DNA from: Flavobacterium fryxellicola | Lineage (GTDB): Bacteria; Bacteroidota; Bacteroidia; Flavobacteriales; Flavobacteriaceae | Reading direction: 5' to 3' | Length of the DNA stretch: 64,000 bases | NCBI RefSeq assembly: GCF_900143245.1 | Contig: NZ_FRDK01000001.1 | Coordinates: 1-64,000, forward strand | Shown here: in pieces, positions 1 through 64,000 of the stretch | How positions within the stretch are numbered: position 1 is the first letter of the stretch | How the letters are laid out: each line of letters begins with the position of its first letter | Program-made: the position numbers and the translations under genes | Notes under the pieces: model-generated | Databases searched by the model: none | What the model was told of the DNA's origin: nothing | Seen by the model: the letters and a program-made list of their open reading frames with translations, nothing else

Positions 1-33
1 TATTTAAAGGAACGTTTGCCGTTGTTGCGGGTG

Positions 34-63
34 CAAAACTAACACCTTTATACCGTTATTCAA
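34..63 (-). promoter_or_regulatory. Bacteroidetes-type promoter reading out of the left edge
   Basis: On the minus strand there is TTG at 63-61, a 19-nt spacer, then TAGTTTTG at 41-34. This fits the Bacteroidetes primary sigma consensus (TTTG, 17-23 nt, TAnnTTTG). Transcription would start near position 27 and leave the window, so the gene served is not visible. Confidence 0.4.
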
Positions 64-464
64 GCTTTTTATTCGCTTTTTTTTATCGCTTTCTTAATAC
101 TGCATTTAACTCGCTGAAAATACGCTTCTTGAAAAAAAAGTTTTTTCTGCTTACCTCACCCTATCCAAAGCAAAGCATGCAAAAATGACCAAATTCCAGT
201 TTTTTTATCATTATATCCCTCTAGGAGCGATTGGAAATGCAATCCCTTTTCGCTATTTATTGGTTCTCTAAGCCGCTTTGGTAGGATCACAGACAGGATT
301 AATCTTGAAATTAGGTCCTTGACTGCATTATCATCTGAGATAGGTTAGGTTTTTTATCGCCTAGGCACTTGTTCCTTGTCTATTTCTTACGGTACTTATT
401 ATAGTAAGACATTTTATACCTACCTATATATAAGGTACACCGAATTCTAAATCAATTACACAAC
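64..464. other. Intergenic DNA, no gene recognised
   Basis: About 400 bases with stop codons in all frames. No tRNA, riboswitch or coding signal was recognised. A short A/T inverted repeat near 134-150 is the only structure noticed. Confidence 0.5.
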
Positions 465-552
465 TCCCCGCGTTAGGGATAGTAGCGCAAAGCCCGCAGC
501 CAAGTGAAGTGTAACGCAACTTGACGAGGACTTGTAGCGAATAGCCCGACCC
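465..552. repeat. Interspersed intergenic repeat Y, copy 1
   Basis: The reverse complement of this 88-bp stretch aligns along its whole length with 44600-44687. Shared blocks include GGGTCGGGCTATTCG, TACAAGTCCTCGTCAA and CTACTATCCCT, with scattered substitutions between them. It is much more GC-rich than the flanks. Two copies 44 kb apart in intergenic DNA indicate a dispersed non-coding repeat. Confidence 0.7.
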
Positions 553-556
553 TTTA

Positions 557-600
557 TAAAAAAGAGGCTACTACCCAATTAGATAATAGCCTCTTTTTTA
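557..600. terminator. Bidirectional intrinsic terminator
   Basis: A perfect 14-bp inverted repeat (557-570 with 587-600) encloses a 16-nt loop, with A and T runs forming the ends. It lies 24 bp beyond the stop codon of the minus-strand permease gene and can also stop plus-strand transcripts. Confidence 0.8.
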
Positions 601-624
601 TAATGGGAAACGCCCAAATGAAGT

Positions 625-1860
625 TTAATCGAAACGGATGGCTTTTACTGGTGCTATTTTGGTTATTATATAGGATGGAATTAGCAACACCAAGAAACAA
701 ACAGAAACTGTGAGGGCATTAAGCATGGCTATATATCCCCAGTTCAAATAAACTGGTGCTTGATTGACATAGTAATTTTCTGGATTGAGTTTGACGACAC
801 CAAAATGTTGCTGGATTAATAACAACGATATCCCTATCAGATTTCCCCAAAACAGACCTCTCACTATTAAGTAAAAAGCATTGTATAGAAATATTTTTCT
901 AACTGACCAATTATTTGCCCCTAAGGCTTTAAGTATTCCTATCATTTGAGTGCGTTCAAGGATGAGGACTAAAAGCGCAACAACCATATTAATGGTCGCA
1001 ACGAGTATCATGACCGCTAAAATTACAATAATATTAAAATCGAATAATTGAAGCCATTCGAATATATAACTGTATTTTTCGATTATGGTTTTCGTATCTA
1101 ACGTAGAAGATGTTTGTGCATAAACCTGCTCACCTGTTGCCTGAATAGTATTAAAGTCATCTACAAAAACTTCAAAAGCTCCCACTTGATCGGGACTCCA
1201 TTTATTAATGCGCTGCAGGTGTCGAATGTCACCTATTAAATAAGTAGCATCAAATTCCTGAAATCCAGAATTAAAAATACCTGTGATTTTGAATCTTCGG
1301 ATGTTTGGTAATTTGTTTTGACTTTCTTTAATGAAAAACGTGTTAAAAGAATCACCTACTTTTAGATTCAACCTTTTAGCCAAGAATTGAGAAATTAACA
1401 CCTCTTGATTAAGCTCTTTTGAGAAATCAGGCAATTTACCTGAAACCAGATATTCTTTAATGTTATTCCATCGGTAATCCTTGCCGACTCCTTTGAGGAT
1501 GATTCCTTCGAAAGCAGTTTCAGTTCTTATTATTCCCGCTTTAGTTGCGATGGCTTGAATATGACTTATTCCAGAAACTGAAGTGAATTTTGGATAAAAT
1601 TCCTGTTTTTTAGAAATAGGAATAAGTGTAACTTCCGATTGATTATTATCATAATTCGAAATAATAATATGGCCATTGAATGCAGAAATCTTGTCTCGTA
1701 TTTTTTGTTGCAATCCAATACCAGTTGCTACAGAAACAATCATCATGATCATTCCTATGGCAATTGCCGAAATTGCAATTTTTATAATTGGCGAAGATAT
1801 ACTACTTTTATAATCTTTAGCAGTGATAAGTCGTTTGGCAATAAAGTATTCTAAATTCAA
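625..1860 (-). CDS. FtsX/LolC-LolE-type ABC transporter permease
   Basis: A 411-residue inner-membrane permease of the LolC/LolE/MacB class. An N-terminal membrane segment (about residues 25-50) is followed by a periplasmic MacB-type domain (about 50-250). Three C-terminal membrane helices (about 275-300, 320-350 and 375-402) form the FtsX domain. Relatives act with an ATPase to extract lipoproteins or other envelope substrates; no ATPase gene is adjacent, so the partner is unknown. The reading frame begins with TTG at 1860. No in-frame ATG occurs before residue 36, and I recall relatives starting with the same MNLEYFIAKR-like sequence, so TTG is probably the true start. Only 6 bp separate it from the divergent start at 1867. 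Confidence 0.8.
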   Translation of the reverse strand: MNLEYFIAKRLITAKDYKSSISSPIIKIAISAIAIGMIMMIVSVATGIGLQQKIRDKISAFNGHIIISNYDNNQSEVTLIPISKKQEFYPKFTSVSGISHIQAIATKAGIIRTETAFEGIILKGVGKDYRWNNIKEYLVSGKLPDFSKELNQEVLISQFLAKRLNLKVGDSFNTFFIKESQNKLPNIRRFKITGIFNSGFQEFDATYLIGDIRHLQRINKWSPDQVGAFEVFVDDFNTIQATGEQVYAQTSSTLDTKTIIEKYSYIFEWLQLFDFNIIVILAVMILVATINMVVALLVLILERTQMIGILKALGANNWSVRKIFLYNAFYLIVRGLFWGNLIGISLLLIQQHFGVVKLNPENYYVNQAPVYLNWGYIAMLNALTVSVCFLVLLIPSYIITKIAPVKAIRFD

Positions 1861-1866
1861 TTTGAT

Positions 1867-3081
1867 ATGGTATCTAGTTTGGTGTTCAAAAATACATTTT
1901 TATTATTTGTTTTACTAATCGTGTCTTGCGGAAGTTCCATTAAGATTAAAGAAGAAACAAAAAACTATAAAGAAATTCCAATAAAAAATCCCATTCAAAC
2001 AGTAAAAACTGGTGCTGCTAATTTTGATGCTTATATGCCATTATTAAAAGATAAAAAAGTTGGTATTGTAACCAACCAAACAGGCATCTTACCCAACAAA
2101 ACCCATTTGGTTGATTTCTTTTTAGCAAAAAAAATAGCTATTCAAACTATTTTTGCTCCAGAGCACGGTTTCCGAGGAACTGCAGACGCGGGTGAACATG
2201 TAGTCGACGGAAAAGATTATAAAACAGGATTGCCAATTATTTCGCTTTATGGGGATAACAAAAAGCCTAGTTCCGAACAATTAGCTGGAATAGAGATCTT
2301 GGTTTTCGACTTGCAAGATGTGGGTGCACGATTTTACACGTACATTTCCTCTTTACATTATATCATGGAAGCTTGTGCCGAAAACAATATTCCTGTAGTG
2401 ATTTTAGACAGACCCAATCCAAACATAAGTAGTGTAGACGGTCCAATTTTAGAAAAGGAATTTACGAGTTTTGTAGGGATGCATCCAGTGCCAGTACTTC
2501 ACGGAATGACTATTGGCGAATACGCACAAATGATAAATGGAGAAAAATGGTTAAAACAGGGAATTCAATGTCAACTAACAGTAATTCCTTGTCTCAATTA
2601 CACTAGAAAACTAAATTACAGTCTACCAGTAAAACCCTCACCTAATCTTCCGAACGACCAAGCCGTTGCTCTTTATGCTAGTTTGTGCCTTTTTGAAGGC
2701 ACTAATGTCAGTGTGGGTCGAGGTACAGAGAAGCAATTTCAAATTTATGGATCACCCTACTTACCAAACAACACCTTTAGTTTTATTCCAAAACCAAATT
2801 TAGGGGCCAAAAACCCATTGCATAATGGAGTAAAATGTTTTGGCGAAGACCTATCAACTCAAACTAAAGAGAATCAACTGGAATTGAAATGGCTTATAAA
2901 AGCATATAATTCTACTTTAGATAAATCAAAATTCTTCAATTCTTTTTTCACAAAATTGGCGGGAACTAAAAAACTTCAACGGCAAATAGAAAATGGAATT
3001 TCAGAAAAAGAAATCAGAGAAAGCTGGACCGACGGCTTACAAACTTTTAAGAAAATGAACAAAAAATATTTGATTTATTAA
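1867..3081 (+). CDS. namZ: Exo-beta-N-acetylmuramidase NamZ family lipoprotein (DUF1343)
   Basis: A 404-residue protein with a lipoprotein signal (hydrophobic residues 9-19, lipobox ending at Cys21), so it is probably anchored in an envelope membrane. The rest is one DUF1343 domain, the family now called NamZ (GH171), which removes N-acetylmuramic acid from the non-reducing ends of peptidoglycan fragments. Recognisable blocks are VGIVTNQTG, the active-site APEHGFRG, VFDLQDVGARFYTYI and DRPNPN. The likely role is cell-wall recycling or scavenging. It diverges from the permease gene with 6 bp between start codons, so its promoter must lie inside that gene. No other muropeptide-recycling gene is adjacent. 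Confidence 0.85.
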   Translation: MVSSLVFKNTFLLFVLLIVSCGSSIKIKEETKNYKEIPIKNPIQTVKTGAANFDAYMPLLKDKKVGIVTNQTGILPNKTHLVDFFLAKKIAIQTIFAPEHGFRGTADAGEHVVDGKDYKTGLPIISLYGDNKKPSSEQLAGIEILVFDLQDVGARFYTYISSLHYIMEACAENNIPVVILDRPNPNISSVDGPILEKEFTSFVGMHPVPVLHGMTIGEYAQMINGEKWLKQGIQCQLTVIPCLNYTRKLNYSLPVKPSPNLPNDQAVALYASLCLFEGTNVSVGRGTEKQFQIYGSPYLPNNTFSFIPKPNLGAKNPLHNGVKCFGEDLSTQTKENQLELKWLIKAYNSTLDKSKFFNSFFTKLAGTKKLQRQIENGISEKEIRESWTDGLQTFKKMNKKYLIY

Positions 3082-3144
3082 CGCTTAAGCCTATACTCAG
3101 CAGGAAAGGATTGCAAGTAACAACAGGAATTCGATGATAGTCAA

Positions 3145-3639
3145 TTATAGCGGCAACTTCTTTTTCATTTCTTCTACAATATTAAAAGCAGCTGGGCAAA
3201 TTGCAACGTTCTTTAAAGTTAGATCTGTAATTTGCTGAAACTTCTTTCTGTCCGTATGTGGGAATTCTCGACACGCTTTTGGTCGAACATCATAAATCAT
3301 ACATGCGTTTTCATGATCTAAAAAAGTGCACGGCACACTTTGCAAAACATAATCCTGGTCTTCATCAACACGCAGATATTGTTCTATAAATTGCTGCGGC
3401 TTTTGTCTCAAATATTTCGACACACGCTCAATATCAGCAGAAGTAAATAATGGCCCTGTTGTCTTGCAGCAATTAGCACATTTTAAACAATCTGTTTTTT
3501 TGAATTCAGCGTCATGTAAATCCTGCATTACATAATCTAAATTTTTTGGTGTCTTCTTTTTCAGCTTATCGAAATACTTTTTGTTTTCGATATGCTTATC
3601 TTTGGCTTCTTTAGGAAGTTCGTTTAAAGTAGGTTTCAA
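3145..3639 (-). CDS. YkgJ-family cysteine-cluster protein
   Basis: A 164-residue soluble protein with the YkgJ/CxxCxxCC signature: DCLKCANCC, then further Cys residues in PCTFLDHENACMIYDVRP and KACREFPH. These eight or so cysteines probably bind a metal or Fe-S cluster. The N-terminal 60 residues are lysine-rich and charged. Family members are widespread but mostly of unproven function. It stands alone, convergent with the NamZ gene and divergent from the methyltransferase. A possible -7 box (TAGTTTTG) lies at 3668-3661, about 22 bp upstream of the start. Confidence 0.8.
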   Translation of the reverse strand: MKPTLNELPKEAKDKHIENKKYFDKLKKKTPKNLDYVMQDLHDAEFKKTDCLKCANCCKTTGPLFTSADIERVSKYLRQKPQQFIEQYLRVDEDQDYVLQSVPCTFLDHENACMIYDVRPKACREFPHTDRKKFQQITDLTLKNVAICPAAFNIVEEMKKKLPL

Positions 3640-3724
3640 TTTGAAAGTTTAAATTTTTTACAAAACTAACACTTTTTAAACGAGGATTATAGCTTTATAA
3701 ATGTTGAATTTAGAATTACAAACA

Positions 3725-4432
3725 ATGAAAGACCTTTTTGGCCAAGCCATACTTGATTATCAAACTAATAATGCTCCAGAGGATTTGATTACTGAGACCA
3801 CCATCTCTGAAGAAGATGAAATGTCTGTTGCTTACTTATTCCGTTCACATGCCGAGATGCCCTTAATGGAACAAAAAGCGCTACAACTTGCCAGAGGAAA
3901 AGTGCTAGATGTAGGTTGTGGCGCAGGAAGTCACAGTTTGTATTTACAAAACGAGAGAAATTTAGATGTTACTTCGATTGATATTTCTGCAAATGCCATT
4001 CAAGCCTGCGCGCTTCGTGGACTTAAAGACGCAAAAATTCAGGATGTCATGACATTATCTAATGAAAAATACGATACCATTTTATTGTTAATGAATGGAG
4101 CTGGCATGTGCGGAAAGTTAAAAAACATCCCTAACTTTATTTTAAAATTAAAATCGTTACTACTTCCAGGGGGTCAGATTCTACTAGACAGTTCTGACAT
4201 CATATATATGTTTGATGATGACGAAGATGGCGGGAAATGGATTCCTTCAGACAATCATTATTACGGCGAAATAGTTTTCAATATTTCGTACAAAGGAGAA
4301 AAGGAAAAACCATTTGATTGGATGTTTATAGATTACAACACCCTGCAAAATGCTGCTTTAGACAACGGCCTACAATGTGAATTAATTCTCGAAGGGGAAC
4401 ATTATGATTATTTAGCCAAGCTTTCTTTTTAA
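3725..4432 (+). CDS. Class I SAM-dependent methyltransferase
   Basis: A Rossmann-fold methyltransferase of 235 residues from the ATG at 3725, or 243 from the ATG at 3701. The inner start is preferred because the protein then opens MKDLFGQA, which looks like the conserved beginning. Motif I is VLDVGCGAGSHSLYL and the acidic ribose-binding residue follows in VTSIDISANAIQ. The substrate cannot be told from sequence, and no neighbour suggests a pathway. The gene ends about 100 bp before a strong bidirectional terminator shared with queE. Confidence 0.8.
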   Translation: MKDLFGQAILDYQTNNAPEDLITETTISEEDEMSVAYLFRSHAEMPLMEQKALQLARGKVLDVGCGAGSHSLYLQNERNLDVTSIDISANAIQACALRGLKDAKIQDVMTLSNEKYDTILLLMNGAGMCGKLKNIPNFILKLKSLLLPGGQILLDSSDIIYMFDDDEDGGKWIPSDNHYYGEIVFNISYKGEKEKPFDWMFIDYNTLQNAALDNGLQCELILEGEHYDYLAKLSF

Positions 4433-4530
4433 AGTAAGACAAAGAAGGAGGCAAGATAAAAATAAATCCTTCAATAATAAAAAAGTGAAGATGCTGGCAC
4501 TCAACAAATCGATATTTTTACATTTTATCC

Positions 4531-4578
4531 TAAACAAAAACCCCAAAACAGACTTATCTGTTTTGGGGTTTTTGTTTA
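4531..4578. terminator. Bidirectional terminator between the methyltransferase gene and queE
   Basis: A perfect 21-bp inverted repeat (4531-4551 with 4558-4578) with a 6-nt loop, a GC core and T/A-rich ends. Its right arm contains the queE stop codon (4576-4578), so the queE coding sequence runs directly into its terminator. Confidence 0.9.
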
Positions 4579-5208
4579 TGGTATATTTAAATATTTATGA
4601 GTTTGCAACGAGACACGCCATTTCGGATTTTTCATTACATAATCCACAATTAATGGTGTCATCTCTTCCTTTTTACTCCATTCTGGTTGCAGAAATAAAA
4701 TAGCCTTTGGATTCACTTTTTCGGCTTGTTCTTCTGCAAAAATAAAATCATGCTTATTAAAAATTATTACTTTCAACTCGTGTGCATTATCATAAACGGT
4801 TTCTGTGGGTAATTTGTTTTTCTTTGGCGAAAGACAAATCCAATCCCAAGTTCCGGAGAGCGGATAAGCTCCTGAGGTTTCAATATGTACTTTTAAATTT
4901 TGTTCTTTTAGCTTTTGAGTAAGCAAAGTCATATCCCACATCAAAGGTTCACCACCAGTAACTACAACAGTATTAGCATAATTATTTGCATTTTCGACGA
5001 TTAAATCCACACTCGTTGGAGGGTGCAATGCTGCATTCCAGCTTTCTTTTACATCACACCAATGGCAACCCACATCGCAACCACCTATTCGAATAAAATA
5101 TGCTGCTGTTCCTGTATGAAATCCTTCTCCCTGAATGGTATAAAATTCTTCCATCAAGGGTAACATCGCACCTTTGTTAACTTCTAACTGTATTTCTTTT
5201 GATAACAT
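4576..5208 (-). CDS. queE: 7-carboxy-7-deazaguanine synthase QueE
   Basis: A 210-residue radical SAM enzyme that converts 6-carboxy-tetrahydropterin to 7-carboxy-7-deazaguanine in the pathway to queuosine. The N-terminal substrate motif FYTIQGEGFHTG is followed by the cluster-binding cysteines Cys44, Cys48 and Cys51 in GGCDVGCHWCD. VVTGGEPLMW is the SAM-binding GGEP motif. Length is normal for QueE. It is a single gene here; queA, which acts later in the pathway, lies separately at 24 kb. A -7 box TATCTTTG lies about 18 bp upstream. Confidence 0.93.
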   Translation of the reverse strand: MLSKEIQLEVNKGAMLPLMEEFYTIQGEGFHTGTAAYFIRIGGCDVGCHWCDVKESWNAALHPPTSVDLIVENANNYANTVVVTGGEPLMWDMTLLTQKLKEQNLKVHIETSGAYPLSGTWDWICLSPKKNKLPTETVYDNAHELKVIIFNKHDFIFAEEQAEKVNPKAILFLQPEWSKKEEMTPLIVDYVMKNPKWRVSLQTHKYLNIP

Positions 5209-5225
5209 TATTTTATTTTAAAGTG

Positions 5226-5233
5226 CAAAGATA
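5226..5233 (-). promoter_or_regulatory. queE promoter -7 element
   Basis: TATCTTTG on the minus strand matches TAnnTTTG exactly and is followed by GCAC. A clear TTTG -33 box is not visible; upstream sequence is TTTC at a slightly long spacing. The position gives a leader of about 10-12 nt. Confidence 0.4.
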
Positions 5234-5376
5234 GTTAATTTGAAAAGGAGTTAATTTGAAATCAGTAGCTAAAATTACAAACTACGAAAATGCCTTAGCA
5301 ATCATCATTAAAATCAATAGTTAGAAATGACAATTTGATCTTAAACCTATCTGCCTTAAAAATACTAACCACAAAA

Positions 5377-5404
5377 AAACCGATAATCAAATGACTATCG
5401 GTTT
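5377..5404 (-). terminator. Terminator of the TonB-TPR operon
   Basis: A 9-bp inverted repeat (5377-5385 with 5396-5404) is followed on the minus strand by a T run. It lies 23 bp after the stop codon of the TPR gene, the last gene of the exbB-tonB operon. Confidence 0.8.
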
Positions 5405-5426
5405 CTATTATCCTTACAAATTTCAA

Positions 5427-7106
5427 CTATTTTAAAATCTTGATGGACTCAGCAGCATAACTATTTGCTGGATCTAAAGCAAGAGTTTTTTTAAAGTACT
5501 CAATAGCTTTAGGCTTGTTAGTATTTGCAAAACTTGCTGCCATATTATTGTAAGATTCAATGATCTTAGTCTTAACGGCAGGTTTAGCAAGTTCTTCTGC
5601 TCCTAGTTCCGTAGTTTTTGCTACATAGTCTTCATAATTCTTAACCATTATATCATCTTTTTCAAGCAATCTACTAGTTCTCGCTTTATAAAGATAAGCT
5701 TCTAAATACGTAGGAGAAGCTACTAACACTTTATCAAAAGCTGCTTGAGCCTTTTCCAATGCAACTACATCAACTTTAACTCCTTTTTCTTTATTAATGT
5801 TAGCATAGTAATTAGCTAAACCAAAATAGACATTGTCATCAAGAAAATTTGAAGAATCATTGGTGTTTGCACCATATTCAAATATTGCAGCAGCTTCAGC
5901 ATACAGTTTTTGTGAAAATAATTTTTTACCTACTTCACTTAATTCTTGAACGGCTAAAGGTTCCATTTCAATCGCTTTCTTGATATCCACTAAACCTGCT
6001 TGAAAGGCAATTGGATCAATTGATAATCCATCAGCACTAGTTCCTTTTTTAATTTTAGTTAAACCCAAATATAAATAATCTAATGCTATGGCTTTATTTC
6101 CTGGCGAAGTGATAAAACTATCCAACGATTTAATAGCCACATCAACATTACCGTTTTTGTATGCAGCATATCCTAAATAGCGATAGATTCTTGGATTAAC
6201 TTTGTCTAATTCTATCATTTTATTTGCTTCAGCTTCAAGTGCTACATAATCCTCTACTAGAATAAGAAAATCGGCACGACGCATTCTAGAATGAATAGAA
6301 TAATCTGTTAAAGACATGTATTTATCATAGTATCCCATCGCAGTCTTATAATTTACATCAGCTTGAGATGGCTTATTACGTGCAATTTTATAATACGTTT
6401 CTGCCAACTCTCTGTATACCGGTCCATAATTTGGATTCAGTGCAATTACTTCATTGTATGCTTTTAAAGCTTCATCATACGATTTAGCCCCTTTCAACAG
6501 AACACCTAATTGCATTTTTGCCCTAAGCAAAGTATTATCTGCCTGAAAAGCATTTCTATAGGCAACATAAGCTTCATTTTGCTTACCATCGCCATAATAG
6601 GCATCTCCTAACGCCAATTGCAATTGGGCATCTTGAGCATTATTAATTGCCGCTCTACTTAAAACTGCGATTGCATTTTTGTAATCTGGTTTCACAGCAT
6701 TCATATAGGCTCTACCGATATAAATAAATTCTTCGAAATCTTTTCTTCTCATGTCAGCTGTAGCCAAAGCAAATTTAGCCTGAGCACCTGCAACATCATT
6801 TTTATCTAAATCCATTTGGCCTAAACCAATTTGATTCACTTTTGCTCCATCAGAAGCGCTTAATCCACTTTGAAAATAAATCTTAGCAGAATCTTGTACA
6901 TTTTGATTCAGATAAACATTCCCTAAAGTAAAAAAGGCAGCCCCATTAGATGGCTTTGCTTTGATGATCGATTTTAAAATTGTTTTTGCGCTTTCAAATT
7001 GCTCCGCATCAATCGCTTTCTTAGCTTGATTAATATCTTGTGCTTGCAGCGTAAAAGCAGACGCCACTAGGGCCACACTTAACGTTGTAAATTTATTCAT
7101 GTTCAT
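5427..7106 (-). CDS. Secreted tetratricopeptide-repeat protein of the TonB operon
   Basis: About 559 residues with a signal peptide (MNMNKFTTLSVALVASAF, likely cleaved after LQAQ) followed by many TPR-like helical pairs across the whole length, for example around FTLGNVYLNQNVQDSAKIYF, LALGDAYYGDGKQNEAYVAY and VYRELAETYYKIA. It is probably a periplasmic scaffold protein. The open frame extends upstream to a TTG inside the preceding gene; the ATG at 7106 (or 7100) gives a proper signal peptide and a 10-16 bp gap. It is the last gene of the exbB-exbD-exbD-tonB operon, which suggests a role in TonB-linked transport, although its partner is unknown. Confidence 0.85.
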   Translation of the reverse strand: MNMNKFTTLSVALVASAFTLQAQDINQAKKAIDAEQFESAKTILKSIIKAKPSNGAAFFTLGNVYLNQNVQDSAKIYFQSGLSASDGAKVNQIGLGQMDLDKNDVAGAQAKFALATADMRRKDFEEFIYIGRAYMNAVKPDYKNAIAVLSRAAINNAQDAQLQLALGDAYYGDGKQNEAYVAYRNAFQADNTLLRAKMQLGVLLKGAKSYDEALKAYNEVIALNPNYGPVYRELAETYYKIARNKPSQADVNYKTAMGYYDKYMSLTDYSIHSRMRRADFLILVEDYVALEAEANKMIELDKVNPRIYRYLGYAAYKNGNVDVAIKSLDSFITSPGNKAIALDYLYLGLTKIKKGTSADGLSIDPIAFQAGLVDIKKAIEMEPLAVQELSEVGKKLFSQKLYAEAAAIFEYGANTNDSSNFLDDNVYFGLANYYANINKEKGVKVDVVALEKAQAAFDKVLVASPTYLEAYLYKARTSRLLEKDDIMVKNYEDYVAKTTELGAEELAKPAVKTKIIESYNNMAASFANTNKPKAIEYFKKTLALDPANSYAAESIKILK

Positions 7107-7116
7107 TGTAGTTAAA

Positions 7117-8040
7117 TTATTTTTCATCTTTTTTTGATTTTGTATCAATTATAAATTTTCTTCCAGGTATACGTATAGGTAGCAAACCTGATTTCAAAAT
7201 TATCCTTTGCCCTATGTCACCCCCAACAAATGAAGCAAACCCCATTCCTAATCCAGAATACCCTTGACAATTTATAATAAACAAATCGCGTGCCAAAGGA
7301 TACTTTCTTTCTGCTAAATTATTTTGTGAAGGAAAATAGGATTCGTTCCCTACCAGCCCTTTTACTCTTAAAGCATTCACATTATCAACATATTTTTGCA
7401 TCGCTGGACTTGGCTGCGATAGCCAGTTGACACCTACAATACCAATCATGTCGGTATTTTCCGAGACATATTTTATTACTTCATCATTCGTTTTAAAGGA
7501 GAAAACTCCACTTTTAGGGATACTCGTAATCCCAGCAAGTGCATTCATGTAGCGCACAGTACTTGAATTCAAATTATCAAAAACCAGCCCTTTAATAGAT
7601 GGGGTAGGTTTTCCTTGCATAAAACTTATAACCTCTATTAGAGAGACAATCGAGTCTTTGCTACTCTTATTGGAGATAAATGCAACTGCATCTGTGGCAA
7701 ATGGTGTTATTTTAGGATTAATTTTCCTTGCTTTAAAAATATTTAGTTCATCCGCTGTCAAATTTCTAGATAAAATCGCAATAGCCCCTTTTTCATTAAA
7801 CAGTGCGTTAACGACTTCAGACTCCGATTTTGAAACAAGCTTTATTTTAGCCTCATAATTTTTCTCAAATACCGCTACCTGATCTTCAATTAAAGGAGAT
7901 AGCGTTTCATCAACAAAGATCGTTGCGTTACCTTTCAAAATAGTTTCCTCCTCCTTTGACGTTTTAGTTTGATTGCAAGCACAAACTAATACTAATATTA
8001 AGAAAAGAACAAAATAAGGAAGTGGAGCAAATTTTTTCAT
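7117..8040 (-). CDS. PstS-like substrate-binding lipoprotein
   Basis: A 307-residue protein with a lipoprotein signal (lipobox ending at Cys22) and a PBP-like type II domain related to phosphate-binding PstS. Visible segments are GNATIFVDETLSPLIEDQV, KINPKITPFATDAVAFISNKS and YPLARDLFIIN, the last typical of PstS relatives. It starts 3 bp after the small membrane protein gene and ends just before the TPR gene. No pst permease or ATPase genes are near. Its placement in a TonB operon suggests sensing or capture of a ligand for TonB-driven uptake; that is inference. Phosphate binding itself is not shown. Confidence 0.8.
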   Translation of the reverse strand: MKKFAPLPYFVLFLILVLVCACNQTKTSKEEETILKGNATIFVDETLSPLIEDQVAVFEKNYEAKIKLVSKSESEVVNALFNEKGAIAILSRNLTADELNIFKARKINPKITPFATDAVAFISNKSSKDSIVSLIEVISFMQGKPTPSIKGLVFDNLNSSTVRYMNALAGITSIPKSGVFSFKTNDEVIKYVSENTDMIGIVGVNWLSQPSPAMQKYVDNVNALRVKGLVGNESYFPSQNNLAERKYPLARDLFIINCQGYSGLGMGFASFVGGDIGQRIILKSGLLPIRIPGRKFIIDTKSKKDEK

Positions 8041-8043
8041 AAA

Positions 8044-8274
8044 CTAGTTGTTATTATCATTAATAATTCGAAAGAATCTATAAGAAGCATAACCTATGAG
8101 CAACGTTCCAGCTGCAATTCTATAAGTTGGCGTCAAATCTAAAGGGAAATTCTTCATGAAAATAATGAATAAACCCACAAAAAGATATACCATAAAAAAC
8201 AAAATTCCTAAAACAAGAAGAAATCGCTCTTTAAGCGATTTCTTCCTAATATTACTAAGTATTTTATTCAACAT
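8044..8274 (-). CDS. Small two-helix membrane protein of the TonB operon
   Basis: A 76-residue protein with a basic N-terminus (KILSNIRKKSLKERF) and two predicted membrane helices (about 18-41 and 50-67). Its ATG overlaps the tonB stop codon in a TAATG arrangement, and it ends 3 bp before the PstS-like gene, so it is translationally embedded in the operon. I do not recognise a named family. Position suggests an accessory of the TonB/ExbBD complex or of the lipoprotein that follows. Confidence 0.75.
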   Translation of the reverse strand: MLNKILSNIRKKSLKERFLLVLGILFFMVYLFVGLFIIFMKNFPLDLTPTYRIAAGTLLIGYASYRFFRIINDNNN

Positions 8275-9071
8275 TAATCTGCAGATTGAATAGTGATTGG
8301 AAGCGAATAAAGTACCCTTACCTTCTTACCATTTTGCTCACCTGGTGTCCATTTTGGACATTTCTTCAGAACACGAATCGCTTCTTTTCCTGTACCATAA
8401 CCAATATCTCTAATTACTTTGATATCTGTCAATGAACCATCTTTTTCAACTACGAAAGTAACGTAAACTTTACCCTTCAAACCTTCTTCTTCCGGTGTTT
8501 GATAGTTATCACCTACAAACTTATAAAATTTATTGATTCCTCCTGGAAAGTCCGGTTTAACTTCAATACCAGCCGTATTATAAATTTGGTTATCAACTTC
8601 TTCAACTACAGCTGCTTTACCAGTTCCTACTGGTTCTACAGTTAAAACAGCATCAGGATCCCCTTTTATGGTTACGGCTCCTAGTGTTTTATTTTTTACT
8701 TCGATAATTTTAGGTGGCTCTTCAGTTACCTCTTCCGCTTTAGCAACTACGGGTTTCACGAATTTGATCACATCCACTTTAGGAGCTGGCGGTGGCGGTG
8801 GCGGAACATTTAATTTAGGCTCTTCCTTCTTTGGAGGCAGTTTAATGGCAGTGATTTTAATGTCTCTGTCGATCTCCTGCTCCTCACCTTTAGGAATTAA
8901 GTTAATGATAAGAGGAGTCGCAACAGCGATACTAAAAAATACAGCTCCCAAAATGAGTGCTTTAATAGTAGTTTTTCTGTTTGTCCTTCTTAATTCATAC
9001 GCTCCGTACGCTTTATTACGCCCTTCGAATACGATATCAAGCCATTGATTTTTTAATATATCTAATTTCAT
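8274..9071 (-). CDS. tonB: Energy transducer TonB
   Basis: A 265-residue TonB protein that transmits the proton motive force harvested by ExbB-ExbD to outer-membrane receptors. The cytoplasmic N-terminus is the Bacteroidetes form (FEGRNKAYGAYELR). One membrane helix spans about 36-58, followed by a periplasmic proline-rich linker with six consecutive prolines (about 89-94). The C-terminal TonB domain (about 170-265) contains GKVYVTFVVEKDGSLTDIKVI and CPKWTPGEQNGK. It follows two exbD genes and one exbB gene in the same direction and is coupled to the downstream gene by a one-base overlap. Confidence 0.93.
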   Translation of the reverse strand: MKLDILKNQWLDIVFEGRNKAYGAYELRRTNRKTTIKALILGAVFFSIAVATPLIINLIPKGEEQEIDRDIKITAIKLPPKKEEPKLNVPPPPPPAPKVDVIKFVKPVVAKAEEVTEEPPKIIEVKNKTLGAVTIKGDPDAVLTVEPVGTGKAAVVEEVDNQIYNTAGIEVKPDFPGGINKFYKFVGDNYQTPEEEGLKGKVYVTFVVEKDGSLTDIKVIRDIGYGTGKEAIRVLKKCPKWTPGEQNGKKVRVLYSLPITIQSAD

Positions 9072-9104
9072 TTTTCTTAATTATTAGGTTATTGGGGAAT
9101 AAGA

Positions 9105-9674
9105 TTACTCTTGTTTTCCTTCTAACAATTTTTGTTCTTCAGGAGAAAATTCAGGAACAATGGCATAGTTACCAAAATCTCCAATCCCCACAATTGCCAT
9201 TTCATCAAGTATATCAATCAAATTTTTATAATTTGATTTTTTACTTGGTTTAATAATTACAATCAATCCGTTTTTGGGTTTACCCTTAGCAGCCGAATAT
9301 TCCAAAACCGACTTTTGCCTTGAGATTAATTCTTTACGAATACCATCTTTACCAAAATTCAAATCTTTAGGACCTCCTATTGGAGTAGCTAATAAACCGA
9401 CATAATACACTAACTTATTATCAGCACCCAACAGAATTGTCATCGTCCGATTTTCGTCAACTTTCATATCAATATTATCTTTGTTAGGATCCTTATCTGG
9501 CAAACCTAAGCTCATAGATTGAGGTTTTGACAACGTAGTGGTTAGCATAAAGAACGTGATTAACAAGAAGGCTAAATCCACCATAGCAGTTAAATCTACC
9601 TTTGCATTTGCTTTTTTACTTCTTATTTTTCCACCTTTTCCGCCTTCACCGTCGCCAGTATTTAATTCAGCCAT
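9105..9674 (-). CDS. exbD: ExbD/TolR biopolymer transport protein (second)
   Basis: A 189-residue protein with a glycine/lysine-rich cytoplasmic N-terminus, one membrane helix (about 31-48) and a periplasmic domain. Asp33, in TAMVDLAFLLITFF, is at the position of the conserved proton-carrying aspartate of ExbD. It lies 18 bp after the other exbD and 33 bp before tonB. Two different ExbD proteins per ExbB are common in Bacteroidetes and may form a mixed dimer in the ExbB pore. Confidence 0.9.
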   Translation of the reverse strand: MAELNTGDGEGGKGGKIRSKKANAKVDLTAMVDLAFLLITFFMLTTTLSKPQSMSLGLPDKDPNKDNIDMKVDENRTMTILLGADNKLVYYVGLLATPIGGPKDLNFGKDGIRKELISRQKSVLEYSAAKGKPKNGLIVIIKPSKKSNYKNLIDILDEMAIVGIGDFGNYAIVPEFSPEEQKLLEGKQE

Positions 9675-9692
9675 TTTAGTGTCTTTTTTATA

Positions 9693-10304
9693 TTAAAAAT
9701 CATTTCCTCTTAAACCAGTAACTAAACTAAAGCTATTGATTTTTTGCTCTTGTAAAATGTCCATTACTTTTCTGATAGCTGGATATTCCTCTTTTCCGTC
9801 TCCTTTAATAGCGACTTGCAGTTCTTTATCGTTGATTTCAATATTTGCCTTACGAGCATTAAAAATCCATTCTTTCAACTGGTTGTCGAGGGAATCTGCA
9901 GGGATACCAGGTTGACCTGCCTTACTCCTGTCAGATGCGTCCATTTCAATGATTTGTTTCAAATTCTGAATTGGAACACCAAAATCATCCATTCTTGAAA
10001 ACGTGCTTTTATCGTCTTCGGTAAAAGTCACATTATACTTCTCTGCCATCAACTCTAACGTTCTCAAGCGAACTTCTCTACCTTTCAGATCAAAAAACAC
10101 CATGCCTTTACCTACAGTTAATGTAGCCAAATCAGTTTCAGGCAATTTAGTCTGAACTGTTGATGCAGGTGTATCAACCGGCAATGCTTCCGGTATTTTG
10201 GCTGTTGAAGTCATTACAAAGAAGGTAAGCAAAAGGAATGCAACATCACACATTGCCGTCATGTCTGTCGATCCCGGATTTTTTTTTATTTTTATTTTAG
10301 CCAT
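9693..10304 (-). CDS. exbD: ExbD/TolR biopolymer transport protein (first)
   Basis: A 203-residue ExbD homologue with a short basic N-terminus, a membrane helix (about 15-33) carrying the conserved aspartate at position 20 (TAMCDVAFLLLTFFV), and a periplasmic domain ending in the typical EYPAIRKVMDILQEQ region. It differs from the second ExbD by an insert of about 60 residues in the periplasmic domain (roughly 75-135). It lies 38 bp downstream of exbB. Confidence 0.9.
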   Translation of the reverse strand: MAKIKIKKNPGSTDMTAMCDVAFLLLTFFVMTSTAKIPEALPVDTPASTVQTKLPETDLATLTVGKGMVFFDLKGREVRLRTLELMAEKYNVTFTEDDKSTFSRMDDFGVPIQNLKQIIEMDASDRSKAGQPGIPADSLDNQLKEWIFNARKANIEINDKELQVAIKGDGKEEYPAIRKVMDILQEQKINSFSLVTGLRGNDF

Positions 10305-10342
10305 TCTTTTTGTTTTTTAATTGCTATAAATACCAACATCTA

Positions 10343-11158
10343 CTATTGCTTCAAACTTCCTCTAAATCTTCTGTAAGAATTTACAATTGATACAGCAGCT
10401 TCGTCGATTGAGTAAGTCAAATCATCAATTTTAGACGTAAAGAAATTGTAAGATATAATTGCGACAGCCGAAGTTCCAATACCTGTTGCAGTGTTAATTA
10501 GTGCTTCAGAAATACCAGCTGCAAGAGCTGCTTGATCAGGAGTCCCAGCAGCAGCTAAGGCGCCAAACGCTTTAATCATACCCGCTACAGTACCCAACAA
10601 TCCAACAAGAGTACCTAACGAAACTAAAGATGAAATAATGGTCATATTTTTTTGCAACATTGGCATTTCAAGCGAAGTAGCCTCTTCTATTTCTTTGTGA
10701 ATAGTCTCTGCCGCTTCTTCACTATTAAATCCTTCTTTCTTGACGGCTTGGTACTTTACTAATGCCGACTTAATTGCATTTGCAACAGACCCTTGTTGTT
10801 TATCACAAGCAGCAATCGCTTCATCGATTTCACCTTGTTTGATACTTAATTGTATCTTTGTCATAAAACTATCCAATTTAGTTTTACCAGCTGCCTTAGA
10901 TATCACAAAATATCTTTCAATAGAAAAAACAAGAACCATTAATAACATTCCTAATAATATTGGCACAACCGCACCACCATGATATACTTGCCCTAAAGTG
11001 TTCAAAGGAATACCTTCATTATTTCCTCCTTCAAAATTCGAAGGATTACCCATAATAAATTTCCAAATCAACACACCAACACTAATACATGCAACAATAA
11101 TCATTCCTGAAACCATTCCTCCACCGTTTGAAGTGCTTTCTTTTTTAACGTTTGCCAT
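10343..11158 (-). CDS. exbB: ExbB/TolQ/MotA-family proton channel protein
   Basis: A 271-residue ExbB that forms the proton-conducting pentamer around ExbD. Predicted membrane segments are at about 14-34, 58-80, 165-190 and 205-225. The last two contain the family signature LGTLVGLLGTVAGMIKAFGALA and INTATGIGTSAVAI. The open frame extends upstream to a TTG at 11221, but that codon lies inside a promoter -7 box, so the ATG at 11158 is chosen. It is the first gene of a seven-gene operon with exbD, exbD, tonB, a small membrane protein, a PstS-like lipoprotein and a TPR protein. Confidence 0.93.
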   Translation of the reverse strand: MANVKKESTSNGGGMVSGMIIVACISVGVLIWKFIMGNPSNFEGGNNEGIPLNTLGQVYHGGAVVPILLGMLLMVLVFSIERYFVISKAAGKTKLDSFMTKIQLSIKQGEIDEAIAACDKQQGSVANAIKSALVKYQAVKKEGFNSEEAAETIHKEIEEATSLEMPMLQKNMTIISSLVSLGTLVGLLGTVAGMIKAFGALAAAGTPDQAALAAGISEALINTATGIGTSAVAIISYNFFTSKIDDLTYSIDEAAVSIVNSYRRFRGSLKQ

Positions 11159-11218
11159 TTTTTTTAATTTTAATAGTTTTAAATAATTTATCTTAGTTAC
11201 ATTAAACTTGTAGTGGAG

Positions 11219-11226
11219 CAAATTTA
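11219..11226 (-). promoter_or_regulatory. exbB operon promoter -7 element
   Basis: TAAATTTG on the minus strand is an exact TAnnTTTG box, giving a leader of about 55 nt before the ATG at 11158. The -33 region about 19 nt further upstream is T-rich without an exact TTTG. The box excludes the upstream TTG at 11221 as a start. Confidence 0.45.
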
Positions 11227-11528
11227 TATTTTTAGTTCAAATAAAAAAACTTTTTTTAATTTTATTACAATTAAATTTATTTCAAAAACATATTTACAGA
11301 TTTTCACACTACATTTATATCAATATACGCAAACAAATAGGCTGTTTTATAAAAAATAATATATTTTTTTATGAATAATTAACATAATATTTCAACAAGA
11401 AGCTCTTTAGCAGGAAAACTATTATTTTATGGTATTAACAATAAAAAAGCAGGAAAACTGCAGTATACACCAAAATTGTTAATTTTAGAAAAATATAATA
11501 TCTTGCAGTTGATTAAAAATAACCCACT
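11227..11528. other. AT-rich divergent regulatory region between exbB and the HerA-like gene
   Basis: About 300 bp of very AT-rich DNA between divergent genes. It contains the exbB promoter at its left end and a candidate promoter for the plus-strand gene at 11476-11505. No operator palindrome was recognised. Confidence 0.5.
11476..11505 (+). promoter_or_regulatory. Candidate promoter of the HerA-like gene
   Basis: TTG at 11476-11478, a 20-nt spacer and TATCTTG at 11499-11505 approximate the Bacteroidetes promoter. The start codon follows 24 bp later. Confidence 0.35.
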
Positions 11529-13088
<1,560 letters not shown>

Positions 13089-13137
13089 GTGAACCGAACC
13101 CCATTGTAAGGTTAATTTTAAAAAATACAAATCAATC

Positions 13138-13500
13138 ATGAAAAAATATTTTATTCAAAGCACCCCTTTTGTAGTCCCAACCACCGATGGAAAATTAATC
13201 GAAGAGCATCATGGAAAGGCATCAACAGCCAACAATGACATTTCTATAGCTCACATGGTTGCTCCACCTAAATGGAGTGAGCCATTTCAAACTCCTGATT
13301 TTGAAGAATACACGTATATTATTAAAGGTAAAAAGCAATTTATAATTGATGATGAAATTATTATCCTTGAAGCAGGACAATCTATCAAAATCGAAAAAAA
13401 TACCCGTGTACAATACTCCAATCCTTTTGACGAATCTTGCGAATACATCGCCATTTGCAAACCCGCATTTTCTATAGAAAACGTTAATAGAGAAGACTGA
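13138..13500 (+). CDS. Cupin-domain protein
   Basis: A 120-residue single-domain cupin. The barrel is visible around EPFQTPDFEEYTYIIKGKKQFIIDDEIIILEAGQSIKIEKNTRVQY, where motif 1 has Glu and Tyr residues instead of a full set of metal-binding histidines. It may therefore bind a small ligand rather than act as a metal enzyme. It lies 49 bp after the HerA-like gene and 44 bp before the NDH-2 gene in the same direction. No specific substrate can be assigned. Confidence 0.75.
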   Translation: MKKYFIQSTPFVVPTTDGKLIEEHHGKASTANNDISIAHMVAPPKWSEPFQTPDFEEYTYIIKGKKQFIIDDEIIILEAGQSIKIEKNTRVQYSNPFDESCEYIAICKPAFSIENVNRED

Positions 13501-13544
13501 TCCTGCAATAAATTGTATCTTTAGATTTCAAAAATATATTTAAT

Positions 13545-14804
13545 ATGGGAATTCAAAAGAAAATTGTAATTATTGGTGCTGGGTTTGCCGGTTTGCGTTT
13601 GGCACAAGATTTAGAAAACACGGATTTTGACGTTTTATTAATCGACAGAAACAATTATCATCAATTCCAACCATTAATGTATCAGGTGGCAACCGCTAGA
13701 CTTGAGCCAGCGAGTATTTCATTCCCTCTCAGAAAAGTATTTCAGCATTCAAAAAATGTACGGATTCGGATTGCAGACGTCTTAAGCGTTGACTCACAAA
13801 ATAAAATTGTAAAAACTTCTATAGCTGATTTTGATTACGATCACCTTATAGTTGCTTTTGGATGTACAACTAATTATTTTGGAAATGCTGAAATTGAAAA
13901 ATATGCATTTCCCATGAAATCCGTTCCTGAGGCTATTCAACTTCGAAACCAAATTCTACAAACTTTCGAAGATGCTTTAATTGCCCCACCAGAAGAACTT
14001 CAAGCCCTAATGAACTTTGTAGTTGTAGGAGGTGGACCTACCGGAGTTGAACTTGCTGGTGCTTTGGCGGAAATGAAAAAAAACATTCTCCCAAAAGATT
14101 ATCCGGACAAAGACTTCTCAAGATTAACTATTTTTCTACTAGAAGGTTCACCCAACGTCTTGAACCCAATGAGCATCGATTCACAAAAAATGTCTCGCAA
14201 ATATTTAGAAGAATTAGGTGTAATTGTCAAAACAAGTACCATCGTAAACCATTATGACGGTAAAAATGTAAGCTTACAGAACGGTGATATCATCAAATCA
14301 ACTAATGTTATTTGGGCTGCAGGAATTATTGGAAACATTCTTGAAGGCATTCCTAACGAGAGTATAACTCGAGGGAACCGCTTTATTGTGGACCGATACA
14401 GTACCATTTTAAATTTGGAGAATGTCTATGCACTTGGCGACATTGCTTTTATGGCTACTCCAAAATACCCAAACGGACATCCACAGGTGGCTAGCGTGGC
14501 TATAGAACAAGCCAAAGTTCTAGCTAACAACTTCAAACTTACCTTAAAAAACAAAGCAAAAATTAAATATGAATACCACGACAAAGGCTCCATGGCGACG
14601 GTAGGAAAGCGAAAAGCAGTTGTTGATTTGCCAAAATTTAGTTTTCAAGGCAGACTAGCTTGGTTTACCTGGATGTTTATCCATTTAATGTTAATTTTAA
14701 GTGTCAAGAATAAACTCTCCATATTCATCACTTGGATGTTCAGCTATTTTAATAATGACAGCACCTTACGAGTCTTGTTAAAACCGGCTACAAAAAATAA
14801 ATAA
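13545..14804 (+). CDS. ndh: Type II NADH:quinone oxidoreductase (NDH-2)
   Basis: A 419-residue FAD-dependent dehydrogenase that passes electrons from NADH to quinone at the inner membrane without pumping protons. The FAD-binding GxGxxG is IIGAGFAGLRLAQDL near the N-terminus and the NADH-binding one is VVVGGGPTGVELAGALAEM. VYALGDIAFM is the second FAD motif. The C-terminal hydrophobic stretch (about 365-405: FTWMFIHLMLIL and following) fits the membrane-anchoring helices. A strong terminator follows immediately. Confidence 0.88.
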   Translation: MGIQKKIVIIGAGFAGLRLAQDLENTDFDVLLIDRNNYHQFQPLMYQVATARLEPASISFPLRKVFQHSKNVRIRIADVLSVDSQNKIVKTSIADFDYDHLIVAFGCTTNYFGNAEIEKYAFPMKSVPEAIQLRNQILQTFEDALIAPPEELQALMNFVVVGGGPTGVELAGALAEMKKNILPKDYPDKDFSRLTIFLLEGSPNVLNPMSIDSQKMSRKYLEELGVIVKTSTIVNHYDGKNVSLQNGDIIKSTNVIWAAGIIGNILEGIPNESITRGNRFIVDRYSTILNLENVYALGDIAFMATPKYPNGHPQVASVAIEQAKVLANNFKLTLKNKAKIKYEYHDKGSMATVGKRKAVVDLPKFSFQGRLAWFTWMFIHLMLILSVKNKLSIFITWMFSYFNNDSTLRVLLKPATKNK

Positions 14805-14808
14805 ATCT

Positions 14809-14836
14809 AAAAAGGACTCCTAGAAGAGTCCTTTTT
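14809..14836. terminator. Bidirectional terminator between ndh and kmo
   Basis: An 11-bp inverted repeat (14809-14819 with 14826-14836), a 6-nt loop and a following T run. The kmo stop codon begins at the next base. Confidence 0.85.
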
Positions 14837-16174
14837 TTATTTTAATAGTTCTAATATTTTATTTTCAACAGTTGGAGAGTCCCATATTTTAGCAATATTT
14901 TCCATTTTTAAAACTTCATCCATAATTGAGTTTTGATAATCGCCTATGGCTAACGCTTCTGTATAGGGACGATCGCTAAAAGTAACTCTACTATAAAGCG
15001 GAATCCATTTATCTGGATGTTTGTCTGAGAATAATTTTTCGATTTTCTTTTGGAGGAGAAAATTCTCATCGGCTGTTTTAGAACTCATTTCTAAGAAATT
15101 GCGATAGGAAAGTTCTGCAATCGCATCAGCATTAGGCTTGCGTGATCTTTGGTATTCAGAGAAAATAGTTTTCCAATCGTCGTCATACTTTTCAATCATC
15201 TCGTTAAGAATAAAAATGTCTTCAAACCCGGAATTCATCCCTTGGCCATAAAACGGGACAATTGCATGACTAGCATCACCTATAAGAGCGACTTTATCTT
15301 CATAAGTCCATGGATAGCATTTCATTGTGACTAATGTGCTCGTAGGATTCTTGAAAAAATCTTCGGCTAATTTTGGAATTACATCAATGGTATCTGGTAG
15401 GTTTTTTTCAAAAAAAGCTTCAACCGAAGCTATGGTTTTCAAGGAATCAAAAGAATTTTCTCCTTCAAATGGCATAAACAAAGTACATGTAAAAGTTCCA
15501 TCTAAATTAGCCAAAGCAATCAACATATATTCGCCGCGAGGCCATATATGAAAAGAATTCTTATCTAATTTATGTGTTCCATCAGGATTGGCCGGAATGT
15601 TTAGTTCCTTATAACCAATAGGTAAGAATTCTTGTGAATAATCAAACATGCTTTGACGTTGCATACGGTGACGAATTCTGGAAAAAGCGCCATCTGCACC
15701 AAAAACCATATCGTATTTTTTATCCTCCCACGCACCACGCTCTGTTTCCCCTATATGAAGTGTTGCACTCTCTAAGGAAACATCCCATATTTTATGCTCA
15801 AAAAAGAATTCAGCACCGGCGGCTTCAGCCAAATCAATCATTTTTCTATTCAAAATTCCTCTAGAAATAGAGTCAATCGTCTCACCTTCTTGTCCGTAAT
15901 TTTGAAAATTAAGTTTATCGACTAAATGAATCGCTCGCTTCTCCATGGGAATGGCAATTTTACGAATCTCATCTCCTATTTCTACTGCATCTAAAGCTTT
16001 CCAACCACGATTAGACATAGCCAAATTGATGGAACGTCCTGAAAATTGTATTTTGCGGATATCAGGGCTTCTATCGTAAACATGTACTGTATGACCCGCT
16101 TTACGAAGGTAAATAGCTAATAAAGATCCTACTAATCCAGAACCTACAACTGCTATTTTTATGGGAGTTTGCAT
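14837..16174 (-). CDS. kmo: Kynurenine 3-monooxygenase
   Basis: A 445-residue flavoprotein hydroxylase that converts L-kynurenine to 3-hydroxykynurenine with NADPH and O2. The FAD-binding motif is IAVVGSGLVGSLLAIYLRKAGH at the N-terminus. The second motif is the GDASHAIVPFYGQGMNSGFED block. SGRSINLAMSNRGW is a recognisable kmo substrate-binding block. The next enzyme, kynureninase, is encoded 5.4 kb away (21574-22872) on the same strand with unrelated genes between, so the pathway is not one operon. Either tryptophan catabolism or quinolinate/NAD synthesis is possible; no other pathway gene is in the window. Confidence 0.92.
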   Translation of the reverse strand: MQTPIKIAVVGSGLVGSLLAIYLRKAGHTVHVYDRSPDIRKIQFSGRSINLAMSNRGWKALDAVEIGDEIRKIAIPMEKRAIHLVDKLNFQNYGQEGETIDSISRGILNRKMIDLAEAAGAEFFFEHKIWDVSLESATLHIGETERGAWEDKKYDMVFGADGAFSRIRHRMQRQSMFDYSQEFLPIGYKELNIPANPDGTHKLDKNSFHIWPRGEYMLIALANLDGTFTCTLFMPFEGENSFDSLKTIASVEAFFEKNLPDTIDVIPKLAEDFFKNPTSTLVTMKCYPWTYEDKVALIGDASHAIVPFYGQGMNSGFEDIFILNEMIEKYDDDWKTIFSEYQRSRKPNADAIAELSYRNFLEMSSKTADENFLLQKKIEKLFSDKHPDKWIPLYSRVTFSDRPYTEALAIGDYQNSIMDEVLKMENIAKIWDSPTVENKILELLK

Positions 16175-16196
16175 TATTTTTTTATAAAAAGTTAAG

Positions 16197-16204
16197 CAAA
16201 ATTA
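16197..16204 (-). promoter_or_regulatory. kmo promoter -7 element
   Basis: TAATTTTG on the minus strand matches TAnnTTTG exactly, 22 bp upstream of the ATG. No good -33 TTTG is seen. Confidence 0.35.
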
Positions 16205-16235
16205 CTCATTTATTATTTTAGCTCCTTTATAAAAA

Positions 16236-18629
16236 TCATTTTTTACCAGGAATAAGAATCAATTTTGTCGAAGTCCTAATAATCTCTTTCTTATTCAGCA
16301 TCATTCTTCTGAATTTACCAGCGTTATACAACTCAGCCTGATCGCTATAATGAGCACTTAGTGGATTACCAGATTGTCCTGTTGGCAAGATACTCCAGCT
16401 GTTTTCTATATCCGAAAAGTCTATGATTCGTCTTGTGGACGGACCCCCTTTTACCACATAATTACCGTCTTCAGTGTAATCAAAAAACAAGTTATTAATC
16501 ACTTCCGTAGCCCCTGAAACTTCAAAAGGCCCTACGTTAAAAATACTTCGCAAAGCTGCTACCTTTCCTAATGGATGCTGGTGCTCCAATGTATGTACTC
16601 GATTCCAAGTCCAATCCATAACGGAATTCCCTAACTGATTTTCCAAAGCTTGAATTGATTCTTTAAAAGATTTGGATACGATTTGCTGTCTTGTTTCTTT
16701 CACCGTTTTGGTCGTTATATTGTCCCACCAAAGTGATTTTTCGTTCGTAATTTGTGGTGCAATAATTTGCTTCATGATATGTGTTCCTAAAAACATCTTA
16801 AAATTTTCAGGTCCTAGTTCATCTTCGAACGTATTTTTCAAATAATTAAAAATCCATTTATTATAGATCGTAGGAGCTACATCATTGAGATTATTAGACC
16901 CTTTCCATTCTCTTAAAACACCAAGTGCCTGTTTTTCATTTTCAGACAACTCTTGAAGATTACTATTTGCAATCAAATTCTTAACCACTGATGGAGCAAC
17001 AGCAGATGTGTTGTCAAACACCATTCTTCCTACAGAGGCTTTGTCCCAATCTGATTTTGAATTCAGTAATTGCGTGATTCTTTTGGCTCGATCTTCTGGA
17101 AGATAATAACCAGGATACAAAAATCCATCAATTGGTTCCGGTTGATTATTTGCAGAATAGACATAATTCCATCTTGGATTCACCGCCGAAGGATTTTTGG
17201 AGAAATCTAAATATTCTATTATATCATTTTTACCACTAGCACCATCCAGGATAAAATTACGGTTTACGCCTGACTTGTGCTTGTATAACTTTCCTGTTGC
17301 CCACCAAGCCACATTTCCTTTTGCATCGCCATACATAACATTCAAACCGGGTGCTGCTATTAAACTGACTCCATTTTGAAAATCACCTTTGTTCTTAGCA
17401 TGAGAAAGCTTGTAAACCGCCTCTAATATATGAATGGGTTGTTGGGTATAAATCCAAGACATTGCAACCGGTTTATCTTTAGGCAAACCATCAATTAAGT
17501 CATTCATCACTGGACCATGGCGAGTGACTTTTACCTTTAAAACCACATCGGATGAATCTTTTACTTTAATAATTTTTTTTCGGTTTTCATACGGACTAAA
17601 TCCATTGGGCGTCTTGTATGAATTAATGTCCTTTGGATTATTTTCTTCCTGATACAAATCAATATCATCATTTTCAAACATAGTTAAACCATAAGCATAT
17701 TCCCTATTGTGGCCTAATAAAGGATAGGGTGTTCCAGCTAAATAACAACCATATAATTCAAAATCTGGAGTGACAATATGCGCTTCATACCACGTTCCTG
17801 GCTGCGAAAATCCAATATGTGGATCATTAGCAAAAATAACCTTCCCATTCTTTGTTTTCTTTGGAGCAATAACCCAACTGTTACTTCCAATAAAAGGAGC
17901 AATAGGAGACTGATCTAAAAGCAACGCAACCGACTTTGAAATTGCAGCATATTCTTGAGGCCTGTCCTTTGCGTTTTTAATTTTTGTCGTATTAAAGGCA
18001 CCATCAATTCCAAAATCTTTAAGATAATCCATTCCATATTTGTTTCGAATATCGGTTAATAAAGGATCTGATTTTTGAGCCATCGCAAAACTAAAAGACA
18101 TGTATCCAAAAATATTATACACATCCTTAATGGTAAACTTTTCTTTTTTAACTCCCACTAAACTAAATTCTATGGGTGCTGTCCCTTCCTCCATATATTG
18201 ATTAATCCCATCCAAATAAGCCATCGTTAATTGATAACTGGGACTGTTTTTATCCAATAATGCAATCGCTTTTTCGGAAGCTTCTTCAATTCCCAATCCC
18301 GCAAAAAACATATCGTTTTTAAGAGCAACAGAACCGAAAATGGCTGACAACCGCCCAGGAGCAATACGACGCATCAACTCCATCTGCCACAATCTGTCTT
18401 GAGCATGAACATAGCCCAAAGCAAGCATTGCATCTTTGGAGCTAGTGGCATAGATATGTGGCACACCAAATTCATCAAAATAAACTGTAGTTTCCTTTTG
18501 AATATTTTTCAACTGCACTTTACCTTCATATTTTGGTTGCAAATAAAAACCATAGACAAGGATAGCTACCACTAAAATTAATAGCAAGGCAAGCAAAAAA
18601 ACAAGGGATTTTTTTAGTATTTTCATCAT
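16236..18629 (-). CDS. Penicillin acylase family N-terminal nucleophile hydrolase
   Basis: A 797-residue precursor of the penicillin G acylase/aculeacin acylase family. It has an N-terminal signal or anchor helix (about 6-31), an alpha-chain region with VYFDEFGVPHIYATS and YVHAQDRLWQMELMRR, and an autoprocessing site where Gly248-Ser249-Asn-Ser-Trp would free Ser249 as the catalytic nucleophile of the beta chain. FANDPHIGFSQPGTWYEAH is the conserved block that follows. Relatives cleave amides such as acyl-homoserine lactones or beta-lactam side chains; the substrate here is unknown. It is a monocistronic gene divergent from the flavin reductase. Confidence 0.88.
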   Translation of the reverse strand: MMKILKKSLVFLLALLLILVVAILVYGFYLQPKYEGKVQLKNIQKETTVYFDEFGVPHIYATSSKDAMLALGYVHAQDRLWQMELMRRIAPGRLSAIFGSVALKNDMFFAGLGIEEASEKAIALLDKNSPSYQLTMAYLDGINQYMEEGTAPIEFSLVGVKKEKFTIKDVYNIFGYMSFSFAMAQKSDPLLTDIRNKYGMDYLKDFGIDGAFNTTKIKNAKDRPQEYAAISKSVALLLDQSPIAPFIGSNSWVIAPKKTKNGKVIFANDPHIGFSQPGTWYEAHIVTPDFELYGCYLAGTPYPLLGHNREYAYGLTMFENDDIDLYQEENNPKDINSYKTPNGFSPYENRKKIIKVKDSSDVVLKVKVTRHGPVMNDLIDGLPKDKPVAMSWIYTQQPIHILEAVYKLSHAKNKGDFQNGVSLIAAPGLNVMYGDAKGNVAWWATGKLYKHKSGVNRNFILDGASGKNDIIEYLDFSKNPSAVNPRWNYVYSANNQPEPIDGFLYPGYYLPEDRAKRITQLLNSKSDWDKASVGRMVFDNTSAVAPSVVKNLIANSNLQELSENEKQALGVLREWKGSNNLNDVAPTIYNKWIFNYLKNTFEDELGPENFKMFLGTHIMKQIIAPQITNEKSLWWDNITTKTVKETRQQIVSKSFKESIQALENQLGNSVMDWTWNRVHTLEHQHPLGKVAALRSIFNVGPFEVSGATEVINNLFFDYTEDGNYVVKGGPSTRRIIDFSDIENSWSILPTGQSGNPLSAHYSDQAELYNAGKFRRMMLNKKEIIRTSTKLILIPGKK

Positions 18630-18645
18630 TGGATAAATTGAAAAA

Positions 18646-18653
18646 CAAATATA
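18646..18653 (-). promoter_or_regulatory. Penicillin acylase gene promoter -7 element
   Basis: TATATTTG on the minus strand lies 17 bp before the ATG at 18629. It is an exact TAnnTTTG box; the -33 region has only a T run. Confidence 0.35.
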
Positions 18654-18767
18654 TAGGATTTAGCAGCTAATTAAAACTATTTATTTCAATGTCTTCTTTC
18701 TAAACAGCCAACACTAAATTAATATAATATTTTGTTTAATTTATTTCTTAATCAATTAAACAAAAAG

Positions 18768-18775
18768 TATATTTG
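18768..18775 (+). promoter_or_regulatory. Flavin reductase gene promoter -7 element
   Basis: TATATTTG on the plus strand, 18 bp before the ATG at 18794. It is the mirror of the divergent box at 18646-18653. The -33 position is TTTC. Confidence 0.35.
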
Positions 18776-18793
18776 TTTTAAATAACAGTAAAT

Positions 18794-19435
18794 ATGAAAA
18801 ACATTTCAAGAGATGCTATTGCTCAAATGGGAAAAATCGAGAGATTAAATTTAATTAATTCCTGCACTGGTTATAAATCTGCTAATCTACTTGCTTCAAA
18901 ATCCGTTGATGGCAAATCAAATGTTGCTATTTTTAGTAGTGTCACCCATCTAGGCAGCAACCCAGCGCTGATTGGATTCATTATGCGCCCAACAACGGTG
19001 CCCAGAGACACGTACAAGAATATTAAAGAAACCGGATATTTCACAGTGAACCATATTACTGTTGACATGATTGCAGATGCGCATCATACGTCAGCAAATT
19101 ATGAATTGGGAATTTCTGAGTTTGATAAAACTAATTTAGAAGAAGAATATAAAAAAGGTATTGAAATCCCTTTTGTAAAAGGAAGTCCTGTTCAATTGTA
19201 TTGCAAGTACGTTAATGAATATTACATCAAAGAAAACGACACCATTCACCTGATTGCTTCTATCGAAAATTTATTTTTTGAAGAAGAACTAGAACACAAA
19301 GACGGCTGGTTGCAAATTGACAGAGGGAACGTTGTGGCAATAAATGGCCTAGATGGGTACTGTTTACCCAAGTTAGTGGATCGTTTCCAATATGCCAGAA
19401 AAGAGATTCCAAGTACTTCCTTTCCCAAAAAATAA
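18794..19435 (+). CDS. Flavin reductase-like FMN-binding protein
   Basis: A 213-residue FMN-binding split-barrel protein of the flavin reductase-like family. The flavin-binding region is around FSSVTHLGSNPALIGFIMRP and the conserved TGYFTVNHI block follows. Family members reduce free flavin or bind FMN tightly. It ends 3 bp before the photolyase gene, so the two are almost certainly co-transcribed. One possible link is provision of reduced flavin for the photolyase; this is inference. The start is supported by a promoter box 18 bp upstream. Confidence 0.82.
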   Translation: MKNISRDAIAQMGKIERLNLINSCTGYKSANLLASKSVDGKSNVAIFSSVTHLGSNPALIGFIMRPTTVPRDTYKNIKETGYFTVNHITVDMIADAHHTSANYELGISEFDKTNLEEEYKKGIEIPFVKGSPVQLYCKYVNEYYIKENDTIHLIASIENLFFEEELEHKDGWLQIDRGNVVAINGLDGYCLPKLVDRFQYARKEIPSTSFPKK

Positions 19436-19438
19436 GAA

Positions 19439-20971
19439 ATGAAAAAACTCCGGTTAATCCTTGGTGATCAGTTAGATTCACAGCATTCTTGGTTTCAAGA
19501 ATACGATGATAACACCATTTACGTTATGGCAGAAATGCGTCAGGAAACAGATTATGTAAAACATCATATTCAAAAAGTTGTGGCCTTTTTTCTGTCAATG
19601 AGGAATTTTTATACAACTATAAAAAACTTGGGACATCAAACGGTCTATTTTCAAATTACCGATAGTACTAATCCACAGGATTTAGAAAAAATAATTGCGC
19701 TTTGCATCGAAAAATATAAAATCGAAAAATTCGAATACCAATTCCCTGACGAATACCGACTGGACGAGCAACTAAAAACAATTTGCTCCAAATTAAAAAT
19801 TGATTCGGAAGCTTTTGATTCGGAACATTTTTATACCACACGTCACGAACTTTCTGATTTTTTTGAAGGCAAAAAATTGTTATTGATGGAGAATTTCTAT
19901 CGCAACATGCGCAAAAAACATCATGTTTTAATGGATGGATCCACTCCTGTGGGAAACCAATGGAATTTTGATGCCAACAATCGCAAGAAATACAAAGGAG
20001 AAGTTCCAGTACCTTCAGAAAAAAATTTTCAAACCAATGTGTCTGAAATTGTTGCCCAAATAAAAAAAACTAACATAGTAACCTTTGGCAACATTGATGT
20101 GCAACATTTCAGTTGGCCGACTTCACGGGAACAATCATTAGCCGTCTTAGATTATTTCTGCAAGCATCTATTAAAACATTTTGGTGATTATGAGGATGCG
20201 ATGCATACAGATGAAAAATTCCTTTTTCACTCTCGATTGTCTTTTGCTATGAATAGTAAAATGCTTTCACCAAAAGAAGTCATAGAGACTGTCATCGCTT
20301 TTTATCACGCACATGAAACTGAGATCTCCATACCACAAGTAGAGGGTTTTGTGAGGCAAATTCTGGGTTGGCGCGAATACATTCGAGGAATTTATTGGAA
20401 AGAAATGCCAAACTACGCGCAACTTAATATTTTAAAAAACACAAATAAGTTACCTGATTTTTTCTGGACGGGTAATACCAAAATGAATTGTATGAGCCAC
20501 GCACTCAATCAAAGTTTGGACGAGGCTTATGCGCATCACATTCAGCGTCTAATGATAATTGGCAATTTTACGTTATTAACGCAAATTCATCCTGACGAAG
20601 TGGATGCTTGGTATTTAGGAGTTTACATCGATGCAATCGAATGGGTCGAAATGCCCAATACTAGAGGAATGTCACAATATGCTGATGGTGGAATTATTGC
20701 TACAAAACCGTATGTATCTTCAGGAAGTTACATTAACAAAATGAGTAATAATTGTGCCAAGTGCCATTACAATGTCAAAGAGAAATTTGGAGATAAAGCG
20801 TGTCCCTTCAATTCATTATATTGGAATTTCCTAGATGAAAAGAAAGAGTACTTTAAAGGAAATCAGAGAATGGCCATGATGCTGAATTTATTAAATAAAA
20901 TAAATCCTGAAGAATTGTACAAGATCAAAACAAAGGCAAACGCCATCATTGAAAATATGGATTCGTATTAA
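19439..20971 (+). CDS. Iron-sulfur bacterial cryptochrome/photolyase (FeS-BCP, PhrB-like)
   Basis: A 510-residue member of the prokaryotic photolyase-like group with an Fe-S cluster. It starts with the alpha/beta domain MKKLRLILGDQLDSQHSW, which is typical of this group. The FAD-binding helical domain carries EGFVRQILGWREYIRGIYW. Four cysteines at 351, 439, 442 and 455 match the 4Fe-4S ligand pattern of Agrobacterium PhrB. Members repair (6-4) photoproducts or act as light receptors; which applies here cannot be decided from sequence. It follows the flavin reductase gene by 3 bp. Confidence 0.9.
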   Translation: MKKLRLILGDQLDSQHSWFQEYDDNTIYVMAEMRQETDYVKHHIQKVVAFFLSMRNFYTTIKNLGHQTVYFQITDSTNPQDLEKIIALCIEKYKIEKFEYQFPDEYRLDEQLKTICSKLKIDSEAFDSEHFYTTRHELSDFFEGKKLLLMENFYRNMRKKHHVLMDGSTPVGNQWNFDANNRKKYKGEVPVPSEKNFQTNVSEIVAQIKKTNIVTFGNIDVQHFSWPTSREQSLAVLDYFCKHLLKHFGDYEDAMHTDEKFLFHSRLSFAMNSKMLSPKEVIETVIAFYHAHETEISIPQVEGFVRQILGWREYIRGIYWKEMPNYAQLNILKNTNKLPDFFWTGNTKMNCMSHALNQSLDEAYAHHIQRLMIIGNFTLLTQIHPDEVDAWYLGVYIDAIEWVEMPNTRGMSQYADGGIIATKPYVSSGSYINKMSNNCAKCHYNVKEKFGDKACPFNSLYWNFLDEKKEYFKGNQRMAMMLNLLNKINPEELYKIKTKANAIIENMDSY

Positions 20972-20992
20972 ACGAAAATTGACTCAAAAAAA

Positions 20993-21027
20993 AGAGTGTT
21001 TAAATTCTGAAGGAACTTAAACACTCT
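20993..21027. terminator. Terminator after the photolyase gene
   Basis: An 11-bp inverted repeat (20993-21003 with 21017-21027), A run on the left and T run on the right. It serves the plus-strand photolyase gene and the convergent glycine-zipper gene. Confidence 0.85.
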
Positions 21028-21050
21028 CTTTTTTTATATAAAAAATACAT

Positions 21051-21485
21051 TTACTCTTTTTTGCTTCCGTCGATAATTGCCCCAGTACCAGCACCTATTC
21101 CAGCGCCAGCAACACCGCCAATTATGGCTCCTTGTACTTTTTTCTTGCTTATAATAGCTCCGGTAGCAGCACCAACTCCTGCACCAATTACAGCACCCTT
21201 AGCGGTACTACTCCACCCTTTCCTCCTAGTTGTTGTTGAATTTGTAGTAGTGGTAGTTGTTCCAGGGGCCTGTTGATTGACAACAACAACCTCTCTTTTC
21301 GTTTCAATTTTTGCGGCTTCAATAGCAGCTATTTCAACTTGCATGGAGTCGATAACTCTTTGTTTCTCCATTTCAACTTTCATGGAATCTACAGTAGCTA
21401 GTTTTGCCTTTTCAATTTCCATTTTTCCTTGATTTTGACAAGACACAACTATTAAAGATAACAATATAAAATATACAATTTTCAT
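21051..21485 (-). CDS. Glycine-zipper lipoprotein
   Basis: A 144-residue protein with a lipoprotein signal (MKIVYFILLSLIVVSC, lipid-modified Cys16). A charged, possibly coiled-coil region rich in Glu, Lys and Ala follows (about 20-70), then a Thr-rich linker. The C-terminal glycine zipper has two blocks, GAVIGAGVGAATGAIISKKK and GAIIGGVAGAGIGAGTGAII. Such zippers insert in or associate with membranes. The frame is open upstream to a GTG at 21524, but only the ATG at 21485 gives a signal peptide at the N-terminus. Function is unknown. Confidence 0.8.
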   Translation of the reverse strand: MKIVYFILLSLIVVSCQNQGKMEIEKAKLATVDSMKVEMEKQRVIDSMQVEIAAIEAAKIETKREVVVVNQQAPGTTTTTTNSTTTRRKGWSSTAKGAVIGAGVGAATGAIISKKKVQGAIIGGVAGAGIGAGTGAIIDGSKKE

Positions 21486-21573
21486 AATTTGATTTTTATT
21501 AATTTCTAACCTACAAAGGAACACTTAAAGTCGTAAAAAACAGTTATACGATTAAAACTATTTTTTATACAAT

Positions 21574-22872
21574 TTAAAGCTGTCGTTTATTTAGAATTCC
21601 TGTTTTCAAAATTTGACCAAATTCATACATATCCGTGTAGGATGTATACAATGGAACTGGTGCTAGGCGAATGACATTAGGTTCGCGCCAATCTGTGATG
21701 ACACCATTTTTCATTAAATAGTCAAATAAACTGCGGCCTTCACCGTGCAGCAAAACTGATAATTGAGAGCCTCTTTCTAAAACATGTGATGGCGTAATGA
21801 TTTCGAAACTACTATCAACCTCTTTATCAATCTCTTGTAAGATAAACTCTAAATAAGAAGTGATCCTATCTCTTTTTTGTATTATCGCATCCATTCCAAT
21901 TTCATCAAATAGCGCTACAGAAGCTAAATAAGGTGCCAATGATAGAATAGGTAAATTGCTAATTTGCCAACCATCGGCTCCATGAATAGGATCGAAAGTT
22001 TGTTCCATCTTAAATCGGCGTTCTTTATTATGTCCCCACCATCCTGCGAATCGTGGCAACTCTGAATTGTTATGGTGGTTTTCATGTATGAAACATCCTG
22101 AAGCATTTCCAGGTCCAGAATTCATATATTTGTAACTGCACCAAGCCGCAAAATCCACGTTCCAATCGTGCAATTCTAGTCTGACATTTCCAGCAGCATG
22201 CGCTAAATCCCATCCTACGTAAGCACCCACTTTTTGACCTGCAGCTGTTATGGTTTTCATATCAAATACTTGTCCGGTATAGTAATTAACACCCCCTATT
22301 AAAACTAAAGCCAACTCGTCGCCAACTTCTTCAATTTTAGCTAAAACGTCTTCAACACGAATATTATGTTCCCCCTCACGACGTTTAATTTCGACAATAG
22401 TGTCCTCTAGTTTGATCCCAAGGTAGTGTGAATGAAAATCAACCTGACTTTGAAACATGTACTGATCCGAAGGAAAAGCTTTTTCCTCACAGATAATTTT
22501 ATATCTGCTTTTTGTAGGTCGATAAAATGAAACCATCAACAAGTGAAGATTCACCGTTAAAGTATTCATTACCGTAACTTCGCTTGGCAGCGCTCCAACA
22601 ATTTTACTCAGTGGTTGTGCAAAGCGCTCGTGATAGTCCCACCATGGTTTTTGACTGTAGAAATGCCCTTCAACAGCTAAATTTGCCCAATCATCCATTA
22701 CTTCATCGACGTAAGATTTAGTCCGTTTGGGTTGTAGCCCCAGCGAATTTCCTGTAAAATAAATTACTTTTTTACCATTTACCTGCGGGAAAATAAACTC
22801 TTCTTGGTACTTATTTAATAGATCTTGCGAATCTAACTGTCGTGCAAATTCAAGGGTATTTTCGAAAATCAT
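21574..22872 (-). CDS. kynU: Kynureninase
   Basis: A 432-residue PLP enzyme that cleaves kynurenine or 3-hydroxykynurenine to (3-hydroxy)anthranilate and alanine. Recognisable blocks are YFTGNSLGLQPKRT near the N-terminus, VEGHFYSQKPWWDYH, GWDLAHAAGNV with the PLP-pairing Asp, and CSYKYMNSGPG with the Schiff-base Lys248. WWGHNKERRFKMEQTF is also typical. It acts directly after kmo, which lies upstream on the same strand. Length and motifs are complete. Confidence 0.93.
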   Translation of the reverse strand: MIFENTLEFARQLDSQDLLNKYQEEFIFPQVNGKKVIYFTGNSLGLQPKRTKSYVDEVMDDWANLAVEGHFYSQKPWWDYHERFAQPLSKIVGALPSEVTVMNTLTVNLHLLMVSFYRPTKSRYKIICEEKAFPSDQYMFQSQVDFHSHYLGIKLEDTIVEIKRREGEHNIRVEDVLAKIEEVGDELALVLIGGVNYYTGQVFDMKTITAAGQKVGAYVGWDLAHAAGNVRLELHDWNVDFAAWCSYKYMNSGPGNASGCFIHENHHNNSELPRFAGWWGHNKERRFKMEQTFDPIHGADGWQISNLPILSLAPYLASVALFDEIGMDAIIQKRDRITSYLEFILQEIDKEVDSSFEIITPSHVLERGSQLSVLLHGEGRSLFDYLMKNGVITDWREPNVIRLAPVPLYTSYTDMYEFGQILKTGILNKRQL

Positions 22873-23019
22873 AATTTGTTTTTTGTTTTGTAAAAGTACT
22901 AAAAAAAGACCTATCGATAAAAGACTTTAGAAGGATTGAATATAAAACATTAGTTAAAAAAATAGCCTTTCTAGAACTAAAAACAAAAAATCTGTACAAT
23001 ATCACACTTCAAAATTGAC

Positions 23020-23027
23020 TATATTTG
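23020..23027 (+). promoter_or_regulatory. SIMPL gene promoter -7 element
   Basis: TATATTTG on the plus strand, 21 bp before the ATG at 23049. No clear -33 box is visible. Confidence 0.3.
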
Positions 23028-23048
23028 ATTGCCTATAAAAATTAAAAG

Positions 23049-23783
23049 ATGCTTAAAAACAGTTTAAACGTGATTATTATTGCCATAGCCTTAGTAATTT
23101 CCTCCTATCTCTTTTCCAATGCTTTTCAGAATCGAAATAAAAGTAACGACACCATAAGCGTAACTGGTTCCGGGAAAAAGGATTTTGTCTCCGATTTAAT
23201 AGTTTGGAGTGGTTCCTTTTCTAAAAAAAGTATGACGTTAAAAGAAGCATACGCAGCTTTAGACGCTGACCGAGAAAAAATAAAAAGCTATTTATCAAGC
23301 AAAGGAATTGCTCCCAATGAAATGGTTTTCTCAGCAGTAAGTTTCAATAAAGATTTTGAAACTATTTTTAACGAAAATGGAACTACAAGACAACAAACAT
23401 TTACTGGTTTTACCTTAACGCAAAGTGTCAGTATCCAATCCAAGGAAGTTAATAAAATTGAAGAACTATCCAGACAATCGAGTGAATTGATCAACTCAGG
23501 CGTAGAATTTTACTCTTCTCCCCCTGAATATTATTACACCAAACTTGCCGAGTTAAAAATAAAAATGATTGCTGAAGCCACGAAAGATGCCAGTATCAGA
23601 GCTAAAAGTATCGCAGAAAATGCAGATGCCAGTTTAGGAAATTTAAAAAAATCAGACATGGGTGTTTTTCAAATAACAGGTCAAAACTCATCGGAAGATT
23701 TTTCTTATGGAGGATCTTTTAATACCCAATCTAAAAATAAAACGGCTAATATTACTGTACGATTAGTATATCAAGTAAATTAG
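23049..23783 (+). CDS. SIMPL domain (DUF541) membrane-anchored protein
   Basis: A 244-residue protein with an N-terminal signal anchor (about 6-26: VIIIAIALVISSYLFSNAF) and an extracytoplasmic SIMPL/DUF541 domain. Visible features are ISVTGSGKKDFVSDLIVWSGSF near the start, a long central helix region, and the C-terminal ITVRLVYQV strand. Family members occur in periplasm or outer membrane; the name comes from a protein that interacts with a mouse pelle-like kinase, and the bacterial role is unclear. It appears monocistronic. Confidence 0.8.
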   Translation: MLKNSLNVIIIAIALVISSYLFSNAFQNRNKSNDTISVTGSGKKDFVSDLIVWSGSFSKKSMTLKEAYAALDADREKIKSYLSSKGIAPNEMVFSAVSFNKDFETIFNENGTTRQQTFTGFTLTQSVSIQSKEVNKIEELSRQSSELINSGVEFYSSPPEYYYTKLAELKIKMIAEATKDASIRAKSIAENADASLGNLKKSDMGVFQITGQNSSEDFSYGGSFNTQSKNKTANITVRLVYQVN

Positions 23784-23867
23784 CATTTGCAGCAAAATCT
23801 TGTGCACTATGGTCCACTCTATTTTTTGTGAAATCGAGCTCAGTCGAGATCCAAATGATGATTCTCC

Positions 23868-23978
23868 CCTGCACCCGAACTGGCAACAGCACTAGGTAAT
23901 AAGAAGTATTGGTATTATGCTGTATCTGGTACCATTGTATGAGGGATTTCAGCAGCATCCATTATTTTCTTCCTTTAA
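23868..23978 (+). pseudogene. Possible decayed gene remnant
   Basis: One frame reads about 24 codons (PELATALGNKKYWYYAVSG...), is broken by TGA at 23940-23942, then continues GISAASIIFFL to TAA at 23976-23978. Beyond that the same frame stays open for another 30 codons. The composition looks protein-like (small helix residues, then a hydrophobic segment), unlike typical intergenic DNA here. It may be the end of a lost membrane-protein gene. The parent family was not recognised. Confidence 0.3.
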
Positions 23979-24055
23979 GAAAATAAAGACAAAGTGGATA
24001 ATCCGACCGGCTTTTATTGCGGGACACACCCCAATTATAATTTGCCAAAAGCAAA

Positions 24056-24083
24056 AAAATCTCGTCATTACTGACGAGATTTT
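24056..24083. terminator. Terminator between the SIMPL region and queA
   Basis: A 12-bp perfect inverted repeat (24056-24067 with 24072-24083) with a TTAC loop. A and T runs flank both sides, and it lies 28 bp beyond the queA stop codon. Confidence 0.85.
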
Positions 24084-24110
24084 CATATTTAAAACTGAAA
24101 TGCTTTCGGA

Positions 24111-25160
24111 TTAGATGATTAACATCGCGTCTCCGTACGAATAGAATTTGTATTTTTCTTCGATAGCTTCGGCATACGCTTTTTTCATTAAATCATGTCC
24201 ACAAAATGCGGATACCATCATCAATAAAGTTGATTTTGGCGTATGAAAATTGGTAATCATACACGTTGGAATAGCAAAGTCATGCGGAGGAAAAACGAAT
24301 TTGTTAGTCCATCCATCAAAAGGGTTCAAAGTATTTTGAGAAGAAACAGAACTTTCAACTGCACGCATAGAAGTTGTTCCCACTGTGCAAATACGTTTCT
24401 TTTTAGCCTTAGCACCATTGACAATGTCGCATGCTTCTTGACTTATTTTTAATTCCTCAGAGTCCATTTTATGTTTAGATAAATCCTCAACTTCAACTGG
24501 ATTGAAAGTTCCTAAACCTACGTGAAGAGTTACTTCAGCAAATTTGATTCCTTTAATTTCTAGCTTTTTCAATAAATGTTTAGAGAAGTGTAATCCTGCA
24601 GTAGGTGCTGCAACGGAGCCTTCCTCTTTAGCATAAATAGTTTGATACCGTTCTGCATCTTCCGGAGTTACATCTCTGGAAATATATTTTGGAATTGGAG
24701 TTTCTCCAAGTTCTGTAAGTTTATTGCGAAATTCTTCATAAGAACCGTCATAAAGAAAACGCAATGTTCTACCACGGGAAGTAGTATTATCGATTACCTC
24801 AGCAACTAATGAATCGTCATCTCCAAAATATAATTTATTACCGATTCTGATTTTACGTGCTGGATCAACCAAAACATCCCAAAGTCTTTGCTCCGAATTC
24901 AATTCTCTAAGTAAAAACACTTCGATTCTTGCTCCTGTTTTTTCTTTGTTTCCATACAAACGTGCTGGAAAAACCTTAGTGTTATTCAGAATTAACACAT
25001 CGCCTTCATCAAAATAATCGATAACATCTTTGAACATTTTATGTTCTATAGTTTGTTTCTTGCGATCAATAACCATTAGACGTGCTTCGTCTCTGTTTTC
25101 AGCTGGATACTCTGCAAGAAGTTCTTTAGGTAAATCGAATTGAAAATGTGATAATTTCAT
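24111..25160 (-). CDS. queA: S-adenosylmethionine:tRNA ribosyltransferase-isomerase
   Basis: A 349-residue QueA that transfers the ribosyl group of SAM to preQ1 in tRNA, giving epoxyqueuosine. Recognisable blocks are [21 protein letters not shown] at the N-terminus, [25 protein letters not shown] and [13 protein letters not shown]. The length is normal. It acts late in the same pathway as queE (4.6 kb) but is not linked to it. A promoter lies at 25226-25257, so it is probably transcribed on its own. Confidence 0.95.
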
Positions 25161-25225
25161 TTGATATATTTATGAGTTATGGATTTTGAAGCATGAGTTT
25201 TGAGCTCAGGCTTTTAAATCGTGTG

Positions 25226-25257
25226 CAAATATACGATTGTGAGATAGGCGTTGTCAA
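25226..25257 (-). promoter_or_regulatory. queA promoter
   Basis: On the minus strand, TTG at 25257-25255, a 21-nt spacer, and TATATTTG at 25233-25226 followed by GCACACG. Both boxes match the Bacteroidetes consensus. The leader would be about 60 nt. Confidence 0.5.
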
Positions 25258-25309
25258 GTGTTTTGCTGTTTATTTTCAAAAGCTGTTGATTCACTAGCTT
25301 TTAAAGCGA

Positions 25310-26539
25310 TTATTTTTCGGAAATATCAAAATTTAAACTTTTTAAATCCTTCCAAAAATCGGGATATGATTTTGAGACCACCTCAGCATTTTCGATAATT
25401 ATCGGCACTTTTAAAGCCAATGGTGCAAATGCCATCGCCATCCTGTGATCGTTGTAAGTGGCAATTTTGATATTGTGATTGATTTCATTCGAGGCCATAA
25501 GCGTCAAGCTATCATTGGTAACTGAGATTTTCGCACCTAGTTTTGTTAGTTCAATTTGAAGTGCTTCCAGCCGGTCCGTTTCTTTAATTTTTAAGGTATG
25601 AAGTCCCGTAAAATGGCAACCAATCCCTAGCCCTAGACAGGTAACTACAATAGTTTGGGCGATATCCGGGGTGTTGTTTAATTCTAAGTTTAAAGATTGT
25701 GGTTTAAAGTCTAGCCGTTTAACTAAAATCATTTTGTCCCCTTCAAAATGAGTTTCAACGCCCATTTGTTTGTAGATTTCAATCAAAGCCGAATCGCCTT
25801 GCAAACTAGTTTCTGTATAACTGTTCAATGAAATCGTAGCATTTTCGGCCAAAGCAGCCAGACTAAAAAAGTACGAAGCAGAACTCCAATCGGATTCTAC
25901 GGTCATTACTTTTGATGCTACTTCTTGTTTTGGATAAACGGTAATAACATTTCCTTCGAAACTCGTTTTAATGTTTAAATCATTCAACAGAGCCAACGTC
26001 ATTTTGATATAAGGAACCGAAGTGATTTCTCCCACCATAGTGATTTCGATTCCATTTTCCAGTTTTGGAGCCACTAATAATAATGCCGATATGTATTGAC
26101 TACTTACATTGGCAGGAATATTCACTTTAGAAGCCGTGATTTTTTGTCCTTTGATTCGAATAGGCGGATAACCAACTTCTTTCTCGTAGGAGATTTTAGC
26201 CCCTAATTGCTCCAATGCTTCCACCAAAACTTTTATGGGACGCTCCGTCATTCGTTGAGAGCCGGTCAAAACTACTTCTCGTCCTTCATTTACAGCAAAA
26301 AAAGCTGTCAAGAAACGCATCGCCGTTCCCGCATGATGAATATCAACTACTTCCTCGTTTCCTTTCAATGCCTTTTGCATGACTTCGCTGTCATCAGAAT
26401 TGGAAGTATTGGCTAAAGTAATATTTGGAAATAAAGCTTGTAATAATAAGAGTCGGTTGGTTTCACTTTTTGAACCAGTAATATTCAATTGTGAATTATC
26501 AATTGTTAATTGTGAATTCGTACTTAATTTTAAATTCAT
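25310..26539 (-). CDS. aroA: 3-phosphoshikimate 1-carboxyvinyltransferase (EPSP synthase)
   Basis: A 409-residue AroA that joins PEP to shikimate-3-phosphate in the chorismate pathway. The substrate-binding GSKSETNRLLLLQAL (Lys24, Arg29) is present, as are the AGTAMRFLTAFFA, GSQRMTERPI and DHRMAMAFAPLA blocks. The first 18 codons are made of repeated AATTGTGAATTATC-like words shared with the intergenic DNA just upstream, which suggests the N-terminus was extended from repetitive sequence. It follows the MazG-like gene with a gap of about 100 bp. The other aromatic genes form a separate operon at 33-38 kb. Confidence 0.93.
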   Translation of the reverse strand: MNLKLSTNSQLTIDNSQLNITGSKSETNRLLLLQALFPNITLANTSNSDDSEVMQKALKGNEEVVDIHHAGTAMRFLTAFFAVNEGREVVLTGSQRMTERPIKVLVEALEQLGAKISYEKEVGYPPIRIKGQKITASKVNIPANVSSQYISALLLVAPKLENGIEITMVGEITSVPYIKMTLALLNDLNIKTSFEGNVITVYPKQEVASKVMTVESDWSSASYFFSLAALAENATISLNSYTETSLQGDSALIEIYKQMGVETHFEGDKMILVKRLDFKPQSLNLELNNTPDIAQTIVVTCLGLGIGCHFTGLHTLKIKETDRLEALQIELTKLGAKISVTNDSLTLMASNEINHNIKIATYNDHRMAMAFAPLALKVPIIIENAEVVSKSYPDFWKDLKSLNFDISEK

Positions 26540-26639
26540 GTTGCTAATTATGAGTTATGAATTATGAATTATCAGTGGTATAATTCAAGTTCGCAATTTA
26601 CCACTCCGCATTTATAATTCATAATTTATAGTTCACAAA
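26540..26639. repeat. AT-rich direct-repeat spacer upstream of aroA
   Basis: The spacer contains tandem words of the type ATGAATTATGAATTATCAG and their imperfect inverted copies (ATAATTCATAATTTATAG). Similar words continue into the aroA N-terminal codons. It resembles other simple AT repeats in spacers of this window (25161-25200, 52615-52680). Confidence 0.5.
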
Positions 26640-26966
26640 TTATTTGAGTTTTTCGTTGTTTTTGTGACGGTCTTTGTCTCTAACGGACTTTAAATCCATC
26701 TTTTTGTCGAAAGCGGCTTGTAAATCGATTCCGGTTTGGTTTGCCAAACACAATACCACAAAAACCACATCGGCTAATTCTTCGCCAAGGTCCTTGTTTT
26801 TATCGCTCTCTTTCTCGGATTGCTCACCGTAACGACGCGCTATAATTCGGGCCACTTCGCCTACTTCTTCGGTAAGTTGCGCCATATTAGTCAGTTCGTT
26901 AAAGTAACGAACGCCGTGTTCTTTGATCCAAATGTCAACGTCGAGTTGGGAATTTTTTAGGTTCAT
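26640..26966 (-). CDS. MazG-like nucleotide pyrophosphohydrolase
   Basis: A 108-residue all-alpha NTP pyrophosphatase of the MazG-like superfamily. The metal-binding pattern is visible as LTEEVGEVARIIARRYGEQ and, further on, DLGEELADVVFVVLCLANQTG, giving the EExxE...ExxD set of acidic residues. Such small enzymes hydrolyse (d)NTPs, possibly damaged ones. It begins 2 bp after the end of the DUF3857 gene, so it is part of that transcript and is followed by aroA. Confidence 0.85.
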   Translation of the reverse strand: MNLKNSQLDVDIWIKEHGVRYFNELTNMAQLTEEVGEVARIIARRYGEQSEKESDKNKDLGEELADVVFVVLCLANQTGIDLQAAFDKKMDLKSVRDKDRHKNNEKLK

Positions 26967-26968
26967 GA

Positions 26969-28984
26969 TTATTTTTTAATTAATACTATTTTTTCATTTT
27001 GTTTTTCAATCATTTTTTGATAAAATTCTTTTAACATTGGATAATAATCGGCAATAACGATTGGTACGTTTATTTGATGTGTTAGTACTAACTGAATCGC
27101 ATTATCTAATGTATTTATCATAAATTTAAATCCTCCTAAATTATCTTCCATATTTAAAAGTAACGGAGTTGGCACAGACTCCACTTTATAACCTTCGGGA
27201 ATTTTAATTGTTATGTTGTATTTATCTAAAAAAGGGAATCCATAATCTACTGGATAAGCTCTAATTTCTTGTTTGAAAGGATTTTGTGTAACGGCAAAAA
27301 ACAACATTGGATTTATATAAATTGATCCTCCAATTATCTCGCTAAAATTCGAACCTGAAAACGCAAAGTTTTCTAATATTGGTAACTTTAAATCCTTTTC
27401 ATTTGTTCTTGAATAGTCACTTATTTCAATTTTATCATTTTCATTTTCTAATTTCTCCAGATAAGTATCTTCTTTGATATTCTTAGTATTTCCTCTAAAA
27501 ATAATAGCATTGTAATCTGTTCTTTGACGCTTCAACCTTCCTGATACTTCCCCTTTAGCATCAATTTCATAGTTCATAATCACTACGTCGTTGGAGGAAG
27601 CTTTAGGCATTAAATCGACTTCTATCGAAGTACCGTCTTTACGAATCAATCTTCCTACCCAATTCAAGGCTCTTAACGGCAAGATATTTGGAGTAGAAAA
27701 TGGATCCGTCGCATCCAGTAAAACAAGACCATTAGGAGTTTCAACGGCAGCAATAACATAATTGAAAGCAGTTCGGTTGGGAAAAAATGCAATCCCGTTA
27801 GATCGGGTACTAACAAGAACAGGATTCGCAGTTAAGCCCACATGACGCAGCATAGCTGTAAGCATCAAATTAATTTCGGCCACATTACCTGTTTTATCCT
27901 TGTACGCTTTTTTTACACCATCATCACAAGAATATCCATAATAATCATTCCATTTTACAGACGCTTTCACATGGTTAAAAATTGCCAAAATCTTTTCATC
28001 AGCAGAAGAAAGCCCGGCAAGAACAACTTTTAAATCTTCCTCAAAGTACCCTGTTTTATTTAATTCAGGTCCAAAATCTTCGTAGTCATAAATTGTTTTG
28101 GTAACGGATGGCCAATCGGTTGATAATGTCTGGTATGGTTGATTTGGAAATTTTACAACTGAAAGTTCGTGAGAAACACTTGTAGTATAGTTAGCAATGT
28201 TATTCACATAAGCTTCCTCTTTCATCGCAGGAAGATTTTCTGCAATATAAACCGTTCTGGTTTCTACAAATTCTAACTTTTCTTGGGAAGTAGATGTATG
28301 CAAGTTATCTCCTGGCATTACCTTTGGTTTGTACGAATAACTTAAAGATTTACTACTTTTCTCCTTGGTTATGTTTGGAGAGACAAAGCCTTTTATGTTT
28401 GGATTGTAATCAAAATACTCTGGAATGAAAGTTTTAAACTCCGAATAATTTACTGGAATACTCGATTGAAAACTCCACTCTGTTAACTCGCTAAAACGGG
28501 ATGAACGCACTACGTACTTGAATTCGACAACAGAGCCAACTTTTACATTAGGAAGAGTGATTTTTTTTCGCCCCCAATATTTGTTCACTTTTTCATCAAA
28601 CTCCCCATCACTTTTTAATTTTGTTTTCTCAATCTTACCATTTATCAAATTATACGTAGCAACATCTGAAAAAGATAATATTTCTTTCGCATTTGAACCA
28701 ATGTAGTAGCTGACCGCTTTGTTTGCCCATTCATACCCTTCCTTTTTATAAATTTTGATACGAGTTGTAACCTGTGTAATCATTTTAAAACCATCATCTT
28801 GAGTATATTCAAAATGAACTGCTCCTTTTTCGAAAAGAATAGCAGCTACTGCAGTTGAATCCATCTCATGGTTTTTCTCTTGAAGTTCCTCAACTGAAAC
28901 ATTTCCTAATTTAAAATCTTGTGCATTGGCTTTATAAAAATAAAAAGTACAAAATAGAATAATAACGAGTTTATTGCATTTCAT
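26969..28984 (-). CDS. DUF3857/transglutaminase-like secreted protein lacking the catalytic Cys
   Basis: A 671-residue protein with a signal peptide (about 1-21, ending KANA-QD), an N-terminal DUF3857 beta-rich domain (about 50-230) and a transglutaminase-like domain (about 270-410), then a C-terminal beta domain. In the core, the place where the paralogue has GYGDCKALT reads KDKTGNVAEINLMLTAML, so the catalytic Cys is replaced. It is probably a non-enzymatic binding or structural protein. It lies 3 bp after its paralogue and 2 bp before the MazG-like gene. Confidence 0.8.
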   Translation of the reverse strand: MKCNKLVIILFCTFYFYKANAQDFKLGNVSVEELQEKNHEMDSTAVAAILFEKGAVHFEYTQDDGFKMITQVTTRIKIYKKEGYEWANKAVSYYIGSNAKEILSFSDVATYNLINGKIEKTKLKSDGEFDEKVNKYWGRKKITLPNVKVGSVVEFKYVVRSSRFSELTEWSFQSSIPVNYSEFKTFIPEYFDYNPNIKGFVSPNITKEKSSKSLSYSYKPKVMPGDNLHTSTSQEKLEFVETRTVYIAENLPAMKEEAYVNNIANYTTSVSHELSVVKFPNQPYQTLSTDWPSVTKTIYDYEDFGPELNKTGYFEEDLKVVLAGLSSADEKILAIFNHVKASVKWNDYYGYSCDDGVKKAYKDKTGNVAEINLMLTAMLRHVGLTANPVLVSTRSNGIAFFPNRTAFNYVIAAVETPNGLVLLDATDPFSTPNILPLRALNWVGRLIRKDGTSIEVDLMPKASSNDVVIMNYEIDAKGEVSGRLKRQRTDYNAIIFRGNTKNIKEDTYLEKLENENDKIEISDYSRTNEKDLKLPILENFAFSGSNFSEIIGGSIYINPMLFFAVTQNPFKQEIRAYPVDYGFPFLDKYNITIKIPEGYKVESVPTPLLLNMEDNLGGFKFMINTLDNAIQLVLTHQINVPIVIADYYPMLKEFYQKMIEKQNEKIVLIKK

Positions 28985-28987
28985 GAT

Positions 28988-30898
28988 TTATTGGTTTGAG
29001 GTTAGAATAATTTTGGCATTGTCATTTTTTGAAATTTGTTCTATGAAAAGTCGGTATTCATCATACTCTTTATTTGAAAATAATCCTTTTTTTATGAATA
29101 ACGTTCGTTTGTAAACTAAATTTGAACTGTCAATTTTTATAATCTCCGTTGTATAAGTCCCGAATTTATTACTCAATTCATAATAAGCGGGCATATATTC
29201 TACAGAAAAACCAAGAGGAAGAACTACGTTGATCTCATCTTCATCAAAAAAACCTCTCTGTATTTCTAAAGAATTCGTACGGTTTCTTATTCTCTTTACA
29301 TAAGCGCTTGTTTTATTGAAAGCATTAACAGCAAATATCAATTTATTTGATGTAAGACTTCCATATTTTACAGCTTCTACAGCTAAGTTTTCAGTTAAAT
29401 TAATTTTATCTTTATCATTAGAAAATGATATTTTGTTGATTTTTAAATTGTTTATATGCCCCCAATAATCCTTATAATGAGCTTCTTTTTCCGTTGGTTG
29501 TAAATTTTCAATAGACGCTTTTTGACTGTATTGTGAACCTCCTGAAACAATTGTTATTTTTCCCGAAAAATCTCCATTTGCTGTTAAAGAATACGAACCT
29601 TTACTAATTTGAGTATTTCCTTTATCTTCATATATTTTTGTTCGTACAATCTCTCCTCCCTCTGGTTTTATTACCAAAACTTCTCTGTCATCCGTAAAAA
29701 TTCCTTGATAACCAAAAGGATCGTCTTGGCTGGTACATTCCAGCCAAGTATAATTATCACCATTTGGAATCGATAAAATAACATGATTCCCTTGCATGGA
29801 TACAAATTCAGACTGAATATTTAATTTCTTCCTGTCTCCATACAAAATAGTGTAATAAGATGGCACATTAACCACATCCAATAAGGCCTTAGTATAATTA
29901 GTCAACGCCTTGCAATCTCCATAACCCAAACGATCCACATCACTGGCAAGCATCGGTTTCCATCCGCCAATTCCAACTTGAATACTAATATACCGCACTT
30001 TATGTTGCACGAAATTGTAAATCAATTTAGCTTTTTTGATAGGATCTTTTTCATCTCCAACGAGAGCCTTTACTTTCATTTTGGTTTCATCTGGCAAGTC
30101 AGTTGTCCCCAATAAAATTTTATCAGAATACCATTGTCCAAACTCCTTCCAAGTCTTTGCATTTCCGTCTACTCCTTCTAAATGAAACAACTCCAATCCC
30201 ATCATCAATTTTGGAAAAATAGTGCTAACAACAGGACTGTAATCCTCTTGTTTTTGAGCTAGAATATTAGTTGCGGTGTAGGACAAATTTGTTGACGTGT
30301 CTAAGGTTTTCTCAATTTTAAAATTAAAAAAGTTGAACTCCATTTTTTTAAAACCTAAATTATCAGGATACTTTACATTCAAAATACTTTTTTCGACGCT
30401 GACAAAATAACTATTTAATGGACGCCAGTCTGGTATAAAAGCGGTAGTTGAAGTTTCGATTTCACTATCAAATACAATAGTAAAAGGATATTGAATGGGA
30501 GTATAATCTAAATAAAGATATCTGTTGTCAGAAAAAAGTGTACCGCCGCCAACCGCACTTTGATCTTTGAAATCTTTTCGTTTAAATTTTTTAATTTCTT
30601 TTCCAAAGGCATCATAAACTGTGGTTTCAATGTTCCTGATGGTAGTCCTTTTATCGTAGTTCCCTACTGCATCTATCGCATCTAAGCCTTTTTCGTTTAA
30701 AACTGTAACGATTCTTTTAGTAATGACATTCATATTTCTTTGAGAAGAAATAAGGATATCTATTTGATTCAAACGAATAACAGCATTAGCATTTTCTTTT
30801 AAGCTATCAGAAATAGTGAAAGAGGTATATTCTACCTTTTGAGCATAAATAAAGGTGGTACAAAACAAAAGCAGGGAAGAAACATATTTGAAAATCAT
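28988..30898 (-). CDS. DUF3857/transglutaminase-like secreted protein
   Basis: A 636-residue exported protein with signal peptide MIFKYVSSLLLFCTTFIYA, a DUF3857 domain (about 50-230) and a transglutaminase-like core with DRLGYGDCKALTNYTKALL, where the catalytic Cys is kept. Family members are common in Bacteroidetes envelopes; the substrate is not known. The frame is open upstream to a TTG at 30916, but that codon lies in a -7 box (TATTTTTG, 30921-30914), so the ATG at 30898 is chosen. Its paralogue starts 3 bp after it ends. Confidence 0.8.
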   Translation of the reverse strand: MIFKYVSSLLLFCTTFIYAQKVEYTSFTISDSLKENANAVIRLNQIDILISSQRNMNVITKRIVTVLNEKGLDAIDAVGNYDKRTTIRNIETTVYDAFGKEIKKFKRKDFKDQSAVGGGTLFSDNRYLYLDYTPIQYPFTIVFDSEIETSTTAFIPDWRPLNSYFVSVEKSILNVKYPDNLGFKKMEFNFFNFKIEKTLDTSTNLSYTATNILAQKQEDYSPVVSTIFPKLMMGLELFHLEGVDGNAKTWKEFGQWYSDKILLGTTDLPDETKMKVKALVGDEKDPIKKAKLIYNFVQHKVRYISIQVGIGGWKPMLASDVDRLGYGDCKALTNYTKALLDVVNVPSYYTILYGDRKKLNIQSEFVSMQGNHVILSIPNGDNYTWLECTSQDDPFGYQGIFTDDREVLVIKPEGGEIVRTKIYEDKGNTQISKGSYSLTANGDFSGKITIVSGGSQYSQKASIENLQPTEKEAHYKDYWGHINNLKINKISFSNDKDKINLTENLAVEAVKYGSLTSNKLIFAVNAFNKTSAYVKRIRNRTNSLEIQRGFFDEDEINVVLPLGFSVEYMPAYYELSNKFGTYTTEIIKIDSSNLVYKRTLFIKKGLFSNKEYDEYRLFIEQISKNDNAKIILTSNQ

Positions 30899-30913
30899 AA
30901 AAATTCTTTTTAT

Positions 30914-30921
30914 CAAAAATA
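30914..30921 (-). promoter_or_regulatory. Promoter -7 element of the DUF3857 operon
   Basis: TATTTTTG on the minus strand is an exact TAnnTTTG match, 16 bp before the ATG at 30898. The expected -33 box is only TTTA. It would drive both DUF3857 genes, the MazG-like gene and perhaps aroA. Confidence 0.35.
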
Positions 30922-30946
30922 TAAGAATTTTTCGATTAAAGGGAAC

Positions 30947-31399
30947 TTAGTCTCTATTTTTACTATCTATGATTATAGTAACCGGTCCATCATTCATTAA
31001 AAGCACTTTCATATCAGCGCCAAACACTCCAGTTTGGACGGTTTTACCCAATTCTTTTTCCATCTGATTTACAAAATTCTGGTATAAAGGAATGGCGATT
31101 TCTGGTTTTGATGCTTTGATATAGGAAGGGCGATTGCCTTTTTTGGTTGCGGCATGCAATGTGAATTGAGAAACGACAATGATTTCGCCATCAATAGCTG
31201 CAACAGATAAATTCATCACGTCGTTTTCATCACCAAAAATGCGAATGTTCGTGATTTTATTCACCAACCAATCAATATCTTCTTGACTATCGGCATCTTC
31301 AATACCAACTAAAACCAATAGACCTTTTTGAATATCCGCTACGATTTTGTTATCTATTGTTACTGAAGCTGAGGAAACTCTTTGTATTACTACTCTCAT
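30947..31399 (-). CDS. dtd: D-aminoacyl-tRNA deacylase
   Basis: A 150-residue DTD that removes D-amino acids (and glycine) mischarged on tRNA. The family motifs are present: MRVVIQRVSSASV at the N-terminus, the active-site SQFTLHA block, and NDGPVTIIID at the C-terminus, containing the GPVT cis-proline motif that gives chiral selection. Length is normal. It follows rsgA on the same strand after about 90 bp. Confidence 0.94.
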   Translation of the reverse strand: MRVVIQRVSSASVTIDNKIVADIQKGLLVLVGIEDADSQEDIDWLVNKITNIRIFGDENDVMNLSVAAIDGEIIVVSQFTLHAATKKGNRPSYIKASKPEIAIPLYQNFVNQMEKELGKTVQTGVFGADMKVLLMNDGPVTIIIDSKNRD

Positions 31400-31491
31400 T
31401 TGTAAGTCTTAAACTTTTAAAGTCATAAGGTCCTAAGTCGAAAAACTATTCCAGATAAATAGTTGGTACTACCAAGCAACTTTCGCCACTT

Positions 31492-32469
31492 TTATTCTCT
31501 GGTCTTATCACTAATGATTCGATCTTCGTTATGAATATCCGTACGATAGTTCTCATCATCGCCTTCTAGAATTTTCAAGTAACTTCTATAACGAGACCAA
31601 GCAATTTCATCTTTTTCCAAAGCTGCTTTTATAGCACAATGCGGCTCTTCCTTATGCAAGCAATTGTTGAATTTGCACTGCTCTTTCAATTTGAAAAACT
31701 CAGGAAAATAACCACTGATTTCTTCTTTTTCCATATCCACAATTCCAAAACCTTTGATGCCTGGTGTATCGATAATTCTGGCATCAAAAGACAGATCATA
31801 CATCTCAGCAAACGTTGTTGTGTGCTGTCCTTGTTTGCTTGCTTCGGAAATCGTTTTTGTTTTTAAATGCAATGAAGGTTCCATAGCATTCACTAAAGTT
31901 GATTTCCCAACTCCAGAATGTCCAGAGAACATACTCACTTTACCAATCATCATTTCCTTTAATTGCTCAATTCCTTTCATTTCAGTAGAAGAAACCCGCA
32001 AACATTTATATCCTATTTCCTGATATACATGTTGCATGTAAAGCTGTTCGTCTAGAGTAGCATCATCAAACGTATCTATTTTGTTAAAAACAAGAACAGT
32101 TTCAATTCCGTACGCTTCAGCAGTAACCAAAAAACGGTCAATAAAATTAAAAGTCGTAGGTGGATTATTGATCGTAACCAACAAGAAAACCCGATCAATA
32201 TTAGACGCTATAATGTGCATCTGATGCGATAAATTTACCGATTTACGTACAATATAGTTTTTTCTATCGTGTATTTTATGAATCGTTCCTGTAACTGTGT
32301 CAGAGGATTCTTCTAATTCATAATCTACAATGTCACCTACAGCGATAGGATTCGTACTTTTGATTCCTTTGATTCGGAATTTCCCTTTCATACGGCATTC
32401 TATAAAACCCCCTTGATCTGATTTTACGGTGTACCAACTTCCTGTAGATTTATACACGAGTCCTGTCAT
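31492..32469 (-). CDS. rsgA: Ribosome small-subunit-dependent GTPase A
   Basis: A 325-residue circularly permuted GTPase that assists maturation of the 30S subunit. An N-terminal OB fold (about 1-75) precedes the GTPase domain, where the motifs occur in permuted order: VFNKID (G4), GHSGVGKST (G1), then DTPGIKGFG (G3). The C-terminal zinc finger is CKFNNCLHKEEPHC, the Cys-Cys-His-Cys pattern of RsgA. A -7 box TATCTTTG lies at 32537-32530. dtd lies downstream. Confidence 0.95.
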   Translation of the reverse strand: MTGLVYKSTGSWYTVKSDQGGFIECRMKGKFRIKGIKSTNPIAVGDIVDYELEESSDTVTGTIHKIHDRKNYIVRKSVNLSHQMHIIASNIDRVFLLVTINNPPTTFNFIDRFLVTAEAYGIETVLVFNKIDTFDDATLDEQLYMQHVYQEIGYKCLRVSSTEMKGIEQLKEMMIGKVSMFSGHSGVGKSTLVNAMEPSLHLKTKTISEASKQGQHTTTFAEMYDLSFDARIIDTPGIKGFGIVDMEKEEISGYFPEFFKLKEQCKFNNCLHKEEPHCAIKAALEKDEIAWSRYRSYLKILEGDDENYRTDIHNEDRIISDKTRE

Positions 32470-32470
32470 G

Positions 32471-32520
32471 GAGGATTTTTGATTGAAGATTAACGATTTT
32501 AGATTTCTGATTTAAAATCT
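32471..32520. repeat. AT-rich spacer repeat Z, copy 1 (ATTAACGATTTT core)
   Basis: The spacer upstream of rsgA reads GATTGAAGATTAACGATTTT followed by AGATTTCTGATTT. The same arrangement occurs at 46447-46482 and 55803-55835. All three lie in plus orientation next to ends of minus-strand genes. Confidence 0.55.
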
Positions 32521-32611
32521 AAGACTTTGCAAAGATAATTCTTTGTTTCAGGTTTATCCCGAAGCTTCGAAATAATGTTTAAAATTTTTACCCATTTATA
32601 CAAATAAAAAG

Positions 32612-32645
32612 ATCCCCACGACTTTGATTGTAAAGTAGTGGGGAT
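32612..32645 (-). terminator. Terminator of the CsgG-like gene
   Basis: An 8-bp GC-rich inverted repeat (32612-32619 with 32638-32645), followed on the minus strand by CTTTTTATTT. It lies 34 bp after the stop codon. Confidence 0.7.
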
Positions 32646-32678
32646 TGATTTCAAAATATACTATTAAAAATAAAATAA

Positions 32679-33329
32679 TTATTTTTTAATCTCATAAGGA
32701 AAATTACGACCTACTTTTCTCATCATTCTTTCCATTACTGCATTTGCAGAACTCATAACATCTTCATTCATTTCTTTATAAAATCGCCAAAGCAGACCAC
32801 CATCCACTCCATTATACACATTCATCGTCATTTCCCCGCTAGCAACTTTTCCTGTTCCAAAACCTATTAAAAGTGTTTTGGCGATCGCTAAACCTTCACT
32901 ACTGGTTTTTTCATAAGCATAACCACATTTGATTACAGCATCAACACCTAAAATTTTAGCAAGTGCGTCTGGAGTCATTTCGTCAATTTTATCATACACT
33001 TCACTTTGTTTTAAAAGAATATTTGTTCTTTCCACATCCTGAACCTTGACAGTATAATCATCTGATTTTCTCAAAAGATAGGTATACATACCTGATTGCA
33101 AGCTAGAACCTAACTTCTTTTCTTCATCCCTATTTGTTTGTGCATCAAAATTTTTAGGAAGCCTTTTATAAGAAATAGATGCTTTAAAAGGCAAAATAGC
33201 AACCGTTTTGTGATCTGCAATTAACTCACCTAATTTAGGCGATTCAAAGATTTGTTTTGAGCCTTCAAATTGCGCTAACATAAAAGTTGAAGACAGCAAG
33301 CTAATTAAGAGTAAAGTAATTTTTTTCAT
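32679..33329 (-). CDS. Secreted CsgG/LpoB-like fold protein
   Basis: A 216-residue protein with signal peptide MKKITLLLISLLSSTFMLAQ. The mature part starts with a strand typical of the CsgG/GNA1162 fold (KTVAILPFKASI), then QSGMYTYLLRKSD, VQDVERTNILL and AKILGVDAVIKCGYAYE. This fold is used by outer-membrane secretion channels and lipoprotein activators, but no lipobox Cys is present, so the protein is probably periplasmic. It stands alone between terminators. No specific role can be assigned. Confidence 0.65.
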   Translation of the reverse strand: MKKITLLLISLLSSTFMLAQFEGSKQIFESPKLGELIADHKTVAILPFKASISYKRLPKNFDAQTNRDEEKKLGSSLQSGMYTYLLRKSDDYTVKVQDVERTNILLKQSEVYDKIDEMTPDALAKILGVDAVIKCGYAYEKTSSEGLAIAKTLLIGFGTGKVASGEMTMNVYNGVDGGLLWRFYKEMNEDVMSSANAVMERMMRKVGRNFPYEIKK

Positions 33330-33374
33330 AATAATGAATTAATTTTAGGTTCGTTGTTAAAGAATGCAATACTA

Positions 33375-33405
33375 CAAAAAAACCTACAAATAAATTGCAG
33401 GTTTT
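33375..33405 (-). terminator. Terminator of the aromatic amino acid operon
   Basis: An inverted repeat (33379-33389 with 33395-33405, one G-U pair) followed by a T7 run on the minus strand. It lies about 35 bp after the DAHPS-CM stop codon. Confidence 0.8.
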
Positions 33406-33437
33406 AGTAAAAAAAATAAATAGCTTTTTTTAGCTCC

Positions 33438-34520
33438 TTAAGCATTCAACACTTTATCTTGATGATTTATACTTTCTTGGTGTATGGCTTTGAATAAACG
33501 AAGAACAAATTCTTCTGAAAGTCCTTTTTTCTCTCCGTCCAAAATCATTTTTCCTAAAATTTCATTCCAACGGTTGTTTTGCAACACAGCAACATTCGCC
33601 TCTTTTTTCACGTGACCTATTTCGTCTGCTACTTTCATTCTTTTTCCTAAAAGCTCAACCAAAGTGGCATCTAAGACATCGATATTTGCTCTCAATTTCT
33701 TCATCTTATGCGTAAACTCATCTGAAACATCATCAAGCTTTCTAACCTTTAAATCAATAAAAATTTGTTTCAACGCATCTGGTGTCACCTGTTGTGCGGC
33801 ATCACTCCAAGCGTTATCAGGATCAATATGCGTTTCGATAATCATACCATCATAATTCAAATCTAAAGCTTCTTGCGTCACTTCAAGAATCATTTTACGA
33901 TCTCCTGTAATATGAGATGGATCTATAATTAAAGGTAAATCAGGGAATTTATTTTGCAACTCAATAGCAATTTGCCATTCTGGAATGTTGCGGTATTTTG
34001 TTTTCTCGTAGGTCGAAAACCCCCTGTGAATCACCCCTAATTTCTCGATTCCTGCATTGTACAAACGCTCTACACCACCTAACCACAGAGACAAATCTGG
34101 GTTTACAGGATTTTTTACCAATACAATTTTCTTAGTTCCTGCTAATGCATCAGCAATTTCCTGCACCGCAAAAGGATTTACTGTTGTTCTTGCTCCAATC
34201 CACAAGACATCAATATCATATTCTAACGCTAATTTTACATGTGCAGCATTCGCTACTTCCGTTCCCATTAGCAATCCGGTTTCTTCTTTTGCTTTTTTCA
34301 ACCATTTCAAACCTATTTCTCCCACACCTTCAAATCCTCCTGGGCGTGTTCTTGGTTTCCAAATCCCAGCTCTAAAAATACTTACATCAGAATCTTTCAA
34401 CTCGTGTGCTATCTTCAATACTTGTTCTTCAGTTTCGGCACTGCAAGGTCCTGCTATTACTAATGGATGAGTCAAATTGAATTCATTCAACCAATTTCTC
34501 ATTTCTTTTTTATTTTCCAT
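33438..34520 (-). CDS. Bifunctional DAHP synthase / chorismate mutase (type II)
   Basis: A 360-residue fusion. The N-terminal DAHP synthase (about 1-265, KDO8P-synthase-like AroA-beta class) carries VIAGPCSAETEEQVL, FRAGIWKPRTRPGGFEG, VLVKNPVNPD and IIDPSHITGDR; it condenses PEP with erythrose-4-phosphate. The C-terminal AroQ-type chorismate mutase (about 270-355) carries LRANIDVLDATLVELLGKRMKVADEIG. It therefore covers the first shikimate step and the first Phe/Tyr-specific step. It is the last gene of the attenuated pheA operon and is followed by a terminator. Confidence 0.94.
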   Translation of the reverse strand: MENKKEMRNWLNEFNLTHPLVIAGPCSAETEEQVLKIAHELKDSDVSIFRAGIWKPRTRPGGFEGVGEIGLKWLKKAKEETGLLMGTEVANAAHVKLALEYDIDVLWIGARTTVNPFAVQEIADALAGTKKIVLVKNPVNPDLSLWLGGVERLYNAGIEKLGVIHRGFSTYEKTKYRNIPEWQIAIELQNKFPDLPLIIDPSHITGDRKMILEVTQEALDLNYDGMIIETHIDPDNAWSDAAQQVTPDALKQIFIDLKVRKLDDVSDEFTHKMKKLRANIDVLDATLVELLGKRMKVADEIGHVKKEANVAVLQNNRWNEILGKMILDGEKKGLSEEFVLRLFKAIHQESINHQDKVLNA

Positions 34521-34585
34521 CTTTTCTAAATTTTATTTTTTATTTTGTGTTGTTTTTTTAACTGCAAACTACGACTGAACACTGC

Positions 34586-35437
34586 CTAGCTCTTCATGCC
34601 GTTTAATATATCCTTTATTTTATTCACACTTTGCATTTCATTATAAATAGCCTCGTAATCCTCATTTTCTAGCAACTCCTTAAATTTGGACAAATTCAAG
34701 ATATACTCGTTCAATGTTTTTACGACTTGTTTTCGGTTTTGTTTGAAAATTGGCGTCCACATTGCTGGAGAACTTTTAGCCAGACGCACCGTACTTTCAA
34801 AACCGGAACCCGCCATGTCAAAAATATCCTGCTCATGTTTCTCTTTATCAATCACCGTTTTACCTAACATAAAAGCACTGATATGAGACAAATGAGACAC
34901 ATAAGCAATGTGTTTATCATGTGATTTTGGATCCATATACCGTATTCTCATTCCCATGGCGATGAAAAGTTGCAACGCTTTTTCTTGTAATTTGAATGTG
35001 GTTTTCTCCACCTCACAAATAATATTCGTTTTCCCTTGAAACAATCCTTTTATCGCTGCTGAAGGTCCTGAAAACTCTGTTCCCGCAATAGGATGTGTTG
35101 CTATAAAATTGCGCCTTCTAGGGTGATTCGCAACTGCTTCACAAACTGGCATTTTAGTCGAACCTACTTCAAAAACAATGGTTTGATTGCCAATTGCATC
35201 TAAAACTTTTGGCAAAACGGTCAACGCAACATCTACAGGAACCGATACAATTACAAAGTCAGCATCAACCAAATCCGTAAATGTCGCCCCAGCATCAACA
35301 ACCCCTAAAGCAATGGCTTCAGCTAAATGATTTTCGTTAGTATCAATTCCGTAAATCTTGACTTCTGGATGCAGCGTTTTAATGTCCAATACCATCGAAC
35401 CACCTATCAATCCTATTCCTACTACAAATACTTTCAT
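34586..35437 (-). CDS. tyrA: Prephenate dehydrogenase
   Basis: A 283-residue NAD(P)-dependent enzyme that makes 4-hydroxyphenylpyruvate for tyrosine. The nucleotide-binding MKVFVVGIGLIGGSMVLDIK opens the protein. The catalytic region FIATHPIAGTEFSGP contains the conserved His of TyrA. The C-terminal helical dimerisation domain follows (about 160-283). No ACT or chorismate mutase domain is fused; the mutase is in the next gene. It is the third gene of the phe/tyr operon. Confidence 0.93.
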   Translation of the reverse strand: MKVFVVGIGLIGGSMVLDIKTLHPEVKIYGIDTNENHLAEAIALGVVDAGATFTDLVDADFVIVSVPVDVALTVLPKVLDAIGNQTIVFEVGSTKMPVCEAVANHPRRRNFIATHPIAGTEFSGPSAAIKGLFQGKTNIICEVEKTTFKLQEKALQLFIAMGMRIRYMDPKSHDKHIAYVSHLSHISAFMLGKTVIDKEKHEQDIFDMAGSGFESTVRLAKSSPAMWTPIFKQNRKQVVKTLNEYILNLSKFKELLENEDYEAIYNEMQSVNKIKDILNGMKS

Positions 35438-35470
35438 TTTTTATTTTTAACAATTATCCCAATTTTTAGC

Positions 35471-35578
35471 AGGAGCCATGTGCTTCGCCAGTTCGCTTCG
35501 CTCGTGCCCTGCTATCCGCTACAATCTTTTATTCGCTGAGGCGAATAAAAGGATTTCCTCTGCTATCAGGGCTAGGGA
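35471..35578 (+). repeat. Interspersed stem-loop repeat X, copy 3
   Basis: This spacer element has the same frame as 40662-40751 and 46061-46160 read on the opposite strand: AGGAGC, then CTGCTATCCGCTACAATCTT, a central hairpin, AAAAGGAT and GGGCTAGGG. The central stem here is CTTTTATTCGC paired with GCGAATAAAAG, different in sequence from the other copies. An extra GC-rich segment (35478-35506) is inserted after AGGAGC. It lies between tyrA and the aminotransferase gene. Confidence 0.65.
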
Positions 35579-35662
35579 ACTTCGTTTTTTCAGAACGTTC
35601 TTCTTTTTACAACCTTTGTCAAAGTTCTAAAGTTTAACAAAGGTTTATATTCTCTAGGAAAT

Positions 35663-36808
35663 TTAAAATCTAGCAATTGCCTCCTGCACTTTTTCCTCTT
35701 TCACACACAACGCAAATCGGATGAATCCTTCGCCGTTACTACCAAAAATAGTTCCCGGCGTGATAAAAATTGATTTTTCATATAATATGGAATCAATAAA
35801 ATCTTCCGAAGAGGTGATTCCCTCTGGCAATTTTGCCCAAACAAATAATCCAACCCCTTCTTTGTACACTTTGCAACCCAATTTTTCTGCTAATTGTTCC
35901 GTAAGTACACGCCTTCTTTTATAAATTTCGTTCATTGAATCAAACCAAGTCTTATCGCTTTTCAACGCTTCAGTTGCTCCTTTTTGAATCCCATAAAACA
36001 TACCGCTGTCCATATTGCTTTTTACTTTCAAAACTGCATCAATGCAAGCGGCGTTCCCCAACAACATTCCAACTCGCCAACCCGCCATGTTAAAAGTCTT
36101 ACTCAAAGAATTCAATTCCAAAGCCACATCTTTTGCTCCTGCCACTTGCAGCAAGCTCATTGGATTGTCATTCAAAACAAAACTGTACGGATTGTCATTC
36201 ACTAATAATATGTGATGTTTTTTGGCGAAAGCCACCAATTTTTTAAACAATTCCAAACTTCCTCTGGCTCCCGTGGGCATGTGCGGATAGCCAATCCACA
36301 TGATTTTTACTTTCGCTAAATCCAGTCTTTCCAAAGCTTCAAAATCAGGCTCCCAATTAGTATCTTCTTTCAAGTCATAAAAAACGGGCACTGCACCAAC
36401 TAAATTAGTCACTGAGGTGTAGGTTGGATAGCCTGGATTCGGAATCAAAACGTGATCGCCTTCATTCAAAAAAGCTAATGAAATATGCATAATTCCTTCC
36501 TTAGAACCCATCAAAGGCAAAATCTCGGTTACAGGATTTAAGGCTACTTGATAGTTATTAGTATAAAAATCTGCCATTCCTTGACGCAATTCCGGTAAGC
36601 CTTGATAACTCTGGTACTGATGCGCATTTTCATCTTGCATCGCAACCACTACAGCATCAACAACCGCTTGCGAAGGTTGCAAATCAGGACTCCCTATCCC
36701 CATATTAATAATAGGTTTGCCTTCAGCTGCAAGTTGCCGCACCTCTCTCAATTTTGACGAGAAATAGTATTCTTCAACTGTATTGAGGCGTTTTGCTGTT
36801 GTTATCAT
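35663..36808 (-). CDS. Class I/II PLP aminotransferase of the phe/tyr operon
   Basis: A 381-residue PLP-dependent aminotransferase. LNSLSKTFNMAGWRVGM carries the PLP-binding Lys237, and the substrate-binding Arg lies in GFIRFALCV near the C-terminus. VNDNPYSFVLND contains the conserved Asp/Tyr cofactor contacts. Placement between pheA and tyrA suggests that it makes phenylalanine and tyrosine from their keto acids, or aminates prephenate; that is inferred from context. Relatives are often annotated as aspartate aminotransferase. Confidence 0.88.
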   Translation of the reverse strand: MITTAKRLNTVEEYYFSSKLREVRQLAAEGKPIINMGIGSPDLQPSQAVVDAVVVAMQDENAHQYQSYQGLPELRQGMADFYTNNYQVALNPVTEILPLMGSKEGIMHISLAFLNEGDHVLIPNPGYPTYTSVTNLVGAVPVFYDLKEDTNWEPDFEALERLDLAKVKIMWIGYPHMPTGARGSLELFKKLVAFAKKHHILLVNDNPYSFVLNDNPMSLLQVAGAKDVALELNSLSKTFNMAGWRVGMLLGNAACIDAVLKVKSNMDSGMFYGIQKGATEALKSDKTWFDSMNEIYKRRRVLTEQLAEKLGCKVYKEGVGLFVWAKLPEGITSSEDFIDSILYEKSIFITPGTIFGSNGEGFIRFALCVKEEKVQEAIARF

Positions 36809-36848
36809 TTTATTATTTTTTATTCATTCGATTTGAATTTCTGCTTTT

Positions 36849-36871
36849 TTCTCCCTCTTCGGGGTCTAAGG
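36849..36871. repeat. GC-rich palindromic repeat P, copy next to the pheA stop
   Basis: TCTCCCTCTTCGGGGTCTAA is a degenerate copy of the palindromic element found at 42411, 51347 and 57695. It begins 3 bp after the pheA stop codon on the minus strand. Confidence 0.5.
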
Positions 36872-36873
36872 AA

Positions 36874-37698
36874 TTATTTTGTGTTTTTATATTCCCCCAA
36901 CACTTTAAAGTACTCTGCCATGATTAGCATCAATGATTTTGCTTTGGCATAATCCTGATACTTATCAAAAGTAACATCTACAAAAAAGGAATATTTCCAA
37001 GGGGTGTCTATTTTTGGCAACGATTGTATCTTAGTTAAATTCAGTTTGCAATCACTCATGACATTCAAAACTGCTGCTAAACTTCCCCGTTTATGATCCA
37101 ATTCAAATTTGATTGATGCTCTGTTAATCTCGTTTTCTGGAACAAATGAATTTTCCTTTTTTATAATAACAAAACGCGTCATATTATTTTTAATCGTTTG
37201 AATTTCCGGCGCCAAAATTTCCAAACCATACATTTCCGAAGCCGTTTTGCTAGCAATCGCCGCAATCCCTATCAACTGCTTTTCATTTATTCTTCGCGCT
37301 GTTTCAGCTGTATCTTTATCTTCAACTAGTTTTATATTTGGATATTTTTTTAAAAATTCCATACATTGTAAAATGGCCATGGGATGCGAATGTACTTCCT
37401 GAATATCTTCTATTTTCTGGCCTTTCAGCGCCATTAAATTCTGATGTATACTTAAATAATGTTCTCCTATAATGTGTAAATTGTTTTTGTCAATCAAAGC
37501 GTAATTTGGAATAATTGGACCTGCAATAGAATTTTCGATCGCCATAACTGCTTGGTCTGACTTCCCTGACAACAAGTTATCCACTAACTCTTCAAAGGAT
37601 AGACATTCGTCAAGAGCAATATTTTGATCGAAATATTCCTGTGCCACCTGATGATGAAAAGAACCCGTTATGCCTTGTATCCCAATTATTTTATTCAT
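36874..37698 (-). CDS. pheA: Prephenate dehydratase
   Basis: A 274-residue monofunctional PheA that converts prephenate to phenylpyruvate. MNKIIGIQGITGSFHHQVAQEYF is the N-terminal substrate-binding block and NNMTRFVIIKKE is the catalytic TRF motif. A C-terminal ACT domain (about 190-274, SIKFELDHKRGSLAAVLNVMS) probably binds phenylalanine. The frame is open upstream to a GTG at 37707, but the ATG at 37698 matches the conserved start. It is the first structural gene behind the Phe/Tyr leader and attenuator. Confidence 0.94.
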   Translation of the reverse strand: MNKIIGIQGITGSFHHQVAQEYFDQNIALDECLSFEELVDNLLSGKSDQAVMAIENSIAGPIIPNYALIDKNNLHIIGEHYLSIHQNLMALKGQKIEDIQEVHSHPMAILQCMEFLKKYPNIKLVEDKDTAETARRINEKQLIGIAAIASKTASEMYGLEILAPEIQTIKNNMTRFVIIKKENSFVPENEINRASIKFELDHKRGSLAAVLNVMSDCKLNLTKIQSLPKIDTPWKYSFFVDVTFDKYQDYAKAKSLMLIMAEYFKVLGEYKNTK

Positions 37699-37714
37699 TT
37701 TACACACTTTTAAG

Positions 37715-37746
37715 CAAAAAAAAATCCCGATTCACATCGGGATTGT
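37715..37746 (-). terminator. Attenuator terminator of the pheA operon
   Basis: On the minus strand a 9-bp stem (AATCCCGAT with ATCGGGATT, 37744-37736 and 37731-37723) is followed by nine T residues. It lies between the leader peptide and pheA, 17 bp before the ATG. Its 5' arm with two further bases (ACAATCCC, 37746-37739) is exactly complementary to GGGATTGT in the leader ORF (37799-37792), giving a competing antiterminator. Confidence 0.85.
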
Positions 37747-37776
37747 ATATTTATAGTATCAATTTAATTTTACTAA

Positions 37777-37857
37777 TTAAATAACCATACAACAATCCCT
37801 TTCTACTTTCCAGAAGAAATAATAAGAGTTGCTAAAATAAAATCGGTTATTCAACAT
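37777..37857 (-). CDS. Phe/Tyr-rich leader peptide of the pheA operon
   Basis: A 26-codon ORF in the transcript leader. After MLNN it reads RFYFSNSYYFFW: four Phe, three Tyr and one Trp within 12 residues, then codons 17-26 to a TAA at 37777. Codons 20-22 contain GGGATTGT, which can pair with the terminator arm downstream. This is the classical arrangement for ribosome-mediated attenuation: shortage of charged tRNA-Phe or tRNA-Tyr stalls the ribosome before codon 20, lets the antiterminator form and permits transcription of pheA, the aminotransferase, tyrA and DAHPS-CM. Mechanism is inferred; sequence and complementarity are seen directly. Confidence 0.8.
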   Translation of the reverse strand: MLNNRFYFSNSYYFFWKVERDCCMVI

Positions 37858-37885
37858 GTTATTGTTTTTTGTATTACTTACTCTG

Positions 37886-37917
37886 CGAATGTATACATAA
37901 TTTCCAGCTAACCCAAA
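37886..37917 (-). promoter_or_regulatory. Promoter of the pheA operon leader
   Basis: On the minus strand TTTG at 37917-37914, a 20-nt spacer and TACATTCG at 37893-37886, one mismatch from TAnnTTTG. The predicted start lies about 20 nt before the leader peptide ATG at 37857. Confidence 0.5.
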
Positions 37918-38189
37918 AAAAAGGGCGCTTTTATTGCACTAAAAAAGGATTCACTAAAAAACTAGTTATTAATTATGTAATATTTAAAAAAAGGCGTTAA
38001 AAATCTCATTTAGTCAGTGGGCATTTGAAATTTATATCCGTTAAATATTTTCTGTCCAACATTTTATGCCAATTACACTTATGGTCTGCGCTTTCCAATG
38101 CCTATCGGCAGTAGTACAATGCCCTTTAATATGAAAATGATCTTATTTACAGAGGATTACATCGGCACTACTTTTACGTAAATACCAAA
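37918..38189. other. Intergenic DNA between the pheA promoter and the symporter gene, nothing recognised
   Basis: About 270 bp after the symporter stop codon and before the pheA promoter. It holds no open frame of note, no clear terminator and no recognised repeat. Confidence 0.5.
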
Positions 38190-39443
38190 TTAGATTGCTC
38201 CTTTTTCCGAAAGCCATTTTTTTCCTTCTGCAATTCGGGTCACCAACATCGCTGATACTAAATCCCCATTGGCATTTAGCAAAGTTGCCATCGGATCTAC
38301 TAAAGTTCCTATAATCATGGCTGCTGGCAAAGCTTGTTCCATAGGAAATCCATAAACAGTGATAGCGAGAATTTCGCCAATATAGCCCCCATTGGGAATT
38401 CCGCCTTCAACAACAGATACGATTACTGTAATCCCAATTGCCATAAGTAAGGTGCTGGGATCCGTAAAATCCTTGCCAAACATCGCAAAAATAACTGCAA
38501 TTTTAATAATCGACGACATGCTCGACCCATCCTTATGCAAAGGAGCGCCAAGCGGAATTACCATATTTCTAATATGTACGGGAATTTTTATTTGTTCTGC
38601 ACCCTCTAAATTGGCGGGAATCGTTGCAATACTACTGCAGGTTCCTAGCGCAGTGAGGGAAGGGGTAATGTTATTTCTCCAAAACACTTTAAAACCTAAC
38701 GTACCACCAGCAAGAAAAGCATATAAACTAAAAAACACAACAAAGTAAAAAGCACAAACAGCATAGTAAAGCCCTAAAGGTTTTGCGTACGCGCCAAATA
38801 ATTGCGGACCAAAAATGCCGACTTGATAAGCAAAATAAGCCCCCAAACCTATTGGAGCTATTTTCATGATCAGGTGCAGCAATTGTTTCATTACCTCATT
38901 CCCTGAATTTAAAAATCGGCTAAAATCTTTCCCCTTCTCGCCCGAATGTAAACTGGCGAATCCTATTAGAAATGAAAATATAATGAGTGCCAACATGTTT
39001 TTGCGAGACAACAATTCAAAGAAATCATTTGCGGTAAGCAATTGTGTGATTTGCATCCCTGCAGATCCCGTTTTGACCATTTCCAAAGGGATTTTAGAAA
39101 TGATTATATCTTGCTGAATCGGGAAAAGTAAAACCCCCACAATCATCAAAATAGCAGAAATAAGTACCGTAGTTAAAAACACTCCAATTACGATTCCAAA
39201 AAGCTTACCAAGCTTCTCTGTCTTTTCTAAACTGGCAATTGATGATGCGATTGTAAAAAATAGCAACGGGATAATTGCTGTAAATAGTAAATTCAGAAAA
39301 ATATCGCCTAGTGGCTTGATAACTTCTACGTCTTTTCCAAAAACTAATCCTAAGATACTACCGGCTAGAATTCCTCCCAGCAGCAATAGAATACTTTTAT
39401 AATTTTTTAAGAAACCACCAGATCGGGTATTATTTAAATTCAT
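38190..39443 (-). CDS. Dicarboxylate/amino acid:cation symporter (DAACS family)
   Basis: A 417-residue GltP/DctA-type secondary transporter of the inner membrane. It has about eight predicted membrane helices, starting with SILLLLGGILAGSILGLVFG, and re-entrant loops with the family signatures GTCSSIATIPANLEGA (serine-rich loop) and PLGAPLHKDGSSM, followed by VDPMATLLNANGD with the conserved Asp and Asn that bind substrate and sodium. It imports glutamate, aspartate or C4-dicarboxylates; which one cannot be told. It appears monocistronic and divergent from gldA. Confidence 0.9.
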   Translation of the reverse strand: MNLNNTRSGGFLKNYKSILLLLGGILAGSILGLVFGKDVEVIKPLGDIFLNLLFTAIIPLLFFTIASSIASLEKTEKLGKLFGIVIGVFLTTVLISAILMIVGVLLFPIQQDIIISKIPLEMVKTGSAGMQITQLLTANDFFELLSRKNMLALIIFSFLIGFASLHSGEKGKDFSRFLNSGNEVMKQLLHLIMKIAPIGLGAYFAYQVGIFGPQLFGAYAKPLGLYYAVCAFYFVVFFSLYAFLAGGTLGFKVFWRNNITPSLTALGTCSSIATIPANLEGAEQIKIPVHIRNMVIPLGAPLHKDGSSMSSIIKIAVIFAMFGKDFTDPSTLLMAIGITVIVSVVEGGIPNGGYIGEILAITVYGFPMEQALPAAMIIGTLVDPMATLLNANGDLVSAMLVTRIAEGKKWLSEKGAI

Positions 39444-39615
39444 TTCTTTAAAGTTTGTGGTAAATATATAAATCTAGCGGAGAAATTGATTGTTGTTCCT
39501 ACTGTTATTTAGGCAAATGAAGTTTACGTTAAAAACTAGAGACACTACTTTGTATGAATTTTATAGACGAAGACGGAATGTGTGTAAAAAACAACAAATC
39601 AATCCTTTTTCTGTT

Positions 39616-39623
39616 TACTTTTG
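39616..39623 (+). promoter_or_regulatory. gldA promoter -7 element
   Basis: TACTTTTG on the plus strand is an exact TAnnTTTG box, 16 bp before the ATG. The -33 region lacks a clear TTTG. Confidence 0.4.
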
Positions 39624-39639
39624 CAACAAATAATACATC

Positions 39640-40536
39640 ATGTCAATAGAAGTAAATAATATATCCAAAAGTTATGGTGCTCAAAAAGCACTGGATAACA
39701 TATCATTTTCTGTCAAAAAAGGAGAAATAGTAGGTTTCTTGGGTCCTAATGGAGCTGGAAAATCGACTTTGATGAAAATATTAACTACTTATATCAATGC
39801 CGATGAAGGCTCTGCATTAGTAAATGGCCATGATGTAAATACCAACCAAAAAGCGGTGCAGCTTTCTATTGGTTATCTGCCGGAACACAATCCGTTGTAT
39901 TTGGATTTGTTTGTGCGGGAATATTTAGCTTTTAATGCCGATGTTTATAAAGTGGCCAAATCCCGTATTGAGGAAGTGATTCAATTGACGGGTTTAACAA
40001 CTGAAAGTCATAAAAAAATAGGGCAATTATCGAAAGGATTTCGCCAGCGTGTGGGTCTTGCCAATGCCTTGTTACACGATCCCGATGTTTTGATTCTCGA
40101 TGAACCCACAACAGGTTTAGATCCAAACCAATTAATAGAAATACGTAATGTGATAAAAAACGCGGGAAAAGACAAAACCATTTTCCTTTCTACACACATC
40201 ATGCAAGAAGTAGAAGCGATTTGTGACCGTGTCATCATCATTAACAACGGAAAAATTGTAGCCGATAAAAAACTGGATAACTTAATCTCTGCCGATAAAG
40301 AACAAATTATAGAAGTAGAATTTGATTATAAAATCGAAGAACAAGCGATTGCAAAAATTCCACATTTAAAATCATATAAAAATACACACGATTGCTCTTG
40401 GGAATTGACTTTTCTATCCGATAAAGACATGCGTCCAGCTGTTTTTGATTTTGCACATGATAACGGATTGAAAACGTTACAACTCAATCAGAAAAATAAA
40501 AATCTTGAGGCAGTGTTTAGGGAGATTACAAAATAA
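39640..40536 (+). CDS. gldA: Gliding motility ABC transporter ATP-binding protein GldA
   Basis: A 298-residue ABC ATPase matching GldA, the ATP-binding subunit that works with GldF and GldG and is needed for gliding in Flavobacterium. The N-terminus is MSIEVNNISKSYGAQKALDN. Walker A is GPNGAGKST, the ABC signature is LSKGFRQRVGLA, and Walker B is VLILDEPTTGLDP, with the switch His in FLSTHIMQEVE. A C-terminal domain of about 80 residues follows. gldF and gldG are not in this window, in line with gldA being unlinked in related genomes. It supports a gliding bacteroidete host. Confidence 0.88.
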   Translation: MSIEVNNISKSYGAQKALDNISFSVKKGEIVGFLGPNGAGKSTLMKILTTYINADEGSALVNGHDVNTNQKAVQLSIGYLPEHNPLYLDLFVREYLAFNADVYKVAKSRIEEVIQLTGLTTESHKKIGQLSKGFRQRVGLANALLHDPDVLILDEPTTGLDPNQLIEIRNVIKNAGKDKTIFLSTHIMQEVEAICDRVIIINNGKIVADKKLDNLISADKEQIIEVEFDYKIEEQAIAKIPHLKSYKNTHDCSWELTFLSDKDMRPAVFDFAHDNGLKTLQLNQKNKNLEAVFREITK

Positions 40537-40661
40537 GTACTCAGTGTACCGTTTTTAGCTTTCAGTTAAGATCTCAGGTAAAAAAGCTCCCTTTTTTCAT
40601 TCCGACGAGGGAGTACTTACAAAATGATGAGAATTTGGAATTGCGAACGTCATTAACAGCA

Positions 40662-40751
40662 CTAAATCCCTAGCCCAGATGGAAGCGGCATCCTTTTTTG
40701 ATCCGTTTTTCAGGATCAAAAAGATAGAGCGCACAGCTGGAAATAGCTCCT
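40662..40751 (-). repeat. Interspersed stem-loop repeat X, copy 1
   Basis: Read on the minus strand it runs AGGAGCTATTTCCAGCTGTG, CGCTCTATCTTTTT, a hairpin GATCCTGAAAAACGGATC, AAAAAAGGATGCCGCTTCC and GGGCTAGGG. It fills the convergent spacer between gldA and metF and starts within the metF TAG stop codon (40752-40750). Copies at 35471 and 46061 share the frame but not the central stem sequence. Confidence 0.7.
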
Positions 40752-41706
40752 AAAAAACTTTACTAGCGATTTGCTTAATATTTTCTGATTTTCCCATAGA
40801 ATAATAATGCAAAACGGGAACGCCTGCCGCTTTAAGTTCGAGGGACTGCTGAATTGCCCATTCTATTCCCACTTGTCTGATGTCACTATTATTTTTGCAC
40901 TGATCAACGGCTTGAATTAAATCCTCCGGCAAATCGATTCTGAAAATTTGTGGCAAAACTTGTAAATGTCTTTGCACTGCAATAGGTTTGATCCCTGGAA
41001 TAATAGGAACTGTAATTCCCATTTCTCTGGCTTTGGCAACAAACTCAAAATACTTTGCATTATCAAAAAACATTTGGGTTACCACATAATCAGCACCGGC
41101 TTCAACCTTCTCCTTCAAACGTTTCAAATCAGAAATTAAAGATGGAGATTCCAAATGTTTCTCTGGATAACCTGCAACACCAATGCAAAAATTAGCTTTA
41201 TTATCAACATCCATCACATCATGCAGGTACTTTCCGCAATTGAGCTGATTAATTTGCTTAACCAAATCAACTGCAAAATCATTCCCCCCTTTTTTAGGAA
41301 CAAATGACTGTTCATCCTTCATAGCATCTCCGCGCAATGCCATCACATTATCTATTCCTAAATAATGACAATCCACCAATAAATATTCGGTTTCCTCCTG
41401 AGTAAAACCACCGCAAAGCACGTGGGGAACTGTATCTACATTGTACTTATGCTTAATTGAGGCACAAATACCCAAAGTCCCTGGTCGCATTCGAGTTAAT
41501 TTTTTTTCCAATAAACCGTTTCCTTTATCCACATAAATAAACTCTTCGCGAGAAGTGGTTACATCTATAAATGGGGGTTTGAACTCCATTAACGGATCAA
41601 TATTGTCGTATAATTCCTGAATACTTTTCCCTTTTTGAGGCGGAATAATTTCGAAGGAGAATAATGTTTCTCCGCTTGCATCTTCTATATGTTGTGTTAC
41701 TTTCAT
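40750..41706 (-). CDS. metF: 5,10-methylenetetrahydrofolate reductase
   Basis: A 318-residue flavoprotein that makes 5-methyl-THF, the methyl donor for MetH. Visible blocks are FSFEIIPPQKGKS (the FEFFPP-like N-terminal motif), HVLCGGFTQEE, GIDNVMALRGD, FCIGVAGYPEKH and DYVVTQMFFDNAKYFEF, which is the folate/FAD-binding barrel core. Size is normal for the bacterial enzyme. It lies 80 bp after metH2 on the same strand, so metH1, metH2 and metF form one unit under the SAM-I riboswitch. The spacer holds a direct repeat AACACAGTCATAAAA. Confidence 0.94.
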   Translation of the reverse strand: MKVTQHIEDASGETLFSFEIIPPQKGKSIQELYDNIDPLMEFKPPFIDVTTSREEFIYVDKGNGLLEKKLTRMRPGTLGICASIKHKYNVDTVPHVLCGGFTQEETEYLLVDCHYLGIDNVMALRGDAMKDEQSFVPKKGGNDFAVDLVKQINQLNCGKYLHDVMDVDNKANFCIGVAGYPEKHLESPSLISDLKRLKEKVEAGADYVVTQMFFDNAKYFEFVAKAREMGITVPIIPGIKPIAVQRHLQVLPQIFRIDLPEDLIQAVDQCKNNSDIRQVGIEWAIQQSLELKAAGVPVLHYYSMGKSENIKQIASKVF

Positions 41707-41788
41707 TTTAAGTCTTAAAGTTTGAATGTCAAAAACCGAAAGTCAAGTCCTTTGGACTTAATGACTGTGTTTTTTATGACTGTGTTTT

Positions 41789-44482
41789 TTAGTCTGCTAT
41801 ATTTGGACTCAACCACTTCGTCGCCACTTCAGTGGACACGCTTCTTCGTTTCGCATAATCGATGACTTGGTCTTCTTTTATTTTTCCGAGTCCAAAATAC
41901 CTACTTTCTGGGTTTCCAAAATAATATCCAGAAACCGAAGAAGCCGGCCACATCGCCATGCTTTCCGTTAAAGTCACTCCTATTTCTTCGGCTACATGTA
42001 GCAATTTCCAAATGGTAGGTTTCTCTAAATGATCCGGACAAGCAGGATAACCTGGTGCTGGACGAATGCCTTTATACACTTCTTCAATCATCGCCTCCGT
42101 GCTTAAATTTTCATCGGCCGCATAACCCCAAATCTCTTTACGGATTTTTTCGTGCAAATATTCCGCGAAAGCTTCCGCAAAACGATCTGCTAATGCCTTC
42201 ACCATAATTGAACTGTAATCGTCTAAATCTTTTTCGAATTCTGCTGCCCATTCATCAACCCCAAAACCAGTTGTCACACAAAAACAGCCCATATAATCTG
42301 TTTTACCAGAATCTTTTGGCGCTATGAAATCAGCCAATGCAATGTTTGGCGCTCCTTTTGTTTTTTGAGATTGTTGACGGAGAGTCAAAAAGAGTGCTTT
42401 CGAATCAGTTCCCCCTTCGGGGGTTAGTGGGCTTATTTCAATATCATCATCATTGACTTGGTTAGCAGGAAAAATACCATAAATTCCCTTCGCTGTCAGT
42501 TTCTTTTCTTTCAAAATAACTTTTAACATGTCCTGTGCATCTGCAAATACAGAAGTTGCTTGTTCACCCACCACTTCATCGGTCAGAATAGCTGGGCATT
42601 TACCAAACAATTCCCAAGTTCTAAAAAACGGTGTCCAGTCGATATACGGAACCAAAACATCTAAATCAACCTCGATGGTTTTTGTTCCAATAAAATTAGG
42701 CTTCATCGGGTTGTAGTTTTCCCAATCCAATTGCAATTTGTTTTTCCGAGCTTGCTCAATTGTCAAGAAGTTTTTATCGCGCGAACGATTTAAGAACGTC
42801 TCTCTAAAAGCATCATACTCTGCTCGGATATCACTGGCATATATTTTTTTGTCTTTATTCAATAAACTTCCAGCAACCGTTACGGCTCTCGACGCATCGT
42901 TTACGTGAATAACTGTTTCTCTATATTGAGGCGCAATTTTCACGGCGGTATGTGCTCTAGAAGTTGTTGCACCGCCAATCATTATTGGAATCTTCAAGCC
43001 TCGCTTATCTAATTCCTTAGCCAGGTGTACCATTTCGTCTAAGGACGGCGTAATTAATCCACTTAATCCAATGATATCTACGTTGTGTTCTATAGCTGCC
43101 GCAATAATTTTCTCTGGAGCAACCATTACACCAAGATCAACAATCTCATAATTGTTACACGCCAAAACCACCGATACAATGTTTTTTCCAATGTCGTGTA
43201 CATCTCCTTTGACAGTTGCCATTAAAATTTTTCCATTCCCTCGCTTGTCGCCCGCCTGTTTACTAGCTTCAATGTAAGGCAATAAATAAGCTACGGCTTT
43301 CTTCATTACACGAGCTGATTTTACCACTTGCGGTAAAAACATTTTTCCTGAACCAAATAAATCACCAACTACATTCATCCCAGCCATTAAGTTGATTTCG
43401 ATTACTTCAATAGGTTTTGTTGCCGCTAATCTTGCTTCTTCAACATCAATTTCTATAAATTCATCTACTCCTTTTACTAGTGAATGTGTTAATCGTTCTT
43501 GAATAGTTCCCGACCGCCATTCTTGGATTGCTTTTTCAATGCTTTTGGTATCTCCTTTTACATTTTCTGCAAAGTCTAACAATCTTTCGGTTGCATCATC
43601 GCGTCTGTTCAGAATTACATCTTCAACGCGCTCTAATAAATCCTTTGGAATTTCATCATAAATAGAAAGCATTTCTGGATTCACAATTCCCATTGTCATT
43701 CCGTGTTGGATGGCATGGTATAAAAACACAGAATGCATTGCCTCCCGAACCGTATCATTTCCTCTAAACGAAAACGAAACATTACTTACACCACCACTAA
43801 TGTGAGCATGCGGTAAATTTTCACGAACCCATTTAGTTCCTCTAAAAAAATCTAAGGCATTCAGGCGGTGTTCCTCCATACCCGTTGCCACTGGAAATAC
43901 ATTTAAATCGAAAATAATATCTTGTGGAGGAAAACCAACTTTGTCAACCAAAATAGCATACGAACGTTGGCAAATTTCTACTCGACGCTCGTAATTATCT
44001 GCTTGTCCCGTTTCATCAAAAGCCATGATGATAACCGCAGCTCCATAGCGTTTGATTAGTTTAGCGTGATGGATAAAAGCTTCTTCTCCCTCTTTCAACG
44101 AAATTGAATTCACCACACTTTTTCCTTGCACTACTTTTAGACCTGCTTCAATAATATCCCATTTAGAGCTGTCAATCATAATTGGCACTCGAGATATATC
44201 AGGTTCGGCTGCAATCAAATTCAAGAATTTTGTCATCGCATATTCGCCATCCAGCATTCCTTCATCCATATTAATATCGATGATTTGAGCGCCGCCTTCT
44301 ACTTGTTCTTTAGCAATACTGAGTGCTTCTTCGTATTTTTCTTCCTTGATTAAGCGAAGGAATTTTCTAGAACCCGTAACATTTGTTCGTTCACCAATAT
44401 TTACAAAAACGCTATCCGGCGTAATGATTAAGGGCTCTAATCCCGATAACACAAGGTTTCTTCTAGTTTCTTTTTGTACCAT
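41789..44482 (-). CDS. metH: Methionine synthase MetH, folate-, cobalamin- and SAM-binding part
   Basis: An 897-residue protein comprising the C-terminal three quarters of cobalamin-dependent methionine synthase. It has a pterin-binding barrel (about 15-290, [17 protein letters not shown]), a cap and cobalamin-binding domain (about 310-560, [11 protein letters not shown] with the cobalt-ligating His429), and an activation domain (about 590-897, with [15 protein letters not shown]). The homocysteine-binding module is encoded separately upstream (44981-45982). Within the activation domain, residues reading [12 protein letters not shown] correspond to an in-frame copy of a palindromic intergenic repeat. 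It is followed by metF. Confidence 0.94.
42411..42435. repeat. GC-rich palindromic repeat P inside the metH reading frame
   Basis: CCCCCTTCGGGGGTTAGTGG on the plus strand matches the elements at 51347 and 57695. On the coding strand it reads in frame as Ser-Pro-Leu-Thr-Pro-Glu-Gly-Gly and so adds a short loop to MetH without breaking it. Confidence 0.7.
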
Positions 44483-44599
44483 TTTCTTTATTTTGAATTC
44501 TACACCATTTTCAAAATGAAATAGATTTGATCTTTATTTTTCTTCTCCTTCTTTTGGGCGTGTCCCTTCAGTTGCTTCGTCGTTCCTCCTCGCAACTTC

Positions 44600-44687
44600 G
44601 GGTCGGGCTATTCGTTACAAGTCCTCGTCAAATTCCGCCAAAGCTTCATTTGTCTGTGGGCTTTTCACTACTATCCCTCACGCGATT
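44600..44687. repeat. Interspersed intergenic repeat Y, copy 2
   Basis: Aligns with the reverse complement of 465-552 along 88 bp. It begins GGGTCGGGCTATTCG and ends CTACTATCCCTCACGCG. Confidence 0.7.
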
Positions 44688-44699
44688 TGTGCTTCAATT

Positions 44700-44863
44700 G
44701 TCATTGCGAGGAACGAAGCACGAAGCAAAGCAATCTGATTACGCATCCCTGTTTTCCCATATTCTTGTCATTCAGACCGAGGAAGAATCTACGTTAAGTG
44801 AGCAACATGATGCGATTGCTTCGCCTGTTCGCTGACGCTCGATTCTTCGTTCCTCAGAATGAC
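44700..44863. repeat. Cluster of GTCATT...GAGGAACGAAG-type repeats
   Basis: Three related units: GTCATTGCGAGGAACGAAGC at 44700, GTCATTCAGACCGAGGAAGA at 44767, and the inverse GATTCTTCGTTCCTCAGAAT at 44841. The last two are inverted copies about 50 bp apart and can form a long hairpin, as in REP/BIME elements. Confidence 0.65.
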
Positions 44864-44980
44864 AAAAGCAACCGTTTAATCCTTCTTTACAGGCACAAGC
44901 AGTACAATCGCCTGAGTAATTTTAATAATTTCAAAACAATTGTCAAAGTTCAAAACTTTGATATTGGTCATATCAACATT

Positions 44981-45982
44981 CTACATCACCGCCGTCGAAA
45001 CTCTTGGTTTATACTCCTTTGCGATATCAGCAATTAACCTGATATGTTCTGGCGTTGTTCCACAGCAACCGCCTATGATATTTACTAAATTATCGTCTAA
45101 ATATTCTTTGATGAATGCCTGCATTTGCTCTGGTGTTTCATCGTATTCTCCAAAAGCATTTGGCAATCCTGCATTAGGATGTGCTGATACGTTGAAAGAA
45201 GTATTCTGAGACAAAGTTTGCAAATACGGCTTCAACAAATCGGCTCCAAGGGCGCAATTAAAACCAACACTCAATAAAGGAATATGTGAAACTGAAACCA
45301 AGAAAGCTTCTACTGTTTGCCCAGAAAGTGTTCTTCCAGATGCATCTGTAATGGTTCCTGAAACCATGATTGGAATATCAATATTGCGTTCGTCTTTGAC
45401 TTCTTCAATAGCAAAAAGTGCTGCTTTAGCATTTAACGTGTCGAAAATGGTTTCAACCAGTAATAAATCACTTCCACCATCAATTAAGGCTTCCACTTGT
45501 TGCTTATATGCAATACGCAAATCATCAAACGTCACTGCTCGATAACCTGGGTCGTTTACGTCCGGCGACATACTTGCCGTGCGGTTTGTTGGCCCTATAG
45601 ATCCAGCAACAAAACGAGGTTTGTCTGGGTTTTTGGCGGTGAATTCATCGGCTACTTCGCGAGCGATTCGTGCGGATTCATAATTAAGTTCATAAACAAT
45701 ATCTTCGAGGTGGTAATCAGCCATGCCTATTGTTGTCCCAGAAAAAGTATTGGTTTCCACAATATCGGCTCCCGCTTCAAAATAGGCTGCGTGAACTGCT
45801 CGAATCGCTTGCGGCTGTGTCAGAGATAATAAGTCATTATTTCCTTTTAACGAATGTGGAAAATCCTTGAAACGTTCGCCACGGAAATCTTCCTCCGAAA
45901 AATTGTAGCGTTGCAACATGGTTCCCATTGCTCCATCGAGAACAAGAATTCTTTCTTTGATTGCCTTTTGAATGTTTGACAT
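44981..45982 (-). CDS. Methionine synthase MetH, homocysteine S-methyltransferase part
   Basis: A 333-residue homocysteine S-methyltransferase barrel equal to the N-terminal module of MetH. It opens with [15 protein letters not shown]. The zinc-binding cysteines are in VGFNCALG and [14 protein letters not shown] full-length MetH has this fused to the folate and cobalamin domains; here those lie in the next gene, 498 bp downstream. Complete motifs on both sides of the split indicate two functional subunits rather than a broken gene. A SAM-I riboswitch lies 270 bp upstream. Confidence 0.93.
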
Positions 45983-46254
45983 AACTTGTATTATTTACCT
46001 CAGTTTGCGGTGAGATTTATTCTTTTGATTAATAATTACAAAAGTTCTCATATAGCAGCTCTTTAGCCCCGATTGCAGCGATATCCTTTTTTTATAAACC
46101 CTTTCAGGGTTTTAAACCCTGAAAGGGTTTATAAAAAAAGATATAGCGTAAAGCGGGAAAATCATCGGCAAAAAAGGCCTGATAATTCGCTCTAAAAATA
46201 ATATCGATAGGTTGTCAAGAAAAGGTTTGAGAAATACTGTGGCAGTATTCTTGT
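45983..46254 (-). other. Leader between the SAM-I aptamer and metH
   Basis: About 270 nt. It includes a short hairpin just after the aptamer (46233-46239 with 46243-46249, no strong T run) and repeat X copy 2. No canonical terminator or Phe/Met-type leader ORF was identified, so the expression platform is unclear. Confidence 0.5.
46061..46160 (-). repeat. Interspersed stem-loop repeat X, copy 2, in the metH leader
   Basis: Plus strand frame: TTTAGCCCCGATTGCAGCGA, TATCC, a large palindrome (46087-46139) and AAGATATAGCGTAAAGCGGG. The palindrome is an almost perfect inverted repeat with arms of about 26 bp built on TATAAACCCTTTCAGGG. It sits between the riboswitch and the start codon, so it will be part of the metH leader RNA. 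Confidence 0.7.
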
Positions 46255-46371
46255 GTTATCTATCTTATAGTTCTGAAATAAAATCAGAATAAAGTAGAAT
46301 GTAGCACCTTCTTTAAAGATAAAGGGTTGCTAAGGTTTCATCGGGTCTTTCCCTCCGCCTTTCGTGATAAC
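46255..46371 (-). ncRNA. SAM-I (S-box) riboswitch upstream of metH
   Basis: On the minus strand P1 is GTTATC (46371-46366) paired with GATAAC (46260-46255). Inside it are the S-box signatures GAAAGGCGGAGGGAAAGACC, CGATGAAACCTTAGCAACC and AAGGTGCTACATTC. These are the SAM-binding core, kink-turn and pseudoknot regions of the class. It is expected to switch the metH1-metH2-metF unit off when SAM is abundant. The expression platform is not obvious. Confidence 0.93.
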
Positions 46372-46405
46372 TTGCAATAAATATAGGAACAGTGCAAAGT
46401 AAAGA

Positions 46406-46439
46406 AATAGCGTTACTACTTCCAAGTAATAACGCTATT
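46406..46439. terminator. Bidirectional terminator after the FNR-type reductase gene
   Basis: A 10-bp inverted repeat (46406-46415 with 46430-46439) with an inner TACTT/AAGTA stem, a T7 run on the plus strand and TTTCTTT on the minus strand. It ends the cys operon before the metH promoter region. Confidence 0.8.
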
Positions 46440-46446
46440 TTTTTGA

Positions 46447-46482
46447 TTTATGAATGATGATTAACGATTTTTGATTTTTGAT
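46447..46482. repeat. AT-rich spacer repeat Z, copy 2
   Basis: TTTATGAATGATGATTAACG followed by ATTTTTGATTTTTGAT matches the units at 32471 and 55803. Confidence 0.5.
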
Positions 46483-46517
46483 GTATCAAAAAATCGGTAA
46501 TCCGCAATTTGAACTAT

Positions 46518-47570
46518 TTAAACTATGGCTTTCACCACCGCTTTTGGTGCTTCTTTACGGGTTCCGTCAAAGCCATCTACTCCAGAAACTGTCGTATATT
46601 TCAATACATATTTTTTACCTGGATTGATAATTTGATAGGCTGCTTGGCACATCAAAGTAGCTTCATGGAAACCACAAAGAATCAATTTTAATTTTCCAGG
46701 ATATGTATTTACATCTCCTATTGCGAAAATTCCTGGAATATTAGTTTGATAATCCAATGAATTATTTACTTTGATGGCATTTTTTTCAATGTCTAATCCC
46801 CAGTTTCCTATGGGACCTAATTTTGGTGTAAGCCCAAAAAGCGGAATAAAATAATCCGTTTCTATCGTTCTTCTTGCCCCATTTTCATCAAGGACAACTG
46901 ACTCAATATGCTCCGCTCCATTGAGCCCTACCACTTCGGCTGGTGTAATCAACCTGATTTTTCCAGCATCTTTTAATTCCTGGACTTTTTCAACAGAATC
47001 CAATGCTCCTCTAAACTCATTTCTTCTGTGAATCAAAGTCACTTCTGAAGCAATATTGGAAAGGAAAATACTCCAGTCTAAAGCAGAGTCTCCGCCACCT
47101 GAAATAACGACTCTTTTATCTCTAAATTTTTCTGGGTTTTTGATAAAATACTTAATTCCTTTCCCTTCATAAAAATTGATTCCGTCAATAAGTGGTTTTC
47201 TAGGTTCAAAACTTCCTAGTCCTCCAGCGATAGCCACTACCGAAGCCTGAATTTTTGTTCCCTTATTAGAGGTAACAATGAAGCTTCCATCTTCTTGCTT
47301 ATCAATTGTTTCTGCGCGTTCTCCAAGTGTAAACCCAGGCTCGAATTGCTTTATTTGCTCCATCAGATTATGCACTAAATCTCCTGCTAAAACCTCTGGA
47401 AATCCGGGAATATCATAGATTGGTTTTTTAGGATACAATTCTGATAATTGACCACCCACTTGCGGGAGTGCATCTAATATGTGGCATTTTAATTTCAATA
47501 AACCTGCTTCAAAAACGGCAAATAAACCTGTTGGTCCAGCTCCTATAATAAGTATGTCTGTTTTAATCAT
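46518..47570 (-). CDS. Ferredoxin-NADP reductase-like flavoprotein (thioredoxin-reductase fold)
   Basis: A 350-residue NAD(P)/FAD oxidoreductase of the YumC-type ferredoxin-NADP+ reductase group. FAD binding is IKTDILIIGAGPTGLFAVFEAG and NADP binding is VVISGGGDSALDWSIFL. IFAIGDVNTYPGKLKLILCG is the second FAD motif. The CxxC of thioredoxin reductase is absent, which fits FNR. The frame is open upstream to TTG 47606, but the ATG at 47570 begins directly at the FAD motif. At the end of the sulfite-reduction cluster it could supply electrons to the sulfite reductase; that is inferred from position. Confidence 0.85.
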   Translation of the reverse strand: MIKTDILIIGAGPTGLFAVFEAGLLKLKCHILDALPQVGGQLSELYPKKPIYDIPGFPEVLAGDLVHNLMEQIKQFEPGFTLGERAETIDKQEDGSFIVTSNKGTKIQASVVAIAGGLGSFEPRKPLIDGINFYEGKGIKYFIKNPEKFRDKRVVISGGGDSALDWSIFLSNIASEVTLIHRRNEFRGALDSVEKVQELKDAGKIRLITPAEVVGLNGAEHIESVVLDENGARRTIETDYFIPLFGLTPKLGPIGNWGLDIEKNAIKVNNSLDYQTNIPGIFAIGDVNTYPGKLKLILCGFHEATLMCQAAYQIINPGKKYVLKYTTVSGVDGFDGTRKEAPKAVVKAIV

Positions 47571-47779
47571 TTTTTTTAAATTAGCTTCCCCCACCATACC
47601 CTTCAAGAAGAGGGATGACTGAGTGAAAATTTGTTTTATTATTAGATTGATGAAATTACTTTGTTAAGATGCAAAGTAACTATGCTTTCTTTTATTTTTT
47701 AATGACAAATATCATAATTATCCGTTTTAAAAAAAACAGAAAGTTGTTATTAAGATTTATTACAATTTAGAATTTGATT

Positions 47780-48391
47780 TTACTTATCCTTTTCTCTTTC
47801 GCCTTTGCGGGCTGAGGGGATTTTTAATGCTTCTGTGATCTCATTCATTTTTTGTACTTTTTCTTCAAAATTGCCCTTTAAAGTTTTGCGATATTCATTT
47901 AAATTCTCAACCATTTTATTGATATCGTCTGGAATTACTTCCTCAAAAAACTCTCGCAATCGTTTGGCCGTTGTAGGTGATTTTCCATTGGTTGAAATCG
48001 CAATTTTAACATTGCCTTTAGTTACAATTCCGCCCAAATAATAATCACATAATGGCGGTGTATCAGCAATGTTACAAATCAAGAATCTTTTTCTGCACAA
48101 ATCATAAATCCTTTTGTTGACCTTTAAATCATCAGTACAAGCGATAACCATATGGCGTTTGCGTAACATCCAGCGATTGAATTTTTTATACGTCAATTTT
48201 ACGGATGAATGGCTTGCCGCCAAGGTTTCTAATTCAGGCAAAAATCGGGGTGCAACCACCTCAACATTTGCATTTGGACTGGATTTTAATAGAAATGACA
48301 ACTTTTCTAAACCCACATTTCCTCCACCTACAATAAGGGTACTGAGGTTTTGTAATTTTAAAAATATTGGATATAACTCATTCCTTTCCAT
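47780..48391 (-). CDS. Precorrin-2 dehydrogenase / sirohydrochlorin ferrochelatase family protein
   Basis: A 203-residue protein of the SirC/Met8p/CysG-N family, which oxidises precorrin-2 with NAD and may insert iron to give siroheme. LIVGGGNVGLEKLSFLLKSS is the NAD-binding motif, CNIADTPPLCDYYLGGIVTKG is the characteristic block after it, and ISTNGKSPTTAKRLREFFE closes the domain. Its start overlaps the end of cobA by 14 bp, so the two are translationally coupled and complete the siroheme pathway for the adjacent sulfite reductase. Confidence 0.9.
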   Translation of the reverse strand: MERNELYPIFLKLQNLSTLIVGGGNVGLEKLSFLLKSSPNANVEVVAPRFLPELETLAASHSSVKLTYKKFNRWMLRKRHMVIACTDDLKVNKRIYDLCRKRFLICNIADTPPLCDYYLGGIVTKGNVKIAISTNGKSPTTAKRLREFFEEVIPDDINKMVENLNEYRKTLKGNFEEKVQKMNEITEALKIPSARKGEREKDK

Positions 48392-49172
48392 ATACCAGTA
48401 CCTTATTGTGATTAGATCTCAATTGATTGAAAAAAGCTACTTTTTTCTTGCCATCACCTACTACTTCTCCAATTACAATTATAGCCGGAGAACTTAAATT
48501 ATTTTTAGCCACGATTTCTTGGATGGTATCAACGGTCCCAATTCCTGTTTTCTCTTGAGGTGTTGTTCCGTTTTGAATAATTGCAACGGGCATTTCTCCT
48601 TTCGATTCTTTTTGGAACAAAGCCACAATTTGATCTAATTTGCTCATGCCCATCAAAATCACAACTGTTGCAGTAGATTGTGCTGCTAAAGCTACATCGG
48701 CAGATAATTTTCGTGTTGAAGTTGTTCCGGTAATTACCCAAAAACTTTCCGATACTCCTCTTTTTGTCAGCGAAATCCCCTGAGAAGCAGGAACTGCAAT
48801 CGAGGATGAAATTCCCGGAACCACAAATGTAGGAATTCCGAAACTTTCTACGAATTCTATTTCTTCGCTTCCTCTGCCAAAAATAAAGGGATCGCCTCCT
48901 TTTAACCGAACCACATTTCCGTACGTAAGTGCATTATCTACAATCAACTGATTTATTTCAGTTTGCGTATATTGATGACAGCCTTTCCTTTTTCCGACAA
49001 ATATTTTCAACGCTTTTTTGGGAGCATAAGACAATAGTTCTTCATTTGCCAGGGCATCATACAAAACAACATTTGCTTCTGCCAAAGCCTTCGCCCCTTT
49101 AATCGTCAGTAAATCCGGATCTCCAGGACCAGCACCTACCAGCGTTACTTGCGGTTCTATTTTATTTTTCAT
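48378..49172 (-). CDS. cobA: Uroporphyrinogen-III C-methyltransferase
   Basis: A 264-residue SUMT that methylates uroporphyrinogen III twice with SAM to make precorrin-2. Motifs are VTLVGAGPGDPDLLTIKGAKAL, YDALANEELLSYAP, VRLKGGDPFIFGRGSEE and VVPGISSSIAVPA, all standard for the family. Length is that of the single-domain enzyme, with no fused CysG N-domain. It overlaps the sulfite reductase gene by 11 bp and the precorrin-2 dehydrogenase gene by 14 bp. Confidence 0.95.
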   Translation of the reverse strand: MKNKIEPQVTLVGAGPGDPDLLTIKGAKALAEANVVLYDALANEELLSYAPKKALKIFVGKRKGCHQYTQTEINQLIVDNALTYGNVVRLKGGDPFIFGRGSEEIEFVESFGIPTFVVPGISSSIAVPASQGISLTKRGVSESFWVITGTTSTRKLSADVALAAQSTATVVILMGMSKLDQIVALFQKESKGEMPVAIIQNGTTPQEKTGIGTVDTIQEIVAKNNLSSPAIIVIGEVVGDGKKKVAFFNQLRSNHNKVLVYGKE

Positions 49173-51255
49173 CTTGTAGGTCTTTGGTTCTGAAAGTTTC
49201 TATTGTGTCAAAAAAAGTAGTTGCTTCTTGGATGTATTTTTTAGCAAATGCTTCAGATGGTTCGTTCTCTTTAATTTGAAATACTAAAGCTTTTAAAGTC
49301 GATTGCAACGGAATTTTATTTGTTTCTACAAAAACAGTATCAAATAAGTCTACTATACCCGCTTGATGATTTGTTTTTTGGTTTTCTGAAAGCAATAAGG
49401 CTTTGGATCCATTAACAAAACCGGCGTACGCATGATAAATCGCGTCAGACCATTTTTGTTCTTCGAAAGCTTCTCTTGCAAAAGTCAACTTATCTTTGGC
49501 TTCCAATAGAAGCGTGGCAACTAAATCAATCACAACTCCCGCACATTCTCCTACACCAACTGCTTTTACATAATTATCTGCATTTCCCCAATCTACAAAA
49601 TCAGCTTCGGTAAGATTAGTTAAGTCGGCTAAGGGTTTCAACATTTCATAGAAGTATTTCTCGCCTTTGTCATCATAATAATGAAGGAATGATAATCCGT
49701 TTGCATTAGCGTGAAAATCATTTAAGATAAAGCGCAATGCGTCGGGTCCTCTTCGACTTGGGATTTTGATCACTTTGTCAGAAAAACGTCCTGATCCGTT
49801 TCCTAAATTTCCACCACCCAATAAAACTTGAAGTGCTGGCGCGACTAATTTCCCGGAATTGATCGACATTCCTTGAAAACCAATTTCGGCCATATTGTGT
49901 TGTCCACAAGCATTCATACAACCACTAATTTTTATAGTGATTTCACGATTGTTGCTGTATTGTGGATATTCTGCTGCTAATACTCTTTCTAGTTCTACTG
50001 CAATTCCGGTGCTGCTCGCAATTCCAAGATTACAAGTATCTGTACCCGGACAAGCAGTAATATCCGCTGTACTATCATATCCTATGGCTACATAGGCAAG
50101 TTTGGCTAATTCTTGATAGAAAAATTCGAGATTCTCCTCTTTCACATTGCGGATTAAAATATCTTGACGCAACGTAAAACGCAATTCGTTAGCTCCATAA
50201 TTCTTAATTAATTCAGCCAATAACCTTGCTTTATCAGTGTAAAAATCCCCTAACAAAACTTTAATTCCAATCGCTACGTAACCGTTTTGTTTCTGAAAAA
50301 TTACATTTGTTTTTTTCCATTTTTCGAAAGCAACGCGATCTTCAAGTATCACTTTTGGGGCTTTCAATAACGGTTCTGGAATTGATCCATCAAAATCTGT
50401 AGTGTCAATTTCAACCACTTGATGCGATAAGGCTTTTTTCTCTTCTTCCACCAATGCTAAAAACTCCTCTCTACCAATATCTTTGATTAAGAATTTCATA
50501 CGAGCTTTTAATCGTTTGGCTCTTTCTCCAAAACGGTCAAATATTCGCAAAACACCCTCTGTTGTTGGAATAATTTGGTTTACCGGAATAAACTCCGATA
50601 ATAATTCGGCATGACTTGGTTGCGAACCTAATCCACCTCCAAGCATTACTTTGAATCCTTTTTCCCCATTTACAATTTTTGGAATAAATCCTAAATCATG
50701 AATATAACTTAGCGCCGTATCTTTATCCGATGAAGAGAATGAAATTTTAAACTTACGTCCCATTTCTTGACAAACGGGATTTCTTAAGAAAAACTGAAAC
50801 AAAGCGTGTGCGTACGGCGAAACATCAAACGGTTCGTCCACATCAATTCCCGCGGTTTCACTAGCCGTAATATTTCTAACGGTATTTCCACATGCTTCTC
50901 TCAATGTCACATCATCTTTCTCTAATTCAGCCCAGAGTTGTGGAGTTCTATCCAAACTTACATAATGAATTTGAATATCCTGACGCGTTGTAATGTGCAA
51001 ACGCCCTGTTGAATACTCGTCAGAAACTTTTGAAATACGCACTAATTGTTCGCTTGTCACCTTACCAAAAGGCAATTTGATACGAATCATTTGCACACCT
51101 TCCTGACGCTGACCATAAACTCCGCGAGCCAAACGCAGGCTACGAAAACGCTCATCGTCAATTTTTCCATCACGGAATAATGCTATTTTTCGCTCTAAAT
51201 CGATAATGTCTTTTTGGACAATCGGATCTTCTATTTCGGTTCTAAAACTTTCCAT
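49162..51255 (-). CDS. Siroheme sulfite/nitrite reductase with C-terminal HEPN-like domain
   Basis: A 697-residue fusion. The first 570 residues form a siroheme-containing reductase: two ferredoxin-like half domains (LPFGKVTSEQLVRISKVSDE, and the second repeat near 330-390), the siroheme-binding Arg/Lys regions, and 4Fe-4S/siroheme ligands Cys402, Cys408, Cys446 and Cys450. Residues about 575-690 are helical with REAFEEQKWSDAIYHAYAGF and NGSKALLL, resembling a HEPN domain. Context (cysN, cysD, cysH, cobA) indicates assimilatory sulfite reduction to sulfide. The role of the HEPN part is unknown; nucleotide binding or regulation is possible. Confidence 0.85.
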   Translation of the reverse strand: MESFRTEIEDPIVQKDIIDLERKIALFRDGKIDDERFRSLRLARGVYGQRQEGVQMIRIKLPFGKVTSEQLVRISKVSDEYSTGRLHITTRQDIQIHYVSLDRTPQLWAELEKDDVTLREACGNTVRNITASETAGIDVDEPFDVSPYAHALFQFFLRNPVCQEMGRKFKISFSSSDKDTALSYIHDLGFIPKIVNGEKGFKVMLGGGLGSQPSHAELLSEFIPVNQIIPTTEGVLRIFDRFGERAKRLKARMKFLIKDIGREEFLALVEEEKKALSHQVVEIDTTDFDGSIPEPLLKAPKVILEDRVAFEKWKKTNVIFQKQNGYVAIGIKVLLGDFYTDKARLLAELIKNYGANELRFTLRQDILIRNVKEENLEFFYQELAKLAYVAIGYDSTADITACPGTDTCNLGIASSTGIAVELERVLAAEYPQYSNNREITIKISGCMNACGQHNMAEIGFQGMSINSGKLVAPALQVLLGGGNLGNGSGRFSDKVIKIPSRRGPDALRFILNDFHANANGLSFLHYYDDKGEKYFYEMLKPLADLTNLTEADFVDWGNADNYVKAVGVGECAGVVIDLVATLLLEAKDKLTFAREAFEEQKWSDAIYHAYAGFVNGSKALLLSENQKTNHQAGIVDLFDTVFVETNKIPLQSTLKALVFQIKENEPSEAFAKKYIQEATTFFDTIETFRTKDLQDEK

Positions 51256-51280
51256 ACTGTGTTATTATTTTCCTCCCATC

Positions 51281-51375
51281 GCCCCCCTCCGAAAGAGGAG
51301 GAGCCACTGAAGCGCTTGATTCGACTTTTTATACTATTTTCTTGTTCTCCCTTTCGGGGGCTAGGAGGCTTTTAT
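51281..51375. repeat. Inverted pair of GC-rich palindromic repeats P between the sulfite reductase gene and cysN
   Basis: One copy (51281-51305, GCCCCCCTCCGAAAGAGGAG) is in reverse orientation, the other (51347-51375, CTCCCTTTCGGGGGCTAGGA) in direct orientation. The second supplies the cysN TAG stop codon and overlaps its last three codons. The two together resemble a composite BIME-like unit. Confidence 0.65.
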
Positions 51376-52611
51376 AAAACCAACTCCTGCTGTTGTATTC
51401 GTTGCAATATCGATTAAGATAAAAGCACCGTTTGATTTATTGTCATTGTAGGCATCAAAATATATGGCTTTACTCAATTTAATATTTACTTCTCCTATTT
51501 CATTAATTGCCAATTGAGTTGCTGGTGTTGAACCCGAATAATCAGTAGCAATTACGTTTTTCACACTTTCAATTTTAGCCAAAACACGATTTGTATTGTG
51601 TTGTACAAAATATTTTGCACCAGGAACTAGTTTTTTACTGTCCATCCAACACACTGTGGTATTGATTTCTTTTTCAACTTTAGGCAATTCAGCTGATTTT
51701 ACAATCATATCGCCACGTGTTACATTGATATCATTTTCTAATTCAATAGTAATCGAAGAACCCGCTGATGCTTCATCAAATTGCTTGTCGAAAAAGTGAA
51801 TTTTCGTAACTGTAGATTCTGTCAAAGAAGGCAACACAGTTACTGCATCCCCTACTTTTATATTGTTACCGTATAACTTTCCAGCGTATCCTCTAAAATC
51901 ATGGTATTCTTCGGTTTTTGGTCTAATAACTGTTTGAACTGGAAAACGCGCCTTTCCTTTTTCATCAACATCTTCAGGTTCTAAAGCTTCCAGATGTTCC
52001 AATACGGTTTGTCCGGTATACCAAGGCATATTGTCCGATTTATCAACCACATTTCCGCCATTGATCGCGCTTAAAGGAATATAGCTTACCGTTTGTTCTT
52101 TGAAAGTACTTTTAGCATTTAAAGCTTGAAAATCCTCTTTAATTTTATTGTAGACTTCCTCAGAATAATCCACTAAATCCATTTTATTGACCGCAACAAT
52201 CACTTCTTTTACTCTCAATAAATTATTGATAAAAAAGTGACGGTACGTTTGCTCAATTACTCCTTTACGAGCATCAATCAAAATAATGGAAACCTGCGAA
52301 GTCGAAGCTCCCGTAACCATATTTCGTGTGTACTCGACATGCCCTGGAGTATCTGCAATAATGTAACTTTTCTTGGCTGTCGAAAAATAAATATGCGCCA
52401 CATCAATGGTGATTCCTTGTTCTCTTTCAGCAACCAAACCATCCGTTGCCAATGAAAAATCAAGATAATCATATCCTTTTTGTTTGCTGCTTTTTTCTAT
52501 TGCTTCTAATTTATCTGTCGTCAACGATTGTGTATCGTACAATAATCTGCCAATTAAGGTACTCTTTCCGTCATCTACACTTCCTGCTGTTGCTATTTTT
52601 AAAACTTCCAT
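51361..52611 (-). CDS. cysN: Sulfate adenylyltransferase subunit 1 (GTPase)
   Basis: A 416-residue EF-Tu-like GTPase that drives ATP sulfurylase. GTP-binding motifs are TAGSVDDGKSTLIGRLL, DTPGHVEYTRNM and VAVNKMDLVDYS. Domains II and III follow (about 225-415). No APS kinase (CysC) is fused. It acts with CysD, encoded 79 bp upstream on the same strand, to make adenylylsulfate. The C-terminal residues KAS and the stop codon lie in a palindromic repeat, so the original terminus may have been altered slightly. Confidence 0.94.
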   Translation of the reverse strand: MEVLKIATAGSVDDGKSTLIGRLLYDTQSLTTDKLEAIEKSSKQKGYDYLDFSLATDGLVAEREQGITIDVAHIYFSTAKKSYIIADTPGHVEYTRNMVTGASTSQVSIILIDARKGVIEQTYRHFFINNLLRVKEVIVAVNKMDLVDYSEEVYNKIKEDFQALNAKSTFKEQTVSYIPLSAINGGNVVDKSDNMPWYTGQTVLEHLEALEPEDVDEKGKARFPVQTVIRPKTEEYHDFRGYAGKLYGNNIKVGDAVTVLPSLTESTVTKIHFFDKQFDEASAGSSITIELENDINVTRGDMIVKSAELPKVEKEINTTVCWMDSKKLVPGAKYFVQHNTNRVLAKIESVKNVIATDYSGSTPATQLAINEIGEVNIKLSKAIYFDAYNDNKSNGAFILIDIATNTTAGVGFIKAS

Positions 52612-52690
52612 ATTATTTATAAGTATTAAGATCGTAAGTATTAAGTATCAAGATCGTAAGTTCAATAACTTACTTTTTATGTCTTACTCC

Positions 52691-53590
52691 TTAAAAATAT
52701 CCTTGTTGTTTTCTTTTTTCCATAGCAGCTTCAGAACGTTTATCATCAATTCTGGCACCTCTTTCGGAAATAGTTGAGGTTCTAATTTCACCGACAACTT
52801 CTGCAATTGTCGCTGCATACGAATCAACCGCCGCTGTGCAACTCATATCACCAACGGTTCTAAAACGAACGATGCGTTCCTCGATTTCTTCATTTTCTTC
52901 TTGGTAAACAAATGGAGAATGAGACCAAATCATTCCATCTCTCAAGAAAACTTTACGTTTGTGTGAAAAGTAAATGGATGGAATTTCAATTTTTTCTTGT
53001 TCGATGTAGCTCCAAACATCTAACTCGGTCCAATTTGAAATAGGAAAAACACGAACGTTTTGACCATTTTCAATTTTACCGTTCAAAATATCAAATAATT
53101 CGGGACGTTGGTTTTTTTCATCCCATTGCCCGAAATCATCACGTACTGAGAAAATACGTTCTTTGGCTCTTGCTTTTTCCTCATCGCGACGCGCACCACC
53201 TATACAAGCATCAAATTTAAATTCTTCAATAGCATCTAAAAGTGTTGTGGTTTGCAAACTATTTCTACTCGAATATTTCCCTGATTCTTCTACTACTTTT
53301 CCTTCATCAATAGCGTCTTGTACATTACGAACGATTAATTCCAATCCTAATTCTTTTACCAATCGGTCTCTAAATTCAATCGTTTCTGGGAAATTATGCC
53401 CCGTGTCTACGTGCAACAACGGAAACGGAATTTTAGCTGGGAAAAAAGCTTTTTGCGCTAAGCGCACCAAAGTAATCGAATCTTTTCCACCAGAAAAAAG
53501 CAATACGGGTTTATCAAATTGACATATTACCTCTCTAAATATGTATATCGCTTCGCTTTCTAAAGCGTTTGTTTTTACTATTGAACTCAT
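52691..53590 (-). CDS. cysD: Sulfate adenylyltransferase subunit 2
   Basis: A 299-residue ATP sulfurylase small subunit of the PP-loop family. LLFSGGKDSITLVRLAQKAF is the pyrophosphate-binding SGGKDS loop. HVDTGHNFPETIEFRDRLV and GGARRDEEKARAKERIFSVRD are conserved active-site blocks, and GMIWSHSPFVY lies near the C-terminus. It catalyses formation of APS from ATP and sulfate, with CysN hydrolysing GTP. It sits between cysH and cysN. Confidence 0.95.
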   Translation of the reverse strand: MSSIVKTNALESEAIYIFREVICQFDKPVLLFSGGKDSITLVRLAQKAFFPAKIPFPLLHVDTGHNFPETIEFRDRLVKELGLELIVRNVQDAIDEGKVVEESGKYSSRNSLQTTTLLDAIEEFKFDACIGGARRDEEKARAKERIFSVRDDFGQWDEKNQRPELFDILNGKIENGQNVRVFPISNWTELDVWSYIEQEKIEIPSIYFSHKRKVFLRDGMIWSHSPFVYQEENEEIEERIVRFRTVGDMSCTAAVDSYAATIAEVVGEIRTSTISERGARIDDKRSEAAMEKRKQQGYF

Positions 53591-53657
53591 TTTTTTTATT
53601 TAAAGATTTAAAGGATTGAAAAATTTAAAGATTCCAACAACCATTTATAATTTATAA

Positions 53658-54359
53658 TTACTTCTGATGCAATCCGCATTCCTTATGACTGGATTCCCAC
53701 CACCATCTGCCCGCTCTAATATCTTCGTCGTCAGCAATTGCTCTGGTACAAGGCGCGCAACCGATACTAACAAATCTTTTTTTATGCAATGCGTTTTGCG
53801 GTACATTGTTCGTTTCTAAATAATCTTCTACTTCTTTCAATGTCCATTTTAACAAAGGGTTGAATTTGATTATTTCAAAATGAGCATCGTATTCAAAAAG
53901 AGCTAAATCGTTTCTGTTTTGAGATTGTTCTGCTCGTAATCCTGTAATCCAAATTGAATTTCCATTCAAAGCTTTAGTCAATGGTGCTACTTTTCGAATG
54001 AAACAGCATTCTTTTCTATTCTCCACGGATTCGTAAAAACTGTTTGGACCTTTTTGATTTACTAATTCTTCTACTGCGGTTGCTTCTGGAAAATAGGTTT
54101 TAATGTCTATTTTATACTTTTTCAATGTCTGATGAAAAACAGCATAGGTTTCTTCAAACAACCTTCCTGTATCTAATGTAAAAATGCTAATTGGCAAATT
54201 TTGCTCCGCAATTATAGCCGTAATCACCTGATCTTCCTGCCCAAAAGAAGTAGAAAAAACTACTTTATCTTTATACTCATTCGCTAAAAAAGCAAGTGTT
54301 TCTTTCAAAGAAAAAGTTGCAGTTGTATTTAGCAGAGCCTTTATACTTGCTATACTCAT
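53658..54359 (-). CDS. cysH: Adenylylsulfate (APS) reductase-type CysH
   Basis: A 233-residue PP-loop reductase that converts activated sulfate to sulfite. VFSTSFGQEDQVI replaces the P-loop and TLDTGRLFEETY follows. The cluster-binding cysteine pairs are present: KECCFIRKV and IGCAPCTRA. These CC...CxxC cysteines bind 4Fe-4S and are characteristic of APS-using enzymes rather than PAPS-specific ones. This agrees with the lack of an APS kinase gene in the cluster. The C-terminal ...KECGLH motif carries the catalytic Cys. Its ATG overlaps the preceding tauE stop codon by one base (TAATG). Confidence 0.93.
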   Translation of the reverse strand: MSIASIKALLNTTATFSLKETLAFLANEYKDKVVFSTSFGQEDQVITAIIAEQNLPISIFTLDTGRLFEETYAVFHQTLKKYKIDIKTYFPEATAVEELVNQKGPNSFYESVENRKECCFIRKVAPLTKALNGNSIWITGLRAEQSQNRNDLALFEYDAHFEIIKFNPLLKWTLKEVEDYLETNNVPQNALHKKRFVSIGCAPCTRAIADDEDIRAGRWWWESSHKECGLHQK

Positions 54360-55261
54360 TATAATAATTTAGATAATGTTCGTAAACTCAAAACAATAAT
54401 TAAAATTCCAACCAAAATCATCATGGGTTGTCTTTTGATTTTGTTGACTAACAAAGCCGCTATTGGCGCCGCTATCACGCCTCCTAATATCAATCCTATT
54501 ATCACTTGCCATCCTTCAATTCCCCCAAAAATCATGAAAGTGATTCCGCTAGCGAATGAAACGGCAAATTCAGCGGCATTCACAGATCCGATAGTGTATC
54601 TCGGATTTCTGCCTCGTCCTAATAAGGTTGAAGTCACAATTGGACCCCAACCGCCTCCGCCCACAGCATCCATAAATCCCCCAAAAGAGGCCAAAATACC
54701 CAAACGTTTGGTTTTCTTTTTTATAATATTTTTTTGCATTGCTTTTCTAATAATGATACAAGCCAATCCAATCATGTAAACAGCAATAAATGGCTTAATC
54801 ACATCCCCATCAATCACATCTGACAATAAATAGGCTCCAGTGATTGACCCTAAAACACCTGGTATCAGCAAGTGTCTTACTAATTTTTTATTGATATTTC
54901 CAAATTTATGATGCGAAATAGCCGATACTCCCGTAGTAAACATTTCGGCAACATGAACTCCCGTGCTGCTTACCACAGGCGGAACGCCGTACGCTAATAA
55001 AAAAGAAGTGGAAGTCGCTCCATAACCCATTCCTAATGTCCCGTCAACTAATTGTGCAAAAACACCAATACAGAAAAAGATTAAAAATTCTGTATCGAAT
55101 CCAGCAATAAATCCATTCCAAGAAAATTCAGCATGATGATTATAAACCAATGTAGCAATTAATCCAACTAATAAAACTACCGGAATCACAACCCACAGAC
55201 GCTCTTTAAAGGGTGTTTCGATTTTTAAGGCACCATTATTCTCTTTCACTTCTTTGCTCAT
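54359..55261 (-). CDS. TauE/SafE-family sulfite or sulfate permease
   Basis: A 300-residue membrane protein with about eight predicted helices. The TauE/SafE signature regions are visible as FAQLVDGTLGMGYGATSTSFLLA and GGFMDAVGGGGWGPIVTSTLLGRG. Family members move sulfite, sulfate or organosulfur anions across the inner membrane. The frame extends upstream to a TTG (55294), but the ATG at 55261 gives a hydrophilic start MSKEVKENN. Position at the head of cysH-cysD-cysN suggests sulfate uptake or sulfite efflux, which sequence alone cannot separate. Confidence 0.85.
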   Translation of the reverse strand: MSKEVKENNGALKIETPFKERLWVVIPVVLLVGLIATLVYNHHAEFSWNGFIAGFDTEFLIFFCIGVFAQLVDGTLGMGYGATSTSFLLAYGVPPVVSSTGVHVAEMFTTGVSAISHHKFGNINKKLVRHLLIPGVLGSITGAYLLSDVIDGDVIKPFIAVYMIGLACIIIRKAMQKNIIKKKTKRLGILASFGGFMDAVGGGGWGPIVTSTLLGRGRNPRYTIGSVNAAEFAVSFASGITFMIFGGIEGWQVIIGLILGGVIAAPIAALLVNKIKRQPMMILVGILIIVLSLRTLSKLL

Positions 55262-55378
55262 GCTTCTTAAATTCAACTGTTTTTTATTATTCAAATCTAT
55301 TACCCCATCGGAATAGTAGATTATATTGCAAAAGTAAAGATTTAAACTTAACTACAAAATTTATTTTGTGATATTTAT

Positions 55379-55789
55379 CTAAAAAGCAATGTCCGCCAGC
55401 GTATTGTTTTCCAATATTAAGAGTGTATTATCACGCACTTCTGTCATGAGCTTACGCACCGCGCACGTCGCCTCATCGGAGCAGTCGGCACAAGGCTCAT
55501 AAAAATTGTGGCTGGCACATGGAAGTAGTGCGATTGGTCCTTCAAGAATACGATAGACGTGTGCCATATTAATATCCTTTGGCTCTTTTATCAAGTAATA
55601 GCCTCCACCTTTTCCTTTTTTGGCACCCAAAAATCCAGAATGACGCAAAAGCAATAAAATACTTTCTAAAAACTTAACCGATATATTTTCACTTTTCGCA
55701 ATATCAGCAATTGCAACAGGAGTTTGATCTTCTTGGCGTGCCAAAAAAGTCAACGCTTTTATTCCGTATTTTGTTTTTTTGGAGAGCAT
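55379..55789 (-). CDS. Rrf2-family transcriptional regulator
   Basis: A 136-residue winged-helix regulator. MLSKKTKYGIKALTFLARQ and the recognition region (IADIAKSENISVKFLESILLLL), then the wing KGKGGGYYLIKEP, define the Rrf2 family. Four cysteines at 91, 100, 103 and 109 (PCASHNFYEPCADCSDEATC) could bind an Fe-S cluster, as in IscR or NsrR; CymR-type members lack this. Between a metZ-like gene and the sulfate genes it is a good candidate for a sulfur-status regulator of this cluster. Its target sites were not identified. Confidence 0.88.
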   Translation of the reverse strand: MLSKKTKYGIKALTFLARQEDQTPVAIADIAKSENISVKFLESILLLLRHSGFLGAKKGKGGGYYLIKEPKDINMAHVYRILEGPIALLPCASHNFYEPCADCSDEATCAVRKLMTEVRDNTLLILENNTLADIAF

Positions 55790-55802
55790 TTAAATAGATT
55801 TA

Positions 55803-55875
55803 TGATTTTTGAATGAAAATTAACGATTTTTCAATTCTTAGAACCAAATCTACAATCTATAATCGTTAATCCCAA
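55803..55875. repeat. AT-rich spacer repeat Z, copy 3
   Basis: TGATTTTTGAATGAAAATTA followed by ACGATTTTTCAATTC matches the units at 32471 and 46447. An inverted ATCGTTAATC lies at 55861-55870, so this copy could fold back on itself. Confidence 0.5.
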
Positions 55876-55884
55876 ACCTAAAAT

Positions 55885-57057
55885 CTACGAAAGCGCCTGA
55901 TCTAAATCGGTAATAACATCTTTCACGGTTTCCAATCCTACTGAAACACGGACTAAACCGTCTGTAATACTTACCGCTAAACGTTCATCCACTGATAATT
56001 TACTGTGCGTGGTTGAGGCTGGATGCGTGACAATAGTTCTGGTATCTCCAATATTTGCAGAAAGGGAACAGAGTTTTATTTTATCCAAAAATGCTCTTCC
56101 TGCTTGTAGTCCACCTTTGATTTCAAAAGCAATAATATTACCGCCTAGTAGCATTTGCTTTTTGGCTACTTCATATTTTGGATGAGATTTCAAGAATGGA
56201 TATTTTACGCTGTTCACATTCGGATTTTTTTCTAAAAATTCGGCTACTATCAATGCATTTTCGCAATGCTTCTCAACACGAACTGCCAACGTCTCTAAAC
56301 TTTTGGATAAAACCCAAGCATTAAAAGGAGATAAAGCAGGTCCAGTATTTCTTGCAAACAAATAGATTTGGCGAATTAAATCTTCATTTCCAACGGTTAC
56401 TCCACCCAAAACGCGTCCTTGTCCATCAATTAATTTAGTGGCAGAATGGATCACCAAATCGGCTCCCCATTTGATAGGTTGCTGGATATAAGGCGTTGCA
56501 AAACAATTGTCAATAATCAAGATTAAATTGTGCTTTTTAGCAATAGTTCCTAACAACTCCAAATCGATAATGTCAACCGCTGGATTCGTAGGGGATTCTG
56601 CGTAAAGAATTTTTGTATTTGGTTTAATAAAACGTTCAATCGTTTCTGGCTTGTTAATATCAAAATACGAAGTTTGAATATTCCATTTTGAAAAATACGT
56701 CATAAATAACGCATGTGTAGAACCAAAAACACTGCTTGCAGAAACGATGTGATCGCCAGCATTTAGCAAAGCTGCAAAAGTAGAATACACGGCTGCCATT
56801 CCGGTTGCAAAAGCATATCCCGCTTTGGCGCCTTCCATTTTGCAAATTTTCTCTACAAACTCGGTTGTATTGGGATTGCTAAAACGACTGTAAATATTTC
56901 GTTCTTTCTCTTCGGTAAATGAAGCGCGCATGTCTTCGGCATCTTCAAAAACAAAACTGGAGGACAAATACAATGGAACAGAATGCTCCTGAAATTGTGT
57001 TCTTTCTAATTGGGTGCGGATGGCTTGGGTTTCAAAACCAAATTCTTGTTCGTTCAT
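55885..57057 (-). CDS. Cys/Met-metabolism PLP enzyme (MetZ/O-acylhomoserine sulfhydrylase-like)
   Basis: A 390-residue fold-type I PLP enzyme of the Cys/Met metabolism family. YSRFSNPNTTEFVEKICKMEG and AFATGMAAVYSTFAALL are typical N-terminal blocks. VIHSATKLIDGQGRVLGG carries the PLP Lys208, and LSANIGDTRTIVTHPASTTHS is near the C-terminus. The GQGR after the lysine favours the O-succinyl/acetylhomoserine sulfhydrylase (MetZ) subgroup. It is distinct from the MetY at 62257-63549, so the organism encodes two enzymes of this class near each other. It follows the OsmC gene. Confidence 0.88.
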   Translation of the reverse strand: MNEQEFGFETQAIRTQLERTQFQEHSVPLYLSSSFVFEDAEDMRASFTEEKERNIYSRFSNPNTTEFVEKICKMEGAKAGYAFATGMAAVYSTFAALLNAGDHIVSASSVFGSTHALFMTYFSKWNIQTSYFDINKPETIERFIKPNTKILYAESPTNPAVDIIDLELLGTIAKKHNLILIIDNCFATPYIQQPIKWGADLVIHSATKLIDGQGRVLGGVTVGNEDLIRQIYLFARNTGPALSPFNAWVLSKSLETLAVRVEKHCENALIVAEFLEKNPNVNSVKYPFLKSHPKYEVAKKQMLLGGNIIAFEIKGGLQAGRAFLDKIKLCSLSANIGDTRTIVTHPASTTHSKLSVDERLAVSITDGLVRVSVGLETVKDVITDLDQALS

Positions 57058-57158
57058 TCTGCTAATTTTTAGTAGTGTTTCTTAGAGATTCATTAAGAAA
57101 ACTCAGAGATTCACAAAATAATAGGATCTTTTTTATTTAAATGCTAAACCGAATTATA

Positions 57159-57593
57159 TTAAATTTTCGCTAATTCAACATGATTCAAAACTACCTTGTA
57201 ATGTATTGTTGCAGTTGGTTCTAATGTTTTAGAAACCGAGCAATACTTTTCAAAAGAAAGTTGGGCTGCTTTTGCCGCTTTGTCTTCTTTAATCTCGCCT
57301 TCTAAGTAAAATACCACGTGAATATCTTTAAAAGGTTTTGCTTCTCCGACTTGTACACGCTCACCCTCAACCTCAGCTTTGAAAGAAGTGATTTCCTGAC
57401 GTTGTTTTTTCAAAATTGAAATCATATCAATAGCGCTGCACCCCGCAACACCCATCAATACTAATTCCATTGGACTTGCGCCCATATCGTTTCCACCAAA
57501 TTCTGGTCGGCTATCTACGTTAACTAGATGTCCTCTTTCGTTTTTTAATTCGAAATGGAAGTTGTCGTTTACTCTGTTTAGTGTTATTTTCAT
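57159..57593 (-). CDS. OsmC-family protein
   Basis: A 144-residue OsmC/Ohr-type protein. Its two typical cysteine regions are present: LMGVAGCSAIDMISILKKQRQ and SFEKYCSVSKTLEPTATI. Members reduce organic or fatty-acid hydroperoxides with dithiol cofactors. The frame is open upstream to a TTG at 57677, but the ATG at 57593 begins with the conserved MKITLNRVNDNFHFEL. It lies between thrA and the metZ-like gene; a link to sulfur metabolism (hydrosulfide or persulfide handling) is plausible but unproven. Confidence 0.85.
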   Translation of the reverse strand: MKITLNRVNDNFHFELKNERGHLVNVDSRPEFGGNDMGASPMELVLMGVAGCSAIDMISILKKQRQEITSFKAEVEGERVQVGEAKPFKDIHVVFYLEGEIKEDKAAKAAQLSFEKYCSVSKTLEPTATIHYKVVLNHVELAKI

Positions 57594-57694
57594 TACTTTA
57601 TCTTTTATGGAACACGGATGAAACTGATATTCAAACGCGGATTTTACTATTATATATCTTAAATCAATAATCTGCAATCATAAATTATTTATTC

Positions 57695-57720
57695 ACCCTT
57701 CGGGGGTAAGGGGGCTTTTA
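57695..57720. repeat. GC-rich palindromic repeat P next to the thrA stop
   Basis: CACCCTTCGGGGGTAAGGGG followed by GCTTTTA. It starts with the thrA TAA stop codon on the minus strand and matches the copies at 42411 and 51347. Confidence 0.65.
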
Positions 57721-60132
57721 CCCTTTATCAGACAATCTCAAAATATCTCCAAAAACGCCTCTTGCTGTTACTGCGGATCCTGCGCCTGCGCCTTGAATTA
57801 CAATTGGTCGGTCTCCGTACGATTCTGTGTAAATTTCGAAGAAAGAATCAGAACCTTTCAATCCGCCTAACGCCGTATCTGATGGCACAGAAACTAATTT
57901 CACTTCTAGATTTCCTTTGTCGTTTTGTAAATCACCTGACAATTCACCAATGTATCGCAAGACGTGATTTGGTTTTTGATCTGCTTTTATTTTGGCATAA
58001 ATGGAATCAAATTCCGTCAATTTATTTAGAAAATCCGAAACTTCTCCTTCACGTAAATGTTCAGGTATCAAATTTTGAATGTCAATTTCTTCAAATTCAT
58101 TTTGCAAGTCTAATTCCCGGGCTAGAATCAATAATTTCCGACCCACATCATTCCCACACAAATCTTCTCTTGGGTCTGGTTCGGTGTAACCGTTGTCGAT
58201 TGCTTCTTTCAATATTTCACTAAATGGGGCATCCTTAGCAGAGAAATTATTAAATAAATAACTCAAAGTTCCGGAGAAAACGCCTTTAATTTTTGTAATG
58301 TTTTCACCTGAAAGGTGCAACAATTTGATGGTGTCAATCAACGGTAAACCTGCTCCAACATTCGTTTCATAAAGATAACTTTTTTGATTGTCAGTAAGGA
58401 CTTTTCGCAATTTTTTATAAAAATTATAACTCAACGTATTGGCTACTTTATTGGATGAAATCAAATCAAAACTACTTTCTATCAAAGTACTATAATTTTC
58501 AACAAATTCAGTACTTGCCGTATTGTCGATTGCAATCAAATTCTCCAGATGATGCTCATTTGCGTAAGCAATCACATCCTTTATTGTATAGGAAAAACCG
58601 TTATTTTGAATTTCATTTTTCCAATTTGGCGTAACACCATTTTTGTTTAAAAGCACGTTACTTGAATTGGCAATAGCAAAAACATTCAACTTAATGCCTT
58701 TTCGTTTTTCGATAGCTGCTGCCGATTCTAATATTTGATTGATCAACGTACCTCCTACTAACCCATGACCAAAAATAGCAATATTGATTTTCTTTGAAAC
58801 TCCAAAAATTTCTCCATGAATCACGTTTAAGGCTTTGTTCAGTTGTGATTTTTTAACAACCAAACTCACGTTTTTACCCGTAACCGTATTATTGAAAAGT
58901 ATAGGGACTATTTTATTTTTTATCAAGGCAGTGTAGGGTTTGTGAAACGTGCTCAAATCCTGGCCAATAATAGAAATAACCGAAACATCATCCGTCACCG
59001 TGATTTTATTCACATCCTTAGAATAGAAATCGTTTTCAAATTCTTTTTCTAATTCAATCATGGCTGTGGTTGCTTTGTCAGCGGCAACTACTAAACCAAT
59101 TCCGCGCTCTGAAGAACCTTGCGAAATGATACTAACGCTAATATCATTGTCGCCCATCACTCTAAAAATACGGGCATCAACACCGGTTTTACCCAGTAAA
59201 CCTCTGCCTTCCAAGTTTACTAATGCCACGTTTTCTAAAACCGAAAGTGTTTTAATTCCTTCTTTATTATTGTTGGAAGTGATTAATGTTCCCTTGTTCT
59301 CATGGTTGAACGTATTTAAAATGCGAAGCGGGATGTTTTTTTCTAGAAGTGGAATAATCGTTTTTGCATGCAGAATGGTTGCACCAAAAGTGGCAATTTC
59401 ATTCGCTTCATTAAAAGACAAATGATCGATTTTCTTGGCATCAAGAACTAAATCAGGGTTGGCCGTGTAAATGCCGTCAACATGTGTATAATTTTGCAAT
59501 TCATCTGCATTTAGATAATTTGCAATTAAGGAAGCGGTATAATTACTTCCATTTCTTCCAAGAGTAGTCGCATCATTATTGGTATTTGACCCAATAAACC
59601 CCGTAATGATATTGACCGTCGTACCGTTATTTTGTTTGAAATACCCAATCACATTTTTCTTTGAAAGTTGTTCTAAAGGTTGTGCATTTCCAAATTTTGA
59701 ATCGGTCTTTATTAATTCTCTACTATCTGCAAAGCGAGCATTTATTCCTTTTTTAACTAAAATAGCTGTTAGCAATTTAGCCGAAAGCAATTCTCCTTTT
59801 GATACTACTTGGTCTTTTATTTTGTTACTGTAGTCGCCAGTTAGACTAACGCCTTCAAATAATTTTTCTAAAATATTGAATTCTTCAGACAAATCGACAT
59901 CCTCATATTCCGCTTGTTGGTATTTTTTGAAGTCTTCAAAAAGCGACTTGTAATTTATATTTTTTGAGGCTGTACTTAAAATCTCTTCGAGTTCATCTGT
60001 GGCGTTTCCTCTTGCTGAAACCACAATTGCTATTTCTTCTCCTTGATCTACTTTACCGGTAATAATAGCAACGACTTTATTTAATCCGTCTCCATTCGAC
60101 AAAGATTTACCCCCAAATTTTAATATTTTCAT
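57718..60132 (-). CDS. thrA: Bifunctional aspartate kinase / homoserine dehydrogenase
   Basis: An 804-residue fusion. The aspartokinase (about 1-285) begins MKILKFGGKSLSNGDGL and contains GFIGSNTNNDATTLGRNGSNY. Two ACT modules (about 300-440, LEGRGLLGKTGVDARIFRVM) give feedback control. The homoserine dehydrogenase (about 455-804) has the NAD-binding IAIFGHGLVGGTLINQI and the catalytic block GVFSGTLSYLFNNF, with TEPDPREDLCGNDVGRKLLIL. It supplies homoserine for MetX, encoded 19 bp upstream. Its place in a met operon resembles MetL in function. Confidence 0.95.
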   Translation of the reverse strand: MKILKFGGKSLSNGDGLNKVVAIITGKVDQGEEIAIVVSARGNATDELEEILSTASKNINYKSLFEDFKKYQQAEYEDVDLSEEFNILEKLFEGVSLTGDYSNKIKDQVVSKGELLSAKLLTAILVKKGINARFADSRELIKTDSKFGNAQPLEQLSKKNVIGYFKQNNGTTVNIITGFIGSNTNNDATTLGRNGSNYTASLIANYLNADELQNYTHVDGIYTANPDLVLDAKKIDHLSFNEANEIATFGATILHAKTIIPLLEKNIPLRILNTFNHENKGTLITSNNNKEGIKTLSVLENVALVNLEGRGLLGKTGVDARIFRVMGDNDISVSIISQGSSERGIGLVVAADKATTAMIELEKEFENDFYSKDVNKITVTDDVSVISIIGQDLSTFHKPYTALIKNKIVPILFNNTVTGKNVSLVVKKSQLNKALNVIHGEIFGVSKKINIAIFGHGLVGGTLINQILESAAAIEKRKGIKLNVFAIANSSNVLLNKNGVTPNWKNEIQNNGFSYTIKDVIAYANEHHLENLIAIDNTASTEFVENYSTLIESSFDLISSNKVANTLSYNFYKKLRKVLTDNQKSYLYETNVGAGLPLIDTIKLLHLSGENITKIKGVFSGTLSYLFNNFSAKDAPFSEILKEAIDNGYTEPDPREDLCGNDVGRKLLILARELDLQNEFEEIDIQNLIPEHLREGEVSDFLNKLTEFDSIYAKIKADQKPNHVLRYIGELSGDLQNDKGNLEVKLVSVPSDTALGGLKGSDSFFEIYTESYGDRPIVIQGAGAGSAVTARGVFGDILRLSDKG

Positions 60133-60151
60133 TTTGTTGTATTTTTTTGGC

Positions 60152-61120
60152 TTAGAATATATCCTTCAGCAAATTGTCTAATTGTTTGTATTCTATCAAA
60201 AAAGCATCGTGTCCATGAATAGAGACAATTTCTTGGTAAGTGACTTTATTTTTGAGTTTTTTTAATTGCTCGTAAGTGGCTTCATTTTCACTTGCTGTAA
60301 AAAACAAGTCTGAATTTATTCCTATAATATGAATATCGGCTTCGATTTTTGCCGCTAAAGCGTCAAATGAGTTACTGTTTCTAGTAATATCTATTGTCTT
60401 CAACAACTGATTCATCATTTTGTAAGACGAAAGCTGAAAGCGTTTCTGCAATTTTTTCCCATGATGTAGCAACCAGCTTTCTACATTAAAAATAGCCAAT
60501 TCCTGATGCGTACTTCTCTGGAATTTAGCAGCAAATGATTCGGGAGTTCGGTAACACAGCATCGCGTGAATTCGAGCATCTTCGATAGGTCGTGAAGAGT
60601 TGTGTAAAATTTGCTCTTGTAAAAAGCAATTAGCAATCAACCAATCCGTTGCTTTCCAATCTGTTGCAATGGCAATTAAATGTTGAGTGATTTTTGGTTC
60701 CAAGGCTGTCATTTCCCAAGCAATTCCGCCACCAACTGAGCCCCCAATAATAGCGTACAGCTGTTTGATTTTAAGAAATTGAATACCTTCAATAAAAATT
60801 CTGGCAATATCTCTGGCATTAAAATTTAAGTGTTTTTCAATAACACAACCATCGAAACCATTTCCAGGAATGTTAAATGCAAGGACCGTGTAGTCAGCCG
60901 TGTTTATTGTTTTGTTTTCTCCAATTAAATCATTCCACCAACCATTCTCCCCAATTACTTGAGAATTTCCTGTTAAAGCATGATTGACCAAAACTAGCGG
61001 AGCGGTATGCAAAGCTCGTCCAAAAACTTGAAAACTTAAGTTTAGGGAAGCATAAAAAGCGCCACTTTCGGTGGTGAAATTTTGTATGGTAATTGATGTT
61101 GGTTTATTTTCCAATTTCAA
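60152..61120 (-). CDS. metX: Homoserine O-acetyltransferase-like alpha/beta hydrolase
   Basis: A 322-residue alpha/beta-hydrolase acyltransferase of the MetX family that activates homoserine. NHALTGNSQVIG is the oxyanion-hole block, AIIGGSVGGGIAWEM contains the nucleophile Ser128, GINSDLFF precedes the catalytic Asp, and HGHDAFLIEY near the C-terminus has the catalytic His. No ATG occurs upstream or within the first 150 codons; the start is TTG at 61120, or TTG at 61114 which would give MENKPTSI. The SAM-I riboswitch ends 75 nt upstream. It is followed by thrA, OsmC and the metZ-like gene. Confidence 0.9.
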   Translation of the reverse strand: MKLENKPTSITIQNFTTESGAFYASLNLSFQVFGRALHTAPLVLVNHALTGNSQVIGENGWWNDLIGENKTINTADYTVLAFNIPGNGFDGCVIEKHLNFNARDIARIFIEGIQFLKIKQLYAIIGGSVGGGIAWEMTALEPKITQHLIAIATDWKATDWLIANCFLQEQILHNSSRPIEDARIHAMLCYRTPESFAAKFQRSTHQELAIFNVESWLLHHGKKLQKRFQLSSYKMMNQLLKTIDITRNSNSFDALAAKIEADIHIIGINSDLFFTASENEATYEQLKKLKNKVTYQEIVSIHGHDAFLIEYKQLDNLLKDIF

Positions 61121-61194
61121 ATCTTTTATGATTTTTGATCTGTGTCTGGAAATATTAGAAAGAAAGCTAGGCGATATCTAGACAAATTCTTAGT

Positions 61195-61298
61195 GTTATC
61201 TTCCCACGATGAGCGTGGTAGAATGCAGCACCTTCTTCGATAAATCGAAGGGTTGCTAAGGCTTCATCGGGTCTAATCCCTCTGCCTTTCTTTATAAC
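61195..61298 (-). ncRNA. SAM-I (S-box) riboswitch upstream of metX
   Basis: On the minus strand P1 pairs GTTAT (61298-61294) with ATAAC (61199-61195). The core is AAAGAAAGGCAGAGGGATTA, GACCCGATGAAGCCTTAGC, AACCCTTCG and AAGGTGCTGCATTC, matching the S-box class. A fourth helix CCACGCTCATCGTGG closes before P1. It should repress metX-thrA-osmC-metZ when SAM is high. No strong terminator follows before the TTG start, so regulation may act on translation start or by another mechanism. Confidence 0.93.
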
Positions 61299-61327
61299 AT
61301 TTCAATACGTTTATGAACTTATAAATG

Positions 61328-61359
61328 CAAATTAAGCACAATTTTTGTTAACAACCAAA
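61328..61359 (-). promoter_or_regulatory. Candidate promoter of the metX riboswitch transcript
   Basis: On the minus strand TTTG at 61359-61356, a 21-nt spacer and TAATTTG at 61334-61328 (one base shorter than TAnnTTTG). It would start transcription about 20 nt before the aptamer. Confidence 0.35.
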
Positions 61360-61533
61360 TTTTTGTTAACAATCGATTTTTTTTTATCTGTTGCAATAAA
61401 AACTTTAAAATCAAAAAAATCTGATTGCTATTTTGACGAGGCATCACCAAACAAAACCATTTCCTACCCCGCCAAAACAACAATTTTGAACGTTCTCTTG
61501 AATATCTCAAAACCGAAAATAAATTCCGATTTC

Positions 61534-61743
61534 TTAAATAAAAAGCGCCTCATTCTCTTGTGAATACATTAGAAAAAGCAGTGAGTTGGGCACGGACTTT
61601 TGCGCCAGAGGATCGTTCTTTGAAATTTCAAATCTAGGATGAATCAATTCGTTTTTAGAAAGGTTCTCCTTCTTTTTTTTACCCCTTATGTCAATCCTTT
61701 TTAATAATTCAAAAGTTTTCGGAAAATACTTAGTTGTACTCAT
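61534..61743 (-). CDS. Short hypothetical ORF, possibly a gene remnant
   Basis: A 69-codon frame starting MSTTKYFPKTFELLKRIDIRG. Its ATG is preceded by CTAACACCTAAAATT, similar to the sequence before metY (which also starts MST-K). It has no recognised domain, and a lysine-rich stretch followed by low-information sequence makes a degenerate 5' fragment of a lost gene likely. A terminator and a 29-codon Met-containing ORF lie just upstream on the same strand. Confidence 0.25.
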   Translation of the reverse strand: MSTTKYFPKTFELLKRIDIRGKKKKENLSKNELIHPRFEISKNDPLAQKSVPNSLLFLMYSQENEALFI

Positions 61744-61811
61744 AATTTTAGGTGTTAGGTTATTAAAATCATATATGATCGCTACTTATTTTTAAAATTA
61801 AATTCAGAAAC

Positions 61812-61847
61812 AAAAAACCCTTTTAGATCCATATCCAAAAGGGTTTT
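61812..61847. terminator. Terminator after the 29-codon ORF
   Basis: An 11-bp inverted repeat AAAACCCTTTT (61814-61824) with AAAAGGGTTTT (61837-61847), flanked by A and T runs. On the minus strand, TCCAAAAG just after the small ORF stop (61876-61869) is complementary to CTTTTGGA in the terminator arm (61841-61834), so an antiterminator form is possible. Confidence 0.75.
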
Positions 61848-61877
61848 AAGTTGTGTTATAAACTTATACTTTTGGAA

Positions 61878-61967
61878 TCAACACACATAAAGAAACAGCA
61901 TAGCTTGGACCATTTTCATCTTATTGACTGTCAATTTATTTGCATGCTGAAATTTCAACTTGTTCAT
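61878..61967 (-). CDS. Possible 29-residue leader peptide ORF
   Basis: A short ORF starting MNKLKFQHANKL, with KMKMVQAMLF (three Met codons in seven) before the TGA at 61878. It is preceded by AGTATAA and followed at 31 nt by a terminator that could be opened by pairing with sequence directly after the stop codon. The layout is that of an attenuator, but the gene it would control (61534-61743) looks decayed. Confidence 0.3.
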   Translation of the reverse strand: MNKLKFQHANKLTVNKMKMVQAMLFLYVC

Positions 61968-62006
61968 TTATACTTTTATTTCTGTAAAATTTAGTCTCTT
62001 AGTATT

Positions 62007-62041
62007 CAAAAAAAAAGCTTCCCGTTATCTGGGAAGCTTTT
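62007..62041. terminator. Terminator after the 22-codon ORF
   Basis: A perfect 11-bp inverted repeat AAAAGCTTCCC (62013-62023) with GGGAAGCTTTT (62031-62041), 7-nt loop, followed on the minus strand by nine T residues. Confidence 0.85.
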
Positions 62042-62063
62042 GCTATATAATTTGATTTAAAAA

Positions 62064-62132
62064 TTATGCAATAAGCGACCCATAGGAGTTATCCTTTGCG
62101 ACTTTGAACGTATTACAAATATCAAATCTCAT
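62064..62132 (-). CDS. Possible 22-residue small ORF or leader
   Basis: MRFDICNTFKVAK... ending SLIA and TAA, 23 codons including stop. A possible promoter (TTTG, 20 nt, CATATTTG) lies upstream and a strong terminator 23 nt downstream. GCTTATTGC at its 3' end can pair, with one bulged A, to GCAAAAGC at the base of that terminator. No residue is clearly over-represented, so the controlling amino acid, if any, is unclear. It may also simply be a short RNA downstream of metY. Confidence 0.3.
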   Translation of the reverse strand: MRFDICNTFKVAKDNSYGSLIA

Positions 62133-62256
62133 TTTTTTAATTTTAAAAATCAAATATGCAAATTATTTTTTAGATTTCCAAATAAAATGCATTAAAATAT
62201 TCTGTTTTAGACTGTCTTTATTTCTACTCGGTTTTTTAGTAGATAAAAAGCAACAC

Positions 62257-63549
62257 TTAAGCCAATTGTCCTTTTTTTATACTTTCAAAAACGACTCTTA
62301 AATCTGTTTTCAAATCTTCAACATCCTCTAAACCAACAGAGAGTCTGATTAAATCTTTAGAAACTCCTGTTGCAATTTGCTCTTCTGCGGATAATTGCTG
62401 ATGCGTGGTGCTAGCTGGATGAATAATCAATGATTTAGTATCTCCAATGTTGGCCAAAAGCGAGAACAGCTTGGTTTCATCGGCTACTTTTTTAGCAGCT
62501 TCAAATCCTCCATGCAAACCAAAAGTCACTATGCCACTTTGTCCTTTTGGCAAATAACGCTGACCTAAAGCATAATATTTATTGGATATCAATCCTGGAT
62601 AATTTACCCATGCAACCTCTTCCTGACTTTCTAACCACTGTGCTAAAGCCAAAGCATTTTCACTATGTCTTTGAATTCGGATTGGTAACGTTTCTAATCC
62701 TTGAATGATTTGGAATGCATTAAACGGACTCAAAGCAGCGCCATAATCACGCAATCCTTCAATACGAACTTTAGCAATAAATGCGGCATTTCCTAGGGCT
62801 TCATGATATACCAATCCATGATATCCGGCAGAGGGTTCTGTGAATTCCGGAAATTTCCCATTGGTCCAATCAAAATTTCCTGCATCAATGACCACTCCTC
62901 CAAGCGAAGTTCCGTTTCCAGTAATGTATTTTGTCAGAGAATGAATAACAATATCAGCTCCGTATTGGATGGGATTTAATAAGTATGGAGAAGCAACGGT
63001 ATTATCTACAATAAATGGCACTTTGGCTGCTTGGGCCTCAACCGAAATAGCTTTCAAATCCAAAACATCCAATTTTGGATTTCCCAAAGATTCCACAAAA
63101 ATTGCTCTGGTATTTTCTTGAACAGCATTTTTAAAATTAGCTGGATCAGATGGATCAACAAATGTGGTGGTAATGCCTAATCTAGGCAACGTAACTTTTA
63201 ATAAATTATAGGTGCCGCCATACAAACTATTTGAAGCTACGATGTGATCTCCAGCTTTTAACAGTACTAATAATGTAGTGGAAATGGCTGCAGTTCCAGA
63301 GGCCGTTACCACTGCACCAATTCCACCTTCTAGGATGGCTAAGCGCTGTTCCAGAATATCATTTGTAGGATTGTTTAATCTTGTGTAAATAAATCCGGGC
63401 TCCGCAAGACCAAAAAGATTAGCGGCATGATCCGAATTATTAAAAACATAAGAGCTTGTTTGATAGATAGGAACAGCTCTGGTTCCTGCGTTTTTTGATA
63501 CATCGTGACCTGCATGCAATGCGTTTGTTTCAAATTTTTGTGTGCTCAT
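62257..63549 (-). CDS. metY: O-acetylhomoserine aminocarboxypropyltransferase (sulfhydrylase)
   Basis: A 430-residue PLP enzyme that makes homocysteine directly from O-acetylhomoserine and sulfide. FETNALHAGHDVSKNAGTRAVPIYQTSSYVF is the conserved N-terminal region (first part FETNALHAGHD). The PLP Lys207 is in IHSLTKYITGNGTSLGG; the GNG after the lysine and the length of 430 distinguish MetY from shorter cystathionine enzymes. LANIGDTKSLIIHPASTTH lies near the C-terminus. It connects the sulfide from the cys genes with the MetX product. A Met-type leader peptide and attenuator lie upstream. Confidence 0.94.
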   Translation of the reverse strand: MSTQKFETNALHAGHDVSKNAGTRAVPIYQTSSYVFNNSDHAANLFGLAEPGFIYTRLNNPTNDILEQRLAILEGGIGAVVTASGTAAISTTLLVLLKAGDHIVASNSLYGGTYNLLKVTLPRLGITTTFVDPSDPANFKNAVQENTRAIFVESLGNPKLDVLDLKAISVEAQAAKVPFIVDNTVASPYLLNPIQYGADIVIHSLTKYITGNGTSLGGVVIDAGNFDWTNGKFPEFTEPSAGYHGLVYHEALGNAAFIAKVRIEGLRDYGAALSPFNAFQIIQGLETLPIRIQRHSENALALAQWLESQEEVAWVNYPGLISNKYYALGQRYLPKGQSGIVTFGLHGGFEAAKKVADETKLFSLLANIGDTKSLIIHPASTTHQQLSAEEQIATGVSKDLIRLSVGLEDVEDLKTDLRVVFESIKKGQLA

Positions 63550-63623
63550 AAGGTTTAGATTTTAATATTATAATGTTGCTATTGTTTTTATAATTGATTT
63601 TTTTAAAGCGTTCTTTATACCAC

Positions 63624-63651
63624 AAAAAAACCCCTGCTAGTAGCAGAGGTT
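63624..63651 (-). terminator. Attenuator terminator upstream of metY
   Basis: On the minus strand a 10-bp stem AACCTCTGCT with AGCAGGGGTT (one G-U pair, 3-nt loop) is followed by seven T residues. CTCTGC in the 5' arm (63648-63643) is complementary to GCAGAG in the upstream leader ORF (63700-63695). It lies 75 nt before the metY ATG. Confidence 0.85.
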
Positions 63652-63679
63652 CTCGTTATATATTTTAAAATTTTTAAAA

Positions 63680-63748
63680 CTACACAACAGTAAACTCTGC
63701 GGACTTTTCCGGCATCATAAAACACATATTGATAGTACTTAAGGTCAT
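63680..63748 (-). CDS. Met-containing leader peptide of metY
   Basis: A 22-residue ORF starting MTLSTINMCFMMPEK, with Met codons at 8, 11 and 12 next to Cys9, and a TAG stop at 63680. Codons 17-18 (GCA GAG) are complementary to the 5' arm of the terminator that follows 29 nt after the stop codon. A ribosome stalled at codons 11-12 would leave GCAGAG free to open the terminator; a ribosome that reads to the stop would cover it. The design is that of classical amino-acid attenuation responding to methionyl- (or cysteinyl-) tRNA. Sequence and pairing are seen; mechanism is inferred. Confidence 0.75.
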   Translation of the reverse strand: MTLSTINMCFMMPEKSAEFTVV

Positions 63749-63886
63749 TTTTTTCTTTTTAGTGAAACAAATTTGCAAACTATTTTTGAATCTACCAAAT
63801 AAAAATCAATATAAATTGTATTTCCTATGGATTAACTAGGATAATTTAAAATACAATTCATTCGCTTAAAAAAAACAAAAGATTAA

Positions 63887-63916
63887 TTTGCAATTCAAAA
63901 TGGTTTCATACCTTTG
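63887..63916 (+). promoter_or_regulatory. Strong Bacteroidetes-type promoter at the right edge
   Basis: TTTG at 63887-63890, an 18-nt spacer, and TACCTTTG at 63909-63916: an exact match to both boxes. Transcription would begin near 63922 and run into the SAM-II-like RNA. The gene it serves is beyond the window. Confidence 0.7.
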
Positions 63917-63927
63917 CACCCGAATAC

Positions 63928-64000
63928 AAGAGGAAAAATTTGAACTGATTGCAACCTCTTCATAATGAAATCAATTCATTGTGAATACTGAACATTTTTC
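63928..64000 (+). ncRNA. SAM-II-like riboswitch, 5' part, cut by the window edge
   Basis: Just after the promoter a perfect 6-bp helix AAGAGG (63928-63933) with CCTCTT (63955-63960) encloses AAAAATTTGAACTGATTGCA, resembling the ATTTG...TTGCAACC core of SAM-II (metA/SAM-alpha) RNAs. A second hairpin AATGAA/TTCATT (63964-63969 with 63975-63980) follows. The 3' pseudoknot strand expected for SAM-II (GCUAAA-like) is not seen before the end. Location opposite the metY leader fits a methionine gene. The class assignment is from memory of the consensus and is tentative. Confidence 0.4.

Follow-up and report, generated by a model that had tools for sequence, protein, structure and literature searches.

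What controls metY at this locus? In the 64,000-nucleotide stretch of DNA analysed here (the window), metY is preceded by a short open reading frame rich in methionine codons and by an intrinsic terminator. Methionine control is usually taught in terms of repressors, SAM riboswitches and T-boxes, and leader-peptide attenuation is classic for tryptophan, histidine, threonine, phenylalanine and the branched-chain amino acids. Comparison with related genomes indicated that the metY leader is very probably a ribosome-mediated transcription attenuator, which would respond to a lack of methionyl-tRNA, and perhaps of cysteinyl-tRNA, by turning metY on. If this is real, methionine joins the amino acids sensed by a translating ribosome.

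The metY leader in the window

The gene under putative control, metY (62257..63549, (-)), codes for an O-acetylhomoserine sulfhydrylase of 430 aa, identified by TIGR01326 (635 bits against a cut-off of 495) and PF01053. The leader ORF lies at 63680..63748 (-) and encodes MTLSTINMCFMMPEKSAEFTVV* in 22 codons, with Met 8, 11 and 12 and Cys 9 as the candidate control codons. The initial annotation had described this 22-residue ORF, with its three methionines, ahead of a terminator and metY, and both its coordinates and the Met positions proved correct. The leader was matched with an E value of 1e-16 by the class A model R1, the window being among the 28 training sequences of that model.

Four segments can be assigned in the leader. 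The predicted protector hairpin (1:2; 63700..63711, (-)) would pair CGGA (63711-63708) with UCCG (63703-63700) and is supported by covariation in relatives; in the window it comprises only 4 bp, lies one register off the consensus and has a model probability of 0.38. Segment 2, GCAGAGUUU (63692..63700, (-)), is the putative antiterminator strand, as indicated by a duplex swap test and by covariation. It contains GCAGAG, leader codons 17-18 (63700-63695), which is the exact complement of CTCTGC in the 5' arm of the terminator; the initial annotation was right on this point, and the predicted duplex extends further, pairing GCAGAGTTT with GAAC(C)TCTGC (GCAGAGUUU with GAAC(C)UCUGC) at -10.5 kcal/mol. 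Terminator scoring and covariation define segment 3, the 5' arm of the terminator (GAGAACCTCTGCT; 63642..63654, (-)), and, together with the sequence itself, segment 4, the 3' arm with its T run (AGCAGGGGTTTTT; 63624..63638, (-)). The resulting intrinsic terminator is a 13-bp hairpin (63654-63626, G-T pairs counted) whose 3' arm enters seven T at 63630-63624. A spacer of 25 nt separates the end of the ORF from the hairpin, and the metY start at 63549 lies beyond.

According to PMC9723704, positions -12 to -5 of Flavobacterium sigma-A promoters are occupied by a -7 box with the consensus TAnnTTTG. A predicted box of this kind, CAAATTTG (63768..63775, (-)), is one base off the motif and gives a predicted start near 63763. 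Of 54 class A loci, 19 have the exact motif no more than 70 nt ahead of the leader start; in control windows the figure was 10 of 224. On this indirect evidence the metY transcript is predicted to begin just before the leader ORF. Taken as a single sequence, the leader has an ordinary fold (z = -1.56, with 12 of 200 shuffles equally stable), so that the weight of the case rests on the relatives.

Class A architecture and the proposed mechanism

The trp, his, thr and ilv attenuators consist of a short ORF with control codons and of four segments, which form a protector (1:2), an antiterminator (2:3) and a terminator (3:4). The metY leader resembles them in its control-codon ORF, four segments, three helices and stall geometry; it differs from them in the use of Met codons (with Cys), in the frequent presence of two units in series and in its interchange with SAM-I.

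A total of 139 ORF-terminator rows was collected and eight were excluded (six divergent, overlapping or unrelated ORFs, one row of locus L126, and locus L090), leaving 54 class A and 77 class B elements. In class A the start codon usually stands 47-54 nt before segment 2 and is followed by the Met codons and by segment 1, AUGAUGUGGAA, beside the last of them. Segment 2, UUCCGCAGAGG, comes next, then the stop codon, an AU-rich spacer and the terminator, with CCUCUGC as segment 3 and GCAGAGG, leading into the T run, as segment 4.

The pairing of segments 2 and 3 was assessed by swapping partners among loci. In 14 genomes of 13 genera, native pairs averaged -11.34 kcal/mol against -8.56 for permuted ones (0/20000 permutations), and in all 51 unique class A elements -10.64 against -9.19 (0/20000). 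The protector behaved likewise, with -6.23 against -4.09 kcal/mol in the 14 genomes and -5.28 against -3.89 in the wider set (0/20000 in both). In the 28-sequence alignment the paired cells amounted to 85.7% for 1:2, 87.4% for 2:3 and 99.1% for 3:4, and sliding the partner by 1-3 columns lowered pairing to 27-64%. In shuffle-based covariation tests, which kinship among the sequences inflates, none of 500 shuffles reached the pairing percentage or the covariation score of any of the three helices; double-change pairs were matched in 6 (1:2), 9 (2:3) and 0 (3:4) shuffles, and the number of pair types in 18, 19 and 10, respectively. Partners of 2:3 change together, from GCAGAG/CUCUGC in the window to GCAAGGGC/GCCCUUGC (L080), GCAGCGG/CCGCUGC (L009) and AAAGGC/GCCUUU (L095), and in the protector a G-C pair is replaced by U-A in 8 of the 28 sequences. 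The alignments show that the predicted helices 1:2, 2:3 and 3:4 of class A are mutually exclusive and covary.

The last Met codon precedes segment 2 by 15 nt in 31 of 54 class A leaders and by 14-18 nt in 52, a spacing consistent with a stalled ribosome. The geometry of ribosome-stalling attenuation suggested in the initial annotation is thus supported by the relatives: Met codons recur at set distances from segment 2, and both the swap test and the alignment counts reveal covariation between segment 2 and the arm of the terminator.

On this basis, with methionine plentiful, the ribosome would run to the stop codon and mask segment 2, the 3:4 terminator would form and metY would remain mostly untranscribed. 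With Met-tRNA scarce, the ribosome would halt at Met 11/12 and mask segment 1, leaving segment 2 exposed; the latter would pair with segment 3 ahead of the synthesis of segment 4, and RNA polymerase would continue into metY. These states were modelled by partition functions, computed for a transcript ending in the loop of the terminator and with assumed edges of the ribosome footprint. The mean 2:3 probability over the 14 genomes was 0.89 with the ribosome at the last Met, 0.04 with the ribosome at the stop codon and 0.50 without ribosome, two of the 14 fitting poorly (L021, with 2:3 at 0.53 when the ribosome is at the stop, and L079, with its stop codon at segment 2). The corresponding values in the window were 0.90, 0.00 and 0.89; the last of these reflects the weak protector and predicts read-through also when the leader is not translated, in contrast to trp. 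The leader, if it works in this way, poses a puzzle: its own start codon requires methionine, and yet it would signal that methionine is scarce. Since scarcity of methionine also limits initiation with fMet, an untranslated window leader would push in the same direction.

Distribution of the leaders and of SAM-I

We searched 149 Flavobacteriaceae genomes for metY, which returned 101 matches, with 99 genomes having a match at E <= 1e-100. The upstream region was read for 99 of the 101 matches, the two omitted being G017, with SAM-I upstream, and a partial match (G037:C30). A SAM-I riboswitch (RF00162) was present upstream on the same strand at 71 of the 99 loci. A leader ORF dense in Met and Cys occurred at 14, in 14 genomes of 13 genera (L003, L004, L005, L009, L012, L021, L024, L025, L048, L074, L079, L080, L095 and L097), all of them among the 28 loci devoid of SAM-I, and no locus clearly had both. 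Leader and SAM-I are alternatives at metY within Flavobacteriaceae.

At least four Met/Cys in 10 residues were found at 14 of the 28 loci lacking SAM-I and at 2 of the 71 SAM-I loci (both more than 430 nt upstream), a contrast whose Fisher values overstate significance because the surveyed genomes are related. The same threshold was passed on the reverse strand at 0/28 and 2/71 loci, and in 20 rounds of shuffling at a mean of 0.7 (maximum 2) and 0.6, respectively; five Met/Cys in 10 residues were found at 12 of 28 versus 0 of 71. Seven of the 14 leader loci have a SAM-I aptamer on the other side of metY, at most about 1.2 kb downstream. If real, the alternation of leader and SAM-I before metY would be a natural exchange, at the same gene and among related genera, between a SAM-sensing RNA and a ribosome sensing Met-tRNA.

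Among the other SAM-I-less loci, metK ends just upstream of metY or overlaps its start region in nine, SAM-II is present in one (L087), and four have none of these features: L015, where the contig ends at a distance of 383 nt, L058, L090 and a distant second copy, L101. At L090 the tail of a weak Met/Cys ORF perhaps pairs with a terminator; this locus may have a divergent leader and was not counted.

Among named metY loci, those of F. sandaracinum and F. xanthum are the closest, at 96% identity, which makes a Flavobacterium origin of the window likely. Models R1 (class A, 28 sequences) and R2 (class B, 20 sequences) were run over 80 named loci, mostly Flavobacterium and including many named strains. 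Before metY, class A was found in 42 (E <= 1e-9) and class B in 72 (E <= 3e-6), with a match in 78 of 80, a count that is not independent since 14 of the 28 R1 and 14 of the 20 R2 training sequences were drawn from these loci. Both classes were present in 36 loci, only A in 6, only B in 36 and neither in 2 (L122 and L133, with short ORFs ending in MCFCC); A stands alone before metY in the window and its near relatives L102, L103 and L105. In the tandem arrangement a second ORF, for instance MKTIAKRNMMCCKMMQMCIPICCCQK, comes after A, and its end pairs with the 5' half of a terminator behind it. It occurs at the 36 named loci and at L004, L005, L009, L012, L048, L074, L095 and L097, with a weaker second hairpin in L024. 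The class B swap test gave -15.15 against -11.59 in 6 genomes (29/20000) and -13.24 against -11.58 in 61 unique elements (0/20000), with the second ORFs of L024, L074 and L095 omitted (terminator row unscored). Column-wise covariation is weak in class B and the alignment counts only partly exceed shuffles, so that this class rests on the swap test. Many named Flavobacterium strains carry leaders, which makes the prediction directly testable.

Class A leaders were also found before SAM-I and metX-thrA (L184), before metX-thrA (L196), before an OsmC-like gene and metX (L212), before a TonB receptor (L214), before cysE and a cysteine synthase (L213, G393) and before metY in another family of the class (L218); the OsmC, TonB, serine acetyltransferase and cysteine synthase names derive from sequence reading. 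Weak R1 matches (E 1e-5 to 1e-2) in the 149 and 295 genomes were discounted, as those printed were mostly ordinary ORF ends with terminators and lacked a Met/Cys leader. At L216 (G339), outside Flavobacteriaceae but within the class, R1 matched a Met/Cys-rich ORF, MCMCCMMHPRMRK, ahead of an apparent aldo/keto reductase.

Outside Flavobacteriaceae, 295 genomes of the class returned 62 metY matches, and 57 upstream regions were read; of the five others, one (G337) was read as L218. A Met/Cys-dense ORF preceded metY at 34 of the 57 loci; the reverse strand gave 5 such loci and shuffled sequences 1.45 on average. With a stricter threshold the three values were 30, 1 and 0.15. A terminator followed the Met/Cys ORF in only 6 of 58 other-family loci (that of L255 being unconvincing), hence most such loci, if functional, work without an intrinsic terminator. 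The nine ORF-terminator pairs at these six loci gave -11.1 native against -8.0 swapped (0/20000). A scan of 40 of the 57 loci placed SAM-I before metY on the same strand at 16 of 27 loci counted as leader-bearing and at 3 of the remaining 13, which include L255, itself above the Cys/Met threshold. Loci with both (16/27) rule out mutual exclusion as a general rule, and the exchange with SAM-I is therefore a pattern of Flavobacteriaceae. At L270, L271, L277 and other loci outside this family, SAM-I is followed by a Cys-run ORF just before metY, with no intrinsic terminator, an arrangement that is possibly a double sensor of SAM and cysteine.

The sensed signal, related systems and the neighbouring genes

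The same attenuator might take cysteine, or both sulfur amino acids, as its main signal, with class A responding mostly to Met and class B mostly to Cys; we consider this unlikely. Class B leaders contain 19% Cys and 20% Met compared with 9.5% and 16% in class A, many other-family ORFs before metY terminate in Cys runs, and L213 places a class A leader ahead of cysteine genes. The codons at stalling distance speak for methionine. In 36 class A leaders the reading frame runs in register with segment 2; Met is found there at position -15 in 31, -18 in 32 and -27 in 30, whereas Cys is found at -15 in 3 and at -18 in 0, being placed at -21 and at -24 in 19 leaders each. The window leader has three Met and one Cys, and the product of metY, homocysteine, is a precursor of methionine.

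A riboswitch or other ligand-binding structured RNA, with the leader ORF incidental, would be plausible at a position that SAM-I itself occupies in 71 of 99 loci, but is very improbable. The Rfam scan of the window, T-box and Bacteroid-trp (RF01692) included, gave five matches over the gathering score and none at the metY leader; SAM-I was found in the window only at 61193-61300 and 46262-46373, and not at that leader. Moreover, the most conserved class A columns outside the three helices are the AUGAUG codons, which belong to a reading frame with an ATG start and a stop codon shortly behind segment 2, and the spacer between the segments varies freely in sequence and length.

We give even less credence to an arrest peptide, in which the nascent chain would sense a ligand in the ribosome tunnel. 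Ligand-sensing examples such as TnaC exist; the metY leader peptides, however, diverge freely apart from Met and Cys, and one-base frame changes (L162, L166, L170 and L175) turn the peptide end from SAE to PQR and leave the terminator, the GCAGAG segment and the Met codons intact. Finally, a plain terminator with a chance ORF, for which the ordinary single-sequence fold and the commonness of short ORFs could be quoted, is hardly credible in view of the reverse-strand and shuffle controls, the covariation, the fixed Met spacing and the divergent orientation of the upstream neighbour metK, which leaves no co-directional gene for a terminator to end.

The proposed ribosome-mediated attenuation at Met codons was compared with described systems. 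The Bacteroid-trp leaders, with their Trp codons, and the 5' regions of F. psychrophilum are similar to the metY leader: they come from the same phylum or family, they precede amino-acid operons, and leader-peptide attenuation is suspected for them. Bacteroid-trp (RF01692) is named in the accessible part of PMC2864571, and in F. psychrophilum the conserved elements include pheA and hisG, according to PMC9723704, whose main text, its supplementary list aside, names no methionine gene ('methion' is absent). The general principle of amino-acid leader-peptide attenuation is set out in PMC1183508, as far as its accessible part goes. In Mycobacterium, the accessible text of PMC1262725 describes Cys-run ORFs before sulfur genes, with no terminator, and its conclusion places methionine under riboswitches. 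Such ORFs resemble many metY loci outside Flavobacteriaceae; they differ from the window leader in preceding cys operons, in belonging to another phylum, in having no Met codons reported in that text and in lacking the intrinsic terminator that the window possesses. Among the closest literature is also the 5'UTR of Xanthomonas met (PMC6230763, accessible part), where SAM-I is described as responding to uncharged initiator tRNA as well (PMC7270179, accessible part). Methionine genes would be sensed there too at the levels of SAM and Met-tRNA; in Xanthomonas, however, the RNA itself binds tRNA, while the metY leader is predicted to be read by a translating ribosome. The attenuators of Salmonella mgtCBR respond to other signals. 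They are tandem, with two short ORFs in one leader (PMC3641672, accessible part), and differ in the genes concerned and in that the metY tandem provides each ORF with its own terminator.

A search of open-access PMC titles and the starts of abstracts found no leader-peptide attenuator for methionine, nor one for Met/Cys replacing SAM-I. Leader-peptide attenuation is already known; the Met/Cys specificity, the frequent tandem and the exchange with SAM-I provisionally appear new. More tentatively, Bacteroidota may harbour a widespread, undescribed family of Met/Cys leader-peptide attenuators for homocysteine synthesis, single or serial (Met, then Met and Cys), which would swap with SAM-I in Flavobacteriaceae and be combined with it in other families of the class. 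One cluster might then read methionine both as charged tRNA and as SAM, and the window type might also be on upon failure of fMet initiation.

Further elements lie between metY and metX in the window. Element A' (62013..62132, (-)) is a second, diverged class A element with the ORF MRFDICNTFKVAKDNSYGSLIA, which was matched by R1 at 62013-62120 (E 5e-8) and keeps the architecture despite the loss of internal Met codons. Element B' (61814..61967, (-)), a second class B element with the ORF MNKLKFQHANKLTVNKMKMVQAMLFLYVC, was matched by R2 at 61814-61901 (E 1e-6) and retains three Met. Behind them lies a 69-aa ORF of no known family (61534..61743, (-)), conserved in Flavobacterium with a C-terminus like SLLFLMYSKENETLFI, and the A'/B' pair recurs with this ORF in many named Flavobacterium loci. 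The attenuator reading of the initial annotation is supported by the relatives, and to it are added the 1:2 protector, the tandem attenuators, the Cys codons, the SAM-I exchange and A'/B', none of which it had mentioned.

The cluster continues with a SAM-I aptamer (61193..61300, (-); RF00162, 77.1 bits), a metX-like gene (60152..61120, (-)) whose best matches are MetX, under the curated cut-offs, and a thrA-like gene for a bifunctional aspartate kinase/homoserine dehydrogenase (57718..60132, (-); NF006959 over cut-off). On the other side, a SAM-II riboswitch at contig positions 63924-64027 (+) (L003:3165-3268) crosses the window end ahead of the divergent metK, and the metY region holds three sulfur-related types of RNA control within about 3 kb. 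The SAM-I at 46262-46373 (-) precedes two ORFs (333 and 897 aa, named from sequence reading) that appear to be the parts of a split methionine synthase, and Flavo-1 RNAs (RF01705) are present in the window at 40668-40747 (+), 46061-46164 (+) and 35501-35577 (-).
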